From Cupriavidus basilensis (GTDB lineage Bacteria; Pseudomonadota; Gammaproteobacteria; Burkholderiales; Burkholderiaceae), in the NCBI RefSeq assembly GCF_000832305.1, contig NZ_CP010536.1, positions 124,001 through 188,000 of the forward strand: 64,000 nt of DNA. The letters run 5' to 3'. The stretch's first letter is position 1. Each line of letters starts with the position of its first letter. The notes below the pieces were generated by a model, which saw only the letters and a program-made list of their open reading frames with translations, searched no databases and was not told the origin of the DNA. Position numbers and translations under genes: made by a program. Below are positions 1 through 64,000 of this stretch, piece after piece.

Positions 1-887
1 AGGGCGTGGCGATCCTGGCGTCGATGGCGGTGATCTTCGTCGTGATGGCATGCGTCGCCGCAGCCTCCGAGCAGCAGGCCAACGCCGCGCTGGCGGGTTT
101 GCCGATCGACCATGCGGCCAGCGCGCTGCAGGCGGGCGGCAATATGGAAGGCAAGGAAACGCGCTTCGGCATCGCCGCCACCGCGCTGTTCGCCACCATC
201 ACCACGGCGGCGTCGTGCGGCGCGGTCAACGCCATGCACGACTCCTTCACCGCCATCGGCGGGCTGGTGCCGATGCTGCTGATGCAGCTTGGCGAAGTGG
301 TGTTCGGCGGCGTCGGCTCTGGCCTGTACGGCATGCTGGTGTATGCGGTGCTCGCCGTGTTCATCGCGGGCCTGATGATCGGCCGCACGCCGGAGTACCT
401 GGGCAAGAAGATCGAGACCTATGAGATGAAGATGACCGCGGTGGCGATCCTCGTCACGCCGCTGCTGGTGCTGCTGGGCACGGCCGTGGCGGTGATGGTG
501 GAGCCGGGCCGCGCGGGCGTGTTCAACCCGGGCACGCACGGCTTCTCGGAGATCCTCTACGCGCTTTCGTCGGCCGCCAACAACAACGGCAGCGCCTTCG
601 CCGGCCTGTCGGCCAACACGCCCTTCTACAACGTGCTGCTGGCCGCGGCGATGTGGTTCGGCCGCTTCTGGATCATCGTGCCGATCCTGGCCATGGCGGG
701 ATCGCTGGCGGCCAAGCGCAGGCTGCCGGTGACGGGCGGCACCATGCCCACGCACGGCCCGCTGTTCGTGGTGCTGCTGGTCGGCTCGGTGCTGATGGTG
801 GGCGCGCTCACCTATATCCCGGCGCTGGCGCTGGGCCCGGTGGCAGAGCAGCTGCAGGCGCCGGTGGTCTCGGCGGCTAGCAAGTAA
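1..887 (+). CDS. kdpA: Potassium-transporting ATPase subunit KdpA (C-terminal part, 5' end outside window)
   Basis: This is the last 290 or so residues of KdpA, the K+-binding and translocating membrane subunit of the KdpFABC pump. The frame is open from the first base, so the start lies upstream. The stretch [18 protein letters not shown] (about 550-630) is one of the selectivity-filter-like loops of KdpA, and several hydrophobic membrane segments follow each other (for example [13 protein letters not shown] and [15 protein letters not shown]). It is directly followed by kdpB and kdpC. A kdpF peptide would lie further upstream and cannot be judged. Confidence 0.97.
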
Positions 888-898
888 TGGAGAAACGC

Positions 899-3124
899 AT
901 GCAACAAGAATCCATGGTGACGCGCAGCAAGAACGCCGGCGCGGCACCGGCAAACACTACCCCGGCCACCAGCGTGGTCACGCCGGCCCTGGCCGCGCAA
1001 AAGAGCGGCGGCCATCATCGCCCGCGCGGTGGCATGTTCGCGCCCGAGCTCGTCAAGCCGGCCCTGCTCGATTCGGTGAAGAAGCTCTCGCCGCGCGACC
1101 AGTTGCGCAACCCGGTGATGTTCGTGGTCTATGTGGGCAGCATCCTGACCACGATCCTGTTCTTCCGCGCGCTGTTCTCGCCCGCCACGGCGGGCGGCGA
1201 GAGCGCCGGGTTTATCCTGGCCGTGTCGGTGTGGCTGTGGTTCACCGTGCTCTTCGCCAACTTTGCCGAAGCGCTGGCCGAGGGCCGCAGCAAGCAGCAA
1301 GCCGAAGCGCTGCGCGGGCTCAAGACCACCGTCACCGCCAAGCTGGTCAAGGAAGGCCGGCGCGACTACCGCGCCGCCGGCGCCACCGAGGCGCGCGGCG
1401 CTGCCGCGCTGCGCCGTGGCGACGTGGTGCTGGTCGAGGCGGGCGACATGGTGCCCGGCGACGGGGACGTGATCGAAGGCGTGGCCTCGGTGGACGAGAG
1501 CGCCATTACCGGCGAATCGGCTCCCGTGATCCGCGAGTCCGGCGGTGACTTTTCTTCGGTCACCGGCGGCACGCGCGTGCTGTCCGACTGGATCGTGGTG
1601 CGCATCACCACCAATCCGGGCGAGAGCTTCATTGACCGCATGATCACCATGGTGGAAGGCGCCAAGCGCCAGAAGACGCCGAACGAACTGGCGCTGACCA
1701 TCCTGCTGGTGGGCCTGACCATCGTGCTGCTGCTGGCCACGGCCACGCTGCAGCCGTTCTCGGTGTACAGCGTGTTCGTCGCCAAGGCCGGCATGCCCGT
1801 CACCATCACCGTGCTGATCGCGCTGCTGGTGTGCCTGATCCCGACCACCATCGGCGGGCTGCTGTCGGCCATCGGCGTGGCCGGCATGAGCCGCATGATG
1901 GAAGCCAACGTGATCGCCACCTCGGGCCGCGCGGTGGAAGCCGCTGGCGACGTGGACGTACTGCTGCTCGACAAGACCGGCACCATCACGCACGGCAACC
2001 GCCAGGCTTCACGCTTTATCGCCGCGCCTGGCGTGTCGGCGCAGCAACTGGCCGAAGCCGCCTGGCTGTCATCGCTGGCCGATGAAACGCCGGAAGGCCG
2101 CAGCATCGTCACGCTGGCGCGCCAGCAGGCCGGCGCCGCCACGCCCGATATCAGCGCGCTGCGCCCGATCTTCGTGCCGTTCACCGCGCAGACCCGCATG
2201 AGCGGCGTGGATGCCGGCGGGCGCAGCGTGCGCAAGGGCGCCGCCGATGCCGTGCGCAAGTACGTGACCGAGCGCGCCGGCAAGTTCCCCGACGCCGTGA
2301 TGCAGGCCGTGGACGACGTGGCCCGCGCCGGCAGCACGCCGCTGGTGGTGGCGGAGTCCAGCACCGATGGCAATGGCGAGACCGTGCGCGTGCTTGGCGT
2401 GGTGGAACTCAAGGACATCGTCAAGGCCGGCATTCGCGAGCGTTTCGGCGAACTGCGCAAGATGGGCATCAAGACGGTGATGATCACCGGTGACAACCGC
2501 CTCACCGCCGCGTCGATCGCAGCGGAGGCCGGCGTCGATGACTTCCTGGCCGAAGCCACACCCGAAGCCAAGCTCAAGCTGATCCGCGACTACCAGGCCG
2601 AAGGCCGCCTGGTGGCGATGACCGGCGACGGCACCAACGACGCGCCGGCGCTGGCGCAGGCCGACGTGGCGGTGGCGATGAACAGCGGCACGCAGGCGGC
2701 GAAAGAAGCCGGCAACATGGTCGACCTCGACAGCAATCCGACCAAGCTGATCGAAATCGTCGAGATCGGCAAGCAGATGCTGATGACGCGCGGCTCGCTT
2801 ACCACCTTCAGCGTGGCCAATGATGTGGCGAAGTATTTCGCCATCATCCCGGCAGCGTTCGCCACCACGTACCCGCAGCTCAACCAGCTCAATGTGATGG
2901 GCTTGTCCACGCCGGCCTCGGCTATCTTATCGGCGGTGATCTTCAACGCGCTGATCATCGTGGTGCTGATCCCGCTGGCGCTGCGCGGCGTGGTGTACCG
3001 GCCGCTCGGCGCGGCCATCCTGCTGCGGCGCAACCTGCTGGTGTACGGCCTCGGCGGCATCCTGGTGCCCTTTGTCGGCATCAAGGTGATCGACATGATC
3101 CTGACCCTGTTCGGCTGGGTCTGA
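899..3124 (+). CDS. kdpB: Potassium-transporting P-type ATPase, ATP-binding subunit KdpB
   Basis: KdpB is the P-type ATPase subunit that hydrolyses ATP to drive K+ import through KdpA in the inner membrane. The protein has 741 residues from this start. It carries the TGES actuator motif (about 204-207), the phosphorylated Asp358 in DKTGT, and GDGTND (576-581) in the nucleotide/phosphorylation domains, with hydrophobic segments around them. About 50 N-terminal residues before the first membrane segment are extra and low in complexity. An in-frame ATG at 887 overlaps the kdpA stop, but the ATG at 899 has a GGAG at 889-892 with 6-base spacing, so 899 is preferred. The gene is translationally close to kdpA and precedes kdpC. 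Confidence 0.97.
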
Positions 3125-3181
3125 GCGCCGCATCGAACGCATTGCACCCATCGAGCGCGCTGAACATAAACGGAGCCATTC

Positions 3182-3799
3182 ATGAATACGCAAGTCCAAC
3201 CCGCCCAGCCCGCCACGCCCATCCAGGGTGGCCTGCTGCGCCCCATGCTGACGATCTTCGTCGTGCTGTCGGCCGTTACCGGCCTGCTGTACCCCGGCGT
3301 GATCACCGGCATCTCGCGCGCCGTGTTCCCGCATGAAGCGGCCGGCTCGCTGATCGTCAAGGACGGCCGGGTCATCGGCTCGGAACTGATCGGCCAGCCG
3401 TTCTCGGATCCGAAGTATTTCTGGGGCCGCTTGTCGGCCACCGCGCCCATGCCTTACAACGCGGCGGCTTCCGCCGGCTCCAATCTCGGCCCGAGCAACC
3501 CGGCCCTGACCGATGCCGCGCGCGCCCGTATCGACGCGCTGCGCGAGGCGGACCCCGGCAACAAGGCGCCCGTGCCGGTGGATCTGGTCACGGCTTCCGG
3601 CAGTGGCCTCGATCCGCAGATCAGCCCGGCAGCCGCGCAGTACCAGGCGCCGCGCGTGGCCCGGTTGCGCGGCTTGCCGCTGGAGCGCGTGGAGGCGCTG
3701 GTTGCGGCCAACACGGAAAAGCCGCTGCTCGCGGTGATGGGGGATCCGGTGGTGAATGTGCTCCAGCTGAACCTGGCGCTGGATGCCGAGAAGCGGTGA
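3182..3799 (+). CDS. kdpC: Potassium-transporting ATPase subunit KdpC
   Basis: KdpC is the single-span subunit that stabilises the KdpFABC complex and raises its affinity for ATP. The 205-residue product has one N-terminal membrane segment (about residues 18-40, [20 protein letters not shown]) and a periplasmic domain with the family-typical YFWGR (about 79-83) and the later [14 protein letters not shown] stretch. It starts 57 bases after kdpB and belongs to the same operon. The 320 bases after it hold a hairpin-rich repeat that could end or attenuate the transcript before kdpD. Confidence 0.97.
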
Positions 3800-3819
3800 G
3801 GGTGTGCGCCACTGCCTTG

Positions 3820-4032
3820 CCATGTAGCCACTGGTTTGCTCCCCTCTCCCGCATGGCGGGAGAGGGGTGGGGGAGAGGGCGGGCGATCGTTACGCCGTCG
3901 TGCCGGAAAAAACCACGGGCTTCGCTTCAAGTGGCTCCTAGTCAAACCGCCCCTCTCCCCGGCCCTCTCCCCATGAGGGGAGAGGGAGAGACAGCCGTCG
4001 TCGTAGCTCGTGGTCTTGGCCCGTTCGGCGGC
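3820..4032 (+). repeat. CT-rich double-hairpin intergenic repeat, copy 1
   Basis: This fills most of the 320-base gap between kdpC and kdpD. It contains two strong hairpins: stem CCCCTCTCCCGC (3841-3852) with GCGGGAGAGGGG (3856-3867), and CCCTCTCCCC (3963-3972) with GGGGAGAGGG (3977-3986). They are joined by a conserved linker that includes GGCTTCGCTTCAAGTGGCTC. The reverse complement matches the segment after lipA (41905-42115) along most of its length. It is therefore a dispersed repeat in opposite orientation there. It could act as a terminator between kdpC and kdpD; that role is inferred. Confidence 0.85.
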
Positions 4033-4119
4033 TTCGTCCCGCCCCCGCAATGCGTTATTCGTGCCGGTGTTTGACCTTAAGCGTGGCACAATCGTTTTCA
4101 TCCATCCACCTCCCGGGCA

Positions 4120-7065
4120 ATGAACCCCACCATGCCTGACACCGCCCAGCGCGACGCCCCCGGCCGGCCCGATCCCGACGCCTTGCTGCAACGCATGCAG
4201 CAGGAGGGCGAGCGCGCCGCGCGGGGCAAGCTGCGGGTGTATTTCGGCGCCTCCGCGGGCGTGGGCAAGACCTTCGCCATGCTGACCGCGGCCCGGGCGC
4301 TGCGCGAGCAAGGCAGCGATGTCGTGATCGGCGTGGTGGAGACCCATGGCCGCGCCGAGACCGAGGCGCTGATCGCGGGGCTGGAGCGGCTGCCGATGAA
4401 GGCCATGCCGCATCACAAGCTCGACGACCGCGTGCTGCAGGAGTTCGACCTGGACGGCGCGCTGGCCCGGCGCCCGGCGCTGATCCTGGTCGACGAGCTG
4501 GCGCATTCCAACGCGTCCGGCAGCCGCCACCCCAAGCGCTGGCAGGACATCGAGGAACTGCTCTCGGCCGGCATCGATGTGTGGACCACCGTCAACGTCC
4601 AGCACCTGGACAGCCTCAACGAGGCGGTGGGCGGCATCACCGGCATCCGTGTGTGGGAGACGGTACCCGACACGGTCTTCGATGACGCCGACGAAGTCAT
4701 CCTGGTGGACCTGCCCGCCGACGAATTGCTGCGGCGCCTGCGCGACGGCAAGGTCTACCTGCCGGAGCAGGCGCGCACCGCGGCCACCAATTTTTTCCGC
4801 AAGGGCAACCTGATCGCGCTGCGCGAGCTGGCGCTGCGCCGCACCGCCGACCGCGTCGACGACGACGTGCGCGCATACCGCCATGCCGAATCCATCCGGC
4901 CGGTATGGCGCACGCGCGAGGCGGTGCTCGCGTGCATCGGCACCGGCGACGATGCCGCGCAGGTGGTCAAGAGCGCGCGCCGGCTGGCCGGGCAGCTCGA
5001 CTGCGACTGGCATGTGGTCACGGTGGCCACGCCGCGCCTGGCGCCGCTTGGCGGGCACGAGCGCGCGAATATCGAGGAGGCGATGCGGCTGGCCGAAGAG
5101 CTGGGCGCGCGCACCGAGACGCTGGCCGGCAGCGATATCGTGCAGGCGGTGGCGGGATATGTGCGGCGCCACAACCTCACCAAGGTGGTGGTCGGGCGGG
5201 CCCCCGGCAACTGGCGCCGCAGCGGCGGCAGCCTCCTGGCGCGCGGCCGGGCGTTGCTGGCACTCGGCCTGTCGCCGTTCCTGGGCGCGCGCGCCTGGCT
5301 GTTCGGGCGCCACAGCTTTGCCGATTCGCTGGCGCTCGGCTGCCCGGAGATCGACGTGATCCGCGTGGCCGCCGACGCCATGGGCGCTGATACGCGCGGC
5401 CGCGCGCAACCGGCTGGCGGGCGCGCCGACGTGCGCGAGGATCCGGCGCCCAACGACGACAGCAGCGTGGTGGCGCACCGCATCGACTACCTGTGGGCGG
5501 TCGCATGGTGCGGGGGCGCCAGCTTGTTGTCGGCGCTGACGCGGCCGTGGTTCGACCTGGTCAATATCGCGATGTTGTTCCTCGCGGCCGTGGTCGGCGT
5601 GGCGCTGCGCCACGGCCGAGGCCCCGCTGCGCTGGCCTCGGTGCTGTCGGTGGCGGCCTTCGACTTTTTCTTCGTGCCGCCGCGCATGTCCTTCGCGGTG
5701 AGCGACGTGCAGTACCTCGTGACGTTCGCGGTGTTGCTGACGGTGGGCCTGGTGATCGGCCAGCTTACCGCCGGGCTGCGCGAGCAGGCCCAGGTGTCGG
5801 TGGAGCGCGAGACCGATGCGCGCACCCTGTATGAGCTGGCGCGCGAGTTGTCCGCTGCCTTGATGCCCGAGCAGATCATCGACATCAGCAGCCGCTTCCT
5901 GCAAGCCGCGCTTGGCGCGCGTTCGGCATTCTTCCTTGTCTCGCCCAAGGGGCGGTTGTTGCCGCCGGTGATCGACCCCACGCAGCGTGGCAATGACGCG
6001 ATCGATCCCGTGCTGGCGCAATGGGTGTTCGATCACGGCCAGCCCGCCGGCACCGGCACGCATACGCTGCCGGGCAGCACCGTGCTCTACCTGCCGCTCA
6101 AGGCGCCGATGCAGACGCGCGGCGTGCTCGCGGTGGAGCCGCAGAAGTGGCGCGCCTTCGCGCGGCCAGAGCGGCGCCGCCAGATCGACGTGTTCGCCAC
6201 GCTGATCGCCATCGCCATCGAGCGGCTGCATTACGTGGAGGTCGCGCAGCAGGCGCTGGTGTCGATGGAGTCGGAGCGCCTGCGCAGCTCGCTGCTGGCC
6301 GCCGTCTCGCATGATCTGCGCACGCCGCTGACCAGCCTGATCGGCATGGCCGAGACCATGCAGCGCACCGAGCCGCCGCTGCCTGCGTCGCTGTCGGAAA
6401 CTGTCGATGCCATGCGCGAGCAAGCGCTGCGCATGCGCACCATGGTGGTCAACCTGCTCGACATGGCGCGGCTGCAAAGCCGTGACGTGCGCATGCAAAA
6501 GGAGTGGCAGTCGCTCGAAGAGCTGGTGGGCGCGGCGCTTGCCGGCATGCGTGATGCGTTGTCGCGGCACCGCGTGTCGGTCGCGGATCTATCGGCGCTG
6601 CCGCTGGTGGAGTGCGATGCGGTGCTGATGGAGCGCGTGCTGTGCAACCTGCTGGAGAACGCTGCCAAGTACACGCCGCCGGGCACCGGCATCCGCATCT
6701 CCGGCGAAGTGGCTGAAACGGAGGTGCGGCTCGCGGTGGCGGACGATGGCCCCGGCGTGCCGCGCGGGCAAGAGCTCTCGATCTTCCAGAAATTCACGCG
6801 CGGCGAGCGCGAGTCCGCGACCGCGGGCGTTGGCCTCGGGCTGGCCGTGTGCGAGGCCATCGTGCAGGCGCACGGCGGGCGCATCTGGGTGGAGAGCGTG
6901 AATGCGGACCACACCGGTGCACGTTTTGTCGTGGCGCTGCCGCGCGGCAATCCGCCTGCGATCGAGCCCGAGCCGCCCGAGGCACTTGAATCGGCGCTGC
7001 TAGCCGCGCACGGCAACGGCGGCGTGCCGGTTGCGCACGATGCCGCAAACAAGGAGTCCAGCTGA
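4120..7065 (+). CDS. kdpD: Osmosensitive K+ channel sensor histidine kinase KdpD
   Basis: KdpD senses K+ limitation and phosphorylates KdpE to switch on kdpFABC. The 981-residue protein shows the full order of parts: an N-terminal KdpD domain with Walker-type GASAGVGKT (43-51), a USP-like domain, closely spaced membrane segments around residues 450-560 (DUF4118), a GAF-like region, the HisKA box AVSHDLRTPLTSL with His731, and an ATPase domain with NLLENAAKYTP and GVGLGLAVCEA. It is somewhat longer than the E. coli protein. A second in-frame ATG at 4132 is possible; no clear ribosome site separates them. It lies 320 bases after kdpC across a repeat, so it may be expressed partly on its own. 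It abuts kdpE. Confidence 0.97.
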   Translation: MNPTMPDTAQRDAPGRPDPDALLQRMQQEGERAARGKLRVYFGASAGVGKTFAMLTAARALREQGSDVVIGVVETHGRAETEALIAGLERLPMKAMPHHKLDDRVLQEFDLDGALARRPALILVDELAHSNASGSRHPKRWQDIEELLSAGIDVWTTVNVQHLDSLNEAVGGITGIRVWETVPDTVFDDADEVILVDLPADELLRRLRDGKVYLPEQARTAATNFFRKGNLIALRELALRRTADRVDDDVRAYRHAESIRPVWRTREAVLACIGTGDDAAQVVKSARRLAGQLDCDWHVVTVATPRLAPLGGHERANIEEAMRLAEELGARTETLAGSDIVQAVAGYVRRHNLTKVVVGRAPGNWRRSGGSLLARGRALLALGLSPFLGARAWLFGRHSFADSLALGCPEIDVIRVAADAMGADTRGRAQPAGGRADVREDPAPNDDSSVVAHRIDYLWAVAWCGGASLLSALTRPWFDLVNIAMLFLAAVVGVALRHGRGPAALASVLSVAAFDFFFVPPRMSFAVSDVQYLVTFAVLLTVGLVIGQLTAGLREQAQVSVERETDARTLYELARELSAALMPEQIIDISSRFLQAALGARSAFFLVSPKGRLLPPVIDPTQRGNDAIDPVLAQWVFDHGQPAGTGTHTLPGSTVLYLPLKAPMQTRGVLAVEPQKWRAFARPERRRQIDVFATLIAIAIERLHYVEVAQQALVSMESERLRSSLLAAVSHDLRTPLTSLIGMAETMQRTEPPLPASLSETVDAMREQALRMRTMVVNLLDMARLQSRDVRMQKEWQSLEELVGAALAGMRDALSRHRVSVADLSALPLVECDAVLMERVLCNLLENAAKYTPPGTGIRISGEVAETEVRLAVADDGPGVPRGQELSIFQKFTRGERESATAGVGLGLAVCEAIVQAHGGRIWVESVNADHTGARFVVALPRGNPPAIEPEPPEALESALLAAHGNGGVPVAHDAANKESS

Positions 7066-7066
7066 A

Positions 7067-7762
7067 ATGGGATTTGAATTTTCGCCAACTGTCTTGCTGG
7101 TCGAAGACGAGCCGCATATCCGGCGCTTCGTGCGCGAGGCGCTGCAGGCAGAAGGCTGCGCCGTGCATGAAGCCGAGACGCTCAAGCGCGGCCTGATCGA
7201 TGCCGGCACGCGCCAGCCCGACGTGGTGATCCTCGACCTGGGCCTGCCCGATGGCGATGGCATGACGCTGATCCGCGAGATGCGTACCTGGACCGAAGTG
7301 CCGGTGCTGGTGCTATCGGCGCGTTCCGGCGAGGACGACAAGATCGCCGCGCTGGACGCTGGCGCGGACGACTACCTGACCAAGCCCTTCGGCGTGGGCG
7401 AGCTGATCGCGCGTGTGCGCGTGCTGCTGCGCCGCCACGCCAGGACCAATCCGCAAGGCACGCCGCAGATCGGCTTTGGCGAGGTGCAGATCGACCTGGC
7501 TAACCGCGTGGTCACCCGCGCCGGGCAGGATGTGCACCTGACGCCGATCGAGTATCGCCTGCTCGCCGTGCTGATCGCGCATCGCGGCAAGGTCATGACG
7601 CATCGCGAACTGCTGCGTGAAGTCTGGGGGCCGGCGCACTCGGAGAGCAGCCACTACCTACGGGTGTACATGGGGCACCTGCGGCACAAGCTGGAAGCCG
7701 ATCCCGCGCAACCCTTGCACCTGATGACGGAGGTGGGGGTGGGATATCGGTTCGTGGGGTGA
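7067..7762 (+). CDS. kdpE: KDP operon response regulator KdpE
   Basis: KdpE is the OmpR-type DNA-binding regulator that activates kdpFABC when phosphorylated by KdpD. The 231-residue protein has a receiver domain with acidic pocket EDE (14-16), phospho-acceptor Asp57 in VILDLG and the switch Lys in YLTKPFG. A winged-helix domain with HLTPIEYRLLAVL and a C-terminal YRFVG follows. The ATG at 7067 is one base after the kdpD stop, with AAGGAG at 7051-7056. A longer in-frame start at 7031 lies inside kdpD and is rejected. Confidence 0.97.
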   Translation: MGFEFSPTVLLVEDEPHIRRFVREALQAEGCAVHEAETLKRGLIDAGTRQPDVVILDLGLPDGDGMTLIREMRTWTEVPVLVLSARSGEDDKIAALDAGADDYLTKPFGVGELIARVRVLLRRHARTNPQGTPQIGFGEVQIDLANRVVTRAGQDVHLTPIEYRLLAVLIAHRGKVMTHRELLREVWGPAHSESSHYLRVYMGHLRHKLEADPAQPLHLMTEVGVGYRFVG

Positions 7763-7893
7763 TGCCATCGGCCGGCAACAGGGTGCCGGCCAATGGGGCG
7801 ATGGGTAGTCAGGTGGTCGGCTCAAGTGGCGCCGGTGGCGATGTCGAGTGCCTTTATCTGCGCAGATCCATCTCCAATGGCATCACCGAAAAA

Positions 7894-7909
7894 CTGACAA
7901 GTCCTGACA
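7894..7909 (+). promoter_or_regulatory. CTGACA direct repeat, candidate OmpR-type regulator site
   Basis: Two CTGACA hexamers (7894-7899 and 7904-7909) are spaced exactly 10 bases apart, about 80 bases before the histidine kinase start at 7990. OmpR-family regulators usually bind tandem direct repeats with about one helical turn spacing. The regulator encoded at 9993-10652 belongs to that family. The link is inferred from spacing and position only. A weak hairpin (CCGGGC 7913-7918 with GCCCGG 7930-7935) follows. Confidence 0.35.
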
Positions 7910-7989
7910 TTGCCGGGCAAAGCGAAAAAGCCCGGTCCTTGCTCGGATATAGTCATGGCCTTTCCCGCGAAACGCGACTTGAAGGGACC

Positions 7990-10026
7990 ATGCTTCGGCT
8001 ATTCTGGATCGTTCTCTTGTGCTGGCTCGGCCACAGCGCCGCATGGGCGGAAATGCGTCTGCCGCCGGCGGGAGAGGTCTCTCTGGGCGAGCATTGGGAG
8101 CTGCTGCGCGATCCGCAGGATGTGCTGACCATCGAGCAGCTATCGCGGCCCGAGTTCGCGGCGGCCTTCCAGCCCCAGCACTCTCCTCCCGCCCTTGGCT
8201 ACGTGAAGGGGGCCGTCTGGCTGCGCATTACCCTGACGCGCCCCGAGCAAGCCGCGCCGGTATGGTTGCTGGAGCTGCGCTCGGCGCTGCTGGACGACGT
8301 CACGCTGTTCGAGCCGCTAGCGGCCGGGGGATACGCGCAGAGGGTGTCCGGCGACAGGCGGCCGGTGGCGGGGCGCGACGTGGATTACCGCAATCCGGTG
8401 TTTCAGCTCGACTTGCCGGTGGACAAGCCGGTCACGCTGTATCTGCGCGTGCGCAGTACCAGCACGATGAGCTTTCCGCTGGTGGCGTGGTCGCCGGAAG
8501 CGTTCATTTCCTTTATCGGCACCGAGCTGCTTCTGTTTGGCTTGTTCTACGCAGCGCACCTGGTCTTGCTGATTACCAGCGTCTGGTTTTACTGGGTAAC
8601 GCGTAATCTTTCCTTTGGCCTGTTCAGCCTGACTGTACTGGCCAATTTGTTCACCTCGCTGTCCGCCGAGGGCTTCACGTATCAGTATCTCCTGCCTGGA
8701 TGGCCGCTGACGAGCGATGCCGTCTACGTGGTGAGCTGGTTTTTCGCCACGCCGCTTGGCACCTTGTTCACGGCGCACTACCTGGGCCTGTACGAGTCGC
8801 CATGGCGGCGTTGGGCGATCGGCTTTTCGCTGCTGGCCTGGGGCGTGGCGCTGGTCATGACGCCCTGCCTGCTGCTGGGCAACGTTTGGTGGATACGACC
8901 ACTGGCGCTGCTCTGGGGCCTCATCACCATGGGCATACTGCTGATCGCTTCCGCGGTGATGACCTGGCGCGGCCAAAAGGCCGCGCGTGTGCTTTTGTTC
9001 GTCCTGGTTCTGCTCTTCGGCGGCACCGTGTTGCGCCTGGCGCGCAACGTCGGCGCGATCGATCCCGGCCCGTTCGTCGACAACGCCAACTACCTGGGCA
9101 TGATGGCGTTCCTGCTCATCATGAATTCCGCCATCAGCTGGCGCTACACCGACATGCGCGCCGAAAAGGAGGCCGCCCAGGCCGAAGCCTTGCGCGTGGC
9201 CCGCCAGGCCGAGCGCGACCTGGAGGTCAAGGTCGCCTTGCGCACCCAGGCGCTCAGGAGCGCCATGGCGCAGGTGGAGGCGTCGCTGTCGCTGGAGCGG
9301 CGCGCGCAGGAGGAGCAGCGGCAATTCCTGTCCACGGTCTCGCATGAACTGCGCACGCCGCTGGCGGTGATCGATGCCACGGCGCAGAACCTGGACCTGG
9401 ACGATGCCCACGATGACCCGCAGACCTCGGCCCGGTACCAGAAGATCCTGCGCGCCACGCAACGCCTGACCATGCTGCTCAATGACTCGCTGCATGAGGA
9501 TGGCTTCGAATTGCTGCGGCATGGCTCCCGGCCGTCACCCACCCGCCTGGCGGACTTGCTGGAGGACGCCGCGGCGGCAGCGCAACTGCTGTCGGAGGGG
9601 CACCGGCTGGAGGTGGACGGGGAGCGCTTGCCAGAAACCTTCCCGTGCGACGCCAGCCTGCTGCGGCTGGCATTGCGCACGCTGGCCGACAACGCGGTGA
9701 AGTACACGCCCGCGGGCTGCCGGGTGGTCTTGCGGGGCCGGGAGGTGGCCGAAGGCGTGGAGCTGGAAGTGCAGGACAACGGTCCCGGCATCGAGGCGAC
9801 GGACCTGCCGCGCGTATTCGAGCGCTTTTATCGCGGCCAGAATGCCGGCCAGAAACCGGGGACCGGGCTTGGCCTGTCGCTGGCCCGGCGCATGGTGGAA
9901 ATGCAGGGTGGCACCTTGACCCTGGATAGTGCGCCCGGGCAGGGCTGCCGCGCCACGATCTTTCTGCCGTCGGCGCCGCAGGGCGTGCAGGCTCAGGCCA
10001 GCGCGATGGGCGCGGCGAACGTATAG
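7990..10026 (+). CDS. 7TM-DISM sensor histidine kinase
   Basis: This is a membrane sensor kinase whose ligand is unknown. The 678-residue product has a signal peptide (MLRLFWIVLLCWLGHSAAWA), a periplasmic 7TMR-DISMED2-type sensor domain (about 30-165), and a block of about seven membrane helices (about 175-375). A short coiled coil, a HisKA box STVSHELRTPL with His452, and an ATPase domain (LRTLADNAVKYTP, DNGPGIE, PGTGLGLSLA) follow. The ATG at 7990 follows GAAGGGA and directly opens the signal peptide. A longer in-frame start at 7759 overlaps kdpE and adds a non-hydrophobic stretch, so it is rejected. The gene converges with the response regulator at 9993 and their 3' ends overlap by 34 bases. 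That regulator is the likely partner. Confidence 0.9.
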   Translation: MLRLFWIVLLCWLGHSAAWAEMRLPPAGEVSLGEHWELLRDPQDVLTIEQLSRPEFAAAFQPQHSPPALGYVKGAVWLRITLTRPEQAAPVWLLELRSALLDDVTLFEPLAAGGYAQRVSGDRRPVAGRDVDYRNPVFQLDLPVDKPVTLYLRVRSTSTMSFPLVAWSPEAFISFIGTELLLFGLFYAAHLVLLITSVWFYWVTRNLSFGLFSLTVLANLFTSLSAEGFTYQYLLPGWPLTSDAVYVVSWFFATPLGTLFTAHYLGLYESPWRRWAIGFSLLAWGVALVMTPCLLLGNVWWIRPLALLWGLITMGILLIASAVMTWRGQKAARVLLFVLVLLFGGTVLRLARNVGAIDPGPFVDNANYLGMMAFLLIMNSAISWRYTDMRAEKEAAQAEALRVARQAERDLEVKVALRTQALRSAMAQVEASLSLERRAQEEQRQFLSTVSHELRTPLAVIDATAQNLDLDDAHDDPQTSARYQKILRATQRLTMLLNDSLHEDGFELLRHGSRPSPTRLADLLEDAAAAAQLLSEGHRLEVDGERLPETFPCDASLLRLALRTLADNAVKYTPAGCRVVLRGREVAEGVELEVQDNGPGIEATDLPRVFERFYRGQNAGQKPGTGLGLSLARRMVEMQGGTLTLDSAPGQGCRATIFLPSAPQGVQAQASAMGAANV

Positions 10027-10652
10027 CCCTTGCGGTGGGCGGTCTTGAGCGGCAATTCGCTGCCCGATTCGCTGCGCCAGCGTTGCCGCAGGCGGCTGAC
10101 CATGGTCTCCAGCCGGCGCTCGTCGTAGCTCAGCCAGTCAAAGCCGAAGCCTTCGGCGATCTGGCGGCGATCGACGGGCTGGGTGGGATGGAGCGCCAGC
10201 ATTTCGAGCAGCTTGCTCTCGTTGGACGAGACCGCCAGGCGGGCTCCCGCCGGCGCCACCAGCGTGCTGGCCTGCCGGTCGAGCCACCAGTTGGAGACGA
10301 CGCGGCGGCTCAAGGCGCGCAGGATGGCGTCGAATTCGAGCAGCTTGACCGGCTTGACGAGATAGTGGTCCGCGCCGCCGTTCAGGCCGTGTAGCTTGTC
10401 CTGTGTTTCCCCGCGGGCCGTGAGCATGACGATGCCGCAGCCGGGGCGCTCCTTGCGCAGGCGGCTGGCCGCATCGAAACCCGTGCCATCGGGAAGCATG
10501 ACGTCGATGACGGCGATATCCGCCTGCGCGGCCAGCGGCAGGAATTGCGCCAGGCTGCCGGCCTGGCTGACCTTCCAGCCGCGCTTTTGCAGGAAAGCCG
10601 CTATTTCCTCGCGCAGTTCGACCTCATCCTCGAGCAGGACCAAATTGCCCAT
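9993..10652 (-). CDS. OmpR-family response regulator
   Basis: This is a 219-residue two-component regulator. The receiver domain (about 1-115) has the acidic pair EDE (8-10), phospho-acceptor Asp50 in VIDVMLP, and the switch Lys in HYLVKPVK. A C-terminal winged-helix domain follows (about 125-217, with LSYDERRLETMVSRLRQRW). The wing region is shorter and less canonical than in OmpR or KdpE. It is encoded opposite to, and overlapping the end of, the 7TM-DISM kinase, which is its probable partner. Target genes are not evident, apart from the CTGACA repeat in front of the kinase. The promoter must lie in 10653-10881, which also holds a 24-bp palindrome. Confidence 0.88.
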   Translation of the reverse strand: MGNLVLLEDEVELREEIAAFLQKRGWKVSQAGSLAQFLPLAAQADIAVIDVMLPDGTGFDAASRLRKERPGCGIVMLTARGETQDKLHGLNGGADHYLVKPVKLLEFDAILRALSRRVVSNWWLDRQASTLVAPAGARLAVSSNESKLLEMLALHPTQPVDRRQIAEGFGFDWLSYDERRLETMVSRLRQRWRSESGSELPLKTAHRKGYTFAAPIALA

Positions 10653-10759
10653 TTCAAAACCTTGCAGCGGTTGCGTTCAATGATCGTGGCGAGGACGCGC
10701 CATGCTTGCCTGACAAGATTCAGGCGGCGTCAGCCCGGGCTCCACCACTTCTGGCCGTT

Positions 10760-10783
10760 ACCCTGGGCACTAGTGCCCAGGGT
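10760..10783. promoter_or_regulatory. 24-bp perfect palindrome upstream of the response regulator
   Basis: The two arms ACCCTGGGCACT and AGTGCCCAGGGT are exact reverse complements with no spacer. The site is 108 bases upstream of the response-regulator start and 99 bases after the sulfatase stop. A palindrome without a loop suits a dimeric DNA-binding protein better than a terminator, and no T-run follows on either strand. Function is inferred. The rest of the 10653-10881 gap shows no gene. Confidence 0.5.
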
Positions 10784-10881
10784 GGCTTAAGCGGTATTAC
10801 GGCCAGACCGGCAGGAATCTTTACCCCCGGGCGCTATCCCCGGCGCTATCTCCAGCGCGTCGTGCCACGATTCAAGCCACC

Positions 10882-12441
10882 TCACCAAACGCCAAAAAAC
10901 ACACCCGCCTGCTTGTAAACATTGGTCTTGGCCGCGACTTCGTCGTTGCTCACCGTCGTGCGCGGCTTGAGCATGCAGAACCATTCCAACAGGTGCAGCC
11001 GCATCGCCGAGCGGATGGCTTCGTGGCCGGCATCCTCGCCCAGGTCGAAGAACTCGTCGGGGTCGCGCTCCAGGTCGAACAGCTGCGGGCGGAAACCCTG
11101 CCAGTGCACATACTTCCAGCGCGCATTGCGCACCATCCACGCCCGGCACTCGCCCGGCTGCCGGCCCAGCGCGATCCGCGCGCCGCGATACGCGTAGTCC
11201 AGCTCCGACACCACGAAATCGCGCCACTGGCCATTGCCGCGCCCGCGCGTGAGATCGAGCAGCGAGCGGCCTTCCACGCGATGGTCGGCCGGCGGCAGGC
11301 CCAGCGCGTCCAGCACGGTCGGCACCACGTCCACGGCCGAGACCATGCGCGCGTCCGCGCTGCCGCGGGTGGCGTCGGCCTCGGCCGAGGGGTCGTAGAC
11401 AATCAGCGGGATGTTCTGCACGGTGTCGTAGAACTGCTCCTTCTCGCCGAGCCAGTGGTCGCCCAGGAAGTCGCCGTGGTCCGCCGTGAACACGATCAAC
11501 GTGTCTTCCCAGCGGCCCAGGCGCTCCAGTTGTTCCCACAACTCGCCCAGGCGATCGTCGATCTGCTGCACCAGGCCTTGATAGGCGGGACGCACCGTGT
11601 CCGAGACTTCGCTGCGCATGAAGTTGGCGCATTCTTCCTGCGTGCGGTACGCGTCGAGCACCGGATGCGGGTTGTCCAGCTCCGCCTCGTGGCGCTTGAG
11701 CGGCAGGCAGTCGTCCAGCGCGTAGGCCGCATGGTAGGGCGCGGGCGCCATATAGGGCCAGTGCGGCTTGACCAGCGACAGGTGCAACACCCACGGGTCG
11801 TCGCCGCGCGCGGCGATGTACTGCATTGCCTGGCCTACCGTATAAGCCGTCTCCGAATGTGCTTGCGCCACGCGCGCAGGCAGGCCGGCATTGCGCATCT
11901 GCCAGCCCGACACGATCTCGCCCTGCGCATTCTCGGCGCTGATCACGTAGTCCGTCCACGGGTCGGCGCTGTCGTAGCCTTGCTTGCGCAGCCACTCGGC
12001 ATAAGCGCTGTGCGGCTCGGCGTGGTGGCCGTCATGGCGGTCGACTTCGACAAAGTGCCCGCTGCGCAGCAGCGTTTCCAGCTCGCTGCCGCCGTCGAGA
12101 TGCAGACGCTTCATGTTGGCATTGTCGGGCATCACGTGCGTCTTGCCGGCCAGCGCCAGCGCACGGTGGCTGTCCTTCAGGTATTCGCCCAGCGTGACTT
12201 CGCCAACGGACAGCGGCACGCGGTTCCAGGTGGCGCCGTGGCTGCTGGGGTAGCGCCCGGTATAGAAGCTCATGCGGCTCGGGCCGCAAACGCCGGAGGT
12301 GACGAACGCCTTGGTGAAGCGCACGCCGCGTGCGGCCAGGGCGTCGATGTGCCTTGTGCGCAGCGTGGGGTGGCCGTAGCACGCCAGGTGGTCCTGGCGC
12401 AGCTGGTCGCACATGATGAAGAGGGTGTTTCTGGTGGGCAT
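10882..12441 (-). CDS. Sulfatase-family hydrolase (formylglycine-dependent)
   Basis: This is a 519-residue member of the alkaline phosphatase-like sulfatase family, which hydrolyses sulfate or phosphonate esters. The N-terminus carries the metal-binding MCDQLRQDH stretch. CGPSR (52-56) is the C-x-P-S-R signature whose Cys52 becomes formylglycine. FTADHGDFLGDH holds further metal ligands. No signal peptide is seen, so the enzyme is probably cytoplasmic. The substrate cannot be told from sequence. It lies 142 bases downstream of a Bug-type receptor gene on the same strand; an uptake-then-hydrolysis pairing is plausible. The intervening DNA is strikingly AT-rich and probably holds its own promoter. 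Confidence 0.88.
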   Translation of the reverse strand: MPTRNTLFIMCDQLRQDHLACYGHPTLRTRHIDALAARGVRFTKAFVTSGVCGPSRMSFYTGRYPSSHGATWNRVPLSVGEVTLGEYLKDSHRALALAGKTHVMPDNANMKRLHLDGGSELETLLRSGHFVEVDRHDGHHAEPHSAYAEWLRKQGYDSADPWTDYVISAENAQGEIVSGWQMRNAGLPARVAQAHSETAYTVGQAMQYIAARGDDPWVLHLSLVKPHWPYMAPAPYHAAYALDDCLPLKRHEAELDNPHPVLDAYRTQEECANFMRSEVSDTVRPAYQGLVQQIDDRLGELWEQLERLGRWEDTLIVFTADHGDFLGDHWLGEKEQFYDTVQNIPLIVYDPSAEADATRGSADARMVSAVDVVPTVLDALGLPPADHRVEGRSLLDLTRGRGNGQWRDFVVSELDYAYRGARIALGRQPGECRAWMVRNARWKYVHWQGFRPQLFDLERDPDEFFDLGEDAGHEAIRSAMRLHLLEWFCMLKPRTTVSNDEVAAKTNVYKQAGVFFGVW

Positions 12442-12540
12442 GGCTTTGTCGATGCCGGTCGGGCCGCTGACCTGATCGGCATCAATTTTATAAATAACGT
12501 GATGTAAATTTTTTCTTATTCAATCCATGTAAAAAATAAC

Positions 12541-12555
12541 ATTCATGAAATGAAT
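12541..12555. promoter_or_regulatory. AT-rich promoter region with ATTCAT-GAA-ATGAAT dyad
   Basis: Between the Bug gene and the sulfatase, about 100 bases (12480-12585) are far richer in A+T than anything nearby. They contain a perfect inverted repeat, ATTCAT (12541-12546) and ATGAAT (12550-12555), separated by GAA. The position, about 100 bases upstream of the sulfatase start, suits an operator or promoter for that gene. No regulator can be assigned; the MarR gene at 13816 is one candidate. Confidence 0.4.
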
Positions 12556-12583
12556 AAATGTGATGGAATGTGACGTGGTGTTT

Positions 12584-13579
12584 TTAGTCTCCGGTATAGC
12601 CAGAGGCCTTGACCACGGGTCCCCACCGCCCGGCATCCGCCGCCAGCACCTTGCCGAACTGCTCCGCGCTCCCGGTTTGCGGCTCCAGCCCCAGCTTCAG
12701 GAACCGCTCCTTCAGATCCGCCGACTGCACCGCATGCACGATCGCTGCATTCAGCCGGTCGATCGTTGCCCTCGGCACGCCGGCCGGCGCGAGGAACCCG
12801 TAGCGGCCAAGCCCTTCGATGTCCTTGTAGCCAAGCTCGGTAAACGTGGGCACATCCGGCAATGCCACCGAGCGCTGCGTCCCTGAGCTCGCCAGGACGC
12901 GGATCTTGCCCGCGCGATGCATCTCGGTGAGATCGGCGAGCGTATCGACCGAGGCCGGCACCTGCCCGCCCACCAGCGCATTCATCAACGGTGCCGAGCC
13001 GTTGAATGGCACGTGCAGCATCTCCACGCCCACCTGCTTGCCGATCAGCAAGCCAAAGAAGTGAGGAATGCTGCCTAGCGCTGGCGAGGCGTAGGAATTG
13101 TTCTTGGCCGGGCTGGCCTTGAGCCACTCGATGTACTCCTTCAGCGTCTTGGCCGGCGCGCCGGGGCCGGTGGCCAGGGCCAGCTGGAAGTTGGCGGTTT
13201 GCGCCACCGGCACGAAATCGCGCTGGATGTCGTAGTTCAGCTTGCGGTAGGTCAGCGGGGCGATGGTCATCACCGCGGAGTTGGCGACCACCAGCGTGTT
13301 GCCGTCGGCGGGCAGGGTGCGCGCATAGTCCATGACCAGGCGGCCGCCCGCGCCGGGCTTGTTCTCGATGACCACGGTTTGCTTGAGTTCCTCGCGCAGC
13401 TTGTCGCCGATGAGGCGGGCGGCCAAGTCGGCGGTGCCGCCGGCGGGGTAGCCCACCAGGATGCGCAGCGGGCGGTCGTTCTGGGCGCTGGCCGGCGCGC
13501 TGGCCAGGCACACGGCGGCCAGTGCGGTCATGGTGGCGAGGGTGGGGACTAGCGCGCGCAGCAGTTTGGCGGGTTTCAC
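12584..13579 (-). CDS. Bug family tripartite tricarboxylate transporter substrate-binding protein
   Basis: This 331-residue periplasmic binding protein of the Bug/TctC family captures small, usually carboxylated solutes. It has a signal peptide ending near ASAPASA-QN, then LRILVGYPAGGTADLAARL, the family's ligand-loop hallmark (about 39-57), and the second loop region GSIPHFFGLL. The GTG start at 13579 has an AGGAG 6 bases upstream on the minus strand. It is first in a probable operon with the sulfatase. Bug receptors often have no adjacent transporter genes, and none is seen here. The ligand is unknown; a sulfated organic compound is a guess from the neighbour. Confidence 0.92.
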   Translation of the reverse strand: MKPAKLLRALVPTLATMTALAAVCLASAPASAQNDRPLRILVGYPAGGTADLAARLIGDKLREELKQTVVIENKPGAGGRLVMDYARTLPADGNTLVVANSAVMTIAPLTYRKLNYDIQRDFVPVAQTANFQLALATGPGAPAKTLKEYIEWLKASPAKNNSYASPALGSIPHFFGLLIGKQVGVEMLHVPFNGSAPLMNALVGGQVPASVDTLADLTEMHRAGKIRVLASSGTQRSVALPDVPTFTELGYKDIEGLGRYGFLAPAGVPRATIDRLNAAIVHAVQSADLKERFLKLGLEPQTGSAEQFGKVLAADAGRWGPVVKASGYTGD

Positions 13580-13783
13580 GGGTTCTCCTGTTGGTTCGGC
13601 ATCGGCGGGAAGCCGGCCAATTTATCGATATGGGACGCGGGCGCCAAAGAAGGATTTCGCGCATGGATGCGCGCGTTTCGTTCCTGGGCGCATGGCTGCC
13701 CGGCCGTACCCCGGCGGATGCGCCTGGCACGCGGCCCGCCGGTTCTCATGCAGCGGCACAGACGCTAACACCCGGCCATATAA

Positions 13784-13796
13784 TTGACAAAATCAA
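13784..13796. promoter_or_regulatory. TTGA-N5-TCAA dyad, candidate MarR operator
   Basis: A short inverted repeat, TTGA (13784-13787) and TCAA (13793-13796), sits in an AT-rich spot only 20 bases before the MarR gene and in the divergent gap to the Bug gene (13580-13815). MarR proteins commonly bind such dyads and repress both divergent promoters. The site also contains a TTGACA that could be a -35 box. The assignment is by position and form only. Confidence 0.35.
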
Positions 13797-13815
13797 CTAA
13801 ATTTGCGGGTGCGGC

Positions 13816-14400
13816 ATGAACGGCAACCAGGCGGGCGAGCAGGCGCAGGCACAGGCGGGCCGGGAGCGGGACGCCGGCGAAACGCTGCAGCATCCCGCCA
13901 GTCTGGCGGACTTCCTCAATTACCGCCTCTATCACCTGACCCGCGTTGCCCTGCAAGCCAGCGGGCATCACCTGCGCGCCGCGGCCGGGGTGAGCCGGCG
14001 CGAGTGGCGCATGCTGGCCTTCCTCGGCGAGCAGCCGGGCACGCGCCTGACGGAGCTGGCGCAAAGCGCCGGGCTGGACAAGGTGCTGGCAAGCCGCGCC
14101 GTGCACGCCCTGATGGCGCGCGGGCTGGTGCAGCGCGCCACGCGCGAGCAGGACAAGCGGGCGGCGGCGTTTGCCCTGAGCGAGCAGGGCGAGGCGGTCT
14201 ACCAGCTTGCCTTTGCGCAGGCCCAGGCCTTCAACGCCCGCCTGGCTGCCTGCCTGGATCCGGAGGAGGCTCGGGTGCTGGCGCGTTGCCTGTCCAGGCT
14301 GCACACGCAGGCCGAGGCCTTGCTGGCGCAGGCGCAAGCGCTGCCCAGCAGCGTACCCGCGCCTGCGCAACCAGCGCAGAACTGGTGGCGCCAACCGTAA
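13816..14400 (+). CDS. MarR-family transcriptional regulator
   Basis: This is a 194-residue winged-helix repressor of the MarR family. The core begins at DFLNYRLYHLTRVAL (about residue 34). The helix-turn-helix and wing are in WRMLAFLGEQPGTRLTELAQSAGLDKVLASRAVHALMARGLVQRA (about 62-107, quoted only as landmarks: WRML at 62, VLASRAV at 90), and RREQDKR-type wing residues follow. About 30 N-terminal residues are polar and unconserved, and the tail is Ala/Pro-rich. It is divergent from the Bug-sulfatase genes across 236 bases, so control of that pair by a small-molecule ligand is likely but unproven. Confidence 0.9.
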   Translation: MNGNQAGEQAQAQAGRERDAGETLQHPASLADFLNYRLYHLTRVALQASGHHLRAAAGVSRREWRMLAFLGEQPGTRLTELAQSAGLDKVLASRAVHALMARGLVQRATREQDKRAAAFALSEQGEAVYQLAFAQAQAFNARLAACLDPEEARVLARCLSRLHTQAEALLAQAQALPSSVPAPAQPAQNWWRQP

Positions 14401-14492
14401 GGTTAGGCCGGCCGCTTCCGACTGCACCTGCTGGCTTCGGAGTCCTACACTTGTAGACTTGGAGTCAGCGCGTGCCCTGCCTGGAGCCTGCC

Positions 14493-15239
14493 ATGCCGCT
14501 TGTCCGTCGCTTTCCTGCCTGCTTTCCTGTTCGCTTTCCTTCGCGATTGCGCGCCGCCGCCATTGCCGCGCTGCTTGCCCTGTGCCTGTTTGCCTTCCAG
14601 CACGCCCAGGCCGCGCGCCAGCCCCCGGCGCCGGCGCAGGAACTCACGCGCCAGGCGGTGACCGCCTACGACGCCGGCGCCTTCGATTCAGCCTTGCGGG
14701 ATTTCGCCAAGGCGGCCCAGCAAGGCAACCGGCTCGCGCAGTACAACTACGCCATGATGCTGCTGCGCGGCGAGGGCACGCCGGTGCGCCAGCAGGAGGC
14801 GCTGATCTGGCTGCACCGCGCGGCCGAGAACGATATGACGCAGGCCCAGTTCACCTTTGGCGAGATGTACGAGCACGGCGAACTGGTGCCGCGCTCGCTG
14901 GAGTCCGCCAACCAGTGGTACCGCCGCGCGGCCGAAGGCGGCCATGTGCAGGCCCAGGTGGAACTGGCGACCAATTACTTCACCGGGCGTGGCCTCGCGC
15001 GGGACTACGGCAAGGCCTTCGAGTGGTATACGCGCGCCGCCACGGCGGGCGACGGCGGTGCCCAGTACATCGTTGCCAGCTACTACGAGCGTGGCGAGCC
15101 CGGCGTGGTCGAGAAGGACATCGAGCAGGCCAAGATCTGGTACGCCCGCGCCGCCGCGCACGGCGACCCCGGGGCGCTGGCCAAGCTGCGCTCGCTGATC
15201 GAGCAGGGACTGAAGGCAAAACAGGCGGGCGCCATGTAA
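14493..15239 (+). CDS. Sel1-like repeat (TPR-like) exported protein
   Basis: This 248-residue protein is made of Sel1-like repeats, alpha-helical modules that mediate protein contacts. Repeats are visible as A-x-Y-N-Y-A-x-M-x-x-x-G, A-x-x-W-x-x-R-A-A-E and A-x-x-W-Y-x-R-A-A patterns from about residue 65 to 235. The N-terminus has an Arg-rich start followed by a hydrophobic stretch (AAAIAALLALCLFAFQHAQA) that reads as a signal peptide. The ATG at 14493 has CTGGAG six bases upstream and is preferred over a GTG at 14472. It lies 131 bases before the transglutaminase-DUF2126 gene on the same strand and may be co-expressed. The specific function is unknown. Confidence 0.85.
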   Translation: MPLVRRFPACFPVRFPSRLRAAAIAALLALCLFAFQHAQAARQPPAPAQELTRQAVTAYDAGAFDSALRDFAKAAQQGNRLAQYNYAMMLLRGEGTPVRQQEALIWLHRAAENDMTQAQFTFGEMYEHGELVPRSLESANQWYRRAAEGGHVQAQVELATNYFTGRGLARDYGKAFEWYTRAATAGDGGAQYIVASYYERGEPGVVEKDIEQAKIWYARAAAHGDPGALAKLRSLIEQGLKAKQAGAM

Positions 15240-15370
15240 TGCTGCGGTAGTCTGGGCATGTTGCCATGCAAGGGCGGCCGCCGCCGGCCGCTATCCGGGG
15301 TGTGCCGCCGGGGGCGGTACAACTCTTGCTTGAGAGAACCACACAAAACCTGCGCCAATGGGAGGCACTA

Positions 15371-18300
15371 GTGGCAACACACGTCGCACTGAACCATGTC
15401 ACCCACTACCGGTACGACCGGCCCGTGAAGCTTTCGCCGCAGGTGGTCAGGCTCCGTCCTGCCCCGCACTGCCGCACGCCGATCCTTTCGTATTCGCTGC
15501 GCATCGAACCCGAGCAGCATTTCGTGAACTGGCAGCAGGACCCGTTCGCCAACTACCTCGCCCGGCTGGTGATCCCCGAGCCGACCACCGAGTTCAAGAT
15601 CACCGTCGACCTGGTGGTCGAGATGGCGGTCTATAACCCGTTCGACTTCTTCCTCGAGCCCTACGCGGAGAATTTTCCCTTCACCTATGAGCCCGGCCTG
15701 GCTTACGAGCTGGCGCCCTATATGGTCAAGGGCGAACTGACGCCGCGCTTTGCCGCCTTCGTGCAGAGCATTCCGCGCGACAAGCAGACCACGAGCGATT
15801 TCCTGGTGGCCCTGAACCAGCGCCTGCAAGAGGACATCCGCTACCTGATCCGCATGGAACCCGGCGTGCAGACGCCGGAGCAGACGCTTGCGACGGGCGC
15901 CGGCTCGTGCCGGGATTCCGGCTGGCTGCTGGTGCAGACGCTGCGCCACCTGGGGCTGGCCGCGCGCTTCGTGTCCGGCTACCTGCTGCAGCTGGCGCCC
16001 GACGTGAAATCCATCGACGGCCCGAGTGGCACCGACGTGGACTTCACCGACCTGCACGCATGGTGCGAGGTCTACCTGCCGGGCGCGGGCTGGATCGGGC
16101 TCGACCCCACCTCCGGCCTGCTGGCCGGCGAGGGCCATATCCCGGTGGCATGCACGCCCGAGCCGGGCAGCGCGGCGCCGGTCAGCGGCGCGGTCGACAA
16201 GAGCGAGGTGACCTTCCACCACGAGATGTCGATCACCCGCATCTATGAATCGCCGCGCGTGACCAAGCCCTATACCGAGGCGCAGTGGCAGGCGGTGGCG
16301 GCCGTGGGCGCCGAGGTCGATATCCAGCTCAACGCGCAGGATGTGCGCCTGACCATGGGCGGCGAGCCGACCTTTGTCGCGGTCAAGGATCGCGATGGCG
16401 CGGAATGGAACACCGATGCGCTCGGCACCACCAAGCGCGCTTATGCCACCGAATTGGTGCATAAACTGCGCGCGCGCTATGGCAAGGGTGGCTTCCTGCA
16501 CTTTGGCCAGGGCAAGTGGTACCCGGGCGAGCAACTGCCGCGCTGGGCCTTGTCGATCTGCTGGCGCGCCGACGGCCAGCCCTGCTGGCAGGACCCGTCG
16601 CTGTTCGCCGATGAGCGCGAGCCGGCCGACTATACCGAAGCCGACGCGCACCGCTTCCTCGATAGCCTGGCCAAGCGCCTCGGGCTCAACCCCGGCTTTG
16701 TGCAGCCCGGCTACGAGGACACCTGGTACTACCTCTGGCGCGAGCGCCGCCTGCCGGTCAACGTCGACCCGCTGGAGGCGCGGCTCGACGATGAGATGGA
16801 GCGCATGCGCCTGCGCCGCGTGTTCGATGGCGGCCTGGCGCGGCCCACCGGCTACGTGCTGCCGCTGCGCCGCACCGGCCTGGAAGATGGCCCGGCGCTG
16901 GCCGCCCACCGCTGGATCAGCGGGCCATGGTTCTTCCGCGACGACCGCATGTACCTGCTGCCTGGCGATTCGCCGATGGGCTACCGCCTGCCGCTGGATG
17001 CCCTGCCCTGGGTCAGCGAGGCCGACTACCCGTGGCAGTTCGACCAGGACCCGTTCGCGGCGCGTTCGCCGCTGCCCACCGGGGCGCAGCTGCGCGCGCA
17101 GTTGCCAGGGCTTGCCGGCCAAGGCGCCGAGCCCGGCCAGGCGGCGGAGTTCCGTGCCAGCACCGCGGCTTATTCCGCGTCCGGCCCCGCGCCCGGCTCG
17201 GCCGCGGCAGCGCGTGCCGGGGCCAAGCCAGGGTCGGGTGCGATCGGCGGCACGGCCGCGCCCGCCGCCCTGGCGGCGGACCTGGCGCGCGTGCCCGGGC
17301 GCGGCGAATCCGCGGGCTGGATCACCCGTACGGCGCTGTGCGTGGAAGTGCGCCATCCCAGCCGTGCCGCCGGCCCCAAGGCCGAGAGAGCGGCCGCGGG
17401 CGACAAGCGCGGCATGCTCTACGTCTTCATGCCGCCGCTGACCGTGCTGGAGGACTACCTGGAACTGCTGGCGGCGGTGGAAGCCACCGCCGCCGGGCTG
17501 GGCGTGAAGATCGTGCTCGAAGGCTACCCGCCGCCGCGCGACGTGCGCCTCAAACTGCTGCAGGTCACGCCCGATCCCGGCGTGATCGAGGTCAACATCC
17601 ATCCGGCCGCCAACTGGGACGAACTGGTCGACCATACGGAATTCCTCTACCAGGCCGCCCACGAGACCTACCTCAGCACCGAGAAGTTCATGCTCGACGG
17701 GCGCCATACCGGCACCGGCGGCGGCAACCACTTCGTGCTGGGCGGCGCCACGCCTGCCGACAGCCCCTTCCTGCGGCGCCCCGATGTGCTGTCCAGCCTG
17801 ATTGCGTACTGGCACAACCATCCCTCGCTGTCCTACCTGTTCTCGGGCATGTTCATCGGCCCGACCAGCCAAGCGCCGCGCGTGGATGAGGCGCGCAACG
17901 ACCAGCTCTACGAGCTCGAGATCGCCTTTGCCGAGTTGCAGCACCAGCTCGACCGGCTCGGTGGCGCCGAGGGCGGGGTCGGCGCGCACATGCCGCCGTG
18001 GCTGGTCGACCGTGCGCTGCGCAATATCCTGATCGACGTCACCGGCAACACCCACCGCAGCGAGTTCTGCATCGACAAGCTCTACTCGCCCGACGGCCCC
18101 ACCGGCCGTCTCGGCCTGCTGGAGCTGCGCGCGTTCGAGATGCCGCCGCATGCGCGCATGAGCCTGGTGCAGCAGTTGCTGCTGCGCGCGCTGGTGGCCC
18201 GCTTCTGGCGCGAGCCCTATCGCGGGCGGCTCACGCGCTGGGGCACGGAGCTGCACGACCGTTTCCTGCTCGGCACCTTCGTGCAGATGGATTTCGAGGA

Positions 18301-18913
18301 CGTGCTCACCGAGATGCGCGAAGCCGGCTTCGCGTTCGACAATGCCTGGTTCGCGCCGCACTTCGAGTTCCGCTTCCCGCGCGTGGGCGAGCTCGCGGCC
18401 GGCGGCCTGTCGCTGACGCTGCGCACCGCGCTCGAACCCTGGCATGTGATGGGCGAGGAGGGCAGTGCCGGTGGCACCGTGCGCTACGTGGATTCGTCGC
18501 TCGAGCGCATCGAGGTGCGCGTGCTGGGCATGAACGACAGCCGCCATGTGGTCACCGTCAATGGCCGCGCGGTACCGCTGCAGCCCACCGGGCGCGTTGG
18601 CGAGTTCGTGGCCGGGGTGCGCTACCGCGCCTGGGCGCCGCCGTCTGCGCTGCACCCCACCATCGCCTCGCACGCGCCGCTGACTTTCGACGTTGTCGAC
18701 ACATGGATGGGGCGCAGCATCGGTGGATGCCAGTATCATGTTTCGCATCCGGGCGGGCGTAGCTATGAGACCTTCCCGGTTAATGCGTACGAGGCCGAGA
18801 GCCGGCGCCTGACACGCTTCTTCACGCTTGGCCACACGCCGGGCGTGATGCGCGTGGAACCGCCCCGGCGCAGCCTCGAGTTTCCGTTCACGCTGGATTT
18901 GCGACAACGCTGA
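15371..18913 (+). CDS. Transglutaminase-like domain fused to DUF2126 (predicted circularly permuted glutamine-synthetase-like amidoligase)
   Basis: This 1180-residue two-part enzyme begins with a bacterial transglutaminase N-terminal domain (about 3-85) and a transglutaminase core. The core has an intact Cys-His-Asp triad: Cys180 in GSCRDS, His229 in DLHAW, Asp245 in LDPTSG. The rest (about 305-1180) is DUF2126, which contains MGGEPTFV, the block HTGTGGGNHFVLGG (about 779-792) and NTHRSEFCIDKLY. It is interrupted by an Ala/Gly/Pro-rich insert at about 575-650. Comparative work on amidoligases has predicted DUF2126 to be a circularly permuted glutamine-synthetase-like peptide ligase in a possible tagging system. 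The GTG at 15371 has GGAGG five bases upstream. It heads a four-gene cluster, 26 bases before the ATP-grasp gene. No signal peptide is seen. Confidence 0.9.
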   Translation: MATHVALNHVTHYRYDRPVKLSPQVVRLRPAPHCRTPILSYSLRIEPEQHFVNWQQDPFANYLARLVIPEPTTEFKITVDLVVEMAVYNPFDFFLEPYAENFPFTYEPGLAYELAPYMVKGELTPRFAAFVQSIPRDKQTTSDFLVALNQRLQEDIRYLIRMEPGVQTPEQTLATGAGSCRDSGWLLVQTLRHLGLAARFVSGYLLQLAPDVKSIDGPSGTDVDFTDLHAWCEVYLPGAGWIGLDPTSGLLAGEGHIPVACTPEPGSAAPVSGAVDKSEVTFHHEMSITRIYESPRVTKPYTEAQWQAVAAVGAEVDIQLNAQDVRLTMGGEPTFVAVKDRDGAEWNTDALGTTKRAYATELVHKLRARYGKGGFLHFGQGKWYPGEQLPRWALSICWRADGQPCWQDPSLFADEREPADYTEADAHRFLDSLAKRLGLNPGFVQPGYEDTWYYLWRERRLPVNVDPLEARLDDEMERMRLRRVFDGGLARPTGYVLPLRRTGLEDGPALAAHRWISGPWFFRDDRMYLLPGDSPMGYRLPLDALPWVSEADYPWQFDQDPFAARSPLPTGAQLRAQLPGLAGQGAEPGQAAEFRASTAAYSASGPAPGSAAAARAGAKPGSGAIGGTAAPAALAADLARVPGRGESAGWITRTALCVEVRHPSRAAGPKAERAAAGDKRGMLYVFMPPLTVLEDYLELLAAVEATAAGLGVKIVLEGYPPPRDVRLKLLQVTPDPGVIEVNIHPAANWDELVDHTEFLYQAAHETYLSTEKFMLDGRHTGTGGGNHFVLGGATPADSPFLRRPDVLSSLIAYWHNHPSLSYLFSGMFIGPTSQAPRVDEARNDQLYELEIAFAELQHQLDRLGGAEGGVGAHMPPWLVDRALRNILIDVTGNTHRSEFCIDKLYSPDGPTGRLGLLELRAFEMPPHARMSLVQQLLLRALVARFWREPYRGRLTRWGTELHDRFLLGTFVQMDFEDVLTEMREAGFAFDNAWFAPHFEFRFPRVGELAAGGLSLTLRTALEPWHVMGEEGSAGGTVRYVDSSLERIEVRVLGMNDSRHVVTVNGRAVPLQPTGRVGEFVAGVRYRAWAPPSALHPTIASHAPLTFDVVDTWMGRSIGGCQYHVSHPGGRSYETFPVNAYEAESRRLTRFFTLGHTPGVMRVEPPRRSLEFPFTLDLRQR

Positions 18914-18939
18914 TCCGGCACGCCCCCAAAGCCGCGCCC

Positions 18940-21594
18940 GTGCCTCTTCAGCCGTCCCTGCCTTTTGATGAAACCGCCCCTGCCGTCGACGCGGTGATGC
19001 ACCGCGCGCGGCCGGTGCCGCCCGGGCACCTTGATGAACTGGGGGCATGCGGGGACGGGTTGCGCGAGTCCTGGGCGCGCTTTTTCCAGATACTGGGCGA
19101 GGAGGGCATCGACGGCCTTGACCAGCAGGCCGCCGCCATGGCGCGCCAGATCCGCGACAACGGCGTGACCTACAACGTCTACGCCGACAACACGGACAAG
19201 GCCGGCGCGCGCGCCTGGGCGCTGGACCTGCTGCCCTTCCTGGTGAGCGAGGAGGACTGGCAGCGCATCGAGCGCGGCGTGGCGCAGCGCGCCGAGCTGG
19301 CCAACGCCATGGTGGCCGACATCTACGGGCCGCAGGCATTGCTGTCCAAGGGGTTGCTGCCGGCCGGCCTGGTCTTCGGCCATCCCGGCTACCTGCGCCC
19401 GCTCAAGGGCTACCAGCCGCCGGGCGGCAACTTCCTGCATATCGTCGCGGTGGACCTCGCGCATACCTTGGAGGGCGGCTGGACGGTGATGGCCCACCGC
19501 ACGGACACGCCTTCCGGCATGGGCTACGCGCTGGAGAACCGCCTCATCATCTCCAGCCTGTTTGCCGATGCCTTTCGCGAGCTGCGCGTGCGGCGCCTGC
19601 CCGCCGCGTTCTCGCAACTGGTGGCCACGCTGGCGCAGCAGCCCGCGGCGCAGCCACCCGCGCCGGAGTCCGAGGACAACGCCGCCGCCACTGTCAGCAA
19701 GCACATCGTGCTGCTCACCCCGGGGCCCTATAACGAAACCTATTTCGAGCACACCTTCCTGGCCCGCTACCTCGGCATCACGCTGGTCGAGGGCAAGGAC
19801 CTGACGGTGCGCAACGACGTGGTGTACCTGAAGACGCTGGCCGGGCTGGAACGCGTCGACGTGGTGCTGCGCCGCCTGGACGACGCCTATTGCGACCCGG
19901 TGGAGCTGCGCCAGGATTCCACGCTCGGCGTGCCCGGGCTGCTGCAGGCGATGCGCGCGGGCAATGTGCTGGTGTCCAACGCGCCCGGCTCGGGCTTCCT
20001 GGAGACGCCGGCCATCCACGGCTTCCTGCCGGCCATTTCCCGCGCGCTGCTGGGCGAGGAGCTGCTGCTGCCGGGCGTGCCCAGCTGGTGGTGCGGCGAG
20101 GCCACGGCGCGCGCGGAGGCGCTCGGGGAATTCACCGAAGCCTTCCTGATGCCAACCTACCCGCGCGGCATGGCGCAGCCGTGGGAAGGCCCGCGCCTGG
20201 GCATGGAGCGCGGGCTGCAGCGCCTGGCGGACTGGCGCGAGCGCATCGAGCAGGTGCCGGATCTGTTTACCATCCAGGCCGACCTGCCGCTGTCGCACGC
20301 ACCACGCTGGGAAGGGCCGCATATCGGCTCGCGCGCCGCCATGCTGCGGGTCTATGCCATTGCCGACGGGCAGGGCGGCTGGCAGGTGATGCCCGGCGGT
20401 TTCACCCGGCTCGCGGGCGAGGGGCAGCCGGCGGTATCGATGCAGCTCGGCGGCTCCAGCGTCGACACCTGGGTGCTGTCGAGCCAGCCGGCGCAGCCGG
20501 GCGGCGCGCCGTCGCAGTTCCCCATGGCCGGCGCGGCGCGCGGGCGGGCGGCCAAGCCGCTGGCGGTATCCAGCCGCGCCGCCGAGAACCTGTTCTGGGC
20601 CGGGCGCTATGCCGAGCGCGCGGAAAACAACGTACGCCTGTGCCGCCTGGTGCTGGGCTCGATCGAAAGCAGCGACGACCGCGACGACAGCGCGCTCGAC
20701 GTGATCGGCGAACTGGTGCTCGCCTGCGGCCTGCTGCCGACCGGCGCGCCGCAGCCGCGCGCCTCGCTGCGCGTGTTCGAGCGCAGCCTGGTATCCGCGC
20801 TGGCGGAAAGCACCGGCTGGACCAGCGTGGGCCAGAACCTGGCCAGCCACGTACACGCCGCCACCGAAATCCGCAACCGGCTGTCCAACGATCACTGGCG
20901 CACCATCCTGGCCGCCCGCAACGATTTCGGCGACGCCATGGAGGCAGCCTGCGCGGGGAGTCCCGGCAGTGCCGGCGACGCGGGCATCTACGACCGCCCG
21001 CGCGTGCTGGCAGCACTGGATCACCTGTCCATGCAGCTCGCCGCCATCAGTGGCGCGCAGGGCGACCGCATGATCCGCGACGAAGCCTGGCGCCTGCTGT
21101 TTATCGGCCGCCATATCGAGCGCGTGGCCACGCTCTCGACGTTCCTGCGGGTGTTTGCGCACAACGGCGCGCTGCTGCACCGGACCTGCTTCGATCTGCT
21201 GCTGCACCTGTTCGACAGCACGCTGACCTTCCGCGCGCTGTACCCGGGCCGCTCCGATGTGCCCGCGCTGGTCGACCAGCTGGTGATCGAGCCCACCAAC
21301 CCGCGCGGGCTCTACGGCTTGCTGGCGCGGCTGCGCGTCAAGCTCGGCCAGATCTCGCCGCCGGCCAGCCCGGCCGGCACCGGGCGCGTGCCGCTGCCGC
21401 AATGGCTGCCCACCGTGGAGACGCTGCCCGACTGGGAAACACTGTGCCAGCGCGGCGCTGACGGGAAATACACCAATCTGGTGCGACTATGCGAGCAACT
21501 GACTGACATGATGGTGCAGCTCTCAGACGAAATCAGTGCGCGCTACTTCAGCCATGCCGGCATGGCCGGCACCCGCGTCGGGGCGCAACCATGA
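18940..21594 (+). CDS. Circularly permuted ATP-grasp protein fused to alpha-E domain
   Basis: This 884-residue fusion has an N-terminal circularly permuted ATP-grasp domain (about 90-520). Its family pattern is seen in NGVTYNVYAD, GGNFLHIVAVDLAH, TPSGMGYALENR and RRLDDAYCDPVELRQDS (about 310-330). A C-terminal alpha-E (DUF403) domain (about 543-870) starts SRAAENLFWAGRYAERAEN. ATP-grasp enzymes make amide bonds through acyl-phosphates; the alpha-E helical domain is of unknown role and is often a separate gene next to it. The start is a GTG at 18940. The gene sits 26 bases after the DUF2126 gene and overlaps the next transglutaminase gene by four bases (ATGA), so translation is coupled. Confidence 0.9.
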   Translation: MPLQPSLPFDETAPAVDAVMHRARPVPPGHLDELGACGDGLRESWARFFQILGEEGIDGLDQQAAAMARQIRDNGVTYNVYADNTDKAGARAWALDLLPFLVSEEDWQRIERGVAQRAELANAMVADIYGPQALLSKGLLPAGLVFGHPGYLRPLKGYQPPGGNFLHIVAVDLAHTLEGGWTVMAHRTDTPSGMGYALENRLIISSLFADAFRELRVRRLPAAFSQLVATLAQQPAAQPPAPESEDNAAATVSKHIVLLTPGPYNETYFEHTFLARYLGITLVEGKDLTVRNDVVYLKTLAGLERVDVVLRRLDDAYCDPVELRQDSTLGVPGLLQAMRAGNVLVSNAPGSGFLETPAIHGFLPAISRALLGEELLLPGVPSWWCGEATARAEALGEFTEAFLMPTYPRGMAQPWEGPRLGMERGLQRLADWRERIEQVPDLFTIQADLPLSHAPRWEGPHIGSRAAMLRVYAIADGQGGWQVMPGGFTRLAGEGQPAVSMQLGGSSVDTWVLSSQPAQPGGAPSQFPMAGAARGRAAKPLAVSSRAAENLFWAGRYAERAENNVRLCRLVLGSIESSDDRDDSALDVIGELVLACGLLPTGAPQPRASLRVFERSLVSALAESTGWTSVGQNLASHVHAATEIRNRLSNDHWRTILAARNDFGDAMEAACAGSPGSAGDAGIYDRPRVLAALDHLSMQLAAISGAQGDRMIRDEAWRLLFIGRHIERVATLSTFLRVFAHNGALLHRTCFDLLLHLFDSTLTFRALYPGRSDVPALVDQLVIEPTNPRGLYGLLARLRVKLGQISPPASPAGTGRVPLPQWLPTVETLPDWETLCQRGADGKYTNLVRLCEQLTDMMVQLSDEISARYFSHAGMAGTRVGAQP

Positions 21595-22553
21595 GCGCTG
21601 CCATGAGTGCGACCATGAATGTGACGATGGGCCAGGCGCAAGGCGTTGCCGCGCCCGCGCCAGAGCGCGCGGCCAGCGTGCTGACGATTCATCACAAGAC
21701 CATCTACGATTACTCCGCGCCGGTGGAGAACGCCCAGCAGCGCGCCGTGGTGTTTCCGGTGACCTGCCCGTGGCAGGCGGTGCACGCGCACAGCACGCAG
21801 ATCGAGCCGCCGCCGTCGCACCAGCATGCGGACATCGACGCCTTCGGCAACCACGTGCTGTACTTCACCATCGACGTGCCGCACGACTACATGCAGCTCG
21901 CCTGCGAGAGCACAGTCAGCCTCACGCCGCGCTGGGCGTCGCTCGACCCCGCCGCCAGCATGCCATGGGAGACGGCCGTCGCCGCGCTGCGCTTTCGCGC
22001 CGGGCAGCCTTTCCTGCCGCAAAGCGAGTTCTGCTTCGCCTCGCCCAACGTGGCGCTGCATCCTGATCTCGAGGCCTACGCGCTCGCCAGCTTCGCGCCC
22101 GGCGTGCCGGTGGTGGCCGGCGCCATCGACCTGATGCATCGCGTGCACGCCGACTTCGAATACCAGACCACCGCCACCGAGGTCGATACCCCGGCGCTGC
22201 AAGCTTTCGGCCTGCGCAGCGGCGTGTGCCAGGACTTCGCCCAGGTCATGATCGGCTGCCTGCGCTCGCTCGGCCTCGCGGCGCGCTACGTCAGCGGCTA
22301 CCTGTGCACCGAGCCGCCACCCGGCCAGCCCAGGCTGATCGGCGCCGATGCCTCGCACGCCTGGCTGTCGGTGTATTGCCCGCTGGCCGGCTGGGTCGAC
22401 CTCGATCCCACCAACGACGTGCTGGCCGACACCAGCCACGTCACGCTGGCGTTCGGGCGCGACTATAGCGATGTCTCGCTGCTGCGCGGCGTCATCGTGG
22501 GCGGCGGCGCGCACGATGTGGAAGTGGAGGTCAGCGTGCTGCCGGTCGAGTAG
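21591..22553 (+). CDS. Transglutaminase-like cysteine peptidase, stand-alone
   Basis: This 320-residue protein has the bacterial transglutaminase N-terminal domain (about 30-110, LTIHHKTIYDYSAPV) and a transglutaminase core with Cys213 in SGVCQDFAQ, His256 in ASHAW and Asp272 in LDPTND. The catalytic triad is therefore complete, and protease, amidase or transamidase activity is expected. It lacks a signal peptide, so cytoplasmic action is likely. The start overlaps the stop of the ATP-grasp/alpha-E gene. It is the second transglutaminase of the cluster; the first is fused to DUF2126. The partner substrate is unknown. Confidence 0.9.
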   Translation: MSAAMSATMNVTMGQAQGVAAPAPERAASVLTIHHKTIYDYSAPVENAQQRAVVFPVTCPWQAVHAHSTQIEPPPSHQHADIDAFGNHVLYFTIDVPHDYMQLACESTVSLTPRWASLDPAASMPWETAVAALRFRAGQPFLPQSEFCFASPNVALHPDLEAYALASFAPGVPVVAGAIDLMHRVHADFEYQTTATEVDTPALQAFGLRSGVCQDFAQVMIGCLRSLGLAARYVSGYLCTEPPPGQPRLIGADASHAWLSVYCPLAGWVDLDPTNDVLADTSHVTLAFGRDYSDVSLLRGVIVGGGAHDVEVEVSVLPVE

Positions 22554-22631
22554 GCACCGCGCCGCGGTCAGCGGCTGGCAAGCCAATTGCTTGTCAGTAG
22601 CCTGGGTTTGCCGAGAAAAGGGGGAATCACC

Positions 22632-23564
22632 ATGCTAAGCCGCACCGCCGACCACCTGTTCTGGATGGCCCGCTACACCGAGCGCGCGGAAAACACCGCC
22701 CGCATGCTCGACGTCAACTACCAGGCTTCGATGCTGCCGCAATCACCCGAGGTGGCGCAGCAAGGCTGGCTGGCGATGCTCGACGTGACGGAACTCACGC
22801 CGGTATTCGCCGCGCACCACGGCGCGGTCGTGCACGAGGAAGTGATCGATTTCATGGTGCGCGACCTGAGCCACCCGGCGTCGATCATGTCCTGCCTGCG
22901 CGCTGCCCGCGAAAACGCCCGCGCCGTGCGCGGCGCACTCACCACGCCGCTGTGGGAGACCATCAACACCACCTGGCTCGATGTCCAGCAGATGGTTGCC
23001 GACGGCATCCTGCGCCACGATCCGGCGCAGTTCTTCGAGTGGGTCAAGTTCCGCTCCCACTTAACGCGTGGTGTGGAAGCCGGCACCATGCTCAAGGACG
23101 AAGCCTACTGCTTCATGCGGCTGGGCACCTTCCTGGAGCGCGCCGACAACACTGCGCGCATTCTCGACGTCAAGTTCCAGGCCACCGACCTCGGCCTGCA
23201 GCAAGACGACTTCTACCAGTGGGCCGCGGTATTGCGCTCCGTGTCGGGGCTGGAGATGTATCGCAAGGTCTACCGCTCGGTGGTCACGCCGGAGCGCGTG
23301 GCCGAGTTGCTGATCGTGCACCCGGATATGCCGCGGTCGCTGGCGGCCAGTTTGCGGGAGGTGGTTTCGTTGCTGGCGCAGGTGCGCAATGCGCAGTCAG
23401 TGGAGACCGAGCGGCGGGCGGGGAAACTGCATGCCGAGCTTAAATTCACTCGGATCGAGGATATTTTTTCTGTCGGGATTCATGGATGGCTTGGCGATTT
23501 TCTTCGCAGGATCCATGAGCTTGGGGGTGGGGTCAGTCGGGATTTTCTGATGAAGGGGGGGTAG
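22632..23564 (+). CDS. Alpha-E domain-containing protein (DUF403), stand-alone
   Basis: This 310-residue all-helical protein starts LSRTADHLFWMARYTERAENTARM, closely matching the start of the alpha-E domain in the ATP-grasp fusion upstream. Two clear alpha-E paralogs therefore occur within 3 kb. The molecular function of the family is unknown; it is tied by gene neighbourhood to ATP-grasp, transglutaminase and Anbu genes. The ATG at 22632 follows GGGGAA, and an upstream in-frame ATG at 22587 is rejected. It is the last gene of the cluster and is followed by a perfect 19-bp hairpin. No Anbu (proteasome-like peptidase) gene follows. Confidence 0.9.
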   Translation: MLSRTADHLFWMARYTERAENTARMLDVNYQASMLPQSPEVAQQGWLAMLDVTELTPVFAAHHGAVVHEEVIDFMVRDLSHPASIMSCLRAARENARAVRGALTTPLWETINTTWLDVQQMVADGILRHDPAQFFEWVKFRSHLTRGVEAGTMLKDEAYCFMRLGTFLERADNTARILDVKFQATDLGLQQDDFYQWAAVLRSVSGLEMYRKVYRSVVTPERVAELLIVHPDMPRSLAASLREVVSLLAQVRNAQSVETERRAGKLHAELKFTRIEDIFSVGIHGWLGDFLRRIHELGGGVSRDFLMKGG

Positions 23565-23620
23565 GAGACAGGGAGATCGGGCGACAGGGAGATAGGGCGA
23601 GGGGGGCTTTCGCTGCTTCG

Positions 23621-23664
23621 TTGAGCGGTGTTGGCTTTTGGGTGCAAAAGCCAACACCGCTCAA
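23621..23664. terminator. Perfect 19-bp hairpin between convergent alpha-E and parA genes
   Basis: Arms 23621-23639 and 23646-23664 are exact reverse complements around the loop GGGTGC. The inner four pairs are A/T. It lies in the 108-base gap between the convergent alpha-E and parA genes, so it probably ends transcription from both sides. There is no long T-run on either side, which leaves some doubt. Confidence 0.7.
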
Positions 23665-23672
23665 AATTACCC

Positions 23673-24440
23673 CTATCCCACCAACTCCTGATGCAGAGCC
23701 AGATACTCCAGCGCCAGCTTATGCCTCGGATCCAGGTGAATCATCGGCATCGCATGCTGATGCGACTCCCGGATCTTCACGGACGACGACAGCCGTGAAT
23801 TCAACACCGGCAGCCCTTCGCTGACCAGTTCCTCCACCAGTTGCAGCGGCAAGGTGGCGCGCGGCTGGAACTGGTTGATCACGATCCCTTCGACTTCCAG
23901 GTCCGCGTTGTGGTCGTGCTGGATCTCTTTTACGTTGTCCAGCAGCGTGTAGAGCGCGCGGCGGGAGAAGTCGTCGCAGTCGAATGGGATCAGGCAGCGC
24001 TGGACAGCAATCAGCGCGGAGCGGGTGTAGAAGTTCAGCGCGGGCGGGGTGTCGATGTAGATGGCGTCGTACGTTTGTTCCAGCTCGATCAGCGCATCGC
24101 GCAGCTTGTAGATCTTGTAGCGGGATTCGAGCTTGCCGTGCAGCGTATCGAGCTCGGGATGGGCGGGCATCACATCGAGGTTTTCGAACGGCGTGGCGTG
24201 GATGAACGCGGTGACATCCAGCGGCTTGAAGCTGTATGTGAGCGCGGTCTCGAAGAAGTCGGCCACCGTCGGGGCGGCCTCGGCGGCGTGCGCGCCGAGC
24301 AGGTACTGGCTGGAGTTGCCTTGCGCATCGAGGTCGATGACCAGGGTGCGCAGACCTTCGCTGGCGCTGATGGCCGCCAGGTTGCAGACGATGGTCGACT
24401 TGCCGACTCCGCCCTTCTGATTAAATACGACGCGCCGCAT
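23673..24440 (-). CDS. ParA-family ATPase (orphan)
   Basis: This 255-residue Walker-type ATPase of the ParA/MinD group has a deviant Walker A NQKGGVGKST at the N-terminus (about 7-16), Walker A' IDLDAQGN (about 38-45) and Walker B AIYIDTPPALN (about 127). Such proteins position DNA, complexes or granules on the nucleoid. No parB gene is next to it, so it is an orphan rather than the chromosome-partition ParA. The start at 24440 puts the ATG directly before RRVVFNQKGG; a longer start at 24467 has no support. It lies 82 bases downstream of rodA on the same strand and could be the last gene of the mre operon. The cargo is unknown. Confidence 0.85.
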   Translation of the reverse strand: MRRVVFNQKGGVGKSTIVCNLAAISASEGLRTLVIDLDAQGNSSQYLLGAHAAEAAPTVADFFETALTYSFKPLDVTAFIHATPFENLDVMPAHPELDTLHGKLESRYKIYKLRDALIELEQTYDAIYIDTPPALNFYTRSALIAVQRCLIPFDCDDFSRRALYTLLDNVKEIQHDHNADLEVEGIVINQFQPRATLPLQLVEELVSEGLPVLNSRLSSSVKIRESHQHAMPMIHLDPRHKLALEYLALHQELVG

Positions 24441-24522
24441 TTGAGCCCTTGGAGGTAAACGTTCCAAAGGAGAGAGGATACCTTAGCAAGGTGTCATTTC
24501 AGCAGCCAAATCGCACGCGAGG

Positions 24523-25665
24523 CTATGTTTGTATCAGCCGCTTTTGCCGCGAGATGCTCATCAGGATCCCGATGCCCATGCCCAGCGTCACCAGCGCCGT
24601 TCCCCCGTAGCTCAACAGCGGCAACGGCACGCCCACCACGGGCAGGATGCCGCTCACCATGCCCATGTTCACAAAGGCATAGGTGAAGAAGATCAGCGTG
24701 ATCGAGCCTGCCAGCAGCCGCGAGAACAGCGTCGGCGCGTTGGCCGCGATGTACAGCCCGCGGAAGATCAGCAGCAGGTAGAGCACCAGCAGCACGGCGT
24801 TGCCGATCAGCCCGAACTCTTCGGAGAACACGGCGAAGATGAAGTCGGTGTGCTTCTCGGGGATGAACTCGAGGTGCGTCTGCGTGCCCTTTAGCCAGCC
24901 TTTGCCGAACAGGCCGCCGGAGCCGATGGCAATGATGGACTGGATGGTGTGGAAGCCCTTGCCGAGCGGGTCGGTGGTGGGGTCCAGCAGCGTGCAGATG
25001 CGGTGTTGCTGGTAGTCGTGCAGGATCGGCCAGGTCACGCCGGGGGCGCAGATATCGTGCTCGAAGCTGACCAGCGCCGTGATGGCGACCACCGCGATGG
25101 CAAGCAGCGGCAGGATGATCTTCCACGACAGGCCGGCGAAATAGATCACATAGAGGCCGGCGGCCATCACCAGCAGGCCGGTGCCGAGGTCGGGCTGCTT
25201 GGCGATCAGGCCCACGGGCACGCCGAGCAGCACCAGCGCCAGCACAAAGTCGAACCACCTGACCGAGCCCTCCCGCTTCTGGAAGTACCACGCCAGCATC
25301 AGCGGCATGGCGATCTTCATGATCTCGGAGGGCTGGATCACCATGCCGACGTAGAGCCAGCGCCGCGCGCCCTTGCGGATAAGGCCGAACATGGCCACCG
25401 CCACCAGCAGGGCCACGCCGACCGTATAGAGCGGCACCGCCACCCGCATCAGCGTCTGGGTTGGCAGGTAAGCGATGACCCACATCACCAGGTAGGACAG
25501 CAGGATGTTGCGCAACTGGTCTTCGACCCGGCCGGGCATGTCGATGGCGGCTGAGTAGAGCGCCACGATGCCGGTGGCGAACAGCAGGAAGACGATAAGC
25601 GCGAGTGGCTTGTCAAAGCCGGTCAGGGCCGTCTTGATGAACGATAGGACGCGGCGGCGATCCAT
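24523..25665 (-). CDS. rodA: Rod shape-determining peptidoglycan glycosyltransferase RodA
   Basis: RodA is the SEDS-family glycosyltransferase that polymerises lipid II during lateral wall growth, working with PBP2 of the elongasome. The 380-residue integral membrane protein has about ten hydrophobic segments and the SEDS hallmarks ARRWLYVG, QPSEIMKIAMPLMLAW and KQPDLGTGLLV, with GKGWLKGTQTHLEFIPEKHTD in the large loop. It starts 12 bases after the mrdA stop in the mreBCD-mrdA-rodA order common to betaproteobacteria. Confidence 0.96.
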   Translation of the reverse strand: MDRRRVLSFIKTALTGFDKPLALIVFLLFATGIVALYSAAIDMPGRVEDQLRNILLSYLVMWVIAYLPTQTLMRVAVPLYTVGVALLVAVAMFGLIRKGARRWLYVGMVIQPSEIMKIAMPLMLAWYFQKREGSVRWFDFVLALVLLGVPVGLIAKQPDLGTGLLVMAAGLYVIYFAGLSWKIILPLLAIAVVAITALVSFEHDICAPGVTWPILHDYQQHRICTLLDPTTDPLGKGFHTIQSIIAIGSGGLFGKGWLKGTQTHLEFIPEKHTDFIFAVFSEEFGLIGNAVLLVLYLLLIFRGLYIAANAPTLFSRLLAGSITLIFFTYAFVNMGMVSGILPVVGVPLPLLSYGGTALVTLGMGIGILMSISRQKRLIQT

Positions 25666-25677
25666 GGCGCGTCTCCT

Positions 25678-27996
25678 TCAGCGTGAAGCGTTGCCGCCGG
25701 CCGCGGCGGGCGCGGTTGCCGGTTTGGCGCGGGGTTTCGAACTGGCGGGCGCCATGGCGGGCGACGCGGCCGGAGCGGTGGGCGGCGCCGGGCGGCTGTG
25801 GCCGAGGGCCTGCGCCATGCGCTGGTCCAGCGTCTGCACCGCCGAGGCGGGCGGGATGGCGGCGGGGTCGATCACCGGCGCCGCCACGGCAGAGGCGGCC
25901 GCGGCGGAGGCGCCGGCGCGGGCTGCCACCCGCGCCGCCGGCACGCTGGCGCCTTCGCTGGTGGCGGCGGCTTCGCTCGCGCCCATGACGGTGGCGCTGG
26001 CGATGCTGGCGGTGTGGCCGGTGGTAAACACGCTGGGCGTATCCACGGGCGGCTTGCCGCCGGCGCGTTCGGAAGCGGGCGGGGCGATGTTCGCCAGTTC
26101 TTCCGGCCACTTGCCCGTCAAATAGTAATCCATCACCTTGCGTGCGATCGGCGCGGCCACGGCACCGCCGAAGCCGGCGTTTTCCACGATCATCGCCAGC
26201 GCGATCTTCGGGTTGTCGGCGGGAGCGAACGCGGTATAGAGCGCGTGGTCGCGCTTGCGCTCGTCCAGCGCGTGATGGTTGTACTTCTCGTTCTTGCCCA
26301 TGGTGAAGGTCTGCGCCGTCCCGGTCTTGCCTGCGGACTCATAGGCGGCGCCGGCGAACGCGCGGGCGGCGGTGCCCGAGTGCGTCACGCCGACCATGGC
26401 GCGCTTGATCACGTCGATATCCGACTGCTTGAGCGGCAGGCGGTAGCTTTCCTTGGGCACGGTGAGCTCGCGCTCGCGGCTGACCGAATCCTCCACCGCT
26501 TTGACCAGGTGGGGCTTCATGGCGATGCCGTTGTTGACCAGGATGGAGGTGGCGTTGGCCAGCTGCAGGATGGTGAAGCTGTTGTAGCCCTGGCCGATCC
26601 CCAGCGAGATGGTTTCGCCGTCATACCATTTCTGCTGCTCGGGCTTGCGGTAGGCGCGGCGCTTCCAGTCGGTGGAGGGCAGGATGCCGCGGCTCTCGCC
26701 CTCGATGTCGATGCCGGTGATCTGGCCGAAGCCCAGCGGCTTCATGAAGTCGTGAATGCCGTTGACGCCCATGTCGCGCGCCAGCATGTAGTAATAGGTG
26801 TCGCACGACTGCACGATGGAGGCGTTCATGTCCACCCAGCCGTGGCCGCCAGGCTTGTCGTCGCGGAAGGTATGGTTGCCCAGCGTGAACGAGCCCGGAT
26901 CGTGGAAGCCCCAGGCCGCGGTGCGCTTGCCGGTGGTGAGCGCCGCCAGCGCCATGAACGGCTTGTAGGTGGAGCCGGGCGGGTAGGTGCCGCGCAGCGG
27001 GCGGTTCAGGAGCGGCTTGTCGGGCGAGCCGTTGAGCTCGTTCCAGGTATTGGTGTCGATGCCTTCGACGAACAGGTTGGGGTCGTAGGTCGGCTTGGAG
27101 ACAAAGGCCAGGATGTCGCCCGTGGCCGGCTCGATCGCCACCAGCGCGCCGCGCTTGTCGCCAAACAGCGCCTCGGCCAGTTGCTGCAGGCGGATATCGA
27201 GCGACAGGATCAGGTTGTTGCCGGGCGTGGCGGGGGAGGTGGACAGCGTGCGGATGGGGCGTCCGCCCGCGCTCACTTCCACTTCCTCGAAGCCGGTCAG
27301 GCCGTGCAGCTCGGTCTCGTAGCTTTGCTCGATGCCGATCTTGCCGATGTAGTTGGAGCCCTTGTAGTTGTCGGCGTCCTTGCGCGGATCGTATTTGGCG
27401 CCTTCGGCGCTGTTGGCCTCGTCCATGGCCTCGATGCGTTCCTGGTCGCGCTGCGAGATGCGGCCGAGGTAGCCGATCACGTGCGAGGCGGACTCGCCCA
27501 TCGGGTACTGGCGGAACAGCCGGGCGCGCACGTCCACGCCGGGAAAGCGGAAGCGCTGGGCGGAGAAGCGCGCCACTTCCTCGTCGGTGAGCTGGCTGCG
27601 GATCGGCAGGCTTTCGAAGCTGCGCGACTCCTCCATCAGGCGCTTGAAGCGGCGGCGGTCGCGCGGCTGGATGTCGATCAGCTGGGCCAGTTCCTCGATG
27701 GTGTTGTCGAGCGTGTCGGACAGCTTGGACGGGGTGATTTCCAGCGTGTAGGCGGAATAGTTGCGCGCCAGCACCACGCCGTTGCGGTCCATGATGATGC
27801 CGCGGTTGGGCTCGATCGGCGCCACCGAGATGCGGTTGTCCTCGGCCTTGGCCGAGTACTGGTCATGCTTGTACCACTGCAGCCACAGGAAACGGCTGAA
27901 CAGCAGGCCGAAGCAGATCACGGCAAACAGGCCCGCCGCCGCTACGCGGATGCGGAAGCGGCCGAGCTCCTGTTCGACATTGCGTATTTCGGTCAT
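25678..27996 (-). CDS. mrdA: Peptidoglycan D,D-transpeptidase PBP2 (MrdA)
   Basis: PBP2 cross-links peptidoglycan during elongation, anchored in the inner membrane. The 772-residue protein has one N-terminal membrane span (about 17-40), a dimerisation region, and a transpeptidase domain with catalytic Ser342-T-Y-K345, S397-C-D399 and K557-T-G559. The last 130 or so residues are an Ala/Pro-rich low-complexity tail after the catalytic domain, which makes it longer than E. coli PBP2. It lies between mreD and rodA and follows mreD by 69 bases. Confidence 0.96.
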   Translation of the reverse strand: MTEIRNVEQELGRFRIRVAAAGLFAVICFGLLFSRFLWLQWYKHDQYSAKAEDNRISVAPIEPNRGIIMDRNGVVLARNYSAYTLEITPSKLSDTLDNTIEELAQLIDIQPRDRRRFKRLMEESRSFESLPIRSQLTDEEVARFSAQRFRFPGVDVRARLFRQYPMGESASHVIGYLGRISQRDQERIEAMDEANSAEGAKYDPRKDADNYKGSNYIGKIGIEQSYETELHGLTGFEEVEVSAGGRPIRTLSTSPATPGNNLILSLDIRLQQLAEALFGDKRGALVAIEPATGDILAFVSKPTYDPNLFVEGIDTNTWNELNGSPDKPLLNRPLRGTYPPGSTYKPFMALAALTTGKRTAAWGFHDPGSFTLGNHTFRDDKPGGHGWVDMNASIVQSCDTYYYMLARDMGVNGIHDFMKPLGFGQITGIDIEGESRGILPSTDWKRRAYRKPEQQKWYDGETISLGIGQGYNSFTILQLANATSILVNNGIAMKPHLVKAVEDSVSRERELTVPKESYRLPLKQSDIDVIKRAMVGVTHSGTAARAFAGAAYESAGKTGTAQTFTMGKNEKYNHHALDERKRDHALYTAFAPADNPKIALAMIVENAGFGGAVAAPIARKVMDYYLTGKWPEELANIAPPASERAGGKPPVDTPSVFTTGHTASIASATVMGASEAAATSEGASVPAARVAARAGASAAAASAVAAPVIDPAAIPPASAVQTLDQRMAQALGHSRPAPPTAPAASPAMAPASSKPRAKPATAPAAAGGNASR

Positions 27997-28065
27997 GGTA
28001 CTGCGTCAGCCTTGCGGTTTGCCGCCCCCCAGGGGGCACGGCGGGACTTCGGTTGGGGTAAAGCG

Positions 28066-28578
28066 TCAGATCGGCCGGGTTTCGTCCACGTCGGCACTGC
28101 GGCGCTGCGGCGCCAGCAGCATGCCGGTGGCCAGCGGCCACAGCAGCGCTTCGATGCCCGGCGCCAGCAGCAATTGCCAGCCGGGCAGCGGCGCGCCCAT
28201 GGCCAGGCGGATCAGCACCGGCACGGCGTGGGCGACAAACAGGAGCGGCAGCACGTGCAGCGCCTGGGTATAGACCGTGAACCACAGCACGCGGCGATGG
28301 ATGGTGATGGCGAAGTACGCCAGCAGCGAGTAAGCCATGGCGTGCTCGCCCAGCAGGCGCGCGTCATGCACGTCCATCAGCAGGCCGAGCGCGAATGCCA
28401 CGCCCATGCCGACCTTGCGCGGCTGGTGGATGTTCCAGAACACCAGCACCAGTGCCACCATGTCGGGCACCCACAGCGTGGTGCCCCAGGGCATCAGGTT
28501 GAACAGGAAGGCCAGCACGAAAGTCAGCGCGATAAACGCGGGGTTGACCGGGCGCAGCAGGTATTGGGGATTGGTCAA
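28066..28578 (-). CDS. mreD: Rod shape-determining protein MreD
   Basis: MreD is a small inner-membrane protein of the elongasome that works with MreC and MreB. The 170-residue product has about five hydrophobic segments (for example PAFIALTFVLAFLFNLMPWG and MVALVLVFWNIHQP). The start is a TTG at 28578 with AAGGAG eight bases upstream inside mreC, and it overlaps the mreC stop by four bases, so the genes are translationally coupled. Sequence similarity in this family is weak; position gives most of the confidence. Confidence 0.93.
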   Translation of the reverse strand: MTNPQYLLRPVNPAFIALTFVLAFLFNLMPWGTTLWVPDMVALVLVFWNIHQPRKVGMGVAFALGLLMDVHDARLLGEHAMAYSLLAYFAITIHRRVLWFTVYTQALHVLPLLFVAHAVPVLIRLAMGAPLPGWQLLLAPGIEALLWPLATGMLLAPQRRSADVDETRPI

Positions 28579-29615
28579 CGCTTGGGCTCCTTGGCCGGGG
28601 CGGGCTTGTCGGCGGGCTTTTCCGCCGGCTTGTCAGCCGGCTTGTCAGCAGGCTTTGCGGCAGGCTTTTCGGCCGGCCGCTCTCCCGAGCGTTCGGCATC
28701 CCGCACGCCCGGGCGGTTCGCCCTGACGCTTCGCACTTCCTTGGCGTCGCGTGGGCCGTCGATGGACTCGCGCGGCGGCAACTGCGCTTCGTAGCGGATC
28801 ACCAGCAACTGGCGGTGCGAACGCACGCCGGCCACCGGTTCGCAGTACACGCGCGAGAAGGCAGTATCGGCCTTGCGCTCGATCTGGACGATCTTGGCCA
28901 CCGGCAGGCCGGGCGGGTAGGTGCCGTCCAGGCCGGAGGTCACCAGCAGGTCGCCCTGCTGCAGGTCGGCCGAGGCGGCCATGAAGCGCAGGTCGAGCAG
29001 GCCGGCGCGGGCACCGCCAAAGGCCACGCTGCGCAAGCCGTTGCGCACTACCTGCACGGGAATGGCCTGCTCCTTGTCGGTCAGCAGCGTGACTTCGGAC
29101 TGAAATGGCGAAACCCGCGTGATCTGGCCGATCACGCCGCGTTCGTCGATCACGGGGTAGCCCGCGCGCAGGCCATGCTGGCTGCCGCGGTCGATCACGA
29201 TGCGCTGGCTATAGGGGTCGCGGGCGTCGTACAGGATCTCGGCCGCCGTCACCGGCGTGGCCGACTGCTGGACCAGGCCAAGCAGCTTGCGCAACTGGTT
29301 GTTCTCGGCCTCGAGCTGGGACTGGCGCACCGAACCCTCGGCCTCGGTCACCATGCGGCGCTTGAGGTCGCGGTTCTCGCTGGCGAGGGCGGCGGATGAC
29401 TGGGCGTAGTCGAAGGTGGCGCGCAGCGCGTCGCGCGGCACCAGCACCGTGCGCTCCACCGGCATCAGCACGGTGGCGGCAACCTGGCGCACCACGCGCA
29501 GGGCGTCAAAGCGCGCATCAACGATGAGCAGCGCCAGCGCGATCGTCACATAGAAGACGAGGCGCGCAACGGCGGAAGTGCCCTGCTTGAAGAGCGGCGG
29601 CGGAGTGTAATCCAT
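28575..29615 (-). CDS. mreC: Rod shape-determining protein MreC
   Basis: MreC is a bitopic periplasmic scaffold of the elongasome. The 346-residue protein has an N-terminal membrane span (about 16-34), a coiled-coil region (about 65-110, with LASENRDLKRRM), and the beta-barrel-type core with PVIDERGVIGQITRV and DLLVTSGLDGTYPPGLPVAKI. The tail (about 300-346) is a repetitive Ala-Asp/Glu-Lys-Pro segment (ADKPADKPAEKPADKPAP) that is probably disordered and is an addition to the usual fold. It follows mreB after a 202-base gap in which no gene is seen. Confidence 0.95.
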   Translation of the reverse strand: MDYTPPPLFKQGTSAVARLVFYVTIALALLIVDARFDALRVVRQVAATVLMPVERTVLVPRDALRATFDYAQSSAALASENRDLKRRMVTEAEGSVRQSQLEAENNQLRKLLGLVQQSATPVTAAEILYDARDPYSQRIVIDRGSQHGLRAGYPVIDERGVIGQITRVSPFQSEVTLLTDKEQAIPVQVVRNGLRSVAFGGARAGLLDLRFMAASADLQQGDLLVTSGLDGTYPPGLPVAKIVQIERKADTAFSRVYCEPVAGVRSHRQLLVIRYEAQLPPRESIDGPRDAKEVRSVRANRPGVRDAERSGERPAEKPAAKPADKPADKPAEKPADKPAPAKEPKR

Positions 29616-29817
29616 TTACCCGTGCGCTGGCAGAAAGGTCCCCCGGCGCCGCAGGCACGACCACGCCGCGCCACGCCAGCCGCAGTGGCTGGGGTGGCGC
29701 GGCGCGGTGTGGTGCACGGGGGCTGGCCGGGTCGGGAGGGTGGCGCGGCAAGGCGCTGCCCCGACCAGGTAGTCCGGCAGGCCGCGTCGCGCCACGTGCG
29801 AATCCTCTGCTTACGCT

Positions 29818-30933
<1,116 letters not shown>

Positions 30934-31121
30934 TCATAGCGACGGGTAGTATTAAGGCCCCCGATCGTCCGGTGGGGCCGGCGCCGTTGCCAGTCCGCGT
31001 TGTCATACGCCGCGAACTGCCAGGGCCAGGGCCGCCAACCAAGGCCGCTTTGCCAGGTGGCGAAAACAGCCTCTACGGGAACCTTTGATTAGACCACGCG
31101 CGAAAGTTCGGTGGAACGGCG

Positions 31122-31144
31122 CAGCAATTACAAATTAATTGCTG
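31122..31144. promoter_or_regulatory. CAGCAATTA / TAATTGCTG inverted repeat
   Basis: Nine-base arms (31122-31130 and 31136-31144) are perfectly complementary around CAAAT. The site is 260 bases upstream of mreB and 370 bases upstream of gatC, with no coding frame across it. The form is that of an operator for a dimeric regulator. No partner can be named. Confidence 0.4.
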
Positions 31145-31379
31145 GCGGGGGCGGCCTAATCGGAGGAACCTGTCTGTCATCCCTTGGGTGCCTTCAACCC
31201 CGCACCGGCGGGGGCGGTCGGGCCACAAGGCCAGTGCTGGCTGGCCCGGGCGCCGGAGTACGCCGCCGGGCGTTCCGCCGGAGTGTCTCGCCGAAGTGTC
31301 TCGGAAAGCTCCGGGGGAGGCGGTTTTGCACCAATGTGACGAAGGCGCGGCCAAAGGATGGCAACGCGCAATGATACCT

Positions 31380-31385
31380 TATAAT
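31380..31385 (+). promoter_or_regulatory. TATAAT -10 element, probable gat operon promoter
   Basis: A perfect TATAAT is rare in this GC-rich DNA. It lies 128 bases upstream of gatC on the same strand. No good -35 hexamer is seen 16-18 bases upstream. A short CCCCC/GGGGG hairpin begins two bases after it, which would be at or just before the transcript start. Confidence 0.45.
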
Positions 31386-31512
31386 TCCCCCTGTTTCGGG
31401 GGCTTCTTCCTCGAAAAAACCTGTAACTTTGACGATTCCCGGGCGCTCCCGGCAGCACTCGCCCGGCCCGCCCCGGCCGCGCCCGCATCGCCTTTCGCAC
31501 CGACCCCAAGCC

Positions 31513-31812
31513 ATGGCTCTCGACCTATCCGACGTCAAGCGCATCGCCCACCTTGCCCGCATCGAAATCAACGATGACGAGGCTGGGCAGACGCTTGTGC
31601 AGCTCAATCAATTCTTCTCCCTGGTCGAACAGATGCAGGCGGTCGACACCACCGGCATCGTGCCGCTGGCCCACCCGCTGTCCGCGGTGCGCGAGATGTC
31701 GCAGCGGCTGCGCGACGACGTGGTCACCGAGCCCAACCGCCGCGAGGACTACCAGCGTCCCGCTCCGGCCACCGAAGGCGGCCTCTACCTGGTGCCCAAG
31801 GTCATCGAATAA
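31513..31812 (+). CDS. gatC: Asp-tRNA(Asn)/Glu-tRNA(Gln) amidotransferase subunit GatC
   Basis: GatC is the small subunit that holds GatA and GatB together in the tRNA-dependent amidotransferase. The 99-residue protein shows the family pattern [13 protein letters not shown] at the N-terminus, then [13 protein letters not shown] and PLAHPL, and a C-terminal [16 protein letters not shown]. The ATG at 31513 starts [12 protein letters not shown]; a longer upstream frame is not supported. It is the first gene of the gat operon. Confidence 0.96.
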
Positions 31813-31907
31813 AGGTCAGACGCACCCCGGCCCTCGACCCAGCGGCTGCGCCGCGCCGCCCCCAGGCTGCGCCGGCAGCCATCACCTGCCAAGCCAAACC
31901 GACCGAC

Positions 31908-33413
31908 ATGCCCTTTTCCGCAACTTCCGTGACCTCCCTGCGCGAGCTTTCCGACGCGCTGGCGGCCCGCTCCGTCTCCGCCGAAGAACTGGCGCGCGAT
32001 TACCTGGCCCGTATCGAGCAGGCCGGCGCGCTCAACGCCTTTGTCGACGTCAACCCCGAACTCACCCTGGCGCAGGCGCGTGCCGCCGACGCGCGCCGCG
32101 CGCGCGGCGAAGCCGGCCCGCTGACCGGCGTGCCGATTGCCCACAAGGATGTGTTCGTCACCCGTGGCTGGCGCGCCACGGCGGGCTCGCGCATGCTGGC
32201 CAACTACGAAAGCCCGTTCGACGCGGCCGTGGTCGAGCGCCTCGCCGCCGCCGGCATGGTCACGCTGGGCAAGACCAATATGGACGAGTTCGCGATGGGC
32301 TCGTCCAATGAGAACTCGCACTTCGGCCCGGTCCGGAACCCCTGGGACGCCAGCCGCGTGCCGGGTGGCTCCTCGGGCGGCTCCGCTGCCGCCGTGGCCG
32401 CCGGCCTGGCGCCTGCCGCCACCGGCACCGACACCGGGGGCTCGATCCGCCAGCCGGCCTCGTTCTCCGGCATCACCGGCATCAAGCCTACCTATGGGCG
32501 CGTGTCGCGCTACGGCATGATCGCCTTCGCCTCCTCGCTCGACCAGGGCGGCCCGATGGCGCATACCGCCGAGGATTGCGCCATGCTGCTGGGCGGCATG
32601 GCCGGCTTCGACGAGCGCGACTCCACCAGCGTTGCGCCCGCCCTGGGCGGCGTCGACGAGGACTACACCCGCCTGCTGGGCCAGGCGCGGGCTGGCGCCA
32701 GTGCCGGCAAGCCGTTGTCAGGGCTGCGCATCGGCCTGCCGAAGGAATATTTCGGCAAGGGCCTGGCAGCGGACGTGGAGCAGGCCGTGCGCGCGGCGCT
32801 TGCCGAGTACGAAAAGCTGGGCGCCACGCTGGTCGAGGTGTCTCTGCCCAAGACCGAACTGTCGATCCCCGTGTACTACGTGATCGCGCCGGCCGAGGCA
32901 TCGTCCAACCTGTCGCGCTTTGACGGCGTGCGCTTTGGCCATCGCGCCGCCGAGTACCGCGACCTGATGGACATGTACAAGAAGACCCGCGCCGAAGGCT
33001 TCGGCCCCGAGGTCAAGCGCCGCATCATGGTGGGCGCCTATGTGCTGTCGCACGGCTACTACGACGCCTACTACCTGCAGGCACAAAAGATCCGCCGCAT
33101 CATTGCTGACGATTTCCAGCGCGCCTTCACCCAGTGCGACGTGATCATGGGCCCGGTGGCGCCCACGGTGGCGTGGAAGCTCGGCGAGAAGAGCGCGGAC
33201 CCGGTGCAGATGTACCTGGCCGACATCTTCACGCTGTCGACCAGCCTGGCCGGCCTGCCGGGCATGAGCGTGCCCTGCGGGCTGGGCGAGGGCGGCATGC
33301 CGGTTGGCCTGCAGCTGATCGGCAACTACTTTGGCGAGGCCGAGCTGCTGCAAACGGCGCACGCCTTCCAGCAGGCAACGGACTGGCACCTGCGCCGGCC
33401 CGCGCAGGCATGA
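31908..33413 (+). CDS. gatA: Asp-tRNA(Asn)/Glu-tRNA(Gln) amidotransferase subunit GatA
   Basis: GatA is the amidase subunit that releases ammonia from glutamine for transamidation of mischarged tRNA. The 501-residue protein has the amidase-signature triad Lys80 (AHKDVFVT), cis-Ser155 (GGSSGGS) and Ser179 (TDTGGS). Presence of gatCAB implies that Gln-tRNA and/or Asn-tRNA is made indirectly here. Its stop overlaps the next gene by four bases (ATGA). Two unrelated genes separate it from gatB. Confidence 0.97.
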
Positions 33414-33877
33414 TCGCAGCGCGCTGGCTGTCGCGCATCGTGCTCGGCATCGGGCTGGCCGCCGCATTGGCGGCCTGCATCCCGCTGCCGCGCTTTGGCG
33501 GCAAGCCCCCGCCCATTGCCAGCCGCGACATCGACCTTGCCGGCGATTGCCGCCGCACCGAGGAAGACGGCTTTCGCGAGGATGCGCAGGTGCGCGTGGC
33601 GGACAACACCGTGCAGCAGTTGTCATGGAAGCTGTGGGTGGGCAAGCGCGGCTCGTGCAGCTTCAACCTGGCCGAATTCCGCCAGACCCAGAAGAAGCCG
33701 CATATCGAGCTGCGCGCCAATGACGGCAGCGCCTGCAAGCTGATGATCTGGCAGGATCCGCGCCGGGTCACGCTCGCGCACGCCAATTGCGAGGCACGCT
33801 GCTCGCCGGGCATCTACGAAGAAGCCTGGCCGGTGATGTTCGAGCCTGGCGGCGGCGGCTGCGCGCAGACCCGATGA
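33410..33877 (+). CDS. Hypothetical lipoprotein
   Basis: This 155-residue protein has a lipoprotein signal ([23 protein letters not shown]) with lipobox LAAC, so Cys23 would be lipidated and the protein placed in the envelope. The mature part has regularly spaced Cys residues (GDCRRTE, GSCSFN, SACKLM, NCEARC), which could form disulfides in the periplasm. No family was recognised. The start overlaps the gatA stop and the end overlaps the next gene, each by four bases, so it is translationally locked into the gat operon. Confidence 0.75.
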
Positions 33878-34845
33878 ACCCGCTCAACGCCATGTCCCGA
33901 ACCGCCCACGGTTGCATCGCCGCTCGCCTGAAAGCCTTCAGCCTGGGCGCGTGCGCCTTGCTGCTGGCAAGCCACGCCGTGCTGGTGCGGGCCGTGGTTC
34001 CAGCGGCCGGCGAGCGCGCCATGCCGGCCGCGCAGGCGGTGCGTTTCCCGGGCGCCGACGGCGGCCAGCCGCTCAGCGGCTACTGGTTCGTGCCGCAGCG
34101 CAGCGCTGCGGCCCCGGCCCCGGCCGTACGCGTGGTGATTGCGCTGCACGGCTGCGGCGGCCTGCACCGCAGTGGCGGCGCGGATGCGGCGGCGCTCCAG
34201 AGCCGTTACCGCGAGTACGTGCAGTGGCTGACCGCGCGCGGCTACGCGGTGCTGCTACCCGACAGTTTCGGCCCGCGCGGCAAACCGGACGGCATCTGCA
34301 CCGAACGCCTGGACAGCCGCGACATCGACGACGCCACGCGGCGCGGCGATGTGCTGGCGGCGCTGCAGTGGCTGGCGCGGCAGCCCGGCGTGGACACTGA
34401 GCATATCGTGCTGCTGGGCTGGTCCAACGGCGCGCAGGCGGTGCTCAGCGCCATCGACGCCAGTCGCGACTGGCCGGCGGGCGCACCGGCGATCGAGCGC
34501 GCCGTGGCCTTTTACCCGGGCTGCAAGAGCGCGGTGCAGCGGCATGAGTACCGCCTGCGCACGCCCTTGCTGCTGCTGACCGGCGGCGCCGACGACTGGA
34601 CCCCCGCCACCCGCTGCGCCATGCTGCGCGAGGCGGTCGCGGCGCGCCAGCCGGATGCACGTTTTCGCCTGGAGATCTATCCCGGCGCGTATCACGGCTT
34701 TGACGGCACCGAGCCGCTGCGGGTGCGGCGCGATGTGCCTAGCGGCTCGCGTCAAGGCCAGGGCGTGACCGTGGGCGGCGACCCGATCTCGCGCGATGCG
34801 GCGCTGGCGCAATTGGATTCATGGCTGGCCAGCCCGAATCCGTGA
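33874..34845 (+). CDS. Dienelactone hydrolase-family alpha/beta hydrolase, exported
   Basis: This 323-residue alpha/beta hydrolase has an N-terminal hydrophobic export segment (FSLGACALLLASHAVLVRA). The oxyanion region is ALHGCGGLHR, the nucleophile elbow is GWSNGAQ (a G-x-S-x-G variant with Ser before Asn-Gly), the acid Asp is likely in GGADDWTP, and the His in GAYHGFDG. The family includes dienelactone hydrolases and envelope esterases; the substrate is unknown. It starts in a four-base overlap with the lipoprotein gene and is followed by a short tandem repeat and gatB. Confidence 0.83.
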   Translation: MNPLNAMSRTAHGCIAARLKAFSLGACALLLASHAVLVRAVVPAAGERAMPAAQAVRFPGADGGQPLSGYWFVPQRSAAAPAPAVRVVIALHGCGGLHRSGGADAAALQSRYREYVQWLTARGYAVLLPDSFGPRGKPDGICTERLDSRDIDDATRRGDVLAALQWLARQPGVDTEHIVLLGWSNGAQAVLSAIDASRDWPAGAPAIERAVAFYPGCKSAVQRHEYRLRTPLLLLTGGADDWTPATRCAMLREAVAARQPDARFRLEIYPGAYHGFDGTEPLRVRRDVPSGSRQGQGVTVGGDPISRDAALAQLDSWLASPNP

Positions 34846-34868
34846 CAGAACACGTAGCAGTACATAGC

Positions 34869-34908
34869 CACACGCAGGCACACGCAGGCACACGCAGGCA
34901 CACGTAGC
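34869..34908 (+). repeat. 10-bp tandem repeat upstream of gatB
   Basis: Three exact copies of CACACGCAGG (34869-34898) are followed by one diverged copy, CACACGTAGC. Related GTAGCA words extend to about 34921. The array lies in the 106-base gap between the hydrolase gene and gatB, about 45 bases before the gatB start. It is low in G-runs and unlikely to fold. The role is unknown. Confidence 0.8.
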
Positions 34909-34951
34909 AAACAAGTAGCAACACATACAGCACACGAACAGGAATACCGCC

Positions 34952-36412
34952 ATGCAATGGGAAGTGGTGATCGGCCTCGAGACGCACACGCAGTTGTCGA
35001 CGGCCTCCAAGATTTTTTCCGGTACCTCCACCGCCTTCGGCGCGGCGCCGAACACGCAAGCCTCGCCGGTTGATCTGGCGCTGCCCGGCGTGTTGCCGGT
35101 GCTTAACCGCGGCGCGGTCGAGCGCGCCATCCAGTTCGGCCTGGCGATCGGCGCCACCATCGCGCCGCGCAGCATCTTCGCACGCAAGAATTACTTCTAC
35201 CCCGACCTGCCCAAGGGCTACCAGATCAGCCAGTACGAGCTGCCGGTGGTACAGGGCGGCAGCATCAGCATCCAGGTCGAAGGCAAGAAGGGCGAAACCT
35301 ACGAAAAGACCGTGCAGCTCACGCGCGCCCACCTCGAGGAAGACGCCGGCAAGTCGCTGCACGAAGATTTCGCCGGCATGACCGGCATTGACCTGAACCG
35401 CGCCGGCACGCCGCTGCTGGAGATCGTCACCGAGCCCGACATGCGCAGCTCGGCCGAGGCCGTGGCCTACGCCAAAGCCCTGCACGCGCTGGTGATGTGG
35501 CTGGGCATCTGCGACGGCAACATGCAGGAAGGCAGCTTCCGCTGCGACGCCAACGTGTCGGTGCGCCCCTACGGCAGCCCCAAGCTGGGCACGCGCCGCG
35601 AGATCAAGAACCTGAACTCGTTCCGCTTCCTGCAGCAGGCCATCGACTACGAAGTCCAGTGGCAGATCGCCGAGATCGAGGACGGCCGCGAAATCCAGCA
35701 GGCCACCGTGCTGTTCGACCCGGACACCGGCGAGACGCGCGCGATGCGCACCAAGGAAGACGCGCACGACTACCGCTACTTCCCCGACCCCGACCTGCTG
35801 CCGCTGGAGATCGACGCCGCCTGGATCGAACGCGTGAAGTCCGCGCTGCCGGAGCTGCCGGTGGCCATGCAAGCGCGCCTGGTGTCGCAATACGGCTTGT
35901 CCGCCTACGACGCCAGCGTGCTGACCGCCTCCAAGTCGCTCGCGAACTATTTCGAGGCGGTGGTCGCCGAAGCTGGCACGGCCAATGCCAAGCCCGCTGC
36001 CAACTGGCTGATGGGCGACGTGTCGTCGCTGCTCAACCGCGAAGGCATCGCGCTGGAAGCCGCCCCGGTCAAGCCGGCGCAGCTGGCCAAGCTGCTGGTG
36101 CGCATTGCCGACGGCACGGTGTCCAACAACACGGCCAAGAAGGATGTCTTCCCGGCCATGTGGGCGGGCGAGGCAGGTGCCGACGCCGACGCCATCATCG
36201 CGGCCAAGGGCCTCAAGCAGATGTCCGACTCGGGCGAGCTGGAAAAGATCATCGACGACGTGCTGGCTGCCAATGCGAAGTCGGTGGAGGAGTTCCGCGC
36301 TGGCAAGGAGAAGGCGTTCAACGCGCTGGTCGGCCAGGCCATGAAGGCCACCAAGGGCAAGGGGAATCCTGCTCAGGTGAATGAGTTGCTGAAGAGGAAG
36401 TTGGGGGCATAG
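34952..36412 (+). CDS. gatB: Asp-tRNA(Asn)/Glu-tRNA(Gln) amidotransferase subunit GatB
   Basis: GatB is the kinase/transamidase subunit that phosphorylates the mischarged Glu or Asp and amidates it. The 486-residue length is usual. Family motifs are [13 protein letters not shown] at the start, [29 protein letters not shown] and [12 protein letters not shown]. The C-terminal QueT/GatB tail domain ends [15 protein letters not shown]. It belongs functionally with gatC-gatA although two other genes intervene. Confidence 0.97.
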
Positions 36413-36581
36413 GGGACGTAGGGGGAGAGGGGCTTTTGGGGGGGCTTTTTGCTGTCTATTTCATCGGCAAAGAGCCCGCAAATCCAAGCCCTTGCGCCCG
36501 GAAACCAGCGCCGACCCTCCCCCCCGAAACCTCCCCCTGACCATTTGCTAAACTGCCCCCCAAACAATCCGGTTGAAGCCA

Positions 36582-37250
36582 ATGAACGCCCAAGAAGTTG
36601 CCTCCTACCTGCAGACCAATCCCCGGTTCTTCGAAGACAACGCCGAACTGCTGGCCGCGGTGCAACTCACCAGCCCGCACAGCCACCGCGCGGTGTCGCT
36701 GCAGGAGCGCCAGATGGAAATCCTGCGCGAGAAAAACAAGGGCCTGGAGCTGAAGCTGGCGGACCTGGTTCGCCACGGCCATGACAACGACCGCACCCAG
36801 CAGCGCATGCACGCCTGGCAGTTGCGCCTGCTGGCCGAGGTGGACTCGCACGCGCTGCCGTATGCGGTGCAGGACGGCCTGCAGCAAGTGTTCGACGTGC
36901 CTGGCGTGGCCCTCAAGCTGTGGAATGTGGCTGAGAGCTACGCGCACATGGAAGTGGCGCAGGGCGCGACCGAAGACGTCCGCCTGTTTGCCGAGGGCCT
37001 GCGCGCGCCGTATTGCGGCGCCAACAGTGGCTTCGAGGCCGCGGCCTGGCTGGAGCGCGACGACATCGCCTCGCTGGCCATGGTGACGTTGCGCGTGCCC
37101 ACGCGCGACGCCGGCGCGCTCGGCGCGGCCTTTGGCCTGCTGGTGCTGGGCTCGCCCGAACCGCGCCGTTTCCACGAGGGCATGGGCACGGCCTACCTGG
37201 CGCAGATCGGCGAAGTGGCCGGCGCCGCGCTGAACCGCCTGCGCGACTGA
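36582..37250 (+). CDS. DUF484 family protein
   Basis: This 222-residue protein of the DUF484 family begins AQEVASYLQTNPRFFEDNAELL, with a coiled coil (about 40-70, LQERQMEILREKNKGLELKLADL) and a GAF-like C-terminal half. Its function is unknown. DUF484 lies directly before xerC in many proteobacteria, as here, with the stop and the xerC ATG sharing one base. The ATG at 36582 is chosen over a TTG at 36573. Confidence 0.9.
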   Translation: MNAQEVASYLQTNPRFFEDNAELLAAVQLTSPHSHRAVSLQERQMEILREKNKGLELKLADLVRHGHDNDRTQQRMHAWQLRLLAEVDSHALPYAVQDGLQQVFDVPGVALKLWNVAESYAHMEVAQGATEDVRLFAEGLRAPYCGANSGFEAAAWLERDDIASLAMVTLRVPTRDAGALGAAFGLLVLGSPEPRRFHEGMGTAYLAQIGEVAGAALNRLRD

Positions 37251-38410
37251 TGGCGCCGCGCCGCGCGCGCAAGGCCGCTTCGCCCGTGGCGAAGAAGCCG
37301 GCCGCGCGCAAGCAAGCCGCCGAGGCGCCGCTGGGCAAGCCGCCGCCCGACCCGGTCGTGCTGCGCTATCTGGAGTGGCTCGCCAGCAGCCGCAAGCTGG
37401 CTGTCCACACGCTGACCAACTACGCCCGCGACCTGTCGGTGCTGCAAGCGCACGCCGCGCGCCATGCGCCGGGTATTGCGCTGTTGTCGCTGCAGACCCA
37501 CCATATCCGCGCCTTTGCCGCGCGCATGCACGGTGGCGGCCTGGCCGGCACCAGCATTGCCCGCACGCTGTCGGCGTGGCGCGGCTTCTTTTTGTGGGCC
37601 GCGCGCCATGGACTGGGCGTGGAGGCCAATCCGGTGGACGGCGTGCGCGCGCCCAAATCCGGGCACCGGCTGCCCAAGGCCTTGTCGGTGGAGCACGCGG
37701 TGGCGCTGGTCTCGCACAGCGCGGGCGACGGCGCCGAGGGCCGGCGCGACCAGGCTGTCTACGAGTTGTTCTATTCCAGCGGACTGCGCGTGTCGGAGCT
37801 GGTGCAGCTGGACGCGCGCTATGCCGAGGACGGGGAATACCGCTCCGCCGGCTGGATCGACATGGACGGCGCTGAGGTCACGGTGATCGGCAAGGGCTCG
37901 CGACGGCGCACCGTGCCCGTCGGCAGCAAGGCGATGGAAGCGCTGCGCGCGTGGCTGGCGGTGCGCCCGGAGCTGCTGCGCCCCGGCGCGCTGCCGGATG
38001 ATGCGCATGCGCTGTTCCTGAGCGTGCGCGGGCGGCGCTTGCCGGCACGTACCGTGCAGTTGCGCATCAAGCAGCAGGCGCTCCGGGCCGGCGTGCCGAC
38101 CGACGTGCATCCGCACATGCTGCGGCACTCCTTCGCCACCCATGTGCTGCAATCCTCGGGCGACCTGCGCGCGGTGCAGGAGATGCTCGGGCACGCCAGC
38201 GTGGCCACCACCCAGATCTATACCGCGCTGGATTTCCAGCACCTGGCCAAGGTCTATGACAAGGCGCATCCGCGCGCGGGCAGGGCGCACTCAGGGCCGG
38301 CGCCGGTGGTTGCTCGGGTAGTTGCCCCGGAAGTTGCTCCGGTGGCCGCGCCGAAGGCCGTGGATGAGGGCAAGGATGCAGAAGATGCCGAAGCCGGGAA
38401 GGACGGCTAG
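37250..38410 (+). CDS. xerC: Tyrosine recombinase XerC
   Basis: XerC with XerD resolves chromosome dimers at dif during division. The 386-residue protein has an N-terminal SAM-like core-binding domain (about 35-125) and a catalytic domain with all six residues visible: Arg180 (SGLRVSEL), Lys215 (GKGSRRRTV), His289 and Arg292 (HMLRH), His315 (GHAS) and the nucleophile Tyr324 (TQIYT). About 25 basic residues precede the usual start, and a low-complexity tail of about 45 residues follows. The ATG overlaps the DUF484 stop by one base. The 3' end overlaps the convergent LysR gene by four bases. Confidence 0.95.
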
Positions 38411-39366
38411 CCCTCCCACTGCGCCAGGATGCCCCGGAAAGCTTCCATCTCGGGCAGCAGCCAGGCGCGGAAGGCCTTTACCTTGGGTGCTTCCAGCATG
38501 CCGGCCGAGCAGACGAAGTAGAGCAGCCACGGGCAGGTAATGCTTACATCGAAGAGCCGCACCACACGCCCCGACAGCAGGTCGTTATAGGCCAGCGACG
38601 AGCGGATCAGCGCAATGCCCTGGCCCGCGGCGGCGGCCTGCAGCAGCAGCGAGGAGTCCTCCAGCAGCAGGCCCTTGCGCGGCTCCGGCCAGTCCAGGCC
38701 GGCGGCTTCGAACCACGGCTTCCACGGATCGCCTTCGCCGCGCAGCAGCGACATGCCTTTCATGTCCTGCGGCCGCGCCGGCAGCTTGCCGCCGTTGAAG
38801 GCCGGGCTGCAGACCGGGAAGAACACGTCGTCCAGCAGCTTCTCCACATACAGGCCGGGATAGTCGCCGCTGCCCATGCGCAACGCGATGTCGACTTCCT
38901 CGCGCCCGAAATCCACCAGCGTGTTGGACGACAGCAGCTCCACGTCGAGCTCGGGATGCTGCTCGATAAAGCTGCCGATGCGCGGCGTGAGCCAGCGCGC
39001 GGCAAACGACGGCATGGTGCTGATGGTGAGGCGCTTGTCGCGGTTGCCGGCCTGCAGCGCACGGGTGGCATCGGCGATCTCCAGCAGGGCTTCGCGCACG
39101 CGCCCGGCGTAGGCCCGGCCACCGGGTGTCAGGGTCACACGCTTGCCGTTGCGCTCGAACAGGGCCTGGCCCAGCTCCTCCTCCAGCGCGCGGATCTGGT
39201 GGCTGACCGCGCCGTGGGTGACGAACAGCTCGGTGGCCGCGCGTGAAAAGCTCTCGTGGCGGGCCGCCGCCTCGAACGCGCGCAGCGCGGTCAGCCCCGG
39301 CAGGCGCGGCAGCTCGCGGTGCCAGCCACGTGGCAAATCTCTCTCCCATGCTCCCTTCAGCGCCAT
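38407..39366 (-). CDS. LysR-family transcriptional regulator (GcvA-like)
   Basis: This 319-residue LysR regulator has an N-terminal winged helix-turn-helix (about 20-80: LTALRAFEAAARHESFSRAA, THGAVSHQIRALEEELG, LFERNGKRV) and a C-terminal effector-binding domain. The LTALRAFEAAARH pattern and the effector-domain length are typical of the GcvA group. The ATG at 39366 has GAGG six bases upstream on the minus strand; ATGs at 39369 and 39393 are possible. It is divergent from a DUF2917 gene and may control it; targets are not otherwise evident. Confidence 0.9.
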   Translation of the reverse strand: MALKGAWERDLPRGWHRELPRLPGLTALRAFEAAARHESFSRAATELFVTHGAVSHQIRALEEELGQALFERNGKRVTLTPGGRAYAGRVREALLEIADATRALQAGNRDKRLTISTMPSFAARWLTPRIGSFIEQHPELDVELLSSNTLVDFGREEVDIALRMGSGDYPGLYVEKLLDDVFFPVCSPAFNGGKLPARPQDMKGMSLLRGEGDPWKPWFEAAGLDWPEPRKGLLLEDSSLLLQAAAAGQGIALIRSSLAYNDLLSGRVVRLFDVSITCPWLLYFVCSAGMLEAPKVKAFRAWLLPEMEAFRGILAQWEG

Positions 39367-39596
39367 CATCCACCTCGTCTTATGTGAGCTCATCTAACAA
39401 GAACAAGGAAAATATATCGTTTTGGAAGAGGACCGGCAATCACTAGAATGCAATGCATCGGGGCGCTACCCGCACCGGTGCCGATCCAGTACCAGGCAAG
39501 ACCAAGCATAAGCCCGCGAGGGCTGAGCTGATCGGCGGCCGCCCATTCCGGGCAAGCGGGCGAGGCAGCCGGCGATGTCAGCGAAGGATGCCCAAC

Positions 39597-39956
39597 ATGA
39601 AAACATTGCTCACAACGACCCTGTTCACCCTGAGCCCGGGCGAAGTTACCTCCCTTTCCATCCACGCCGCCCAGCGCCTGCGTGTGGAAGAGGCCACGGG
39701 GACCGACGTCTGGGTCACCCGCGAAGGCGATTCGGAAGATTACTGGCTGCGTTGCGGTGGCAGCCTGCTGCTCAACAGCGGCGACGAAATCACGCTGAGC
39801 GTGGACCCGCGCGCGGCCGAGCCGGTACGCCTGGCCCTGATCGCCGAGGCCCGTCGGCCGGCAACCAACGTGTCGCACCTGGTGGCGCGCATGGCGCGGC
39901 GCTGGGTTCGAGGCACCGAGTGGACGCCTAACCAGGACCAGGTCACGGCCTCCTGA
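39597..39956 (+). CDS. DUF2917 family small protein
   Basis: This 119-residue protein resembles the DUF2917 family, a small predicted beta-rich fold: TLFTLSPGEVTSLSI, then the core WVTREGDSEDYWLRCGG and LLNSGDEITLSVDP. Function is unknown. The ATG at 39597 is preferred over 39588 because AAGG (39584-39587) is then nine bases away. It is divergent from the LysR gene across 230 bases and followed by a hairpin terminator candidate. Confidence 0.78.
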   Translation: MKTLLTTTLFTLSPGEVTSLSIHAAQRLRVEEATGTDVWVTREGDSEDYWLRCGGSLLLNSGDEITLSVDPRAAEPVRLALIAEARRPATNVSHLVARMARRWVRGTEWTPNQDQVTAS

Positions 39957-40053
39957 GCCAGCGGATACCGATGCGGCTGGCCGCGTGCGCGGCCATCTGC
40001 GGCTGATTCATTCCAGGCCGGCAAGCGGGGATGCAGCGCCAACGTCATAAACG

Positions 40054-40083
40054 CACCAAAAGACACACCAAAAGACACACCAG
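40054..40083 (+). repeat. 12-bp tandem repeat upstream of lipB
   Basis: Two exact copies of CACCAAAAGACA (40054-40065, 40066-40077) and a partial third run directly into the terminator-like hairpin at 40084. The array lies in the gap between DUF2917 and lipB. No function is apparent. Confidence 0.75.
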
Positions 40084-40118
40084 AAAAGGGGCGGCCTCCT
40101 GTGAGATCCGCCCCTTTT
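40084..40118 (+). terminator. Hairpin terminator after DUF2917 gene
   Basis: AAAAGGGGCGG (40084-40094) pairs perfectly with CCGCCCCTTTT (40108-40118). The 3' arm ends in four T. It lies 128 bases after the DUF2917 stop and 15 bases before the lipB start, so it probably ends the upstream transcript and could also sit in the lipB leader. Confidence 0.6.
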
Positions 40119-40133
40119 CGCTAAACTGCCGGG

Positions 40134-40865
40134 ATGCAATCGATACAAGTCATCGAGCAGGGCCGGCAAGAGTACGAACCCTGTTTCGAAGCGATGCGCG
40201 CCTTTACCGCCGCACGCACCCCCGACACTCCCGACCAGATCTGGCTGGTCGAGCACCCCCCGGTCTATACCCTCGGCCAGGCGGGAGATCCCGCGCATGT
40301 GCTGGCCCCTGACGATGCGATCCCCATCGTGCGGATCGATCGTGGCGGCCAGGTCACTTATCATGGCCCGGGCCAGGTTGTGGCCTATCTGTTGCTCGAC
40401 CTGCGCCGCCGCCACCTGATGGTGCGCGAGCTCGTCCATGCGATCGAGCAGGCCGTGCTGGATACGCTCGCGGCGTATAATCTCGCAGCCGAACGCAAGC
40501 CCGGCGCGCCTGGTATCTACCTTTCCGAAGGCCGGCACCAGGGCGCCAAGATCGCCGCGCTCGGACTCAAGATCCGCAATGGCTGCAGCTATCACGGCGT
40601 CAGCCTCAACGTGCAGATGGACCTCGCGCCCTTCCTGCGCATCAACCCCTGCGGCTATGCCGGCCTGGAAACGGTCGACATGGCAACGGCGGGCGCCACC
40701 TTCGCGGTGGCCGATGCGGCGGGTGCGTCCCGCTTGCCCGTGACCGCGGCACAACAAGCCGATATCGCGCGGCGCCTCGCGGCGGCGCTGTGTGAAGTGC
40801 TGGCAGAGGCGCAAGAGCGCGCCTTGGCGGCCCAACGGAATACCGCCGCGGCCCTGGCCACTTAG
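40134..40865 (+). CDS. lipB: Lipoyl(octanoyl) transferase LipB
   Basis: LipB moves octanoate from acyl carrier protein to lipoyl-dependent enzymes in the cytoplasm, the first step of lipoate synthesis. The 243-residue protein has [12 protein letters not shown] (70-81), the catalytic Lys139 (GAKIAALG) and the acyl-carrying Cys173 (NPCGYAGL). The ATG at 40134 opens [10 protein letters not shown]. lipA follows after 43 bases. Confidence 0.96.
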
Positions 40866-40908
40866 TCATCCAGCCGAATATGCACGCACCGCGCGTGCGG
40901 AGAACACT

Positions 40909-41904
40909 ATGAGCGACGCCCTGATCGCCACTTCCAGCGAAGCCCCGCAACCCCAGGCGGAGCAGTACGACCCGACCCGCAAGCAGAAGTCGGCGGACAA
41001 GACCGCGCGCATCCCCATCAAGATCGTGCCGGCCGAGAGGCTCAAGAAGCCCGAGTGGATCCGCGTCAAGGCGGCCACCGGCAGCTCGCGCTTCTACGAG
41101 ATCAAGGACATCCTGCGCGCCAACAACTTGGTGACGGTATGTGAGGAAGCCAGCTGCCCGAACATCGGCGAGTGCTTTGGCAAGGGCACCGCCACGTTCA
41201 TGATCATGGGCGACAAGTGCACCCGCCGCTGCCCGTTCTGCGACGTGGGCCACGGCCGTCCCGATCCGCTGGATGCCAGCGAGCCGGGCAACCTGGCCCG
41301 CACCATCGCCCAGCTCAAGCTGAACTACGTGGTGATCACCAGCGTTGACCGCGACGACCTGCGCGACGGCGGCGCCCAGCACTTTGTCGATTGCATCACG
41401 CTGACCCGCGAGCTGTCGCCGGCCACCCGCATCGAAGTGCTGGTGCCGGACTTCCGCGGCCGCCTGGACAAGGCGCTGGACATCCTGCAAGCCGGCCCGC
41501 CGGACGTGATGAACCACAACATGGAAACCGTGCCCCGCCTGTACAAGCAGGCCCGCCCGGGCGCCGACTACGCGCACTCGCTCAAGCTGCTGCAAGAGTT
41601 CAAGCGCCGCAACCCGGCCGTGGCCACCAAGTCCGGCCTGATGGTGGGCCTGGGCGAGACCGACGAGGAAATCCTCGAAGTCATGCGCGACATGCGCGCC
41701 CACGACATCGACATGCTGACCATCGGCCAGTACCTGGCGCCGTCGGGCCACCACCTGCCGGTGATGCGCTACGTGCATCCGGACACCTTCAAGATGTTCG
41801 AGGCCGAGGCCTACAAGATGGGCTTCACCCATGCCGCCGTGGGCGCCATGGTGCGCAGCTCCTATCATGCGGACGAGCAGGCGCATAAGGCCGGGTTCGC
41901 CTGA
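40909..41904 (+). CDS. lipA: Lipoyl synthase LipA
   Basis: LipA is the radical SAM enzyme that inserts two sulfurs into the octanoyl chain. The 331-residue protein has the auxiliary cluster Cys78, Cys83 and Cys89 ([12 protein letters not shown]) and the radical SAM Cys104-x3-Cys108-x2-Cys111 (CTRRCPFC). The family's C-terminal RSSYHADE is present. The ATG at 40909 has GGAGA upstream; a longer frame from 40792 overlaps lipB and is rejected. A dispersed repeat follows the stop. Confidence 0.97.
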
Positions 41905-42115
41905 GGCCGAACTGGCCAAAACCCCGCGCTACGACGACGGCTGTCGCTCCCTCTCCCCTCAGGGGGAGAGGGCTGGGGAGAGGGGTGGCTTAGCTAGGAG
42001 CCACTTGAAGCGGAGCCCTCGGTTTTGTCCAGCACGACGGCATAAGGAGCCCCCGCCCTCTCCCCCGCCCCCTCTCCCGCAAGCGGGAGAGGGGAGACCA
42101 CCCAACGCAAGGTCG
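41905..42115 (-). repeat. CT-rich double-hairpin intergenic repeat, copy 2
   Basis: This is the reverse-complement counterpart of the repeat after kdpC (3820-4032). It contains hairpins CCCTCTCCCC (41949-41958) with GGGGAGAGGG (41963-41972), and CCCCTCTCCCGC (42069-42080) with GCGGGAGAGGGG (42083-42094). Between them is the shared linker GAGCCACTTGAAGCGGAGCC. It directly follows lipA and may terminate that operon. Two copies in the window and the lack of coding potential mark it as a dispersed element. Confidence 0.85.
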
Positions 42116-42581
42116 ACCTGGTGAGCAGTTAGACCGGCCGGTATCCATCCGGCCATTTTTTTCGCCTGCGGCACCCTGCTGCGGGCCCGCCTGGCGTTGC
42201 ATGCGCGCCACGGCCAGCCAAGTTTTCCTGAAATCTTTCCTCCCCCGCAAGTCCGGGCCGGTGTGTCTTCGCGCACCCACATCGAGCAGGACCGGTGCGG
42301 CGCAAGCGCCGCACCGGGCGCTCCTGCACCGGATGCAATCGCCGCGTCCGGTACCCGCACCGAGGCGGTGCGCCAACGCTATCCCGCATGAAGACGTAGC
42401 ACCGCGTGCCTAGGGTCAACACCTAGCCACAGCATCTTCTTGTTTGGTTATTATGAATTTATCGATAAATCATCGATGAAATAGCGATCTCACTCCCGGA
42501 CCCATCGCAGCCGGCGCCGCGCCTGACTAGTGCAGCGCGCCCGCCTACACTGCAAGACAGGTCCCCCCGCTGGTGCCGCCC
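42116..42581. other. Non-coding gap upstream of the pyroglutamate operon
   Basis: No gene was found in these 466 bases. GC content drops sharply at about 42430-42490, where two adjacent palindromes occur (42458-42479). This is the likely promoter region of pxpB. The part before it (42120-42420) shows no pattern I can support. Confidence 0.55.
42458..42479. promoter_or_regulatory. Twin ATCGAT palindromes upstream of pxpB
   Basis: TTTATCGATAAA (42458-42469) and TCATCGATGA (42470-42479) are each perfect palindromes, lie side by side, and have centres 11 bases apart, one helical turn. They sit in the only AT-rich part of the gap, about 105 bases before pxpB. This suits cooperative binding of a dimeric regulator controlling the pyroglutamate genes. 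The regulator is not in the window. Confidence 0.5.
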
Positions 42582-43232
42582 ATGACCCGATGTTCCGTTC
42601 ACCGCCTGGCCGAGCAAGCACTGCTGTGCAGCGTGCCCCCGCCGGCCTCGCTAGATGTACAGCGACGTATCTGGGCCATGGCCCAGCGCGCGGCCGAGTG
42701 GCGCGGCGTGGTCGATGCGGTGCCGGGCATGAACAATCTCACCGTGGTGTTCGACCGCCAAGCCGATCCCGAAGCGCTGGAACGCAACCTGAAGCTCGCC
42801 TGGGCTTCCGGCGAAGCGCGTGCCGCCACCGGCAAGCTGGTCGAGATCCCGGTGCGCTACGGCGGCGAGCATGGCCCCGACCTGGCCGAAGTCGCGGCGC
42901 ATACGGGACTCACGGCGCAGGAAGTGGTACGCCGCCACAGTGCGGGCGAGTACGTCGTTTACTTCCTCGGATTCCAGCCCGGCTTTGCCTATATGGGCGG
43001 CCTGGACCCGGCGCTGGCCACGCCGCGCCGGCGCGAGCCGCGTCTGTGCGTGCCCGCGGGCACGGTCGGCATCGGCGGCGAGCAGACCGGCATCTACCCG
43101 GCAGCCGCCCCCGGCGGCTGGCAATTGATCGGGCACACCACCAGCCAACTCTTCCTGGCAGACCGCGATCCGCCTTCCCTGTTTGCGCCCGGGGATACCG
43201 TGCGCTTTGTCGTCGAGGCACTGCTGCCATGA
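42582..43232 (+). CDS. pxpB: 5-oxoprolinase subunit PxpB (KipI-like)
   Basis: PxpB forms, with PxpA and PxpC, the bacterial ATP-dependent 5-oxoprolinase that opens 5-oxoproline to glutamate. The 216-residue protein shows the carboxyltransferase subdomain C/D pattern: VPGMNNLTVVFD, IPVRYGGEHGPDL, FLGFQPGFAYMGGL and VGIGGEQTGIYPAAAPGGWQLIG. The ATG at 42582 is preferred to a GTG at 42573. The stop overlaps pxpC by four bases. Confidence 0.93.
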   Translation: MTRCSVHRLAEQALLCSVPPPASLDVQRRIWAMAQRAAEWRGVVDAVPGMNNLTVVFDRQADPEALERNLKLAWASGEARAATGKLVEIPVRYGGEHGPDLAEVAAHTGLTAQEVVRRHSAGEYVVYFLGFQPGFAYMGGLDPALATPRRREPRLCVPAGTVGIGGEQTGIYPAAAPGGWQLIGHTTSQLFLADRDPPSLFAPGDTVRFVVEALLP

Positions 43233-44251
43233 TCGAAATCACCCGACCCGGCGCGCTGGCCTCGGTCCAGGACCTTGGCCGTCCCGGCTTTCGCCGCTTT
43301 GGCGTGGGCACCGCGGGCGCGCTCGATACCGTCGCGCTCACCATCGGCAACCGCCTGCTGGGCAATCCGGCGGGCGACGCCGCCATCGAATTCACGCTGG
43401 GCCGCGCGGCCGTGCGTTTCCATGCCGACATGCGCGTGGCGCTGACCGGCGCCGAATGCCGGGCCAACCTGGACGGCGTGCCGGTCTGGTCGTGGCATGC
43501 CTTCGACGTGCGCCGCGGCGAAACGCTGACGCTGTCGGCGGCGCAGGGCGGCACCCGTACCTATCTGTGCGTGGCGGGCGGCATCGCCGTGGCGCCGGTG
43601 ATGGGCTCGCGCAGCACCGACCTCAAGGCTGGCTTTGGCGGCCTGGGTGGCCGCGCGCTGCATGAAGGCGACCGCCTCGACGCGGGCCGGCCCGGCGTGG
43701 CCGAGGACAGCGACTGGCTGGGTGTGCAGGCGCCATCCTGGGCGCTGCCGGTGAAAAAGCTCGGCGACGCGATGCCGATCCGCATGTTGCCTGGCATCGA
43801 GTACGAGGATTTCGACGCCGCCGCGCGCGAAGCGCTGTGGCAGTCCGACTGGATCGTCACGCCCAACAGCAACCGCATGGGCTTGCGCCTGCAAGGCCCG
43901 GCCCTGGCGCGCCAGCCCGAGCGCGCGGCCGACCTGCTCTCGCATGGCGTGCTGCCGGGCGTGGTCCAGGTGCCGCCGGCCGGCCAGCCCATCGTGCTGA
44001 TGGCCGATGCGCAGACCACCGGCGGCTATCCCAAGATCGGCGTGGTGATCGGCGCCGACCTGTGGCGGCTGGCGCAGGTGCCGCTGGGTGCGCCGGTGCG
44101 CTTCGTGCGCGTCACGCTGGATGAGGCTGCCGCGGCGCAGGCCGAGCTGGACCGATACCTGCGGCAACTGGACCAGGCGCTGCAGTGGCAGGGCGACGGC
44201 ATGGCGATCGCCTCGCGGCGGCGCACGCGTACCCGCGCTGCCGTGGCCTGA
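43229..44251 (+). CDS. pxpC: 5-oxoprolinase subunit PxpC (KipA-like)
   Basis: PxpC is the second biotin-carboxylase-related subunit of the PxpABC 5-oxoprolinase. The 340-residue protein has [22 protein letters not shown] near the start (landmarks QDLGRPG and GALD), [41 protein letters not shown] and [15 protein letters not shown], all typical of the KipA/AHS2 family. Its ATG overlaps the pxpB stop. The C-terminal 15 residues are Arg-rich. Confidence 0.94.
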
Positions 44252-44266
44252 GCCGCCCAGCGGGCA

Positions 44267-44298
44267 ACGACAGAACGACAGTACGACAGAACGACAGC
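44267..44298 (+). repeat. 8-bp tandem repeat upstream of pxpA
   Basis: Four copies of ACGACAG plus one variable base (A, T, A, C) run without break from 44267 to 44298. They lie in the 95-base leader between pxpC and pxpA, 48 bases before the pxpA ATG. The region is unlikely to fold. The role is unknown. Confidence 0.8.
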
Positions 44299-44346
44299 AA
44301 CCCCAAAACCTCAACACAAACCGCAAGACCGGTGAGGAGCAACGCA

Positions 44347-45087
44347 ATGCATATCGACCTGAACGCCGACCTCGGCGAAGGCTGCGGCAACGACCGCGAG
44401 TTGCTGGGGCTGATCAGCTCGGCCAACGTGGCCTGCGGCTGGCATGCCGGCGACGCCGCCACCATGCTGCAGACCGTGAAGTGGGCACTGGAGCAGGGCG
44501 TCGCCATCGGCGCGCATCCGAGTTATCCCGACCGCGAGAACTTTGGCCGCACCGAGATGCAGCTCGATCCCGAGGTGGTGTACGCGAACACGCTCTACCA
44601 GATCGGCGCCCTGGCCGCGCTGGTGCGCGCGCAGGGCGGCCAGCTGGCCCACGTGAAGGCGCACGGCGCGCTCTACAACCAGGCCGCCAAGGATCCCAAG
44701 CTGGCCGACGCCATCGTGCGCGCGGTGCGCGACTTCGACTCCGACCTGGTCTTCTTCGGCCTGGCTGGCAGCGTCATGGTGAAGGTGGCGCGCGAAGCCG
44801 GCCTGAAGGTGAAGGAAGAAGTCTTCGCCGACCGCGGCTACAACCCCGACGGCTCGCTGGTCAAGCGCGGCACGCCCGGCGCGCTGCACGAAGACGAGAA
44901 CGTGGCGCTGGGCCAGACGCTGGACATGGTGCGCGAGCAGCGCGTGCGCGCCATCGACGGCACCTATGTACCGATTCGCGCCGAAACCGTGTGTCTGCAC
45001 GGCGACGGCGCACACGCGCTTGCCTTTGCGCGCCGCATTCGCGAGCGGCTCGGCGCCGAAGGCATCGCAATCCGCGCTGGAGTCTGA
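44347..45087 (+). CDS. pxpA: 5-oxoprolinase subunit PxpA (LamB/YcsF family)
   Basis: PxpA is the LamB/YcsF-type catalytic partner of PxpBC. The 246-residue protein begins [16 protein letters not shown] and carries the family motifs [41 protein letters not shown] and [13 protein letters not shown], and ends with [10 protein letters not shown]. The ATG at 44347 follows GAGGAG. With pxpB and pxpC it completes the enzyme. Confidence 0.96.
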
Positions 45088-45212
45088 GGGGCACGCCACA
45101 CCTAACGGATGCGCCCCTCAGGCTTCCGGCTTTCACTGTGCCCCGCGCGGGTGTCGAGCAGCATGACGCGGCGCGGGGCACTCGCCTCCATCACACTCTA
45201 TTGGTGTCTCTC

Positions 45213-45950
45213 ATGGAACAGGCAGTCAACCTCTGGCCCCTAGTTGGGGTCGGCATCATCATCCTCGGCTTCGTGCTGCGCTTCAATCCCATGATGGTGG
45301 TGGCGCTTGCCGCCATCGCCACCGGGCTGGCGGCAACCATGCCGGTCATGCAGATCTTCACGGCGATCGGCACCGCCTTCGTCAAGACGCGCAACCTGCC
45401 GCTCATCATCCTGCTGCCGCTGGCGGTGATCGGCCTGCTCGAGCGCCACGGGCTGCGCGAGCACGCGCAGGCGTGGATCTCGCGCATCGCGTCGGCCACC
45501 GTGGGGCGCCTGCTGATCGTCTACCTCGGCGTGCGCGAGCTCACCGCCGCGGTGGGCCTGACCAGCCTCGGCGGCCATCCGCAGATGGTGCGCCCGCTAC
45601 TGGCCCCGATGGCCGAAGGCGCGGCCGAGACCCGCTTCGGCAAGCTGCCCGAGCCGATCCGCCAGCGCGTGCTGGCCTTCTGCGCGGCCACCGATAACGT
45701 CGGCCTGTTTTTCGGCGAAGACATCTTCGTGGCCTTCGGCGCCATCGCGCTGATGCACACCTTCCTGCTGTCGTCCAACATCGACGTGGAACCGCTGCAT
45801 ATCGCCGTGTGGGGCATCCCCACCGCGATCTGCGCCTTCCTGATCCACGCCGTGCGCCTCAAGCGCCTGGACATGTGGCTGGAGCGCGAAGTGGGCGGCA
45901 AGTCCGCCGCAACGGCTGGCGCTGCCCCGGCAGCCAAGAGCGGGGAATAA
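45213..45950 (+). CDS. DUF969 membrane protein, candidate 5-oxoproline permease component
   Basis: This 245-residue integral membrane protein of the DUF969 family has about five to six hydrophobic segments (for example LWPLVGVGIIILGFVLRF and LPLIILLPLAVIGLLERHG). A conserved loop holds YLGVRELTAAVGLTSLGGHPQ, and the polar stretch CAATDNVGLFFGEDIFVAFGA is typical. The molecular function is not established. It is followed three bases later by a DUF979 gene, and both lie inside a 5-oxoproline/pyroglutamyl-peptide gene set. Transport of 5-oxoproline or pyroglutamyl peptides is therefore the best inference. Confidence 0.85.
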   Translation: MEQAVNLWPLVGVGIIILGFVLRFNPMMVVALAAIATGLAATMPVMQIFTAIGTAFVKTRNLPLIILLPLAVIGLLERHGLREHAQAWISRIASATVGRLLIVYLGVRELTAAVGLTSLGGHPQMVRPLLAPMAEGAAETRFGKLPEPIRQRVLAFCAATDNVGLFFGEDIFVAFGAIALMHTFLLSSNIDVEPLHIAVWGIPTAICAFLIHAVRLKRLDMWLEREVGGKSAATAGAAPAAKSGE

Positions 45951-45953
45951 GCC

Positions 45954-46904
45954 ATGATCATTTCCATCGACTATCTCTACTGGCTCGCCGGGCTGGTGCT
46001 GGCCATCACGGCCTTGATGACCTTCGCCGACCGCGGCCATCCGCGCCGGCTCAGCACGGGTTTGTTCTGGGCGCTGTATGCGCTGGTCTTCCTGATCGGA
46101 GACAAGCTGCCGCCGGCCATCGTCGGCATCGGCGCCGTGGTGATGGCGCTGATCGCGGGCTTTGGCGGCGTGGGCCACGGCAAGCACGGCACGCTGCCGG
46201 AGGCCGAACGCCGCGCCTCGGCCAAGCGCCTGGGCAACAAGCTGTTCATCCCGGCGCTGCTGATTCCCGTGGTGACCGTGATCGGCACGCTGCTGTTCAA
46301 GGACGTGAAGGTCGCCGGCCTGGCGCTGCTCGATCCCAAGAACGTCACCTTCGTCTCGCTCGGCATCGGTTGCCTGGTGGCGCTGGGCGTGGCGTGCTGG
46401 CTCACCCGCGACACGGTGGTGCAGGGCGTGCGCGAATCGCGCCGGCTGACCGAGTCGCTGGGCTGGGCGCTGGTGCTGCCGCAGATGCTGGCCATGCTGG
46501 GCCTGGTGTTCGCCGATGCCGGTGTGGGCAAGGCGGTGGCGCACCTGACCACGGCCTATATCAACATGGACTACAAGCTCGTGGCCGTGGTGGTGTACTG
46601 CGTGGGCATGGCGCTCTTTACCGTGATCATGGGCAATGGCTTTGCCGCCTTCCCGGTGATGACCGGCGGCATCGGCGTGCCCATCCTGGTGAACATGTTC
46701 CACGGCAACCCGGCGGTGATGGCGGCCATCGGCATGTTCTCCGGCTACTGCGGCACGCTGATGACGCCGATGGCGGCCAACTTCAACATCGTGCCGGCCG
46801 CGCTGCTGGAGCTTGATGACAAGAACGCCGTGATCCGGGCGCAGGTGCCAACCGCGCTGATGATCCTGGTGGCCAATATCGCGCTGCTGTATTTCCTGAT
46901 GTAA
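45954..46904 (+). CDS. DUF979 membrane protein, candidate 5-oxoproline permease component
   Basis: This 316-residue integral membrane protein of the DUF979 family has about nine hydrophobic segments (for example [20 protein letters not shown] and [19 protein letters not shown]). Conserved stretches include [19 protein letters not shown] and [26 protein letters not shown], reminiscent of re-entrant loops in secondary carriers. It pairs with the DUF969 gene three bases upstream. Their order between pxpA and pcp suggests a two-part permease for pyroglutamate. This is inference; biochemical proof is not known to me. Confidence 0.85.
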
Positions 46905-46929
46905 GAACGCGGCCCCGCCGCGAAAGATT

Positions 46930-46961
46930 GGCCAGGGGCCCGGGCAACCGGGCCTCTGGCC
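46930..46961 (+). promoter_or_regulatory. GNRA-capped hairpin just upstream of pcp
   Basis: Positions 46930-46943 pair with 46948-46961 over 14 bp (one G-T pair) around the tetraloop GCAA, a stable GNRA type. It begins 25 bases after the DUF979 stop and ends 13 bases before the pcp ATG, right against its ribosome site. It lacks a T-run, so an mRNA-stability or translation-control hairpin is more likely than a terminator. Confidence 0.55.
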
Positions 46962-46974
46962 GGGAGTCCCTGCC

Positions 46975-47649
46975 ATGCGTACCGTGCTGCTGACCGGCTT
47001 CGAGCCGTTCGAGAGCGAGCCCATCAATCCTTCCTGGGAAGCGGTGCGCGCGCTTGACGGCGTGCGCATCGGCAACGGGCCCGATGACCTGGACGCCGCG
47101 ATCATCGTCGCGCGCCAGTTGCCCTGCGTGTTCGGCGCGGCCAACGATGCGCTGGCGGACCTGCTCGACGCGATCCATCCCGTGCTGGTGATCGCGGTGG
47201 GGCAGGCGGGCGGGCGCCCCGAGATGTCGGTGGAGCGCGTGGCGATCAATGTCGACGATGCGCGCATTGCCGACAACGCCGGCGCGCAACCCGTCGACAC
47301 CCGCATCGCCGAGGAGGGCCCGGCGGCGTATTTCTCCAGCCTGCCGATCAAGGCCATCGTGCGCGACATGCGCGCCGCGGGCGTGCCCGCATCGGTGTCG
47401 CAGACCGCAGGCACCTTCGTCTGCAACCACGTGTTCTACGGCTTGATGCACCTGCTTGCCACGCAAGGCGTGCCTGCCGGTATCCGTGGCGGCTTCATCC
47501 ATATTCCCTATCTGCCTGAACAGGCGGCGCGCCATCCGGGGCAGCCCAGCCTGTCGCTGGCGTTGATGATCGAAGGCATCCGCTGCGCGGTGACCACGGC
47601 GCTTGCCACCACCAACGATATCCGCGAGCAGGGCGGCCAGACGCACTGA
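46975..47649 (+). CDS. pcp: Pyroglutamyl-peptidase I (pyrrolidone-carboxylate peptidase)
   Basis: Pcp removes N-terminal pyroglutamate from peptides in the cytoplasm, releasing 5-oxoproline for PxpABC. The 224-residue protein has the family start VLLTGFEPF, the Glu region [17 protein letters not shown], catalytic Cys150 ([13 protein letters not shown]) and His176 ([12 protein letters not shown]). It is the last gene of the pyroglutamate set and converges with the VanZ-like gene after eight bases. Confidence 0.96.
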
Positions 47650-47657
47650 GGCGCCGC

Positions 47658-48950
47658 TCAGTCGCCCGGCGGCCTGGCATCCTCCCGATTGTCTCGATTC
47701 TCCCGATTGTTGCCATCGCCGCCGCCATCACTTGCGCGCGCCGCCAGCCGCTTCGCCTTGCGGCGCGCACGCCGCAGGCTGCGGCGATCCAGCTGGAATT
47801 GCTCGAAGCGCCAGATCAGGTAGCACAGCGCCACGAACGGCCACATCCATCCCAGCCATTGCGACAGGCTGTTGAAGTGGATGAACCGGCCCAGCCGCCA
47901 GCCCTGTTCCGAAATCCAGGAGTACGGATTGGCGGGCAGCAGGTTGGACAGCATCACCAGCAGCATCAGCGTGGCGAGTGCCAGCGCGCCGCGCAGCCAG
48001 CGCGGCAGGCGCAGCAGCAAAACCAGCATCAGCGAGCCCGTCAACAGGGCAAAGCGACCGCCTTCGGACAGCCAGTTGAAGGCGTTGTCGTCCGGGAACT
48101 GCATCTCGGCCACCACCGCCTTGAGCAGCAGCGCGCTGGCCAGCAAGGCCGCCAGGATGCGCAGCATCGGCGCCTGCCTGCGCATGGCGATCGAGGCAAA
48201 CAGCCCGGTGCCCACCCAGCCGCATCCGGTGACGAGAGACTCCAGCAACTGCTGGCCTTGCACGTCGTCCGGCCGCAGCAGGCCGATTTTCTCGATCAGG
48301 TCGGGCAGCCCCGGAAATACGCCTTGCAGCCACTGCACGGGCCAGGAGTCGGGGTCGGTCAGCCACTCGCGCACGATCGCGCCCATGCCGAACAGGTGAT
48401 CCTGCGGAAAGATCTGCGCGAACGGCCACAGCAGGATCAGGATGATGGCAAAGCTGGCGTGCGGCTCGAACCACGCCATGCGCAACTGGCGCAGCGAGCC
48501 GCGATCGATCAGCGCGGCCGAGAAGGGCGCCACCGCTGCGCCGCCCAGCAGGGCGCCCAGCGCGTTGGTCATCAGGTCGATATTGGACGAGACGCGGTTG
48601 GGCAGCCAGGTCTGCAGCGCTTCCATGGTGCCTGACAGCAGTGTGCCCGCCACCAGCGCCAGCAGCACGGCGCGCACGCCGGAGATGCGCGGGTGCAGGG
48701 ACAGCACCACCAGCGCGCCAAGCGGGCAGTAGCCCAGCACGTTGGTGATGAGATCGAACCCGGTCAGGTAGCGGGGCTTGGGCGCGGTGAGGAAAGCCAG
48801 CGCGGAGATGCCGTTGTCGGTCCAGCCCGTGAACGGGTACAGGCTGCCATAGACCACCAGCAGGGCGAAGCACAACAGCCCCACCCGCGCCAGCGGCGAG
48901 TGGCGCGGTGGCGGTGGCGGGGGAGCGAGCGGCGCGGGAGCCGATGCCAT
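47658..48950 (-). CDS. VanZ-like family membrane protein
   Basis: This 430-residue membrane protein has a VanZ-like N-terminal half (about 20-150) with YGSLYPFTGW, NVLGYCPLGALVVL, GTMEALQTWLPNRVSSNIDLMTNALGALLG (landmarks EALQ and NRVSSNIDLMTN). It is followed by six or more further hydrophobic segments and a basic tail. VanZ-type proteins are linked to envelope and glycopeptide resistance, but most members have no known role. It begins 11 bases after the PqiC-like lipoprotein gene and may be the last gene of the MCE operon. Confidence 0.82.
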   Translation of the reverse strand: MASAPAPLAPPPPPPRHSPLARVGLLCFALLVVYGSLYPFTGWTDNGISALAFLTAPKPRYLTGFDLITNVLGYCPLGALVVLSLHPRISGVRAVLLALVAGTLLSGTMEALQTWLPNRVSSNIDLMTNALGALLGGAAVAPFSAALIDRGSLRQLRMAWFEPHASFAIILILLWPFAQIFPQDHLFGMGAIVREWLTDPDSWPVQWLQGVFPGLPDLIEKIGLLRPDDVQGQQLLESLVTGCGWVGTGLFASIAMRRQAPMLRILAALLASALLLKAVVAEMQFPDDNAFNWLSEGGRFALLTGSLMLVLLLRLPRWLRGALALATLMLLVMLSNLLPANPYSWISEQGWRLGRFIHFNSLSQWLGWMWPFVALCYLIWRFEQFQLDRRSLRRARRKAKRLAARASDGGGDGNNRENRDNREDARPPGD

Positions 48951-48961
48951 GCGCGGCCCGC

Positions 48962-49603
48962 TTACTGCAGCGGCAGCGTTGCCACCCAGTCCAGGATCGC
49001 CGCAATGGCGGCATCGCTGCCGGTGGCAAGTGCCTTGACGCCGCCGGCGCCATCGGCTGTGGCGGCGGGCTGCGCGACCACGAAGGTCTTCTGCCCGATC
49101 AGCCCGCTGCGAAATACCGTGGCGCGCACGCGGATCACGCCGCGGCTGGCGCTGGCGCTGTCGAACACCTGCTCGAACTCCAGCACGTCGATCTTGAGCG
49201 CCGGCGCGGCAGTGTCGCCGAACCAGGTCAGTGCGCCGCGCGAGGCCACGGCTTCGCGCAGGCGGTCGTCGAACAGGCGCACCGGCGACATCACCCAGCG
49301 CTGCGTGGCATAGGGCTGCAGGCGCTCCGCCTGGGCGTAGTGCAGCCGGTAATACAGCGAGTTGCCGTCCAGCCAGGTAGGGCCATCGGTCTGTGCCACG
49401 CGCATCTTGGGCAGGTGCGCGGCGTCAGGTGCGGCTCCTGTCGGCGGGCCCAGATCGTAGGTGATGGTGGGCGTGGACGGCGTCAGGGCACAACCGCCCA
49501 GCAGCAGGCAGGCCAGCGCAACGCCGGCAGCCAGCCGGCGCGGCAAGGCGAAGGTGCCGGGCGTGTCGCGTCCGTCCGGCCGGGTTTGGGCATTGCGCAT
49601 CAT
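48962..49603 (-). CDS. ABC-type transport auxiliary lipoprotein (PqiC/DUF330 type)
   Basis: This 213-residue lipoprotein has signal and lipobox LACLLLGGC, then the family start TYDLGPPTG and the later WLDGNSLYYRLHYAQAERLQPYATQRW (landmarks NSLYYRL and PYATQRW). It resembles the auxiliary lipoproteins that accompany MCE transporters such as PqiC. It probably sits in the outer membrane and helps the MCE protein bridge the envelope. The ATG at 49603 has AAGG six bases upstream. It follows the MlaD-like gene after 108 bases. Confidence 0.86.
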   Translation of the reverse strand: MMRNAQTRPDGRDTPGTFALPRRLAAGVALACLLLGGCALTPSTPTITYDLGPPTGAAPDAAHLPKMRVAQTDGPTWLDGNSLYYRLHYAQAERLQPYATQRWVMSPVRLFDDRLREAVASRGALTWFGDTAAPALKIDVLEFEQVFDSASASRGVIRVRATVFRSGLIGQKTFVVAQPAATADGAGGVKALATGSDAAIAAILDWVATLPLQ

Positions 49604-49711
49604 GATGTGCCTTGGTTTGCTCGAAGGATTCGCAGCGCCAGCCTGGCGGGCCAGGCGTGGCGGGCGTGCGGCGAGTGCGTAGGTGCGCGGCATGAGGGCT
49701 TGCGGTCCGCG

Positions 49712-50653
49712 TCAGGGGGCCTGGAAGCCAGGCTCGCCCGGGCCCGGCACGGCGGCGGGGCCGCCAAACAGCACGCTGCGCGGGCTGTCGTTGAACTGGC
49801 TGGCGGCACGGTCGATGCTGCGCATGGTCTGGCGCGCGTCGCGCGCGAGCCCGTTGATCTGCGGCAGCGTGTCTTGCGAGACGCCGCCAGCGGCCGACTG
49901 CACGGAATCGGCGGCGCCCTGCAGGTCGCGCCCGACGCGGTCGACGGTGCGCATCACGGGCCCGTTGGGGCTGGCCAGCTCCTGGGTGAGGTGCCGCGTG
50001 GAGGCCAGCGTGGCGTTGAGGTTCTCGGTCACCTGTGGCAGCTGGCGCACGGCTGGCGAGATCGAGCTGGCCAGTTGCGAGTAGTCGTCGGCGGTCTTGT
50101 GCACCGAGCGGATCGCCTCCATCAGGTCTCGCCGGTTGTCGGCCTGGAACATGTCATTCAGCGAGCCCATGATCGTTTCCAGTTGCGTGAGCAAGCTGTC
50201 GCCGCGCTTTTCCAGCTCTTCGAAGAAGCCGGCCCGCATGATGATGCGCGCCACCGACCTGGAGGAGGTGGCCAGGTGCGGCGACGGCGCGCCGCCTTCC
50301 TGCGCGGTGGTGTCGTCGAGCTGCACGTAGCCGATTCCGGTCACGCCCTGGAAACCGAGCGTGGCATAGGTGGTGTGGGTGATCGGGGTGTCCTGGTTGA
50401 CGCTGATGCGCACGATGATCTGGCCCGGCACGGTCGGATCGAAGCGGATCGACACCACCTTGCCCACGTCCAGCCCGCGGTACTTGACGTCGGCCTGCGG
50501 CCCCAGCCCATTGACGGTGGAGCGGGTGATCAGGTCATACGGCACGCGCACCGCGTGGTCGCTGCTGAACCAGAAGATCGCGAACAGCACCAGGACGGCG
50601 AGTCCAATCGTGAACACGCCGGCCAGGAAGGCGTGCGACTTGTTTTCCATCAT
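49712..50653 (-). CDS. MlaD-like MCE-domain protein
   Basis: This 313-residue protein has one N-terminal membrane span (about 9-28, AGVFTIGLAVLVLFAIFWF) and one MCE domain (about 38-120, with GLGPQADVKYRGLDVGKV and GYVQLDD). A long helical region follows (about 130-290). MCE proteins form periplasmic rings that carry lipids. The Mla system proper moves phospholipids between outer and inner membrane; this operon has the same parts but lacks mlaB/mlaC genes, and the permease carries its own STAS-like domain. The start overlaps the ATPase stop by four bases. Confidence 0.92.
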   Translation of the reverse strand: MMENKSHAFLAGVFTIGLAVLVLFAIFWFSSDHAVRVPYDLITRSTVNGLGPQADVKYRGLDVGKVVSIRFDPTVPGQIIVRISVNQDTPITHTTYATLGFQGVTGIGYVQLDDTTAQEGGAPSPHLATSSRSVARIIMRAGFFEELEKRGDSLLTQLETIMGSLNDMFQADNRRDLMEAIRSVHKTADDYSQLASSISPAVRQLPQVTENLNATLASTRHLTQELASPNGPVMRTVDRVGRDLQGAADSVQSAAGGVSQDTLPQINGLARDARQTMRSIDRAASQFNDSPRSVLFGGPAAVPGPGEPGFQAP

Positions 50654-51543
50654 GCTTCTCCAGATTGCGGGCCTGCGGGTGTTGCCGCATGCTTTGCCGC
50701 GCGCGCCGCGTCCGGCAAAGCCGGGAGCGCCTGCATGGCGCGCTGCCCGCGCTCGCCCAGGAAATATTCGTGGATGAACGGGTGGTCGATATGCACCAGT
50801 TCCCGGATTGGCAGCGCGGCGAGTACCTTGTGGTCCGCCAGCACCGCGACGCGGTCCGACAGCGCCACCAGGGTGTCGAGGTCGTGCGTCACCATCACCA
50901 CGGTCAGGCCCAGCTCGCGGCGCAGTTCGCGGATCAGCGCCACATAGTCGTCCGAGGCCATCGGGTCCAGCCCGGCGGTGGGCTCGTCCAGGAACACCAG
51001 TTCCGGCTCCAGGGCCAGGGCACGCGCGAGCGCCACGCGCTTGATCATCCCACCGGACAGGTCGGACGGCATCTTGTCCGCGTCCCGCGCCGACAGCCCC
51101 ACCAGTTGCAGCTTGAGCAGCGACGCCGCGCAGATGAGATCGTCGGGCAGGGTGCGAAGTTCACGCAGCGGCAGCGCGATGTTGTCGATCACCGACAGCG
51201 CGGAGAACAGCGCGCCGCGCTGGAACTGCAGGCCCCAGCGGTTGCGCAGGGCTTGCAGCCGGGCGGCGTCGAGCTTGGTCAGGTCCTCGCCGAACACACG
51301 GATGGTGCCGGAGGTGGGCCGCTCCAGCCCCACGATCTGGCGCAGCAGCACGGTCTTGCCGCTGCCCGAGCCGCCGACGATGGACAGCACTTCGCCCCGG
51401 TACACATCGAGGTTGAGGTGGTCGTGCACAACCGCCTCGCCAAAGCGCTTGACCAGGTCGCGTACCTCGATCACGGTGGTGCGCGGGGCGTGCTGCACGG
51501 TCCCCGAGGGCGGCGTTGCGGTGGCGGTCGTGGCGGTAGTCAT
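50650..51543 (-). CDS. MlaF-like ABC transporter ATP-binding protein
   Basis: This 297-residue ABC ATPase energises the MCE lipid transporter from the cytoplasm. It has Walker A GGSGSGKT (about 52-59), signature LSGGMIKRVALARAL, Walker B LVFLDEPTAGLDP and switch His in VTHDLD. LSGGM rather than LSGGQ is normal in this family. About 22 Thr/Ala-rich residues precede the domain. Its ATG overlaps the permease stop and its stop overlaps the MCE gene start, each by four bases, so all three are tightly coupled. Confidence 0.95.
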   Translation of the reverse strand: MTTATTATATPPSGTVQHAPRTTVIEVRDLVKRFGEAVVHDHLNLDVYRGEVLSIVGGSGSGKTVLLRQIVGLERPTSGTIRVFGEDLTKLDAARLQALRNRWGLQFQRGALFSALSVIDNIALPLRELRTLPDDLICAASLLKLQLVGLSARDADKMPSDLSGGMIKRVALARALALEPELVFLDEPTAGLDPMASDDYVALIRELRRELGLTVVMVTHDLDTLVALSDRVAVLADHKVLAALPIRELVHIDHPFIHEYFLGERGQRAMQALPALPDAARAAKHAATPAGPQSGEA

Positions 51544-52685
51544 AAGCCGATGTCCTTGAACAGGATGGCGAAGATGGCATCGGCCACGATCACAACGGTG
51601 ATCGAGGTCACCACCGAGGCGGTGGTGCCTTCGCCCAGGCTGCGCGTGTTGGGCTCGATGCGCAAGCCGAAATGGCAGGCGGTGAGCGCGATCAGGATGC
51701 CGAACACCACGCCCTTGCCCAGGCCCATCCACAGGTTGGCCACCGGCACCGCATCGGGCAGCGCGCGCAGGAAGAAGGCCGCGCTGATATCCAGCTGCAA
51801 GTGCGCGGCCAGCATGCCGCCGGTAAGCGCCAGCACGTCGGTCCAGGCCACCAGCAGCGGCATGGCGATGGCCAGCGCGATCACGCGCGGCATGATCAGC
51901 CGGAAGCCGTGCGAGATGCCCATCACGCGCATCGCATCGAGCTCCTCGGTGACCCGCATCACGCCGATCTGCGCGGTGATTGCCGAGCCCGAGCGCCCGG
52001 CAATCAGGATGGCCGCCAGCACCGGGCCCAGCTCGCGGATCACCGCCATGCCGAGGATGTTGACGATAAAGATGCTCGCGCCAAAGGTGCGCAGCTGGTT
52101 GGCCGACAGGTACGACAACACGATGCCAATCAAAAAACCGACCAGTGCCGTGATGCCGAGTGCCTTGTAGCCGACGTTGTAGATATTGGCCGAGATCTCG
52201 CGCCAGGGGCCGCGCTGCGGCGCGCGCGCCAGGCGCAGCAGGTCGAAGGCCAGTTGGCCCAGCATGGTCACGCCATTGCCGAGTTGCGAGAACATCGACA
52301 GGATCGAGGCGCCGAACAGGGTCACCGGATTGAACCGGTCCACCATATGCTTCTTCCAGTTCTCGCGGCGCAGCCCGGCGATGCGGGTAAAGACGCGGCG
52401 CTGGGCTTCGTTGGCTTCGAGCTTCTCGGGCAGCTTGCCGCCCCAGGCCTGCCACATCAGCTGTGCGCCGATGTGATCGAGCCGGGCGAGGCTTGCCAGC
52501 GACCAGTGCGCGTCCGCGGCGATCGTGTGCAGCTCGTTGCGCAGCGCGCGGGCGCGGTGGCAATCGGACAGCGCAAGCGCTGTCCAGTCGCCGCGCAGTT
52601 GCACGGTTTGCGCTCCGTCCGCGCGCGTCACTTCTATGGCTGGCGTGGTAGGGCTTTCCAAAGGAGGGGGAGAAGTGATGGGCAA
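51540..52685 (-). CDS. MlaE-like permease with N-terminal STAS-like domain
   Basis: This 381-residue permease is the membrane subunit of the MCE transporter. The first 100 residues look like a STAS domain (VQLRGDWTALALSD, HWSLASLARLDHIGAQ), which in the Mla system is a separate protein, MlaB. The MlaE part follows with GFLIGIVLSYLSANQL, ELGPVLAAILIAGRSGSAI and TEELDAMRVMGI, the coupling helix motif. The start is a TTG at 52685 and is uncertain. It heads the operon and is divergent from birA. Confidence 0.93.
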   Translation of the reverse strand: MPITSPPPLESPTTPAIEVTRADGAQTVQLRGDWTALALSDCHRARALRNELHTIAADAHWSLASLARLDHIGAQLMWQAWGGKLPEKLEANEAQRRVFTRIAGLRRENWKKHMVDRFNPVTLFGASILSMFSQLGNGVTMLGQLAFDLLRLARAPQRGPWREISANIYNVGYKALGITALVGFLIGIVLSYLSANQLRTFGASIFIVNILGMAVIRELGPVLAAILIAGRSGSAITAQIGVMRVTEELDAMRVMGISHGFRLIMPRVIALAIAMPLLVAWTDVLALTGGMLAAHLQLDISAAFFLRALPDAVPVANLWMGLGKGVVFGILIALTACHFGLRIEPNTRSLGEGTTASVVTSITVVIVADAIFAILFKDIGL

Positions 52686-52802
52686 GTCCCGATTCTATGC
52701 CACCCGCAGCGTCAGCGGTCGTGCGCAGCGCCTCAGCCGTGGATTCGCACGGCTACAATGCTTAGCTGCTTGTGCCCATTGTGTTATCCATCGTCGAAAC
52801 GC

Positions 52803-53705
52803 ATGTCCGCTGACAAATCCTTGCCCACGCCAGACCCGCTTGCTGCGCCCGCCGCTGCCGCGCAAGCCTGGCGCATCGACCCCGATCGCCTGCGCGCCGC
52901 GCTCACCGGCTCCGCGCGCGGCTGGGCCCTCGGCGTGGTCGACGAGACCGGTTCCACCAACGCCGACCTGACGCTGGCCTGCCGCAACGCGCCGTGGACC
53001 GAGTTCGCCACGCTGCGCCTGGCCTATCGGCAGACCGCCGGGCGGGGCCGCCAGGGGCGTCCCTGGCAAGGCCAGGCGGGGCTGACGTTTTCGGTGGCGC
53101 TGCCCTTGCCGCTGGCGCCCTCGCAGTTGAGCGGGCTGAGCCTGGCGGTAGGGCTGGCGCTGGCCGAGGCGCTGGGCGACTGCGATGCGCGCCTTGGCGC
53201 CGCGGTTGGCCTGAAATGGCCTAACGACCTGCAGATCGACGGCCGCAAGCTGGCCGGCATCCTGATCGAGTCGGTGCCGGCGGGGCCACAGCGGGTCTGG
53301 GCCGTGGTCGGCATTGGCCTGAACCTGGTGCGCGATGCGCAGATGGAAGCCGCGCTCGGGCGCAGCCTGGCCGGCGTGACCGAATTCCTGCCGGGCTGCG
53401 ATCCCACCGTGCTGATGGCTGCGGTGCTGAACCGGCTCGCGGTGATGCGCGAGGACTTCCTGGCGCAGGGCTTCGCGCCGATGGCGCCCCGCTGGTCCGC
53501 GCGCGATGCCTATCGCGACCAGCCGGTGCGCCTGCTGCACGACGGCCGCGTGCAGGCCGAAGGCCTGGCGCGCGGCGTTGATGGCGACGGCCACTTGCTG
53601 CTGGAAACGCGCTCGGGCCTGGAGCGCATTTCCAGCGGCGAAGTGTCGCTGCGCTTGGCGGAAAAAGGGGCGGACAAAGCGGCGGACAAAGGGGCAGGCG
53701 CATGA
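52803..53705 (+). CDS. birA: Biotin--[acetyl-CoA-carboxylase] ligase BirA (monofunctional)
   Basis: This biotin protein ligase charges the carboxylase biotin carrier with biotin. The 300-residue protein has the biotin/ATP-binding loop [16 protein letters not shown] near the start and [17 protein letters not shown]. No N-terminal helix-turn-helix is present, so it is not expected to repress biotin genes. The ATG at 52803 opens MSADKSLP; the long frame before it is antisense to the MCE operon. It overlaps coaX by four bases. The last 15 residues are Lys/Ala/Asp repeats. Confidence 0.95.
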
Positions 53706-54544
53706 GCGGCACCAGTGCCGGTATGCCGCGTGTTCCGCAACTGCTGATCGATATCGGCAACACTCGCCTGAAATGGGCCTGGTGCGACGAGGCCTGGTCC
53801 GGCGCCGTGCTGCGCGAGACGCCATTGCCCACGCCCTGGCCGCACGGCGGCGCGGTGGCCCACGGCGAGGTGGCCACGCTGGTGGCGCAATGGGCGTCGC
53901 TGCGCGCGGCCGGCGCGCAGCCGCTGGTGTGGGTCAGCAACGTGGCCGGCCCGGCCATCGCGGCCAGCCTGCAAGCCACGCTCGACACCGTGTTCGGCCC
54001 TGGCATCGGTGTGAACTGGGTACGCTCGGGCCCGCGCTTCGGCGGCCTCGTCAACGGCTACCGCGAGCCCACGCAGCTCGGCGTCGACCGCTGGATCGGC
54101 AGCATCGGCGCGCGCTGCTACCGCCCCGAGGGCGCTTTGCTGATCGTCACCGCCGGCACCGCCACCACGCTCGACGTGGTGAGCGCGCAGGACCGTTTCG
54201 AAGGCGGCCTGATCCTGCCCGGCCTGGACCTGATGCTGGGCGCGCTGGCGCGCAACACAGCACAATTGCCGTCCCTGGACGTGAGCGATGCCGGGCTGGC
54301 CACGCCCTGGGCCGACAACACCCGCGACGCGATCGCAGCCGGCTGCCTGGCGGCCCAGGCAGGTGCCGTTGAGCGCACCTGGCGCGCGCTGTGCGAGCGC
54401 GGGCCGGTGCGCTGCCTGCTCTCCGGCGGCGCTCGCCATGTGCTGGCAAACGCGCTCTCCATGCCGTTCGAGATGCACGACAATCTCGTGTTGCTCGGCC
54501 TGCATGTGATGGCCTCGCAAAGTGCGCTCGGCACAGCGGGCTGA
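53702..54544 (+). CDS. coaX: Type III pantothenate kinase CoaX
   Basis: CoaX catalyses the first step of coenzyme A synthesis, pantothenate phosphorylation, and is the usual kinase in betaproteobacteria. The 280-residue protein has the ATP-binding DIGNTRLKW (17-25), the pantothenate-site [11 protein letters not shown] and the acidic [11 protein letters not shown]. The ATG overlaps the birA stop. birA-coaX is a common pair in this group. Confidence 0.95.
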
Positions 54545-54601
54545 TCCGCATCACACCGCATCGCTGTATTCACCCGTCGCTCCATCCCTGCATCGCCCCC
54601 A

Positions 54602-55330
54602 ATGCTCCAACGAAGCCTTTTAATCCTGCTGGTCCCGGTCAATGCGCTGCTGCTGGCTGCCATACTGGGCGCGTTCGGCCCACAGCCGCTGGCCGGCTGG
54701 CTGGAAAGCGCGCGAGAGCCCGAACGCGCTGCCCAGCAGGCGCGCGCCGAACGCTTGCGCCAGATGCCGCAGGCGAGCGGCAAGCGGGCGGCCTCCGAGC
54801 CCGCCACTGCGGCAGCCGCAACCACAACCACGACAACAACCGCAGCCACCCCCCAAGCCGCCGCGCCAGCCATGGCTTGCGTCGAGATCGGAGGTTTCAA
54901 CGGGGAACTGGTGCGCAAGGTGGCCGATGAGCTGGCCGGCGCGCCGCCCGGCGCCTGGCGCGTGGAACAGTTCGAGCGGCAGGAGCAGGCGCGCTGGTGG
55001 GTCCACCTGCCGCCGCAGGCCTCGCGCGAGAACCTGCAGCGCAAGCTCGGCGAGTTGCGCCGGCGCAATATCACCGATGTATCGGTGGTCAGCGCCGGCT
55101 CGCCGGAAACCTATACGGTGTCGCTGGGCTTGTTCCAGGAGCGCGAGCATGCCGAGCATTTCCTCGACAACCTGCGCGAGCACGGCGTGCGCACCGCGGT
55201 ACTGACCGATACCCCGCATCCGCTGACGCGCCAGTGGCTGCGCGTGCGCAACGCCGACGCGGCACTGCGCACGCGGCTGGACGAGATGCGCCAGCGCTAT
55301 GGCGCGCAGGATTTGCTGACCTGCACCTGA
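54602..55330 (+). CDS. SPOR domain-containing membrane protein
   Basis: This 242-residue protein has an N-terminal membrane segment (LLILLVPVNALLLAAILGAFG), a charged Ala/Thr-rich linker (about 40-90), and a C-terminal SPOR-like domain (about 135-205, SVVSAGSPETYTVSLGLFQEREHAEHFLDNLREHGV; landmarks SLGLF and AEHFLDNL). SPOR domains bind denuded glycan at the division septum. It follows coaX by 57 bases, a known neighbourhood in Burkholderiales. The exact role is unknown. Confidence 0.85.
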   Translation: MLQRSLLILLVPVNALLLAAILGAFGPQPLAGWLESAREPERAAQQARAERLRQMPQASGKRAASEPATAAAATTTTTTTAATPQAAAPAMACVEIGGFNGELVRKVADELAGAPPGAWRVEQFERQEQARWWVHLPPQASRENLQRKLGELRRRNITDVSVVSAGSPETYTVSLGLFQEREHAEHFLDNLREHGVRTAVLTDTPHPLTRQWLRVRNADAALRTRLDEMRQRYGAQDLLTCT

Positions 55331-55358
55331 GCGGTGCATCAGCAGCTTGCTGCTTGGC

Positions 55359-55847
55359 TCAACTGCCTTGGCGTACCTTGGACAGCAGCTTGGTGGTGGA
55401 GCGGTCGTGCAGGAACGCGATGGCATGCGCCTGGCCGCCCCAGCTGCGCACCAGGCGGGTTTCTTCCAGCGTATCGATGTCGTAGTCGCCGCCCTTGACA
55501 TAGATGTCCGGGCGCACCAGCCGGATCAGCTCGACCGGCGTTTTCTCGCGGAACATCACGACCAGATCCACCGATGCCAGCGCCGCGATCAGCGCCATGC
55601 GATCCGATTCGTGGTTCAGGGGACGGTCGTCACCCTTGCCGAGCATGCGCACTGACGCGTCACTGTTGACGCCGACTACCAGGCTGGCGCCCAGGGCCTT
55701 GGCTTGCGCCAGGTAGGTGGCGTGGCCGCGGTGGAGGATGTCGAAGACGCCGTTGGTGAAGACTAGCGGGCGGGGGAGGGGGGCTAGTTTTTCCGCTAGC
55801 GCGGTTGGGTTGTCGGGTGGGACTAGCTTGGATTCGAAGGTGGACAT
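55359..55847 (-). CDS. rfaE2: D-glycero-beta-D-manno-heptose 1-phosphate adenylyltransferase (stand-alone HldE C-terminal domain)
   Basis: This nucleotidyltransferase activates heptose-1-phosphate with ATP for LPS inner-core synthesis. The 162-residue protein has FTNGVFDILHRGH with the HxGH motif (39-42), VGVNSDASVRMLGK, and a C-terminal FLHDRSTTKLLSKVR, where the ST-K motif is typical. In E. coli this domain is fused to the HldE kinase; here it is separate, as is usual in this group, and the kinase gene is not in the window. It converges with the SPOR gene after 28 bases. Confidence 0.94.
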   Translation of the reverse strand: MSTFESKLVPPDNPTALAEKLAPLPRPLVFTNGVFDILHRGHATYLAQAKALGASLVVGVNSDASVRMLGKGDDRPLNHESDRMALIAALASVDLVVMFREKTPVELIRLVRPDIYVKGGDYDIDTLEETRLVRSWGGQAHAIAFLHDRSTTKLLSKVRQGS

Positions 55848-56028
55848 GGCGGGAGGGAGAGGCGTTGTCGTTGTGTTTGGGCGGCGGAGGGTTATGCGAT
55901 TGTGTTCGGGTGGGGGGTGGACTTCAATGTCAACTGTAGCTTTGGCTGCAACTTCAGCTGCAACGGCTTAACGTCAAGGTCAAAGGCTGAAAGTCAAAGG
56001 CAGTTTCACCTCCCCTGCGGGGAGGCGA

Positions 56029-56058
56029 CCTACTTTCTTGTCTCGCCAAGAAAGTAGG
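56029..56058 (+). repeat. 12-bp hairpin, left AAGTAGG box
   Basis: CCTACTTTCTTG (56029-56040) pairs perfectly with CAAGAAAGTAGG (56047-56058) around TCTCGC. The inverted partner at the right end (about 56533-56562) is CCTACTTTTTTG with CAAAAAAGTAGG around GCAAGA. The C-G pair of one copy is a T-A pair in the other, so pairing is kept. Confidence 0.8.
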
Positions 56059-56074
56059 CAAAGAAGCGACCCGG

Positions 56075-56203
56075 ATGGGGCGAAAGCCTCCTCGTCGCCG
56101 GACGAAAAGAGCGGCCGGAGGCCAAACTCGCATCGCCTTAAGGCGATACTCAAACATGGCCTCCTCGTTTCCGCTCCTTTCGCCCGGCGACGAGGCGCCC
56201 CAT
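56075..56203 (+). repeat. Long structured hairpin, left copy
   Basis: The outer stem is ATGGGGCG (56075-56082) with CGCCCCAT (56196-56203). The main 25-bp stem is 56090-56114 with 56171-56195 and has two mismatches. The inner stem is GGAGGCC (56117-56123) with GGCCTCC (56158-56164). The loop contains the 16-bp perfect palindrome ATCGCCTTAAGGCGAT (56132-56147). A seven-base bulge (56083-56089) lies on the 5' side only. Confidence 0.85.
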
Positions 56204-56387
56204 AACGGGAGATGAAAACCCAGACGGCTCGCTTCGCATCGCGGGCAGGTGATTTTCGCCTGGGGGCGCAAATCACGGCTACACCGAATAGTGATTTGAT
56301 CCCACTGGGTCGGCTGTGTTTCCCGCCTGGGGGCGGGAAACACCCAAGCGCGATGCGAAGCGAGCCGTGTAGGTGTTCAGAGGCCGT

Positions 56388-56515
56388 ATGGGGCGCCTCG
56401 GGATTTCACCAAAAGAGCGGAGAAGAGGGACCCATGTCTGAGTATCGCCTTAAGGCGATGCGAGTTTGGGTCCCGGCCGCTCTTTTGGTGAAATCCCGAG
56501 GGGGTGTCGCCCCAT
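56388..56515 (-). repeat. Long structured hairpin, right copy (inverted)
   Basis: The outer stem is ATGGGGCG (56388-56395) with CGCCCCAT (56508-56515). The main stem is 25 bp and perfect (56396-56420 with 56477-56501). The inner stem is GGGACCC (56427-56433) with GGGTCCC (56468-56474). The same 16-bp palindrome as in the left copy lies at 56444-56459. Relative to the left copy, about ten consecutive pairs of the main stem and the inner stem have changed on both strands together. Confidence 0.85.
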
Positions 56516-56664
56516 CCGGCGCGCCTTTTTTGCCTACTTTTTTGGCAAGACAAAAAAGTAGGTCGCCTCCCCGCAGGGGTGGTGAAACTGCAGTTGAAGT
56601 TGTAGTTGAAGTTAAGCCGTTGCAGTTGCAGCCACAACCAACCACCACTCAAATTCCAACACCC

Positions 56665-56694
56665 CAAAAAACAAAACCCCATCATCCGATGGGG
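56665..56694 (-). terminator. Rho-independent terminator of the desaturase-like gene
   Basis: On the minus strand CCCCATC (56694-56688) and GATGGGG (56683-56677) form a 7-bp stem around GGAT, followed at once by TTTTGTTTTTT (56676-56666). It lies about 50 bases after the stop codon of the gene at 56744-57607. Both parts of a classic intrinsic terminator are present. Confidence 0.85.
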
Positions 56695-56743
56695 CCCGTC
56701 CCGCCGAAGGCGCCAAAACCACCCCCCAGCCAAAAAACCAACC

Positions 56744-57607
56744 TTATGCCTGCGCCGGCTGCGCACCCCCCGCCGCCTGCAACCGCACATTCAACTCCTT
56801 CCGATACCGGTTCAGATCCTGCACGGTCTCGAAAGTGCGCTCGAACAGCAGCGACATATTGTGCAGGATCCGCTCGATCACCTTCTTCTCCCAGCCTTCG
56901 TCGAAGCGGATCTGCTCGTCGAGCCAGTGCTCGAGCCAGTCCGGGTCCGGCAGGCGCGACTGGATGGTGTCGTTGGGGAACAACGCCTTGTTGACGTGCA
57001 GGTTGGTCGGGTGCAGCGGCTTTTCAGTGCGGCGGGCAGAGGCCATCAGCACGCCGATCTTGGCGAAGGCCGAGCGGGCGCTGTCGCCGAACTGGTTCAG
57101 GTACTTTTTCATGTAGCGCAGGTAGGCGCCGCCGTGGCGGGCTTCATCCTGCGACAGGGTGCGGTAGATCTGCTTGATCACCGGCTCGGTGTGCCATTCG
57201 GCGGCACGGCGGTACCAGTGGTTGAGGCGGATCTCGCCGCAGAAATGCAGCATCAGGGTTTCCAGCGGCGGGGCCGGGTCGAACTCGAAGCGCACGGCGT
57301 GCAGTTCTTCTTCGGTCGGCACCAGGTCCGGGCGGAAGCGGCGCAGGTATTCCATCAACACCAGCGAATGCTTCTGCTCTTCAAAGAACCAGATGCTCAT
57401 GAAGGCCGAAAAGTCGGAATCGTGGCGGTTGTCGCGCAGGAACATCTCGGTGGCGGGCAGGGCCGACCATTCCGTGATGGCATTCATGCGGATCGTCTTG
57501 GCCTGGTCGTCAGTGAGCAGGCTCGGGTCGAAGGAATCCCAGGGGATGTCCTTGTCCATGTGCCAACGTACCGCTTCCAGCGATTTGAACAGTTCGGGGT
57601 AGAGCAT
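56744..57607 (-). CDS. Ferritin-like diiron protein (acyl-ACP desaturase-like)
   Basis: This 287-residue all-helical protein has a two-metal site pattern: Glu77-x-x-His80 (EEQKH) with Glu54 nearby, then Glu125 (FCGEIRLNH) and Glu155-x-x-His158 (DEARH). That arrangement fits ferritin-like oxidases and stearoyl-ACP desaturases. No membrane segment or signal is seen, so it is cytoplasmic. The substrate is unknown; a fatty-acyl group is a reasonable guess from the fold and from the lipid-related neighbours. The ATG at 57607 has AAAGG seven bases upstream. A strong terminator follows. Confidence 0.85.
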   Translation of the reverse strand: MLYPELFKSLEAVRWHMDKDIPWDSFDPSLLTDDQAKTIRMNAITEWSALPATEMFLRDNRHDSDFSAFMSIWFFEEQKHSLVLMEYLRRFRPDLVPTEEELHAVRFEFDPAPPLETLMLHFCGEIRLNHWYRRAAEWHTEPVIKQIYRTLSQDEARHGGAYLRYMKKYLNQFGDSARSAFAKIGVLMASARRTEKPLHPTNLHVNKALFPNDTIQSRLPDPDWLEHWLDEQIRFDEGWEKKVIERILHNMSLLFERTFETVQDLNRYRKELNVRLQAAGGAQPAQA

Positions 57608-57826
57608 GGTAAGCCTTTGAAATTACGGGCAGATTCTACCAGATGCGAATTATTCCCAATGCCCTTTTTAAGCGCAAAGGAAGGGGGTGTTTGCGGCTGA
57701 ACCCGCACGATGCCCAATTTATGGGCGAATATCGCGCCTTTCCCTGCTTTTATTCGTGCGAAAAAGAGCGCTATGCGTTGCTCTGCACCAAGTCCGGCGA
57801 TGCGGCGAGCCTGTTGTGCCCTTAAG

Positions 57827-59068
57827 TCAGGCCGTCACACCGGCGGGTGGTTCGACATCAAGTGTAACCGTCCGCGCGGGCGTTGCGTTCGTGTCGTCGC
57901 CATCATCGGGCGGGATCACATCATAGAGGAACGCCGCGAGTTCGTGCTGTTGCGCCAAGGCGTCTTTCTCGCCCAGGTCGATCAGGGCCTGGGTGAACTC
58001 GGGCTCGAACAGCAGGTAGCTGGCAAAGGCCGCGCCGCGCGCTTCGGTGCCGCCCAACGGCGTCAGCAGGGCGCGCACGGTGCGGGGCAGCTGTTGCACA
58101 TGCGTCGCGGCAATGGACTCGATGGGCTCGCTGGGCGAGATCGTCATCACCTGCACCGGGCGCCAGCCTTCGCGGTCGTTGGCGATCTCCGGCATGCGCG
58201 AGAGCAGGCTGTTGATGTGCTGCAGCCGTTCCAGGTCAGCGCTGAGCCCGTCAAGGAAGATGCTGGCCAGGGCCTGGCCGCCCACCTGCGCCAGCGACGG
58301 GTAGCCGCCGGCCGGCACGGTGTCGAACCAGCCGGGACGCTGGCGGGAGGCCGCGCCGATGGCCAGGATGCGAGACGCGCCCAGGTGGATAGCCGGCGAC
58401 AGGGGCGACATCTGGCGCATGGTGCCATCGCCGAACCACTCGTGGTGGCCTTCGAGTTCCAGCGGCAGCGCGGGGAACAGGAAGGGGATGGAGGACGACG
58501 CCAGGAGGTGGTCCACGCCGATCCTGGCTTCCACGGCCAGCCGCTGGCTGCGGTGCCACGGATGGATGCGGCGGTGTGACTGGTAGAAAGTGACGTGGCG
58601 CCCGGTGGTATAGGACAGCGCCGTCACGGCAAAGGCCTGGAGGTCGCCGGCGTCCAGGCTGGCCTGCACCCGCTCGGGGTCGAACAGTTCGCCGAGCAGG
58701 CCGCCCAGCGGCGCGTTGTCGAACAGCGCCCGCGGCGCGCGCCGGATGGCCCAGCCGAAGGCCAGCGCGGAGAGCCACTGCGCGCCGGATGCGCCCACGC
58801 CGACGATGCCGGTGCGGTAAACGTCCTCGGCATGGATGCCGCTCCACAGCGCGGCCAGGCTATCGGCCGCGGTGCGGAAGTTGGCCGCGTTGATCGCCAT
58901 GCCGGCGCCGTTGATGGCGCCGGCCGACGTGCCGCAGATGATGTCGAAGGGAATGCGGCCACGATCGCGGCCGTGCTGCGCGGCGATGCGCGCGAGGCCG
59001 CGCAATACACCGGCCTGGTAGGCGGCGCGGGCGCCGCCGCCCATCATGATCAGCGAGGTGGTCTTCAC
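57827..59068 (-). CDS. Patatin-like phospholipase family protein
   Basis: This 413-residue patatin-like acyl hydrolase has the oxyanion loop MMGGGARAAYQAGVL, nucleophile Ser48 in CGTSAG and the partner Asp214 in GDGTMRQ, the Ser-Asp dyad of the family. The oxyanion loop reads GGGARA instead of the more usual GGGxRG. Bacterial members cleave phospholipids or, in some cases, PHA-related esters. The start is a GTG at 59068 with no strong ribosome site. It lies 69 bases after phaM on the same strand. Confidence 0.9.
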   Translation of the reverse strand: MKTTSLIMMGGGARAAYQAGVLRGLARIAAQHGRDRGRIPFDIICGTSAGAINGAGMAINAANFRTAADSLAALWSGIHAEDVYRTGIVGVGASGAQWLSALAFGWAIRRAPRALFDNAPLGGLLGELFDPERVQASLDAGDLQAFAVTALSYTTGRHVTFYQSHRRIHPWHRSQRLAVEARIGVDHLLASSSIPFLFPALPLELEGHHEWFGDGTMRQMSPLSPAIHLGASRILAIGAASRQRPGWFDTVPAGGYPSLAQVGGQALASIFLDGLSADLERLQHINSLLSRMPEIANDREGWRPVQVMTISPSEPIESIAATHVQQLPRTVRALLTPLGGTEARGAAFASYLLFEPEFTQALIDLGEKDALAQQHELAAFLYDVIPPDDGDDTNATPARTVTLDVEPPAGVTA

Positions 59069-59137
59069 TGCAGGCGTCGGCTCCGAAGTTGGATCACGGG
59101 GTTCCCCTGGTGTCGCGTGGCCAGGCGCGGCTCAGGC

Positions 59138-60046
59138 TCAGGACGGCTCGCCGGAAGTATCGGCCGAGCCGTTGGCGCTGCCTTGCGGCTCGGCGGGCTT
59201 GGCCGCCGCGGATTTCTTGCTGGCCGGACGTGTGGCTTTGGGCGCGGGTTTGGCGGCCGGCTTGGCCCCGGCTGCCTTGCCGGCTGCCTTGCTGGCTGGC
59301 TGGTGGGCCGGCCTGGCCTTGTTGGCAGGCGCCTTGCCTTCCGGCCTGGCGGCGGGAGCGGGGGAGGGCGCAGGCGCGGCTTCGGGCGCGGGCGTGCCGG
59401 GCATGCCCGGCATGCCCGGCATGCCAAAGGCGCCCAGGTTGCCGAGATTACCAAACGGCGACATGCTGGCGGTGGCGGCGCTGCTGGCGATCTGGTTGAA
59501 CTGCTGCTGCAGCACATCCCACCACAGGCTGGCATCCGGCGGGGCGGCGTCACCCGGGCCGGCAGCGTGGCCGGATGCTGCGGCCGGCTCTTGCGCCTGG
59601 CCGGCTTCGGGCGCATCGGGGCCGTTGTCTTCCTCGTCCTCGTTTTCCTCGACCGTAGGCTCGGGCCAGACACGCCTGGCCGCAGGGGGCTCGGCGGGTT
59701 GCTGGTAGGGCGCCGCGCTGGGCGAGCCGGCCGCGCGCGCCACGTTTTCCATTGCGCTTTGCATCGCCTCCGGCGAGAGCGCGGTGCCGATGGTCTGCAG
59801 CGCCACCAGCGTGGCGCGCTGCACCTCCAGGCCCTGGATGGTGGTGCGCAGCAGGTTGGTGTTGAGCTGCAGCCAGCCTTCCACGGCCTTGAGGTCATGG
59901 ATGCGCTTGTCGACGTCCTCCAGGTTCATCGGTGGGGTCATGGCCTGCAGGCCAGGCATCAGGCCGCCCGGCATGCCGGCGGCGCTGCCCCACATCTTGC
60001 GGAGGAACTCGAAGCCGTTGGTGAAATCTGGAATCTGGCCGAACAT
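59138..60046 (-). CDS. phaM: PHA granule-associated protein PhaM
   Basis: The 302-residue protein begins [20 protein letters not shown], which I recognise as the N-terminus of PhaM of Ralstonia eutropha/Cupriavidus. PhaM activates PHA synthase PhaC1 and attaches granules to the nucleoid through a basic C-terminal tail. Here the N-terminal region (about 1-105) is conserved-looking, and the middle is acidic. [11 protein letters not shown] run and a long Lys/Ala/Pro-rich tail (about 215-295) follow, fitting DNA binding. The ATG at 60046 has GGAGG seven bases upstream; an upstream in-frame ATG at 60097 is rejected. It lies between a crotonase and a patatin gene. Confidence 0.88.
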
Positions 60047-60115
60047 GGTCTCGCCTCCGGGGGTCGGCAGCCGGCGGCGCCGGCTGCGGAACTGCATTGA
60101 TCGGAACTACATGTG

Positions 60116-61000
60116 TTACTCGAACTGCGGCGGCCGCTTTTGCCGCAGGCTGGCTACGCCTTCCTGCACATCGGGGCCGGCAAAGCCCATGAATTCCAGC
60201 GCCAGCGAGGCATCGAACGAGGGGCCCGCCATGCGCAGCCAGTTATTCAGTGCGTACTTGGTCCAGCGGATCGCCGTCTGCGACCCGGCGGCCAGCCGGC
60301 GCGCCACGTCGAAGGCGCGCTCGACCAGTTCCTCTTCGTCCACGGTCAGCGACACCAGCCCGATGCGCTCGGCCTCTTCGCCGCTCACCGACTCGCACAG
60401 CATCAGATAGTACTTGGCCTTGGCCATCCCGCACAGCAGGGGCCACACGATTGCGGCATGGTCCCCCGCCGCCACGCCCAGGCGCGTATGGCCATCGACA
60501 ATGCGCGCGGTCCTGGCCGCGATCGAGATATCGGCCAGCAGGCCGGCCACCAGCCCAGCGCCGACCGCCGGGCCGTGCATGGCCGACACGATCGGCTTGT
60601 CGCAATTGATCACGTTGTAGACCAGGTCCCGGGCCTCGTGCCACACGCGGGTGCGGGTGGCGAAATCGTTGGCCATGTCTTCCACCAGGGACAGGTCGCC
60701 GCCGGCCGAAAAGCCTTTGCCTTCGCCGCGGATCAGCGCCACGCGCACGTCCGGGTCGGCCGACACGTCGCGCCAGATCTCGGCCAGCTCGCGGTGCATA
60801 TTGGCATCGGCTGTGGCCAGCTTGCGGTTGGCGGACTGTTGCGCACCCATCACGATCTCGAGGATGGGGCCATGCCGGCGCAGGGTCAGCGCCTGGTAGC
60901 GATCGTAGCGTGGCGACAACGGCGCGTCGTCCACGTTGTCCGTGCCGGACGAGATCGGGGTGGACGAAGGCGTGGGCGCTTGCGGAGGGATTGCGGTCAT
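60116..61000 (-). CDS. Enoyl-CoA hydratase/isomerase (crotonase) family protein
   Basis: This 294-residue crotonase-fold protein acts on acyl-CoA substrates. The two oxyanion-hole regions are visible, [13 protein letters not shown] and [11 protein letters not shown], and the C-terminal region contains [12 protein letters not shown]. About 45 N-terminal residues are Pro/Ser/Thr-rich and lie outside the fold. The ATG at 61000 is used; a longer frame to 61111 runs through the promoter. It is the first gene of the phaM-patatin operon, with 69 bases to phaM. The exact reaction is unknown. Confidence 0.9.
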
Positions 61001-61107
61001 GAGGCAGCGATGGCCGGGGCCATTCCTTGGTGACGCGTGGGGGCCGGGCCGCGAAAAACGGCCCGGGTCGCCGCCGGTGGCTGCCTGGCGCAGTCGATGG
61101 CAATTAG

Positions 61108-61132
61108 CCAACCGTTCGGTCGGTCAATTATA
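61108..61132 (-). promoter_or_regulatory. TATAAT promoter element with ACCG/CGGT dyad upstream of crotonase-phaM
   Basis: On the minus strand a perfect TATAAT (61132-61127) is followed by TTGACCGACCGAACGG. It contains the dyad ACCG-TT-CGGT (61111-61120 on the plus strand). The dyad would overlap the transcript start about 110 bases before the crotonase ATG, so a bound protein would block transcription. ACCG/CGGT dyads are common for TetR-family repressors of acyl-CoA genes. No TetR gene is in the window. Confidence 0.5.
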
Positions 61133-61199
61133 AGCACTCCCATCGCCGCGCGGCCAGCGGCAAGCAGCGTGGCCCGCGGCGTTTCCCTCAGCTTCAGCT

Positions 61200-62183
61200 T
61201 CAGCCCTTCGCCGACACCAGCTGGTCGATCGCGCCGAACACCGAGCGGCCTTGCGCATCGAACATCTCGATCTTGACCGCGTCGCCGAACTTCATGAAGC
61301 CGGTGACCGGCTGGCCGCCGTCGATGATCTCCAGCATGCGCTTCTCGGCGATGCAGCAGTAGCCCTTGCTGCGGTCGACGTTGGAGATGGTGCCCGAGCC
61401 GACGATGCTGCCTGCGCGCACATTGCGCGTCTTGCAGATATGGGCGATGAGCTGGCCGAAATCGAACACCATGTCGGTGCCGCAGTCGGGCGCGCCCACC
61501 TTCTTGCTGTTCCAGTGGACGGTCATCGGCAGGTGCACGCGGCGCTCGCGCCAGGCTTCGCCCAGTTCGTCGGGCGTGACAGCTACCGGCGAGAAGGCGG
61601 TAGCCGGCTTGCTCTGGAAGAAGCCGAAGCCCTTGCCCAGCTCGGCGGGGATCAGGTTGCGCAGGGATACATCGTTGGCCAGCATGATCAGCCGGATGGC
61701 GTCGGCGGCCTGCTCGGGCTTGGCGCCCATCTTCACGTCGCCGGTGATGACGGCGACCTCGGCCTCGAAGTCGATGCCGAAGGCTTCGCTGGTGCACACG
61801 ATATCGTCATGCGGGCCGATCATGTCGTCGGAGCCGCCCTGGTACATGAGCGGATCGGTCCAGAACTCCGGCGGCATCTCGGCGCCGCGCGCGCGGCGCA
61901 CCAGTTCCACGTGGTTGACGTAGGCGGAGCCGTCGGCCCACTGGTAGGCGCGCGGCAGCGGCGCCATGCACGCCCTGGGGTCGAAGGCGAAGGGGTGGCG
62001 CGCGCGGCCCGCGTTCAGGGCATCGTAGACGTCCTGCAGTTGCGGCGCGTAGAAGTTCCAGTCATCCAGCACGGTCTGGAGCTTGCCGGCGACATCGTTG
62101 ACATAGTGGGCGGTCTTCAGGTCGCGCGAGACAACCACGAGCTGGCCGTCGCGCGAGCCGTCCTTGAGGGTGGCGAGTTTCAT
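61200..62183 (-). CDS. Fumarylacetoacetate hydrolase family protein
   Basis: This 327-residue protein of the FAH superfamily hydrolyses or decarboxylates oxo-acids in aromatic catabolism. It has the metal-binding and core motifs YVNHVELVRRARG, GIDFEAEVAVITGDV, NDVSLRNLIP and GSIVGSGTISN. Length and the DWNFYAPQLQ stretch fit the group close to fumarylacetoacetase. The exact substrate cannot be assigned. It follows the Bug receptor gene after 66 bases and is likely co-transcribed with it. Confidence 0.9.
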   Translation of the reverse strand: MKLATLKDGSRDGQLVVVSRDLKTAHYVNDVAGKLQTVLDDWNFYAPQLQDVYDALNAGRARHPFAFDPRACMAPLPRAYQWADGSAYVNHVELVRRARGAEMPPEFWTDPLMYQGGSDDMIGPHDDIVCTSEAFGIDFEAEVAVITGDVKMGAKPEQAADAIRLIMLANDVSLRNLIPAELGKGFGFFQSKPATAFSPVAVTPDELGEAWRERRVHLPMTVHWNSKKVGAPDCGTDMVFDFGQLIAHICKTRNVRAGSIVGSGTISNVDRSKGYCCIAEKRMLEIIDGGQPVTGFMKFGDAVKIEMFDAQGRSVFGAIDQLVSAKG

Positions 62184-62249
62184 GTATGCGGTGCGTTAGA
62201 AAAAAAGCAGATCAAGCGGAAAAAGCGGAAAAGCTGAAAAAGCAGCCCG

Positions 62250-63272
62250 CTAGTCTACCGTGATGCCCTTGGCCTTGATCAGCTTGCCCCAGCGCTCGGC
62301 TTCGGCATGCGCGTACTGCGCGAACTCCTCGGGCGTGCTGGAGACCGGCTCCACGCCGATGCCTTCGAAGCGCTTCTGCACGTCGGCGCTCTTGAGCGCC
62401 TTCACCAGCTCGGCGTTCAGGCGGGTCACCACCGGCTTGGGGGTGCCGGCCGGCGCCACCACGCCTTGCCAGGCATAGGCTTCGAAGCCGGGCACGCCGG
62501 CTTCGGCCACCGTCGGCACCGCAGGCAGCGCCGTCAGGCGCCTGGGCGTGGCCACGCCCAGCGCGCGCACCTTCCCGGCCGCCACGTTCTGCTGGCCGGA
62601 GGCGAGGTCAAGGAACATCAGTTCGACCTGGCCGGCGAGCAGGTCCTGCACCGCCGGCGCGGCGCCCTTGTAGGGCACGTGGGTCATCCTGGTCTTGGTC
62701 TGGTCCATGAACAACTCCATGGCCAGGTGGTGCGGGCTGCCCGCGCCCGGCGAGGCGAAATTCACCTTGCCGGGGTTCTTCTGCACGTAATCGATGGCTT
62801 CCTTGAGCGTGCGCGCCGGGAAGTTCGGCGTTGCCACCAGGATCAGCGCAAAGCGCGCCACCATCCCCACATGCACGAAGTCCTTGTCGGCGTTGTAGGG
62901 CAGCTTCTTGTACAGCGACGGGTTGGCCGCCAGGGTGGCGGTATCGGCGGTCAGCAGCGTGTAGCCATCGGGCTTGCCATGCGCTACCGCGTCGGCGCCG
63001 ACGATGGTGGCCGCGCCCGGGCGGTTGTCGATCACCACCTGCTGGCCCAGCGCCGGCGTGATGGCCTGGCCCAGCGTGCGCGCCACGACGTCGGTGCCGC
63101 CTCCCGCCGGATAGGGCACGACCCAGCGGATCGGCTGGGCGGGCCAGTTGTCGGCGGCGCAGGCGGGCTGGAACGCGGCGGCGCCCAGCGTCAGCGCGGC
63201 TAGCAGCGGCGCAGCGCAGGCGCGCCATGCTGGCAGGGCGGGGCGTTGGCCGACGGGGGAAAGGCGGGTCAT
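62250..63272 (-). CDS. Bug family tripartite tricarboxylate transporter substrate-binding protein
   Basis: This 340-residue periplasmic receptor of the Bug family has a signal peptide (about 1-36, ending FQPACAADN), then PIRWVVPYPAGGGTDVVARTL (landmark YPAGGGTD), GYTLLTADTATLAANPSLY and SPGAGSPHHLAMELF, all typical ligand-loop regions. The ATG at 63272 has AGGAGACGAAG upstream. It is divergent from an IclR regulator and upstream of a fumarylacetoacetate-hydrolase-family gene, so its ligand is probably an organic acid degraded by that route. Confidence 0.93.
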   Translation of the reverse strand: MTRLSPVGQRPALPAWRACAAPLLAALTLGAAAFQPACAADNWPAQPIRWVVPYPAGGGTDVVARTLGQAITPALGQQVVIDNRPGAATIVGADAVAHGKPDGYTLLTADTATLAANPSLYKKLPYNADKDFVHVGMVARFALILVATPNFPARTLKEAIDYVQKNPGKVNFASPGAGSPHHLAMELFMDQTKTRMTHVPYKGAAPAVQDLLAGQVELMFLDLASGQQNVAAGKVRALGVATPRRLTALPAVPTVAEAGVPGFEAYAWQGVVAPAGTPKPVVTRLNAELVKALKSADVQKRFEGIGVEPVSSTPEEFAQYAHAEAERWGKLIKAKGITVD

Positions 63273-63430
63273 CTTCGTCTCCTGTAGAAAGCGGCCGCGC
63301 CGCGCCATCTGGATTGGATGGCGGCATGCCCGCGCCGGTATTGGCCGGTGCCGAAGATATCGATTCGCCCCGACCTGTATATGTGCGCTCAAAGGTGCGC
63401 TCAAAGTCTACCGACGGTTTAAAAATTGGT

Positions 63431-63456
63431 AAATCGATTTCGCTATAGTAAATTTA
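63431..63456. promoter_or_regulatory. AT-rich divergent promoter with AAATCGATTT and TAAATTTA palindromes
   Basis: The gap between the Bug and IclR genes (63273-63546) is GC-rich except for about 63415-63460. There AAATCGATTT (63431-63440) and TAAATTTA (63449-63456) are perfect palindromes. IclR proteins often bind short dyads in such divergent gaps and control the neighbouring catabolic operon. No further element is clear. Confidence 0.4.
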
Positions 63457-63546
63457 TGGGCCGGGCGGCATGATTGCTTTGCGTGCGCGCAGCCGGTACG
63501 TGTGATTAATGCAATTCTTTTTCAATTTCTTGCCCCCCGTTGCCGC

Positions 63547-64000
63547 ATGACTGAACCTGAAGAAGACGATTCCAAGTTGCGTTCCGGCATCCAGTCGATC
63601 GAGGTTGGCTTCAAGCTGCTGCAGGCGCTGGCGGCATCGCCGCGCGCCATGATGCTGCGCGACCTCGCCGCCGCCGCCGACATGAATCCGGCCAAGGCGC
63701 ATCGCTACCTGGTCAGCTTCCAGCGGCTCGGCATGGTGATGCAGGACCCGGTTGGCGGGCGCTACGACCTCGGGCCGTTCGCGCTGCAACTGGGCCTCGC
63801 CGGCCTCAATCGGCTTGATCCTGTCAAGAAGGCCCGCCCGATCCTGTCGCAGTTGCGCGACGAGATGGACCAGACCATCGGCATCGCCGTCTGGGGCAAC
63901 CACGGCCCGACCATCGTGCACTGGGAAGAATCCAGCCACCCGGTCACGGTCAGCCTGCGCCTGGGCGACGTGATGCCCATGCTCAACTCCGCCACCGGCA
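63547..64000 (+). CDS. IclR-family transcriptional regulator (3' end outside window)
   Basis: The first 151 residues of an IclR-type regulator are present. The N-terminal helix-turn-helix is in SIEVGFKLLQALAASPRAMMLRDLAAAADMNPAKAHRYLVSF (about 17-58; landmarks KLLQAL and AKAHRYL), followed by YDLGPFALQLG and the start of the effector domain (AVWGNHGPTIVHWEE). The frame stays open to the window end. It is divergent from the Bug and fumarylacetoacetate-hydrolase-family genes and probably senses a product of that route. Confidence 0.93.
   Translation, partial: MTEPEEDDSKLRSGIQSIEVGFKLLQALAASPRAMMLRDLAAAADMNPAKAHRYLVSFQRLGMVMQDPVGGRYDLGPFALQLGLAGLNRLDPVKKARPILSQLRDEMDQTIGIAVWGNHGPTIVHWEESSHPVTVSLRLGDVMPMLNSATG

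Follow-up and report, generated by a model that had tools for sequence, protein, structure and literature searches.

A dispersed intergenic repeat of Cupriavidus that keeps a long hairpin through paired changes, with structural constraint on one strand

Palindromes dispersed through genomes are commonly regarded either as DNA sites or as passengers of RAYTs. ERIC, NEMIS/Correia, YPAL and MITE-like repeats are dispersed, intergenic units of ~100-150 nt that fold as a whole. Folding repeats of the MITE-like kind are also touched on in the available text of PMC3733652, according to which GTAG/CGTC-tagged REP superfamilies are sited between convergent and unidirectional genes, and G.T pairing in REP stems together with a 3' location is already taken as a sign of action as RNA; Cupriavidus, Ralstonia and Burkholderia are absent from its main text. 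Compensatory changes in REPIN hairpins are reported in the accessible part of PMC3116915, and the accessible part of PMC4666352, on the BoxC/PIT/TM intrastrand triplex motif, describes five closely spaced inverted pairs in E. coli, in each of which a type A motif is joined to another type.

Here we describe a repeat found in a window of 64,000 nt of the Cupriavidus basilensis genome (G000:C1:124001-188000). This repeat works like a REPIN, ERIC or Correia element, but neither tag, size nor a RAYT link makes it a REP. Like REPIN/RAYT systems, it consists of short non-coding repeats between genes, with inverted pairs of units, compensated hairpins and clusters (available text of PMC3116915). The inverted hairpin pairs of REP/REPIN type recur at all nine pair loci of G000 and at 16 of 16 pairs outside the genus, and the siting of REP/REPIN-like repeats, rarely in divergent gaps, is also found here (1 of 52 sites versus 50 of 188 sampled gaps). 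The repeat differs from REPINs in a hairpin of 110-145 nt instead of 20-40, in a pair spacing of 195-470 nt, in a fixed internal loop, and in that a Y1 transposase is missing from 6 of the 24 non-genus genomes bearing its motif or model. In contrast to the tagged REP superfamilies, it is untagged, longer and nested. No constant GTAG/CGTC was seen by eye at the ends of its main hairpin (H1) in 131 aligned units and the distant ones; GTAG does occur in the arm of a second hairpin (H2) in genus copies, and is not kept in two units from outside the genus (L172 in G344 and L183 in G139). With ERIC, NEMIS/Correia and YPAL the repeat shares intergenic, dispersed units of ~100-150 nt that fold whole, but its pairs are made of two unit types, and no clean target duplication was visible at the one site compared. 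It is not known to be related in sequence to ERIC, NEMIS/Correia or YPAL. The kind of evidence used here, G.T pairing and compensated hairpins, is already known. No account of the repeat family, its loop or its A/B pairs turned up in the available texts of the open-licence literature, which short sequence terms match poorly, including PMC2267715, PMC12306157, PMC2817692, PMC8632094 and PMC11109978.

Architecture and copies of the repeat

The element in the window is a non-coding composite of ~700 nt, built as an inverted pair in the gap between two minus-strand genes. One of these (55359-55847) encodes a cytidylyltransferase-like domain and is presumably rfaE2-like; the other (56744-57607) has weak desaturase and ferritin-like matches. 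From the outside in, each half consists of a degenerate hexamer-like tract, H3, H2, H1 and H0 (Table 1), and together they form a divergent pair of a type A unit on the left and a type B unit on the right. The sense strand is defined as the strand reading TGTCTGAG...CGAGTTT; written as RNA, the two sides of the loop are UGUCUGAG and CGAGUUU. No Rfam model matched the window at its gathering score, and the 12 matches below that threshold were mostly to microRNA precursor models.

Table 1. Positions of the parts of the inverted pair, numbered from the first nucleotide of the window
Feature	Position	Strand	Basis
Left outer tract, degenerate CAACTG/GTCAAAGG-like units	55934..56002	.	sequence; inverted 36-nt match to right tract, 81%
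H3 left, GTTTCACC and CCTCCCC/GGGGAGG hairpin	56003..56028	-	sequence, genus copies
H2 left copy, AAGTAGG hairpin	56029..56058	-	12-bp perfect arms
H1 left unit, type A: outer, 25-bp main and inner stems with apical palindrome	56071..56207	sense = minus	
H1 left main stem, arms 56090-56114 / 56171-56195	56090..56195	-	25 nt, 92% complementary
H1 left inner stem, 56117-56123 with 56158-56164	56117..56164	-	sequence
Left internal loop, minus-strand TGTTTGAG (56156-56149) and CGAGTTT (56130-56124) flanking palindrome 56132-56147	56124..56156	-	sequence; motif conservation
H0 hairpin GTGATTTTCGCC/GGCGCAAATCAC	56249..56276	.	repeat search
H0 hairpin GTGTTTCCCGCC/GGCGGGAAACAC	56316..56343	.	repeat search
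H1 right unit, type B	56384..56519	sense = plus	
H1 right main stem, arms 56396-56420 / 56477-56501	56396..56501	+	25 nt, 100% complementary
H1 right inner stem, 56427-56433 with 56468-56474	56427..56474	+	sequence
Right internal loop, TGTCTGAG (56435-56442) and CGAGTTT (56461-56467) flanking palindrome 56444-56459	56435..56467	+	motif scan, G000:C1:180435-180467
H2 right copy, AAGTAGG hairpin	56533..56562	+	repeat search
H3 right copy with GGTGAAAC	56569..56588	+	sequence
Right outer tract	56589..56641	.	sequence, repeat search

A sequence-only reading of this locus had described two inverted copies at 56075-56203 and 56388-56515. Both are there, with the inner stems GGAGGCC/GGCCTCC and GGGACCC/GGGTCCC, the 16-bp palindrome ATCGCCTTAAGGCGAT in each copy, and AAGTAGG hairpins that are one C-G/T-A pair apart. 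The left main stem, described there as 25 bp long, is not perfect, as 2 of its 25 positions are non-Watson-Crick. The paired changes between the copies are real, but the copies are not two independent adaptations: they are members of a concertedly evolving family of ~40.

In the 8.42-Mb genome G000, the 16-mer core has 45 sites with at most two mismatches (33 exact, eight with one and four with two) against a single site for the reversed 16-mer, so its recurrence is not due to chance. The 41 sites with 0-1 mismatch, one of them at C1:3434175, are units of one repeat and constitute the G000 unit set, the four two-mismatch sites being left out. There are nine pair loci, each with a type A and a type B unit spaced 312-323 nt apart and divergent on the sense strand in 9 of 9; single units, at 23 loci, are commoner than pairs. 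Of 60 genomes of the genus, 18 gave a match to a unit probe, several of them only a weak or partial one. At no more than one mismatch, the core was counted 37 times in G061, 24 in G068, nine in G076, three in G062, once in G021 and not at all in G063, and G023 has 30 exact sites. Seven genus genomes yielded 144 extracted units, with the core hits L137 and L141 excluded because they lack unit context. Outer tracts of variable length stand beside most of the genus copies displayed, and the outer parts of pairs are inverted relative to each other.

Multi-unit loci are not always divergent pairs. Direct tandem arrays of 3-4 units occur in G068 (L077, L135 and L138), with periods of ~346 and ~440 nt, and at L118 in G023 two direct units stand together with an inverted third one. 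Individual units have also been interrupted or shortened. In G000, L003 and L018 carry foreign IS-like DNA upstream of H1 at the same unit position, the two inserts being the same sequence (100% over 669 nt), and different IS-like DNA splits the AAGTAGG hairpin (H2) of L019. H1 or H2 is cleanly missing from the partner unit of L006, from L123 and from L145, and L202 keeps H2/H3 only; the junctions of hairpin-less units lie, by eye, at short direct repeats (GGCGC, GTCGCC), as if the hairpin had been deleted between them.

The repeat is present at some sites and missing from the same sites in close relatives. The window's own site has 30 orthologous loci, of which two are without the neighbour gene, seven are opposite-oriented and were left unscored, and 21 were scored. 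H1 is found at three of the 21 (G000, G061 and G023), G062 has an H2/H3 remnant only, and the core is absent from 17. One of the coreless loci, in G075, has an isolated H2-type hairpin motif, and among the unscored ones G076 has a unit (L147) at this site. A second site carries a unit in G061 but just a short gap in G000, G062 and G076. A clean target duplication was not visible at the one filled/empty site compared.

A BoxC/PIT/TM-like stretch, CCCTCTCCC..GGGAGAGGG..GAGGG, adjoins many single units in G000, G023 and G061, distal to H0. It is a neighbouring module here, not the H1 hairpin. The published BoxC/TM pattern is CCCTCNCCC-N3-6-GGGNGAGGG-N3-GGGNGAGGG; a loosened version, searched instead, was found beside 8/23 singles in G000, 11/18 in G023, 5/25 in G061, 0/1 in G021 and 0/18 in G062, G076 and the single units of G068 together; the 59 units in multi-unit loci all lacked it in the stretch searched.

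Paired changes and strand asymmetry

The repeat keeps its long hairpin through paired changes. Of 133 distinct full-length units, two truncated ones were dropped and 131 were aligned, and the scored structure was drawn from one unit, giving 50 pairs and 6538 pair cells. Standard pairs occupy 97.7% of the 6538 cells versus 86.9% in shuffles, and two-sided changes with pairing kept are found at 20 of the 50 pairs. Doubly changed cells number 661 against 170.8 in shuffles, and the covariation score is 0.282 against 0.083 in shuffles and 0.019-0.049 in slid controls, both kinds of control leaving relatedness in place; because of relatedness and conversion among the copies, neither cells nor combinations count as independent events, and the cell counts overstate the number of events. 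A foldable hairpin length of 110-145 nt is maintained across copies. Selection on structure, which had been proposed from the window pair alone, is thus supported by a genome-wide set of units that is compensated.

The copies of the repeat evolve in concert. Flanks of shared sites are mostly 90-98% identical between genomes, and stems differ at 17 of 17 G000/G061 and 6 of 7 G000/G023 orthologous sites. Arms are 10.2% and inner parts 2.4% different between G000 and G061, and the corresponding values between G000 and G023 are 8.9% and 1.3%. Since stem variants are species-specific and common to the copies, and chimaeric stems exist (e.g. L003 and L011), the copies appear to convert one another, and with such conversion many of the paired changes would be inherited blocks.

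Within the genus, the structural constraint acts on one strand. An A.C mismatch on one strand is a G.U (G.T) pair on the opposite strand, and the mismatch asymmetry names the folding strand. Over the 50 pairs and 131 units, the sense strand has G.U in 176 cells (22 pair-type combinations) and A.C in six cells (five combinations); helices 2-4 have 19 G.U versus two A.C combinations (p 2e-4). Unpaired columns are balanced, with A/G variation in 11 and C/T variation in 11, so mutation bias is not the cause of the G.U excess. The strand count of H2 rests largely on one boundary column and was kept out of the strand reading. Orthologous sites were compared at 17 singles for G000/G061 and seven for G000/G023, six of the latter reusing G000 units; 38 of 39 two-sided changes remain paired, and one-sided changes gave 22 G.U, no A.C and 18 other mismatches. 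Outside the genus, a strand-symmetric aligner counted 34 G.A, 3 C.U and 32 G.U versus 15 A.C in 29 units, the last comparison at p 0.019, not corrected for relatedness, and plain MFE counting in 49 units gave 123 G.U on the sense versus 117 on the antisense strand.

The G.U excess on one strand speaks for a single-stranded form; neither a cruciform nor fold-back copying without selection would be expected to produce it. Taken alone, the strand asymmetry does not tell RNA and single-stranded DNA apart. Of the two forms suggested earlier, RNA or a protein-bound cruciform, a single-stranded one is therefore favoured and the cruciform is not, G.U being nearly confined to one strand in the genus.

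The internal loop outside the genus

R1, a rough covariance model built on the hairpin of the genus and calibrated only briefly, found hits in 9 of 399 genomes of the order, eight of these being non-genus genomes, and the best E values range from 1.5e-5 to 4e-12. The stems of the non-genus hits are unlike those of the genus copies, and the apical hairpin is also different in most, those of G161 and G237 being similar to genus copies. Shared by the non-genus hits is an internal loop that flanks the apical hairpin with TGT[CT][CT]GAG (5') and CGAGTT[TC] (3'), with a variable inner stem, an asymmetric 5'-side bulge and a long outer stem around it. This loop was first seen by eye, and a later regular expression fixed its sides. 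In an alignment of 20 units (15 non-genus and five genus), 11 of 13 predicted pairs vary on both sides. The stems thus change, but 5'-UGUYUGAG-[apical hairpin]-CGAGUUY-3', the internal loop, stays the same. The palindrome loop, noted as unchanged between the window copies, is indeed near-constant within the genus, but its apical hairpin varies across the order and it is the surrounding internal loop that is constant. Such a cross-family comparison splits a possibly recognised part, the internal loop, from a purely structural part, the stems, and the loop motif offers a way of searching further genomes for the family.

Of the 399 order genomes, 40 contain the exact motif TGTCTGAG-N6-26-CGAGTTT, with at most nine copies outside the genus, and 13 contain the reversed motif, with one hit each, so part of the order-level hits is due to chance. 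By the filter applied, 10 of 29 non-own motif loci have no hairpin insert, although L245 among them does fold, and L231 passes the insert filter without a spanning stem. At the class level, the motif is found in 27 of 369 genomes versus 22 for the reversed control, a count near chance. At least four consecutive insert pairs are present in 10 of 38 class-level strings (own genome excluded), and shuffles of these strings gave a mean of 1.8 and a maximum of 8 in 2000 shuffles. These strings suggest that the motif extends beyond Burkholderiales to a few genomes (G535, G659, G477 and G488 among them).

Close pairs (<700 nt) outside the genus make up 18 rows, 16 of them distinct, with a spacing of 195-469 nt, and all 16 distinct pairs are divergent. 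The lengths of loop strings across genera leave all three remainders modulo 3. The two hairpins of the pair L259 (G121) enclose a further inverted repeat (AGGAGCCTGTCGGACTT...) at 1225-1392.

Genomic setting and competing explanations

The repeat almost never lies in divergent gaps. With gene calls from a codon model trained on the window, which left four ortholog groups inconsistent, 52 independent single sites from seven genomes fall into 28 unidirectional gaps, 23 convergent gaps and one divergent gap, and 188 sampled G000 gaps of 150-1500 nt into 114, 24 and 50, respectively. Orientation relative to the genes, in unidirectional gaps only, is 17 versus 11 (p 0.34), and in G000 alone 12 versus 2 (p 0.013). 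A co-directional upstream gene (67/81; 40/52) was rejected as a signal, being confounded, since convergent gaps always give one. At 29 of 41 independent single sites in G000, G061 and G068, the sense strand is directed against the replication fork (p 0.012; 19/23 in G000 and 7/11 in G068), which makes the foldable strand the leading-strand and not the lagging-strand template at those 29, given an origin at the contig start and a terminus near half, an assumption supported by GC skew in G000, backed by the loci alone in G061 and poorly backed in G068. The type B unit of a pair follows the direction of the fork in 8 of 9 pairs (G000) and 6 of 6 (G061), mostly at the same sites. The fork-orientation bias is not predicted by a purely RNA-level function.

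For the window element, we give about even weight to a reading as a divergent A+B pair of a dispersed, non-autonomous foldback repeat, whose sense transcript would fold and whose loop would be read by a protein. The working form would be a sense-strand transcript, probably a 3' transcript, because the repeat lies behind genes and its foldable strand is mostly not the lagging-strand template. The putative loop-reading protein might be a ribonuclease, an RNA chaperone or a mobilising enzyme; the UGAG/CGAG sides of the loop could form tandem G.A pairs, and the hairpins may act on mRNA 3' ends. Variants would spread between copies by gene conversion, so that stems look replaced in blocks. More generally, and tentatively, the repeat may represent an undescribed folded single-stranded class, probably RNA, with a UGUYUGAG/CGAGUUY loop in a long hairpin whose stems and apex are free; such a class would occur as divergent pairs in many Burkholderiales, perhaps also in other Gammaproteobacteria, and would be spread and kept by a putative non-RAYT loop-binding protein.

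The main rival, which we regard as rather unlikely, is mobile DNA of which one strand folds as single-stranded DNA and relies for its movement on a strand-specific enzyme acting in trans, as in REPINs. Only folding copies would then be copied onward, leaving compensated stems and a fixed recognition loop. G.T pairs are tolerated in DNA too, which counts for this rival. The recurrent divergent hairpin pairs (9/9 G000 loci and 16/16 non-genus), the filled and empty sites and the orientation bias to the fork also fit it, as do the compensatory changes in REPIN hairpins in the available text of PMC3116915. However, the foldable strand is the leading-strand template at 29 of the 41 singles, no clean target duplication was seen at the one compared site, and Y1_Tnp is not needed, having no match in 6 of the 24 motif- or model-bearing non-genus genomes (G235, G117, G161, G266, G409 and G198). 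All 20 genus genomes searched have a Y1_Tnp match, whether or not they carry the repeat, and none of five exact repeat marker motifs was found at six loci of the genus Y1 gene and two other Y1 loci. Dependence on RAYT was rejected on the six genomes without Y1_Tnp and on the marker-free genus Y1 loci. The RNA-or-DNA question of such repeats is brought to direct experiment with a defined bait.

It is also conceivable, but improbable, that there was no structural selection, and that one arm is copied from the other by fold-back template switching, with the product then spread by gene conversion. The species-specific stem variants at orthologous sites, the chimaeric stems of L003 and L011, and the arms and inner parts of G000/G061 sites, 10.2% versus 2.4% different, would all agree with such copying. 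It gives no account, however, of a loop kept across families amid stem turnover, or of wobble tolerance on one strand; the sequence-only reading had itself named fold-back copying as a challenge to selection, and this asymmetry is what the copying fails to predict. Long perfect or near-perfect palindromes and the fork-orientation bias would suit a double-stranded DNA site, either a protein-bound cruciform or a gyrase or nucleoid-protein site. We consider this highly improbable; a cruciform folds both strands, so G.T and A.C would be expected to be equal, and they are unequal in the genus. Barely credible is a short coding sequence starting ATG TCT GAG TAT CGC CTT behind a Shine-Dalgarno-like purine stretch. 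Open frames do cross the window element and a purine-rich stretch does precede the ATG, but the ATG has become CTG in 23 of 23 aligned G068 units, and coding was rejected on frame-shifting indels downstream of the ATG, on loop-string lengths not kept modulo 3 across genera, and on the absence of Pfam matches for the three ORFs scanned across the element.

In plasmid and phage collections no full copy was found, and the window element and L259 had no match; the phage collection also had no match to L241. L241 and L238 have short partial matches in four plasmid records each. A weakly matching Y1_Tnp/RAYT-like gene lies at G000:C1:4115307-4115573, with likely orthologs in the genus.
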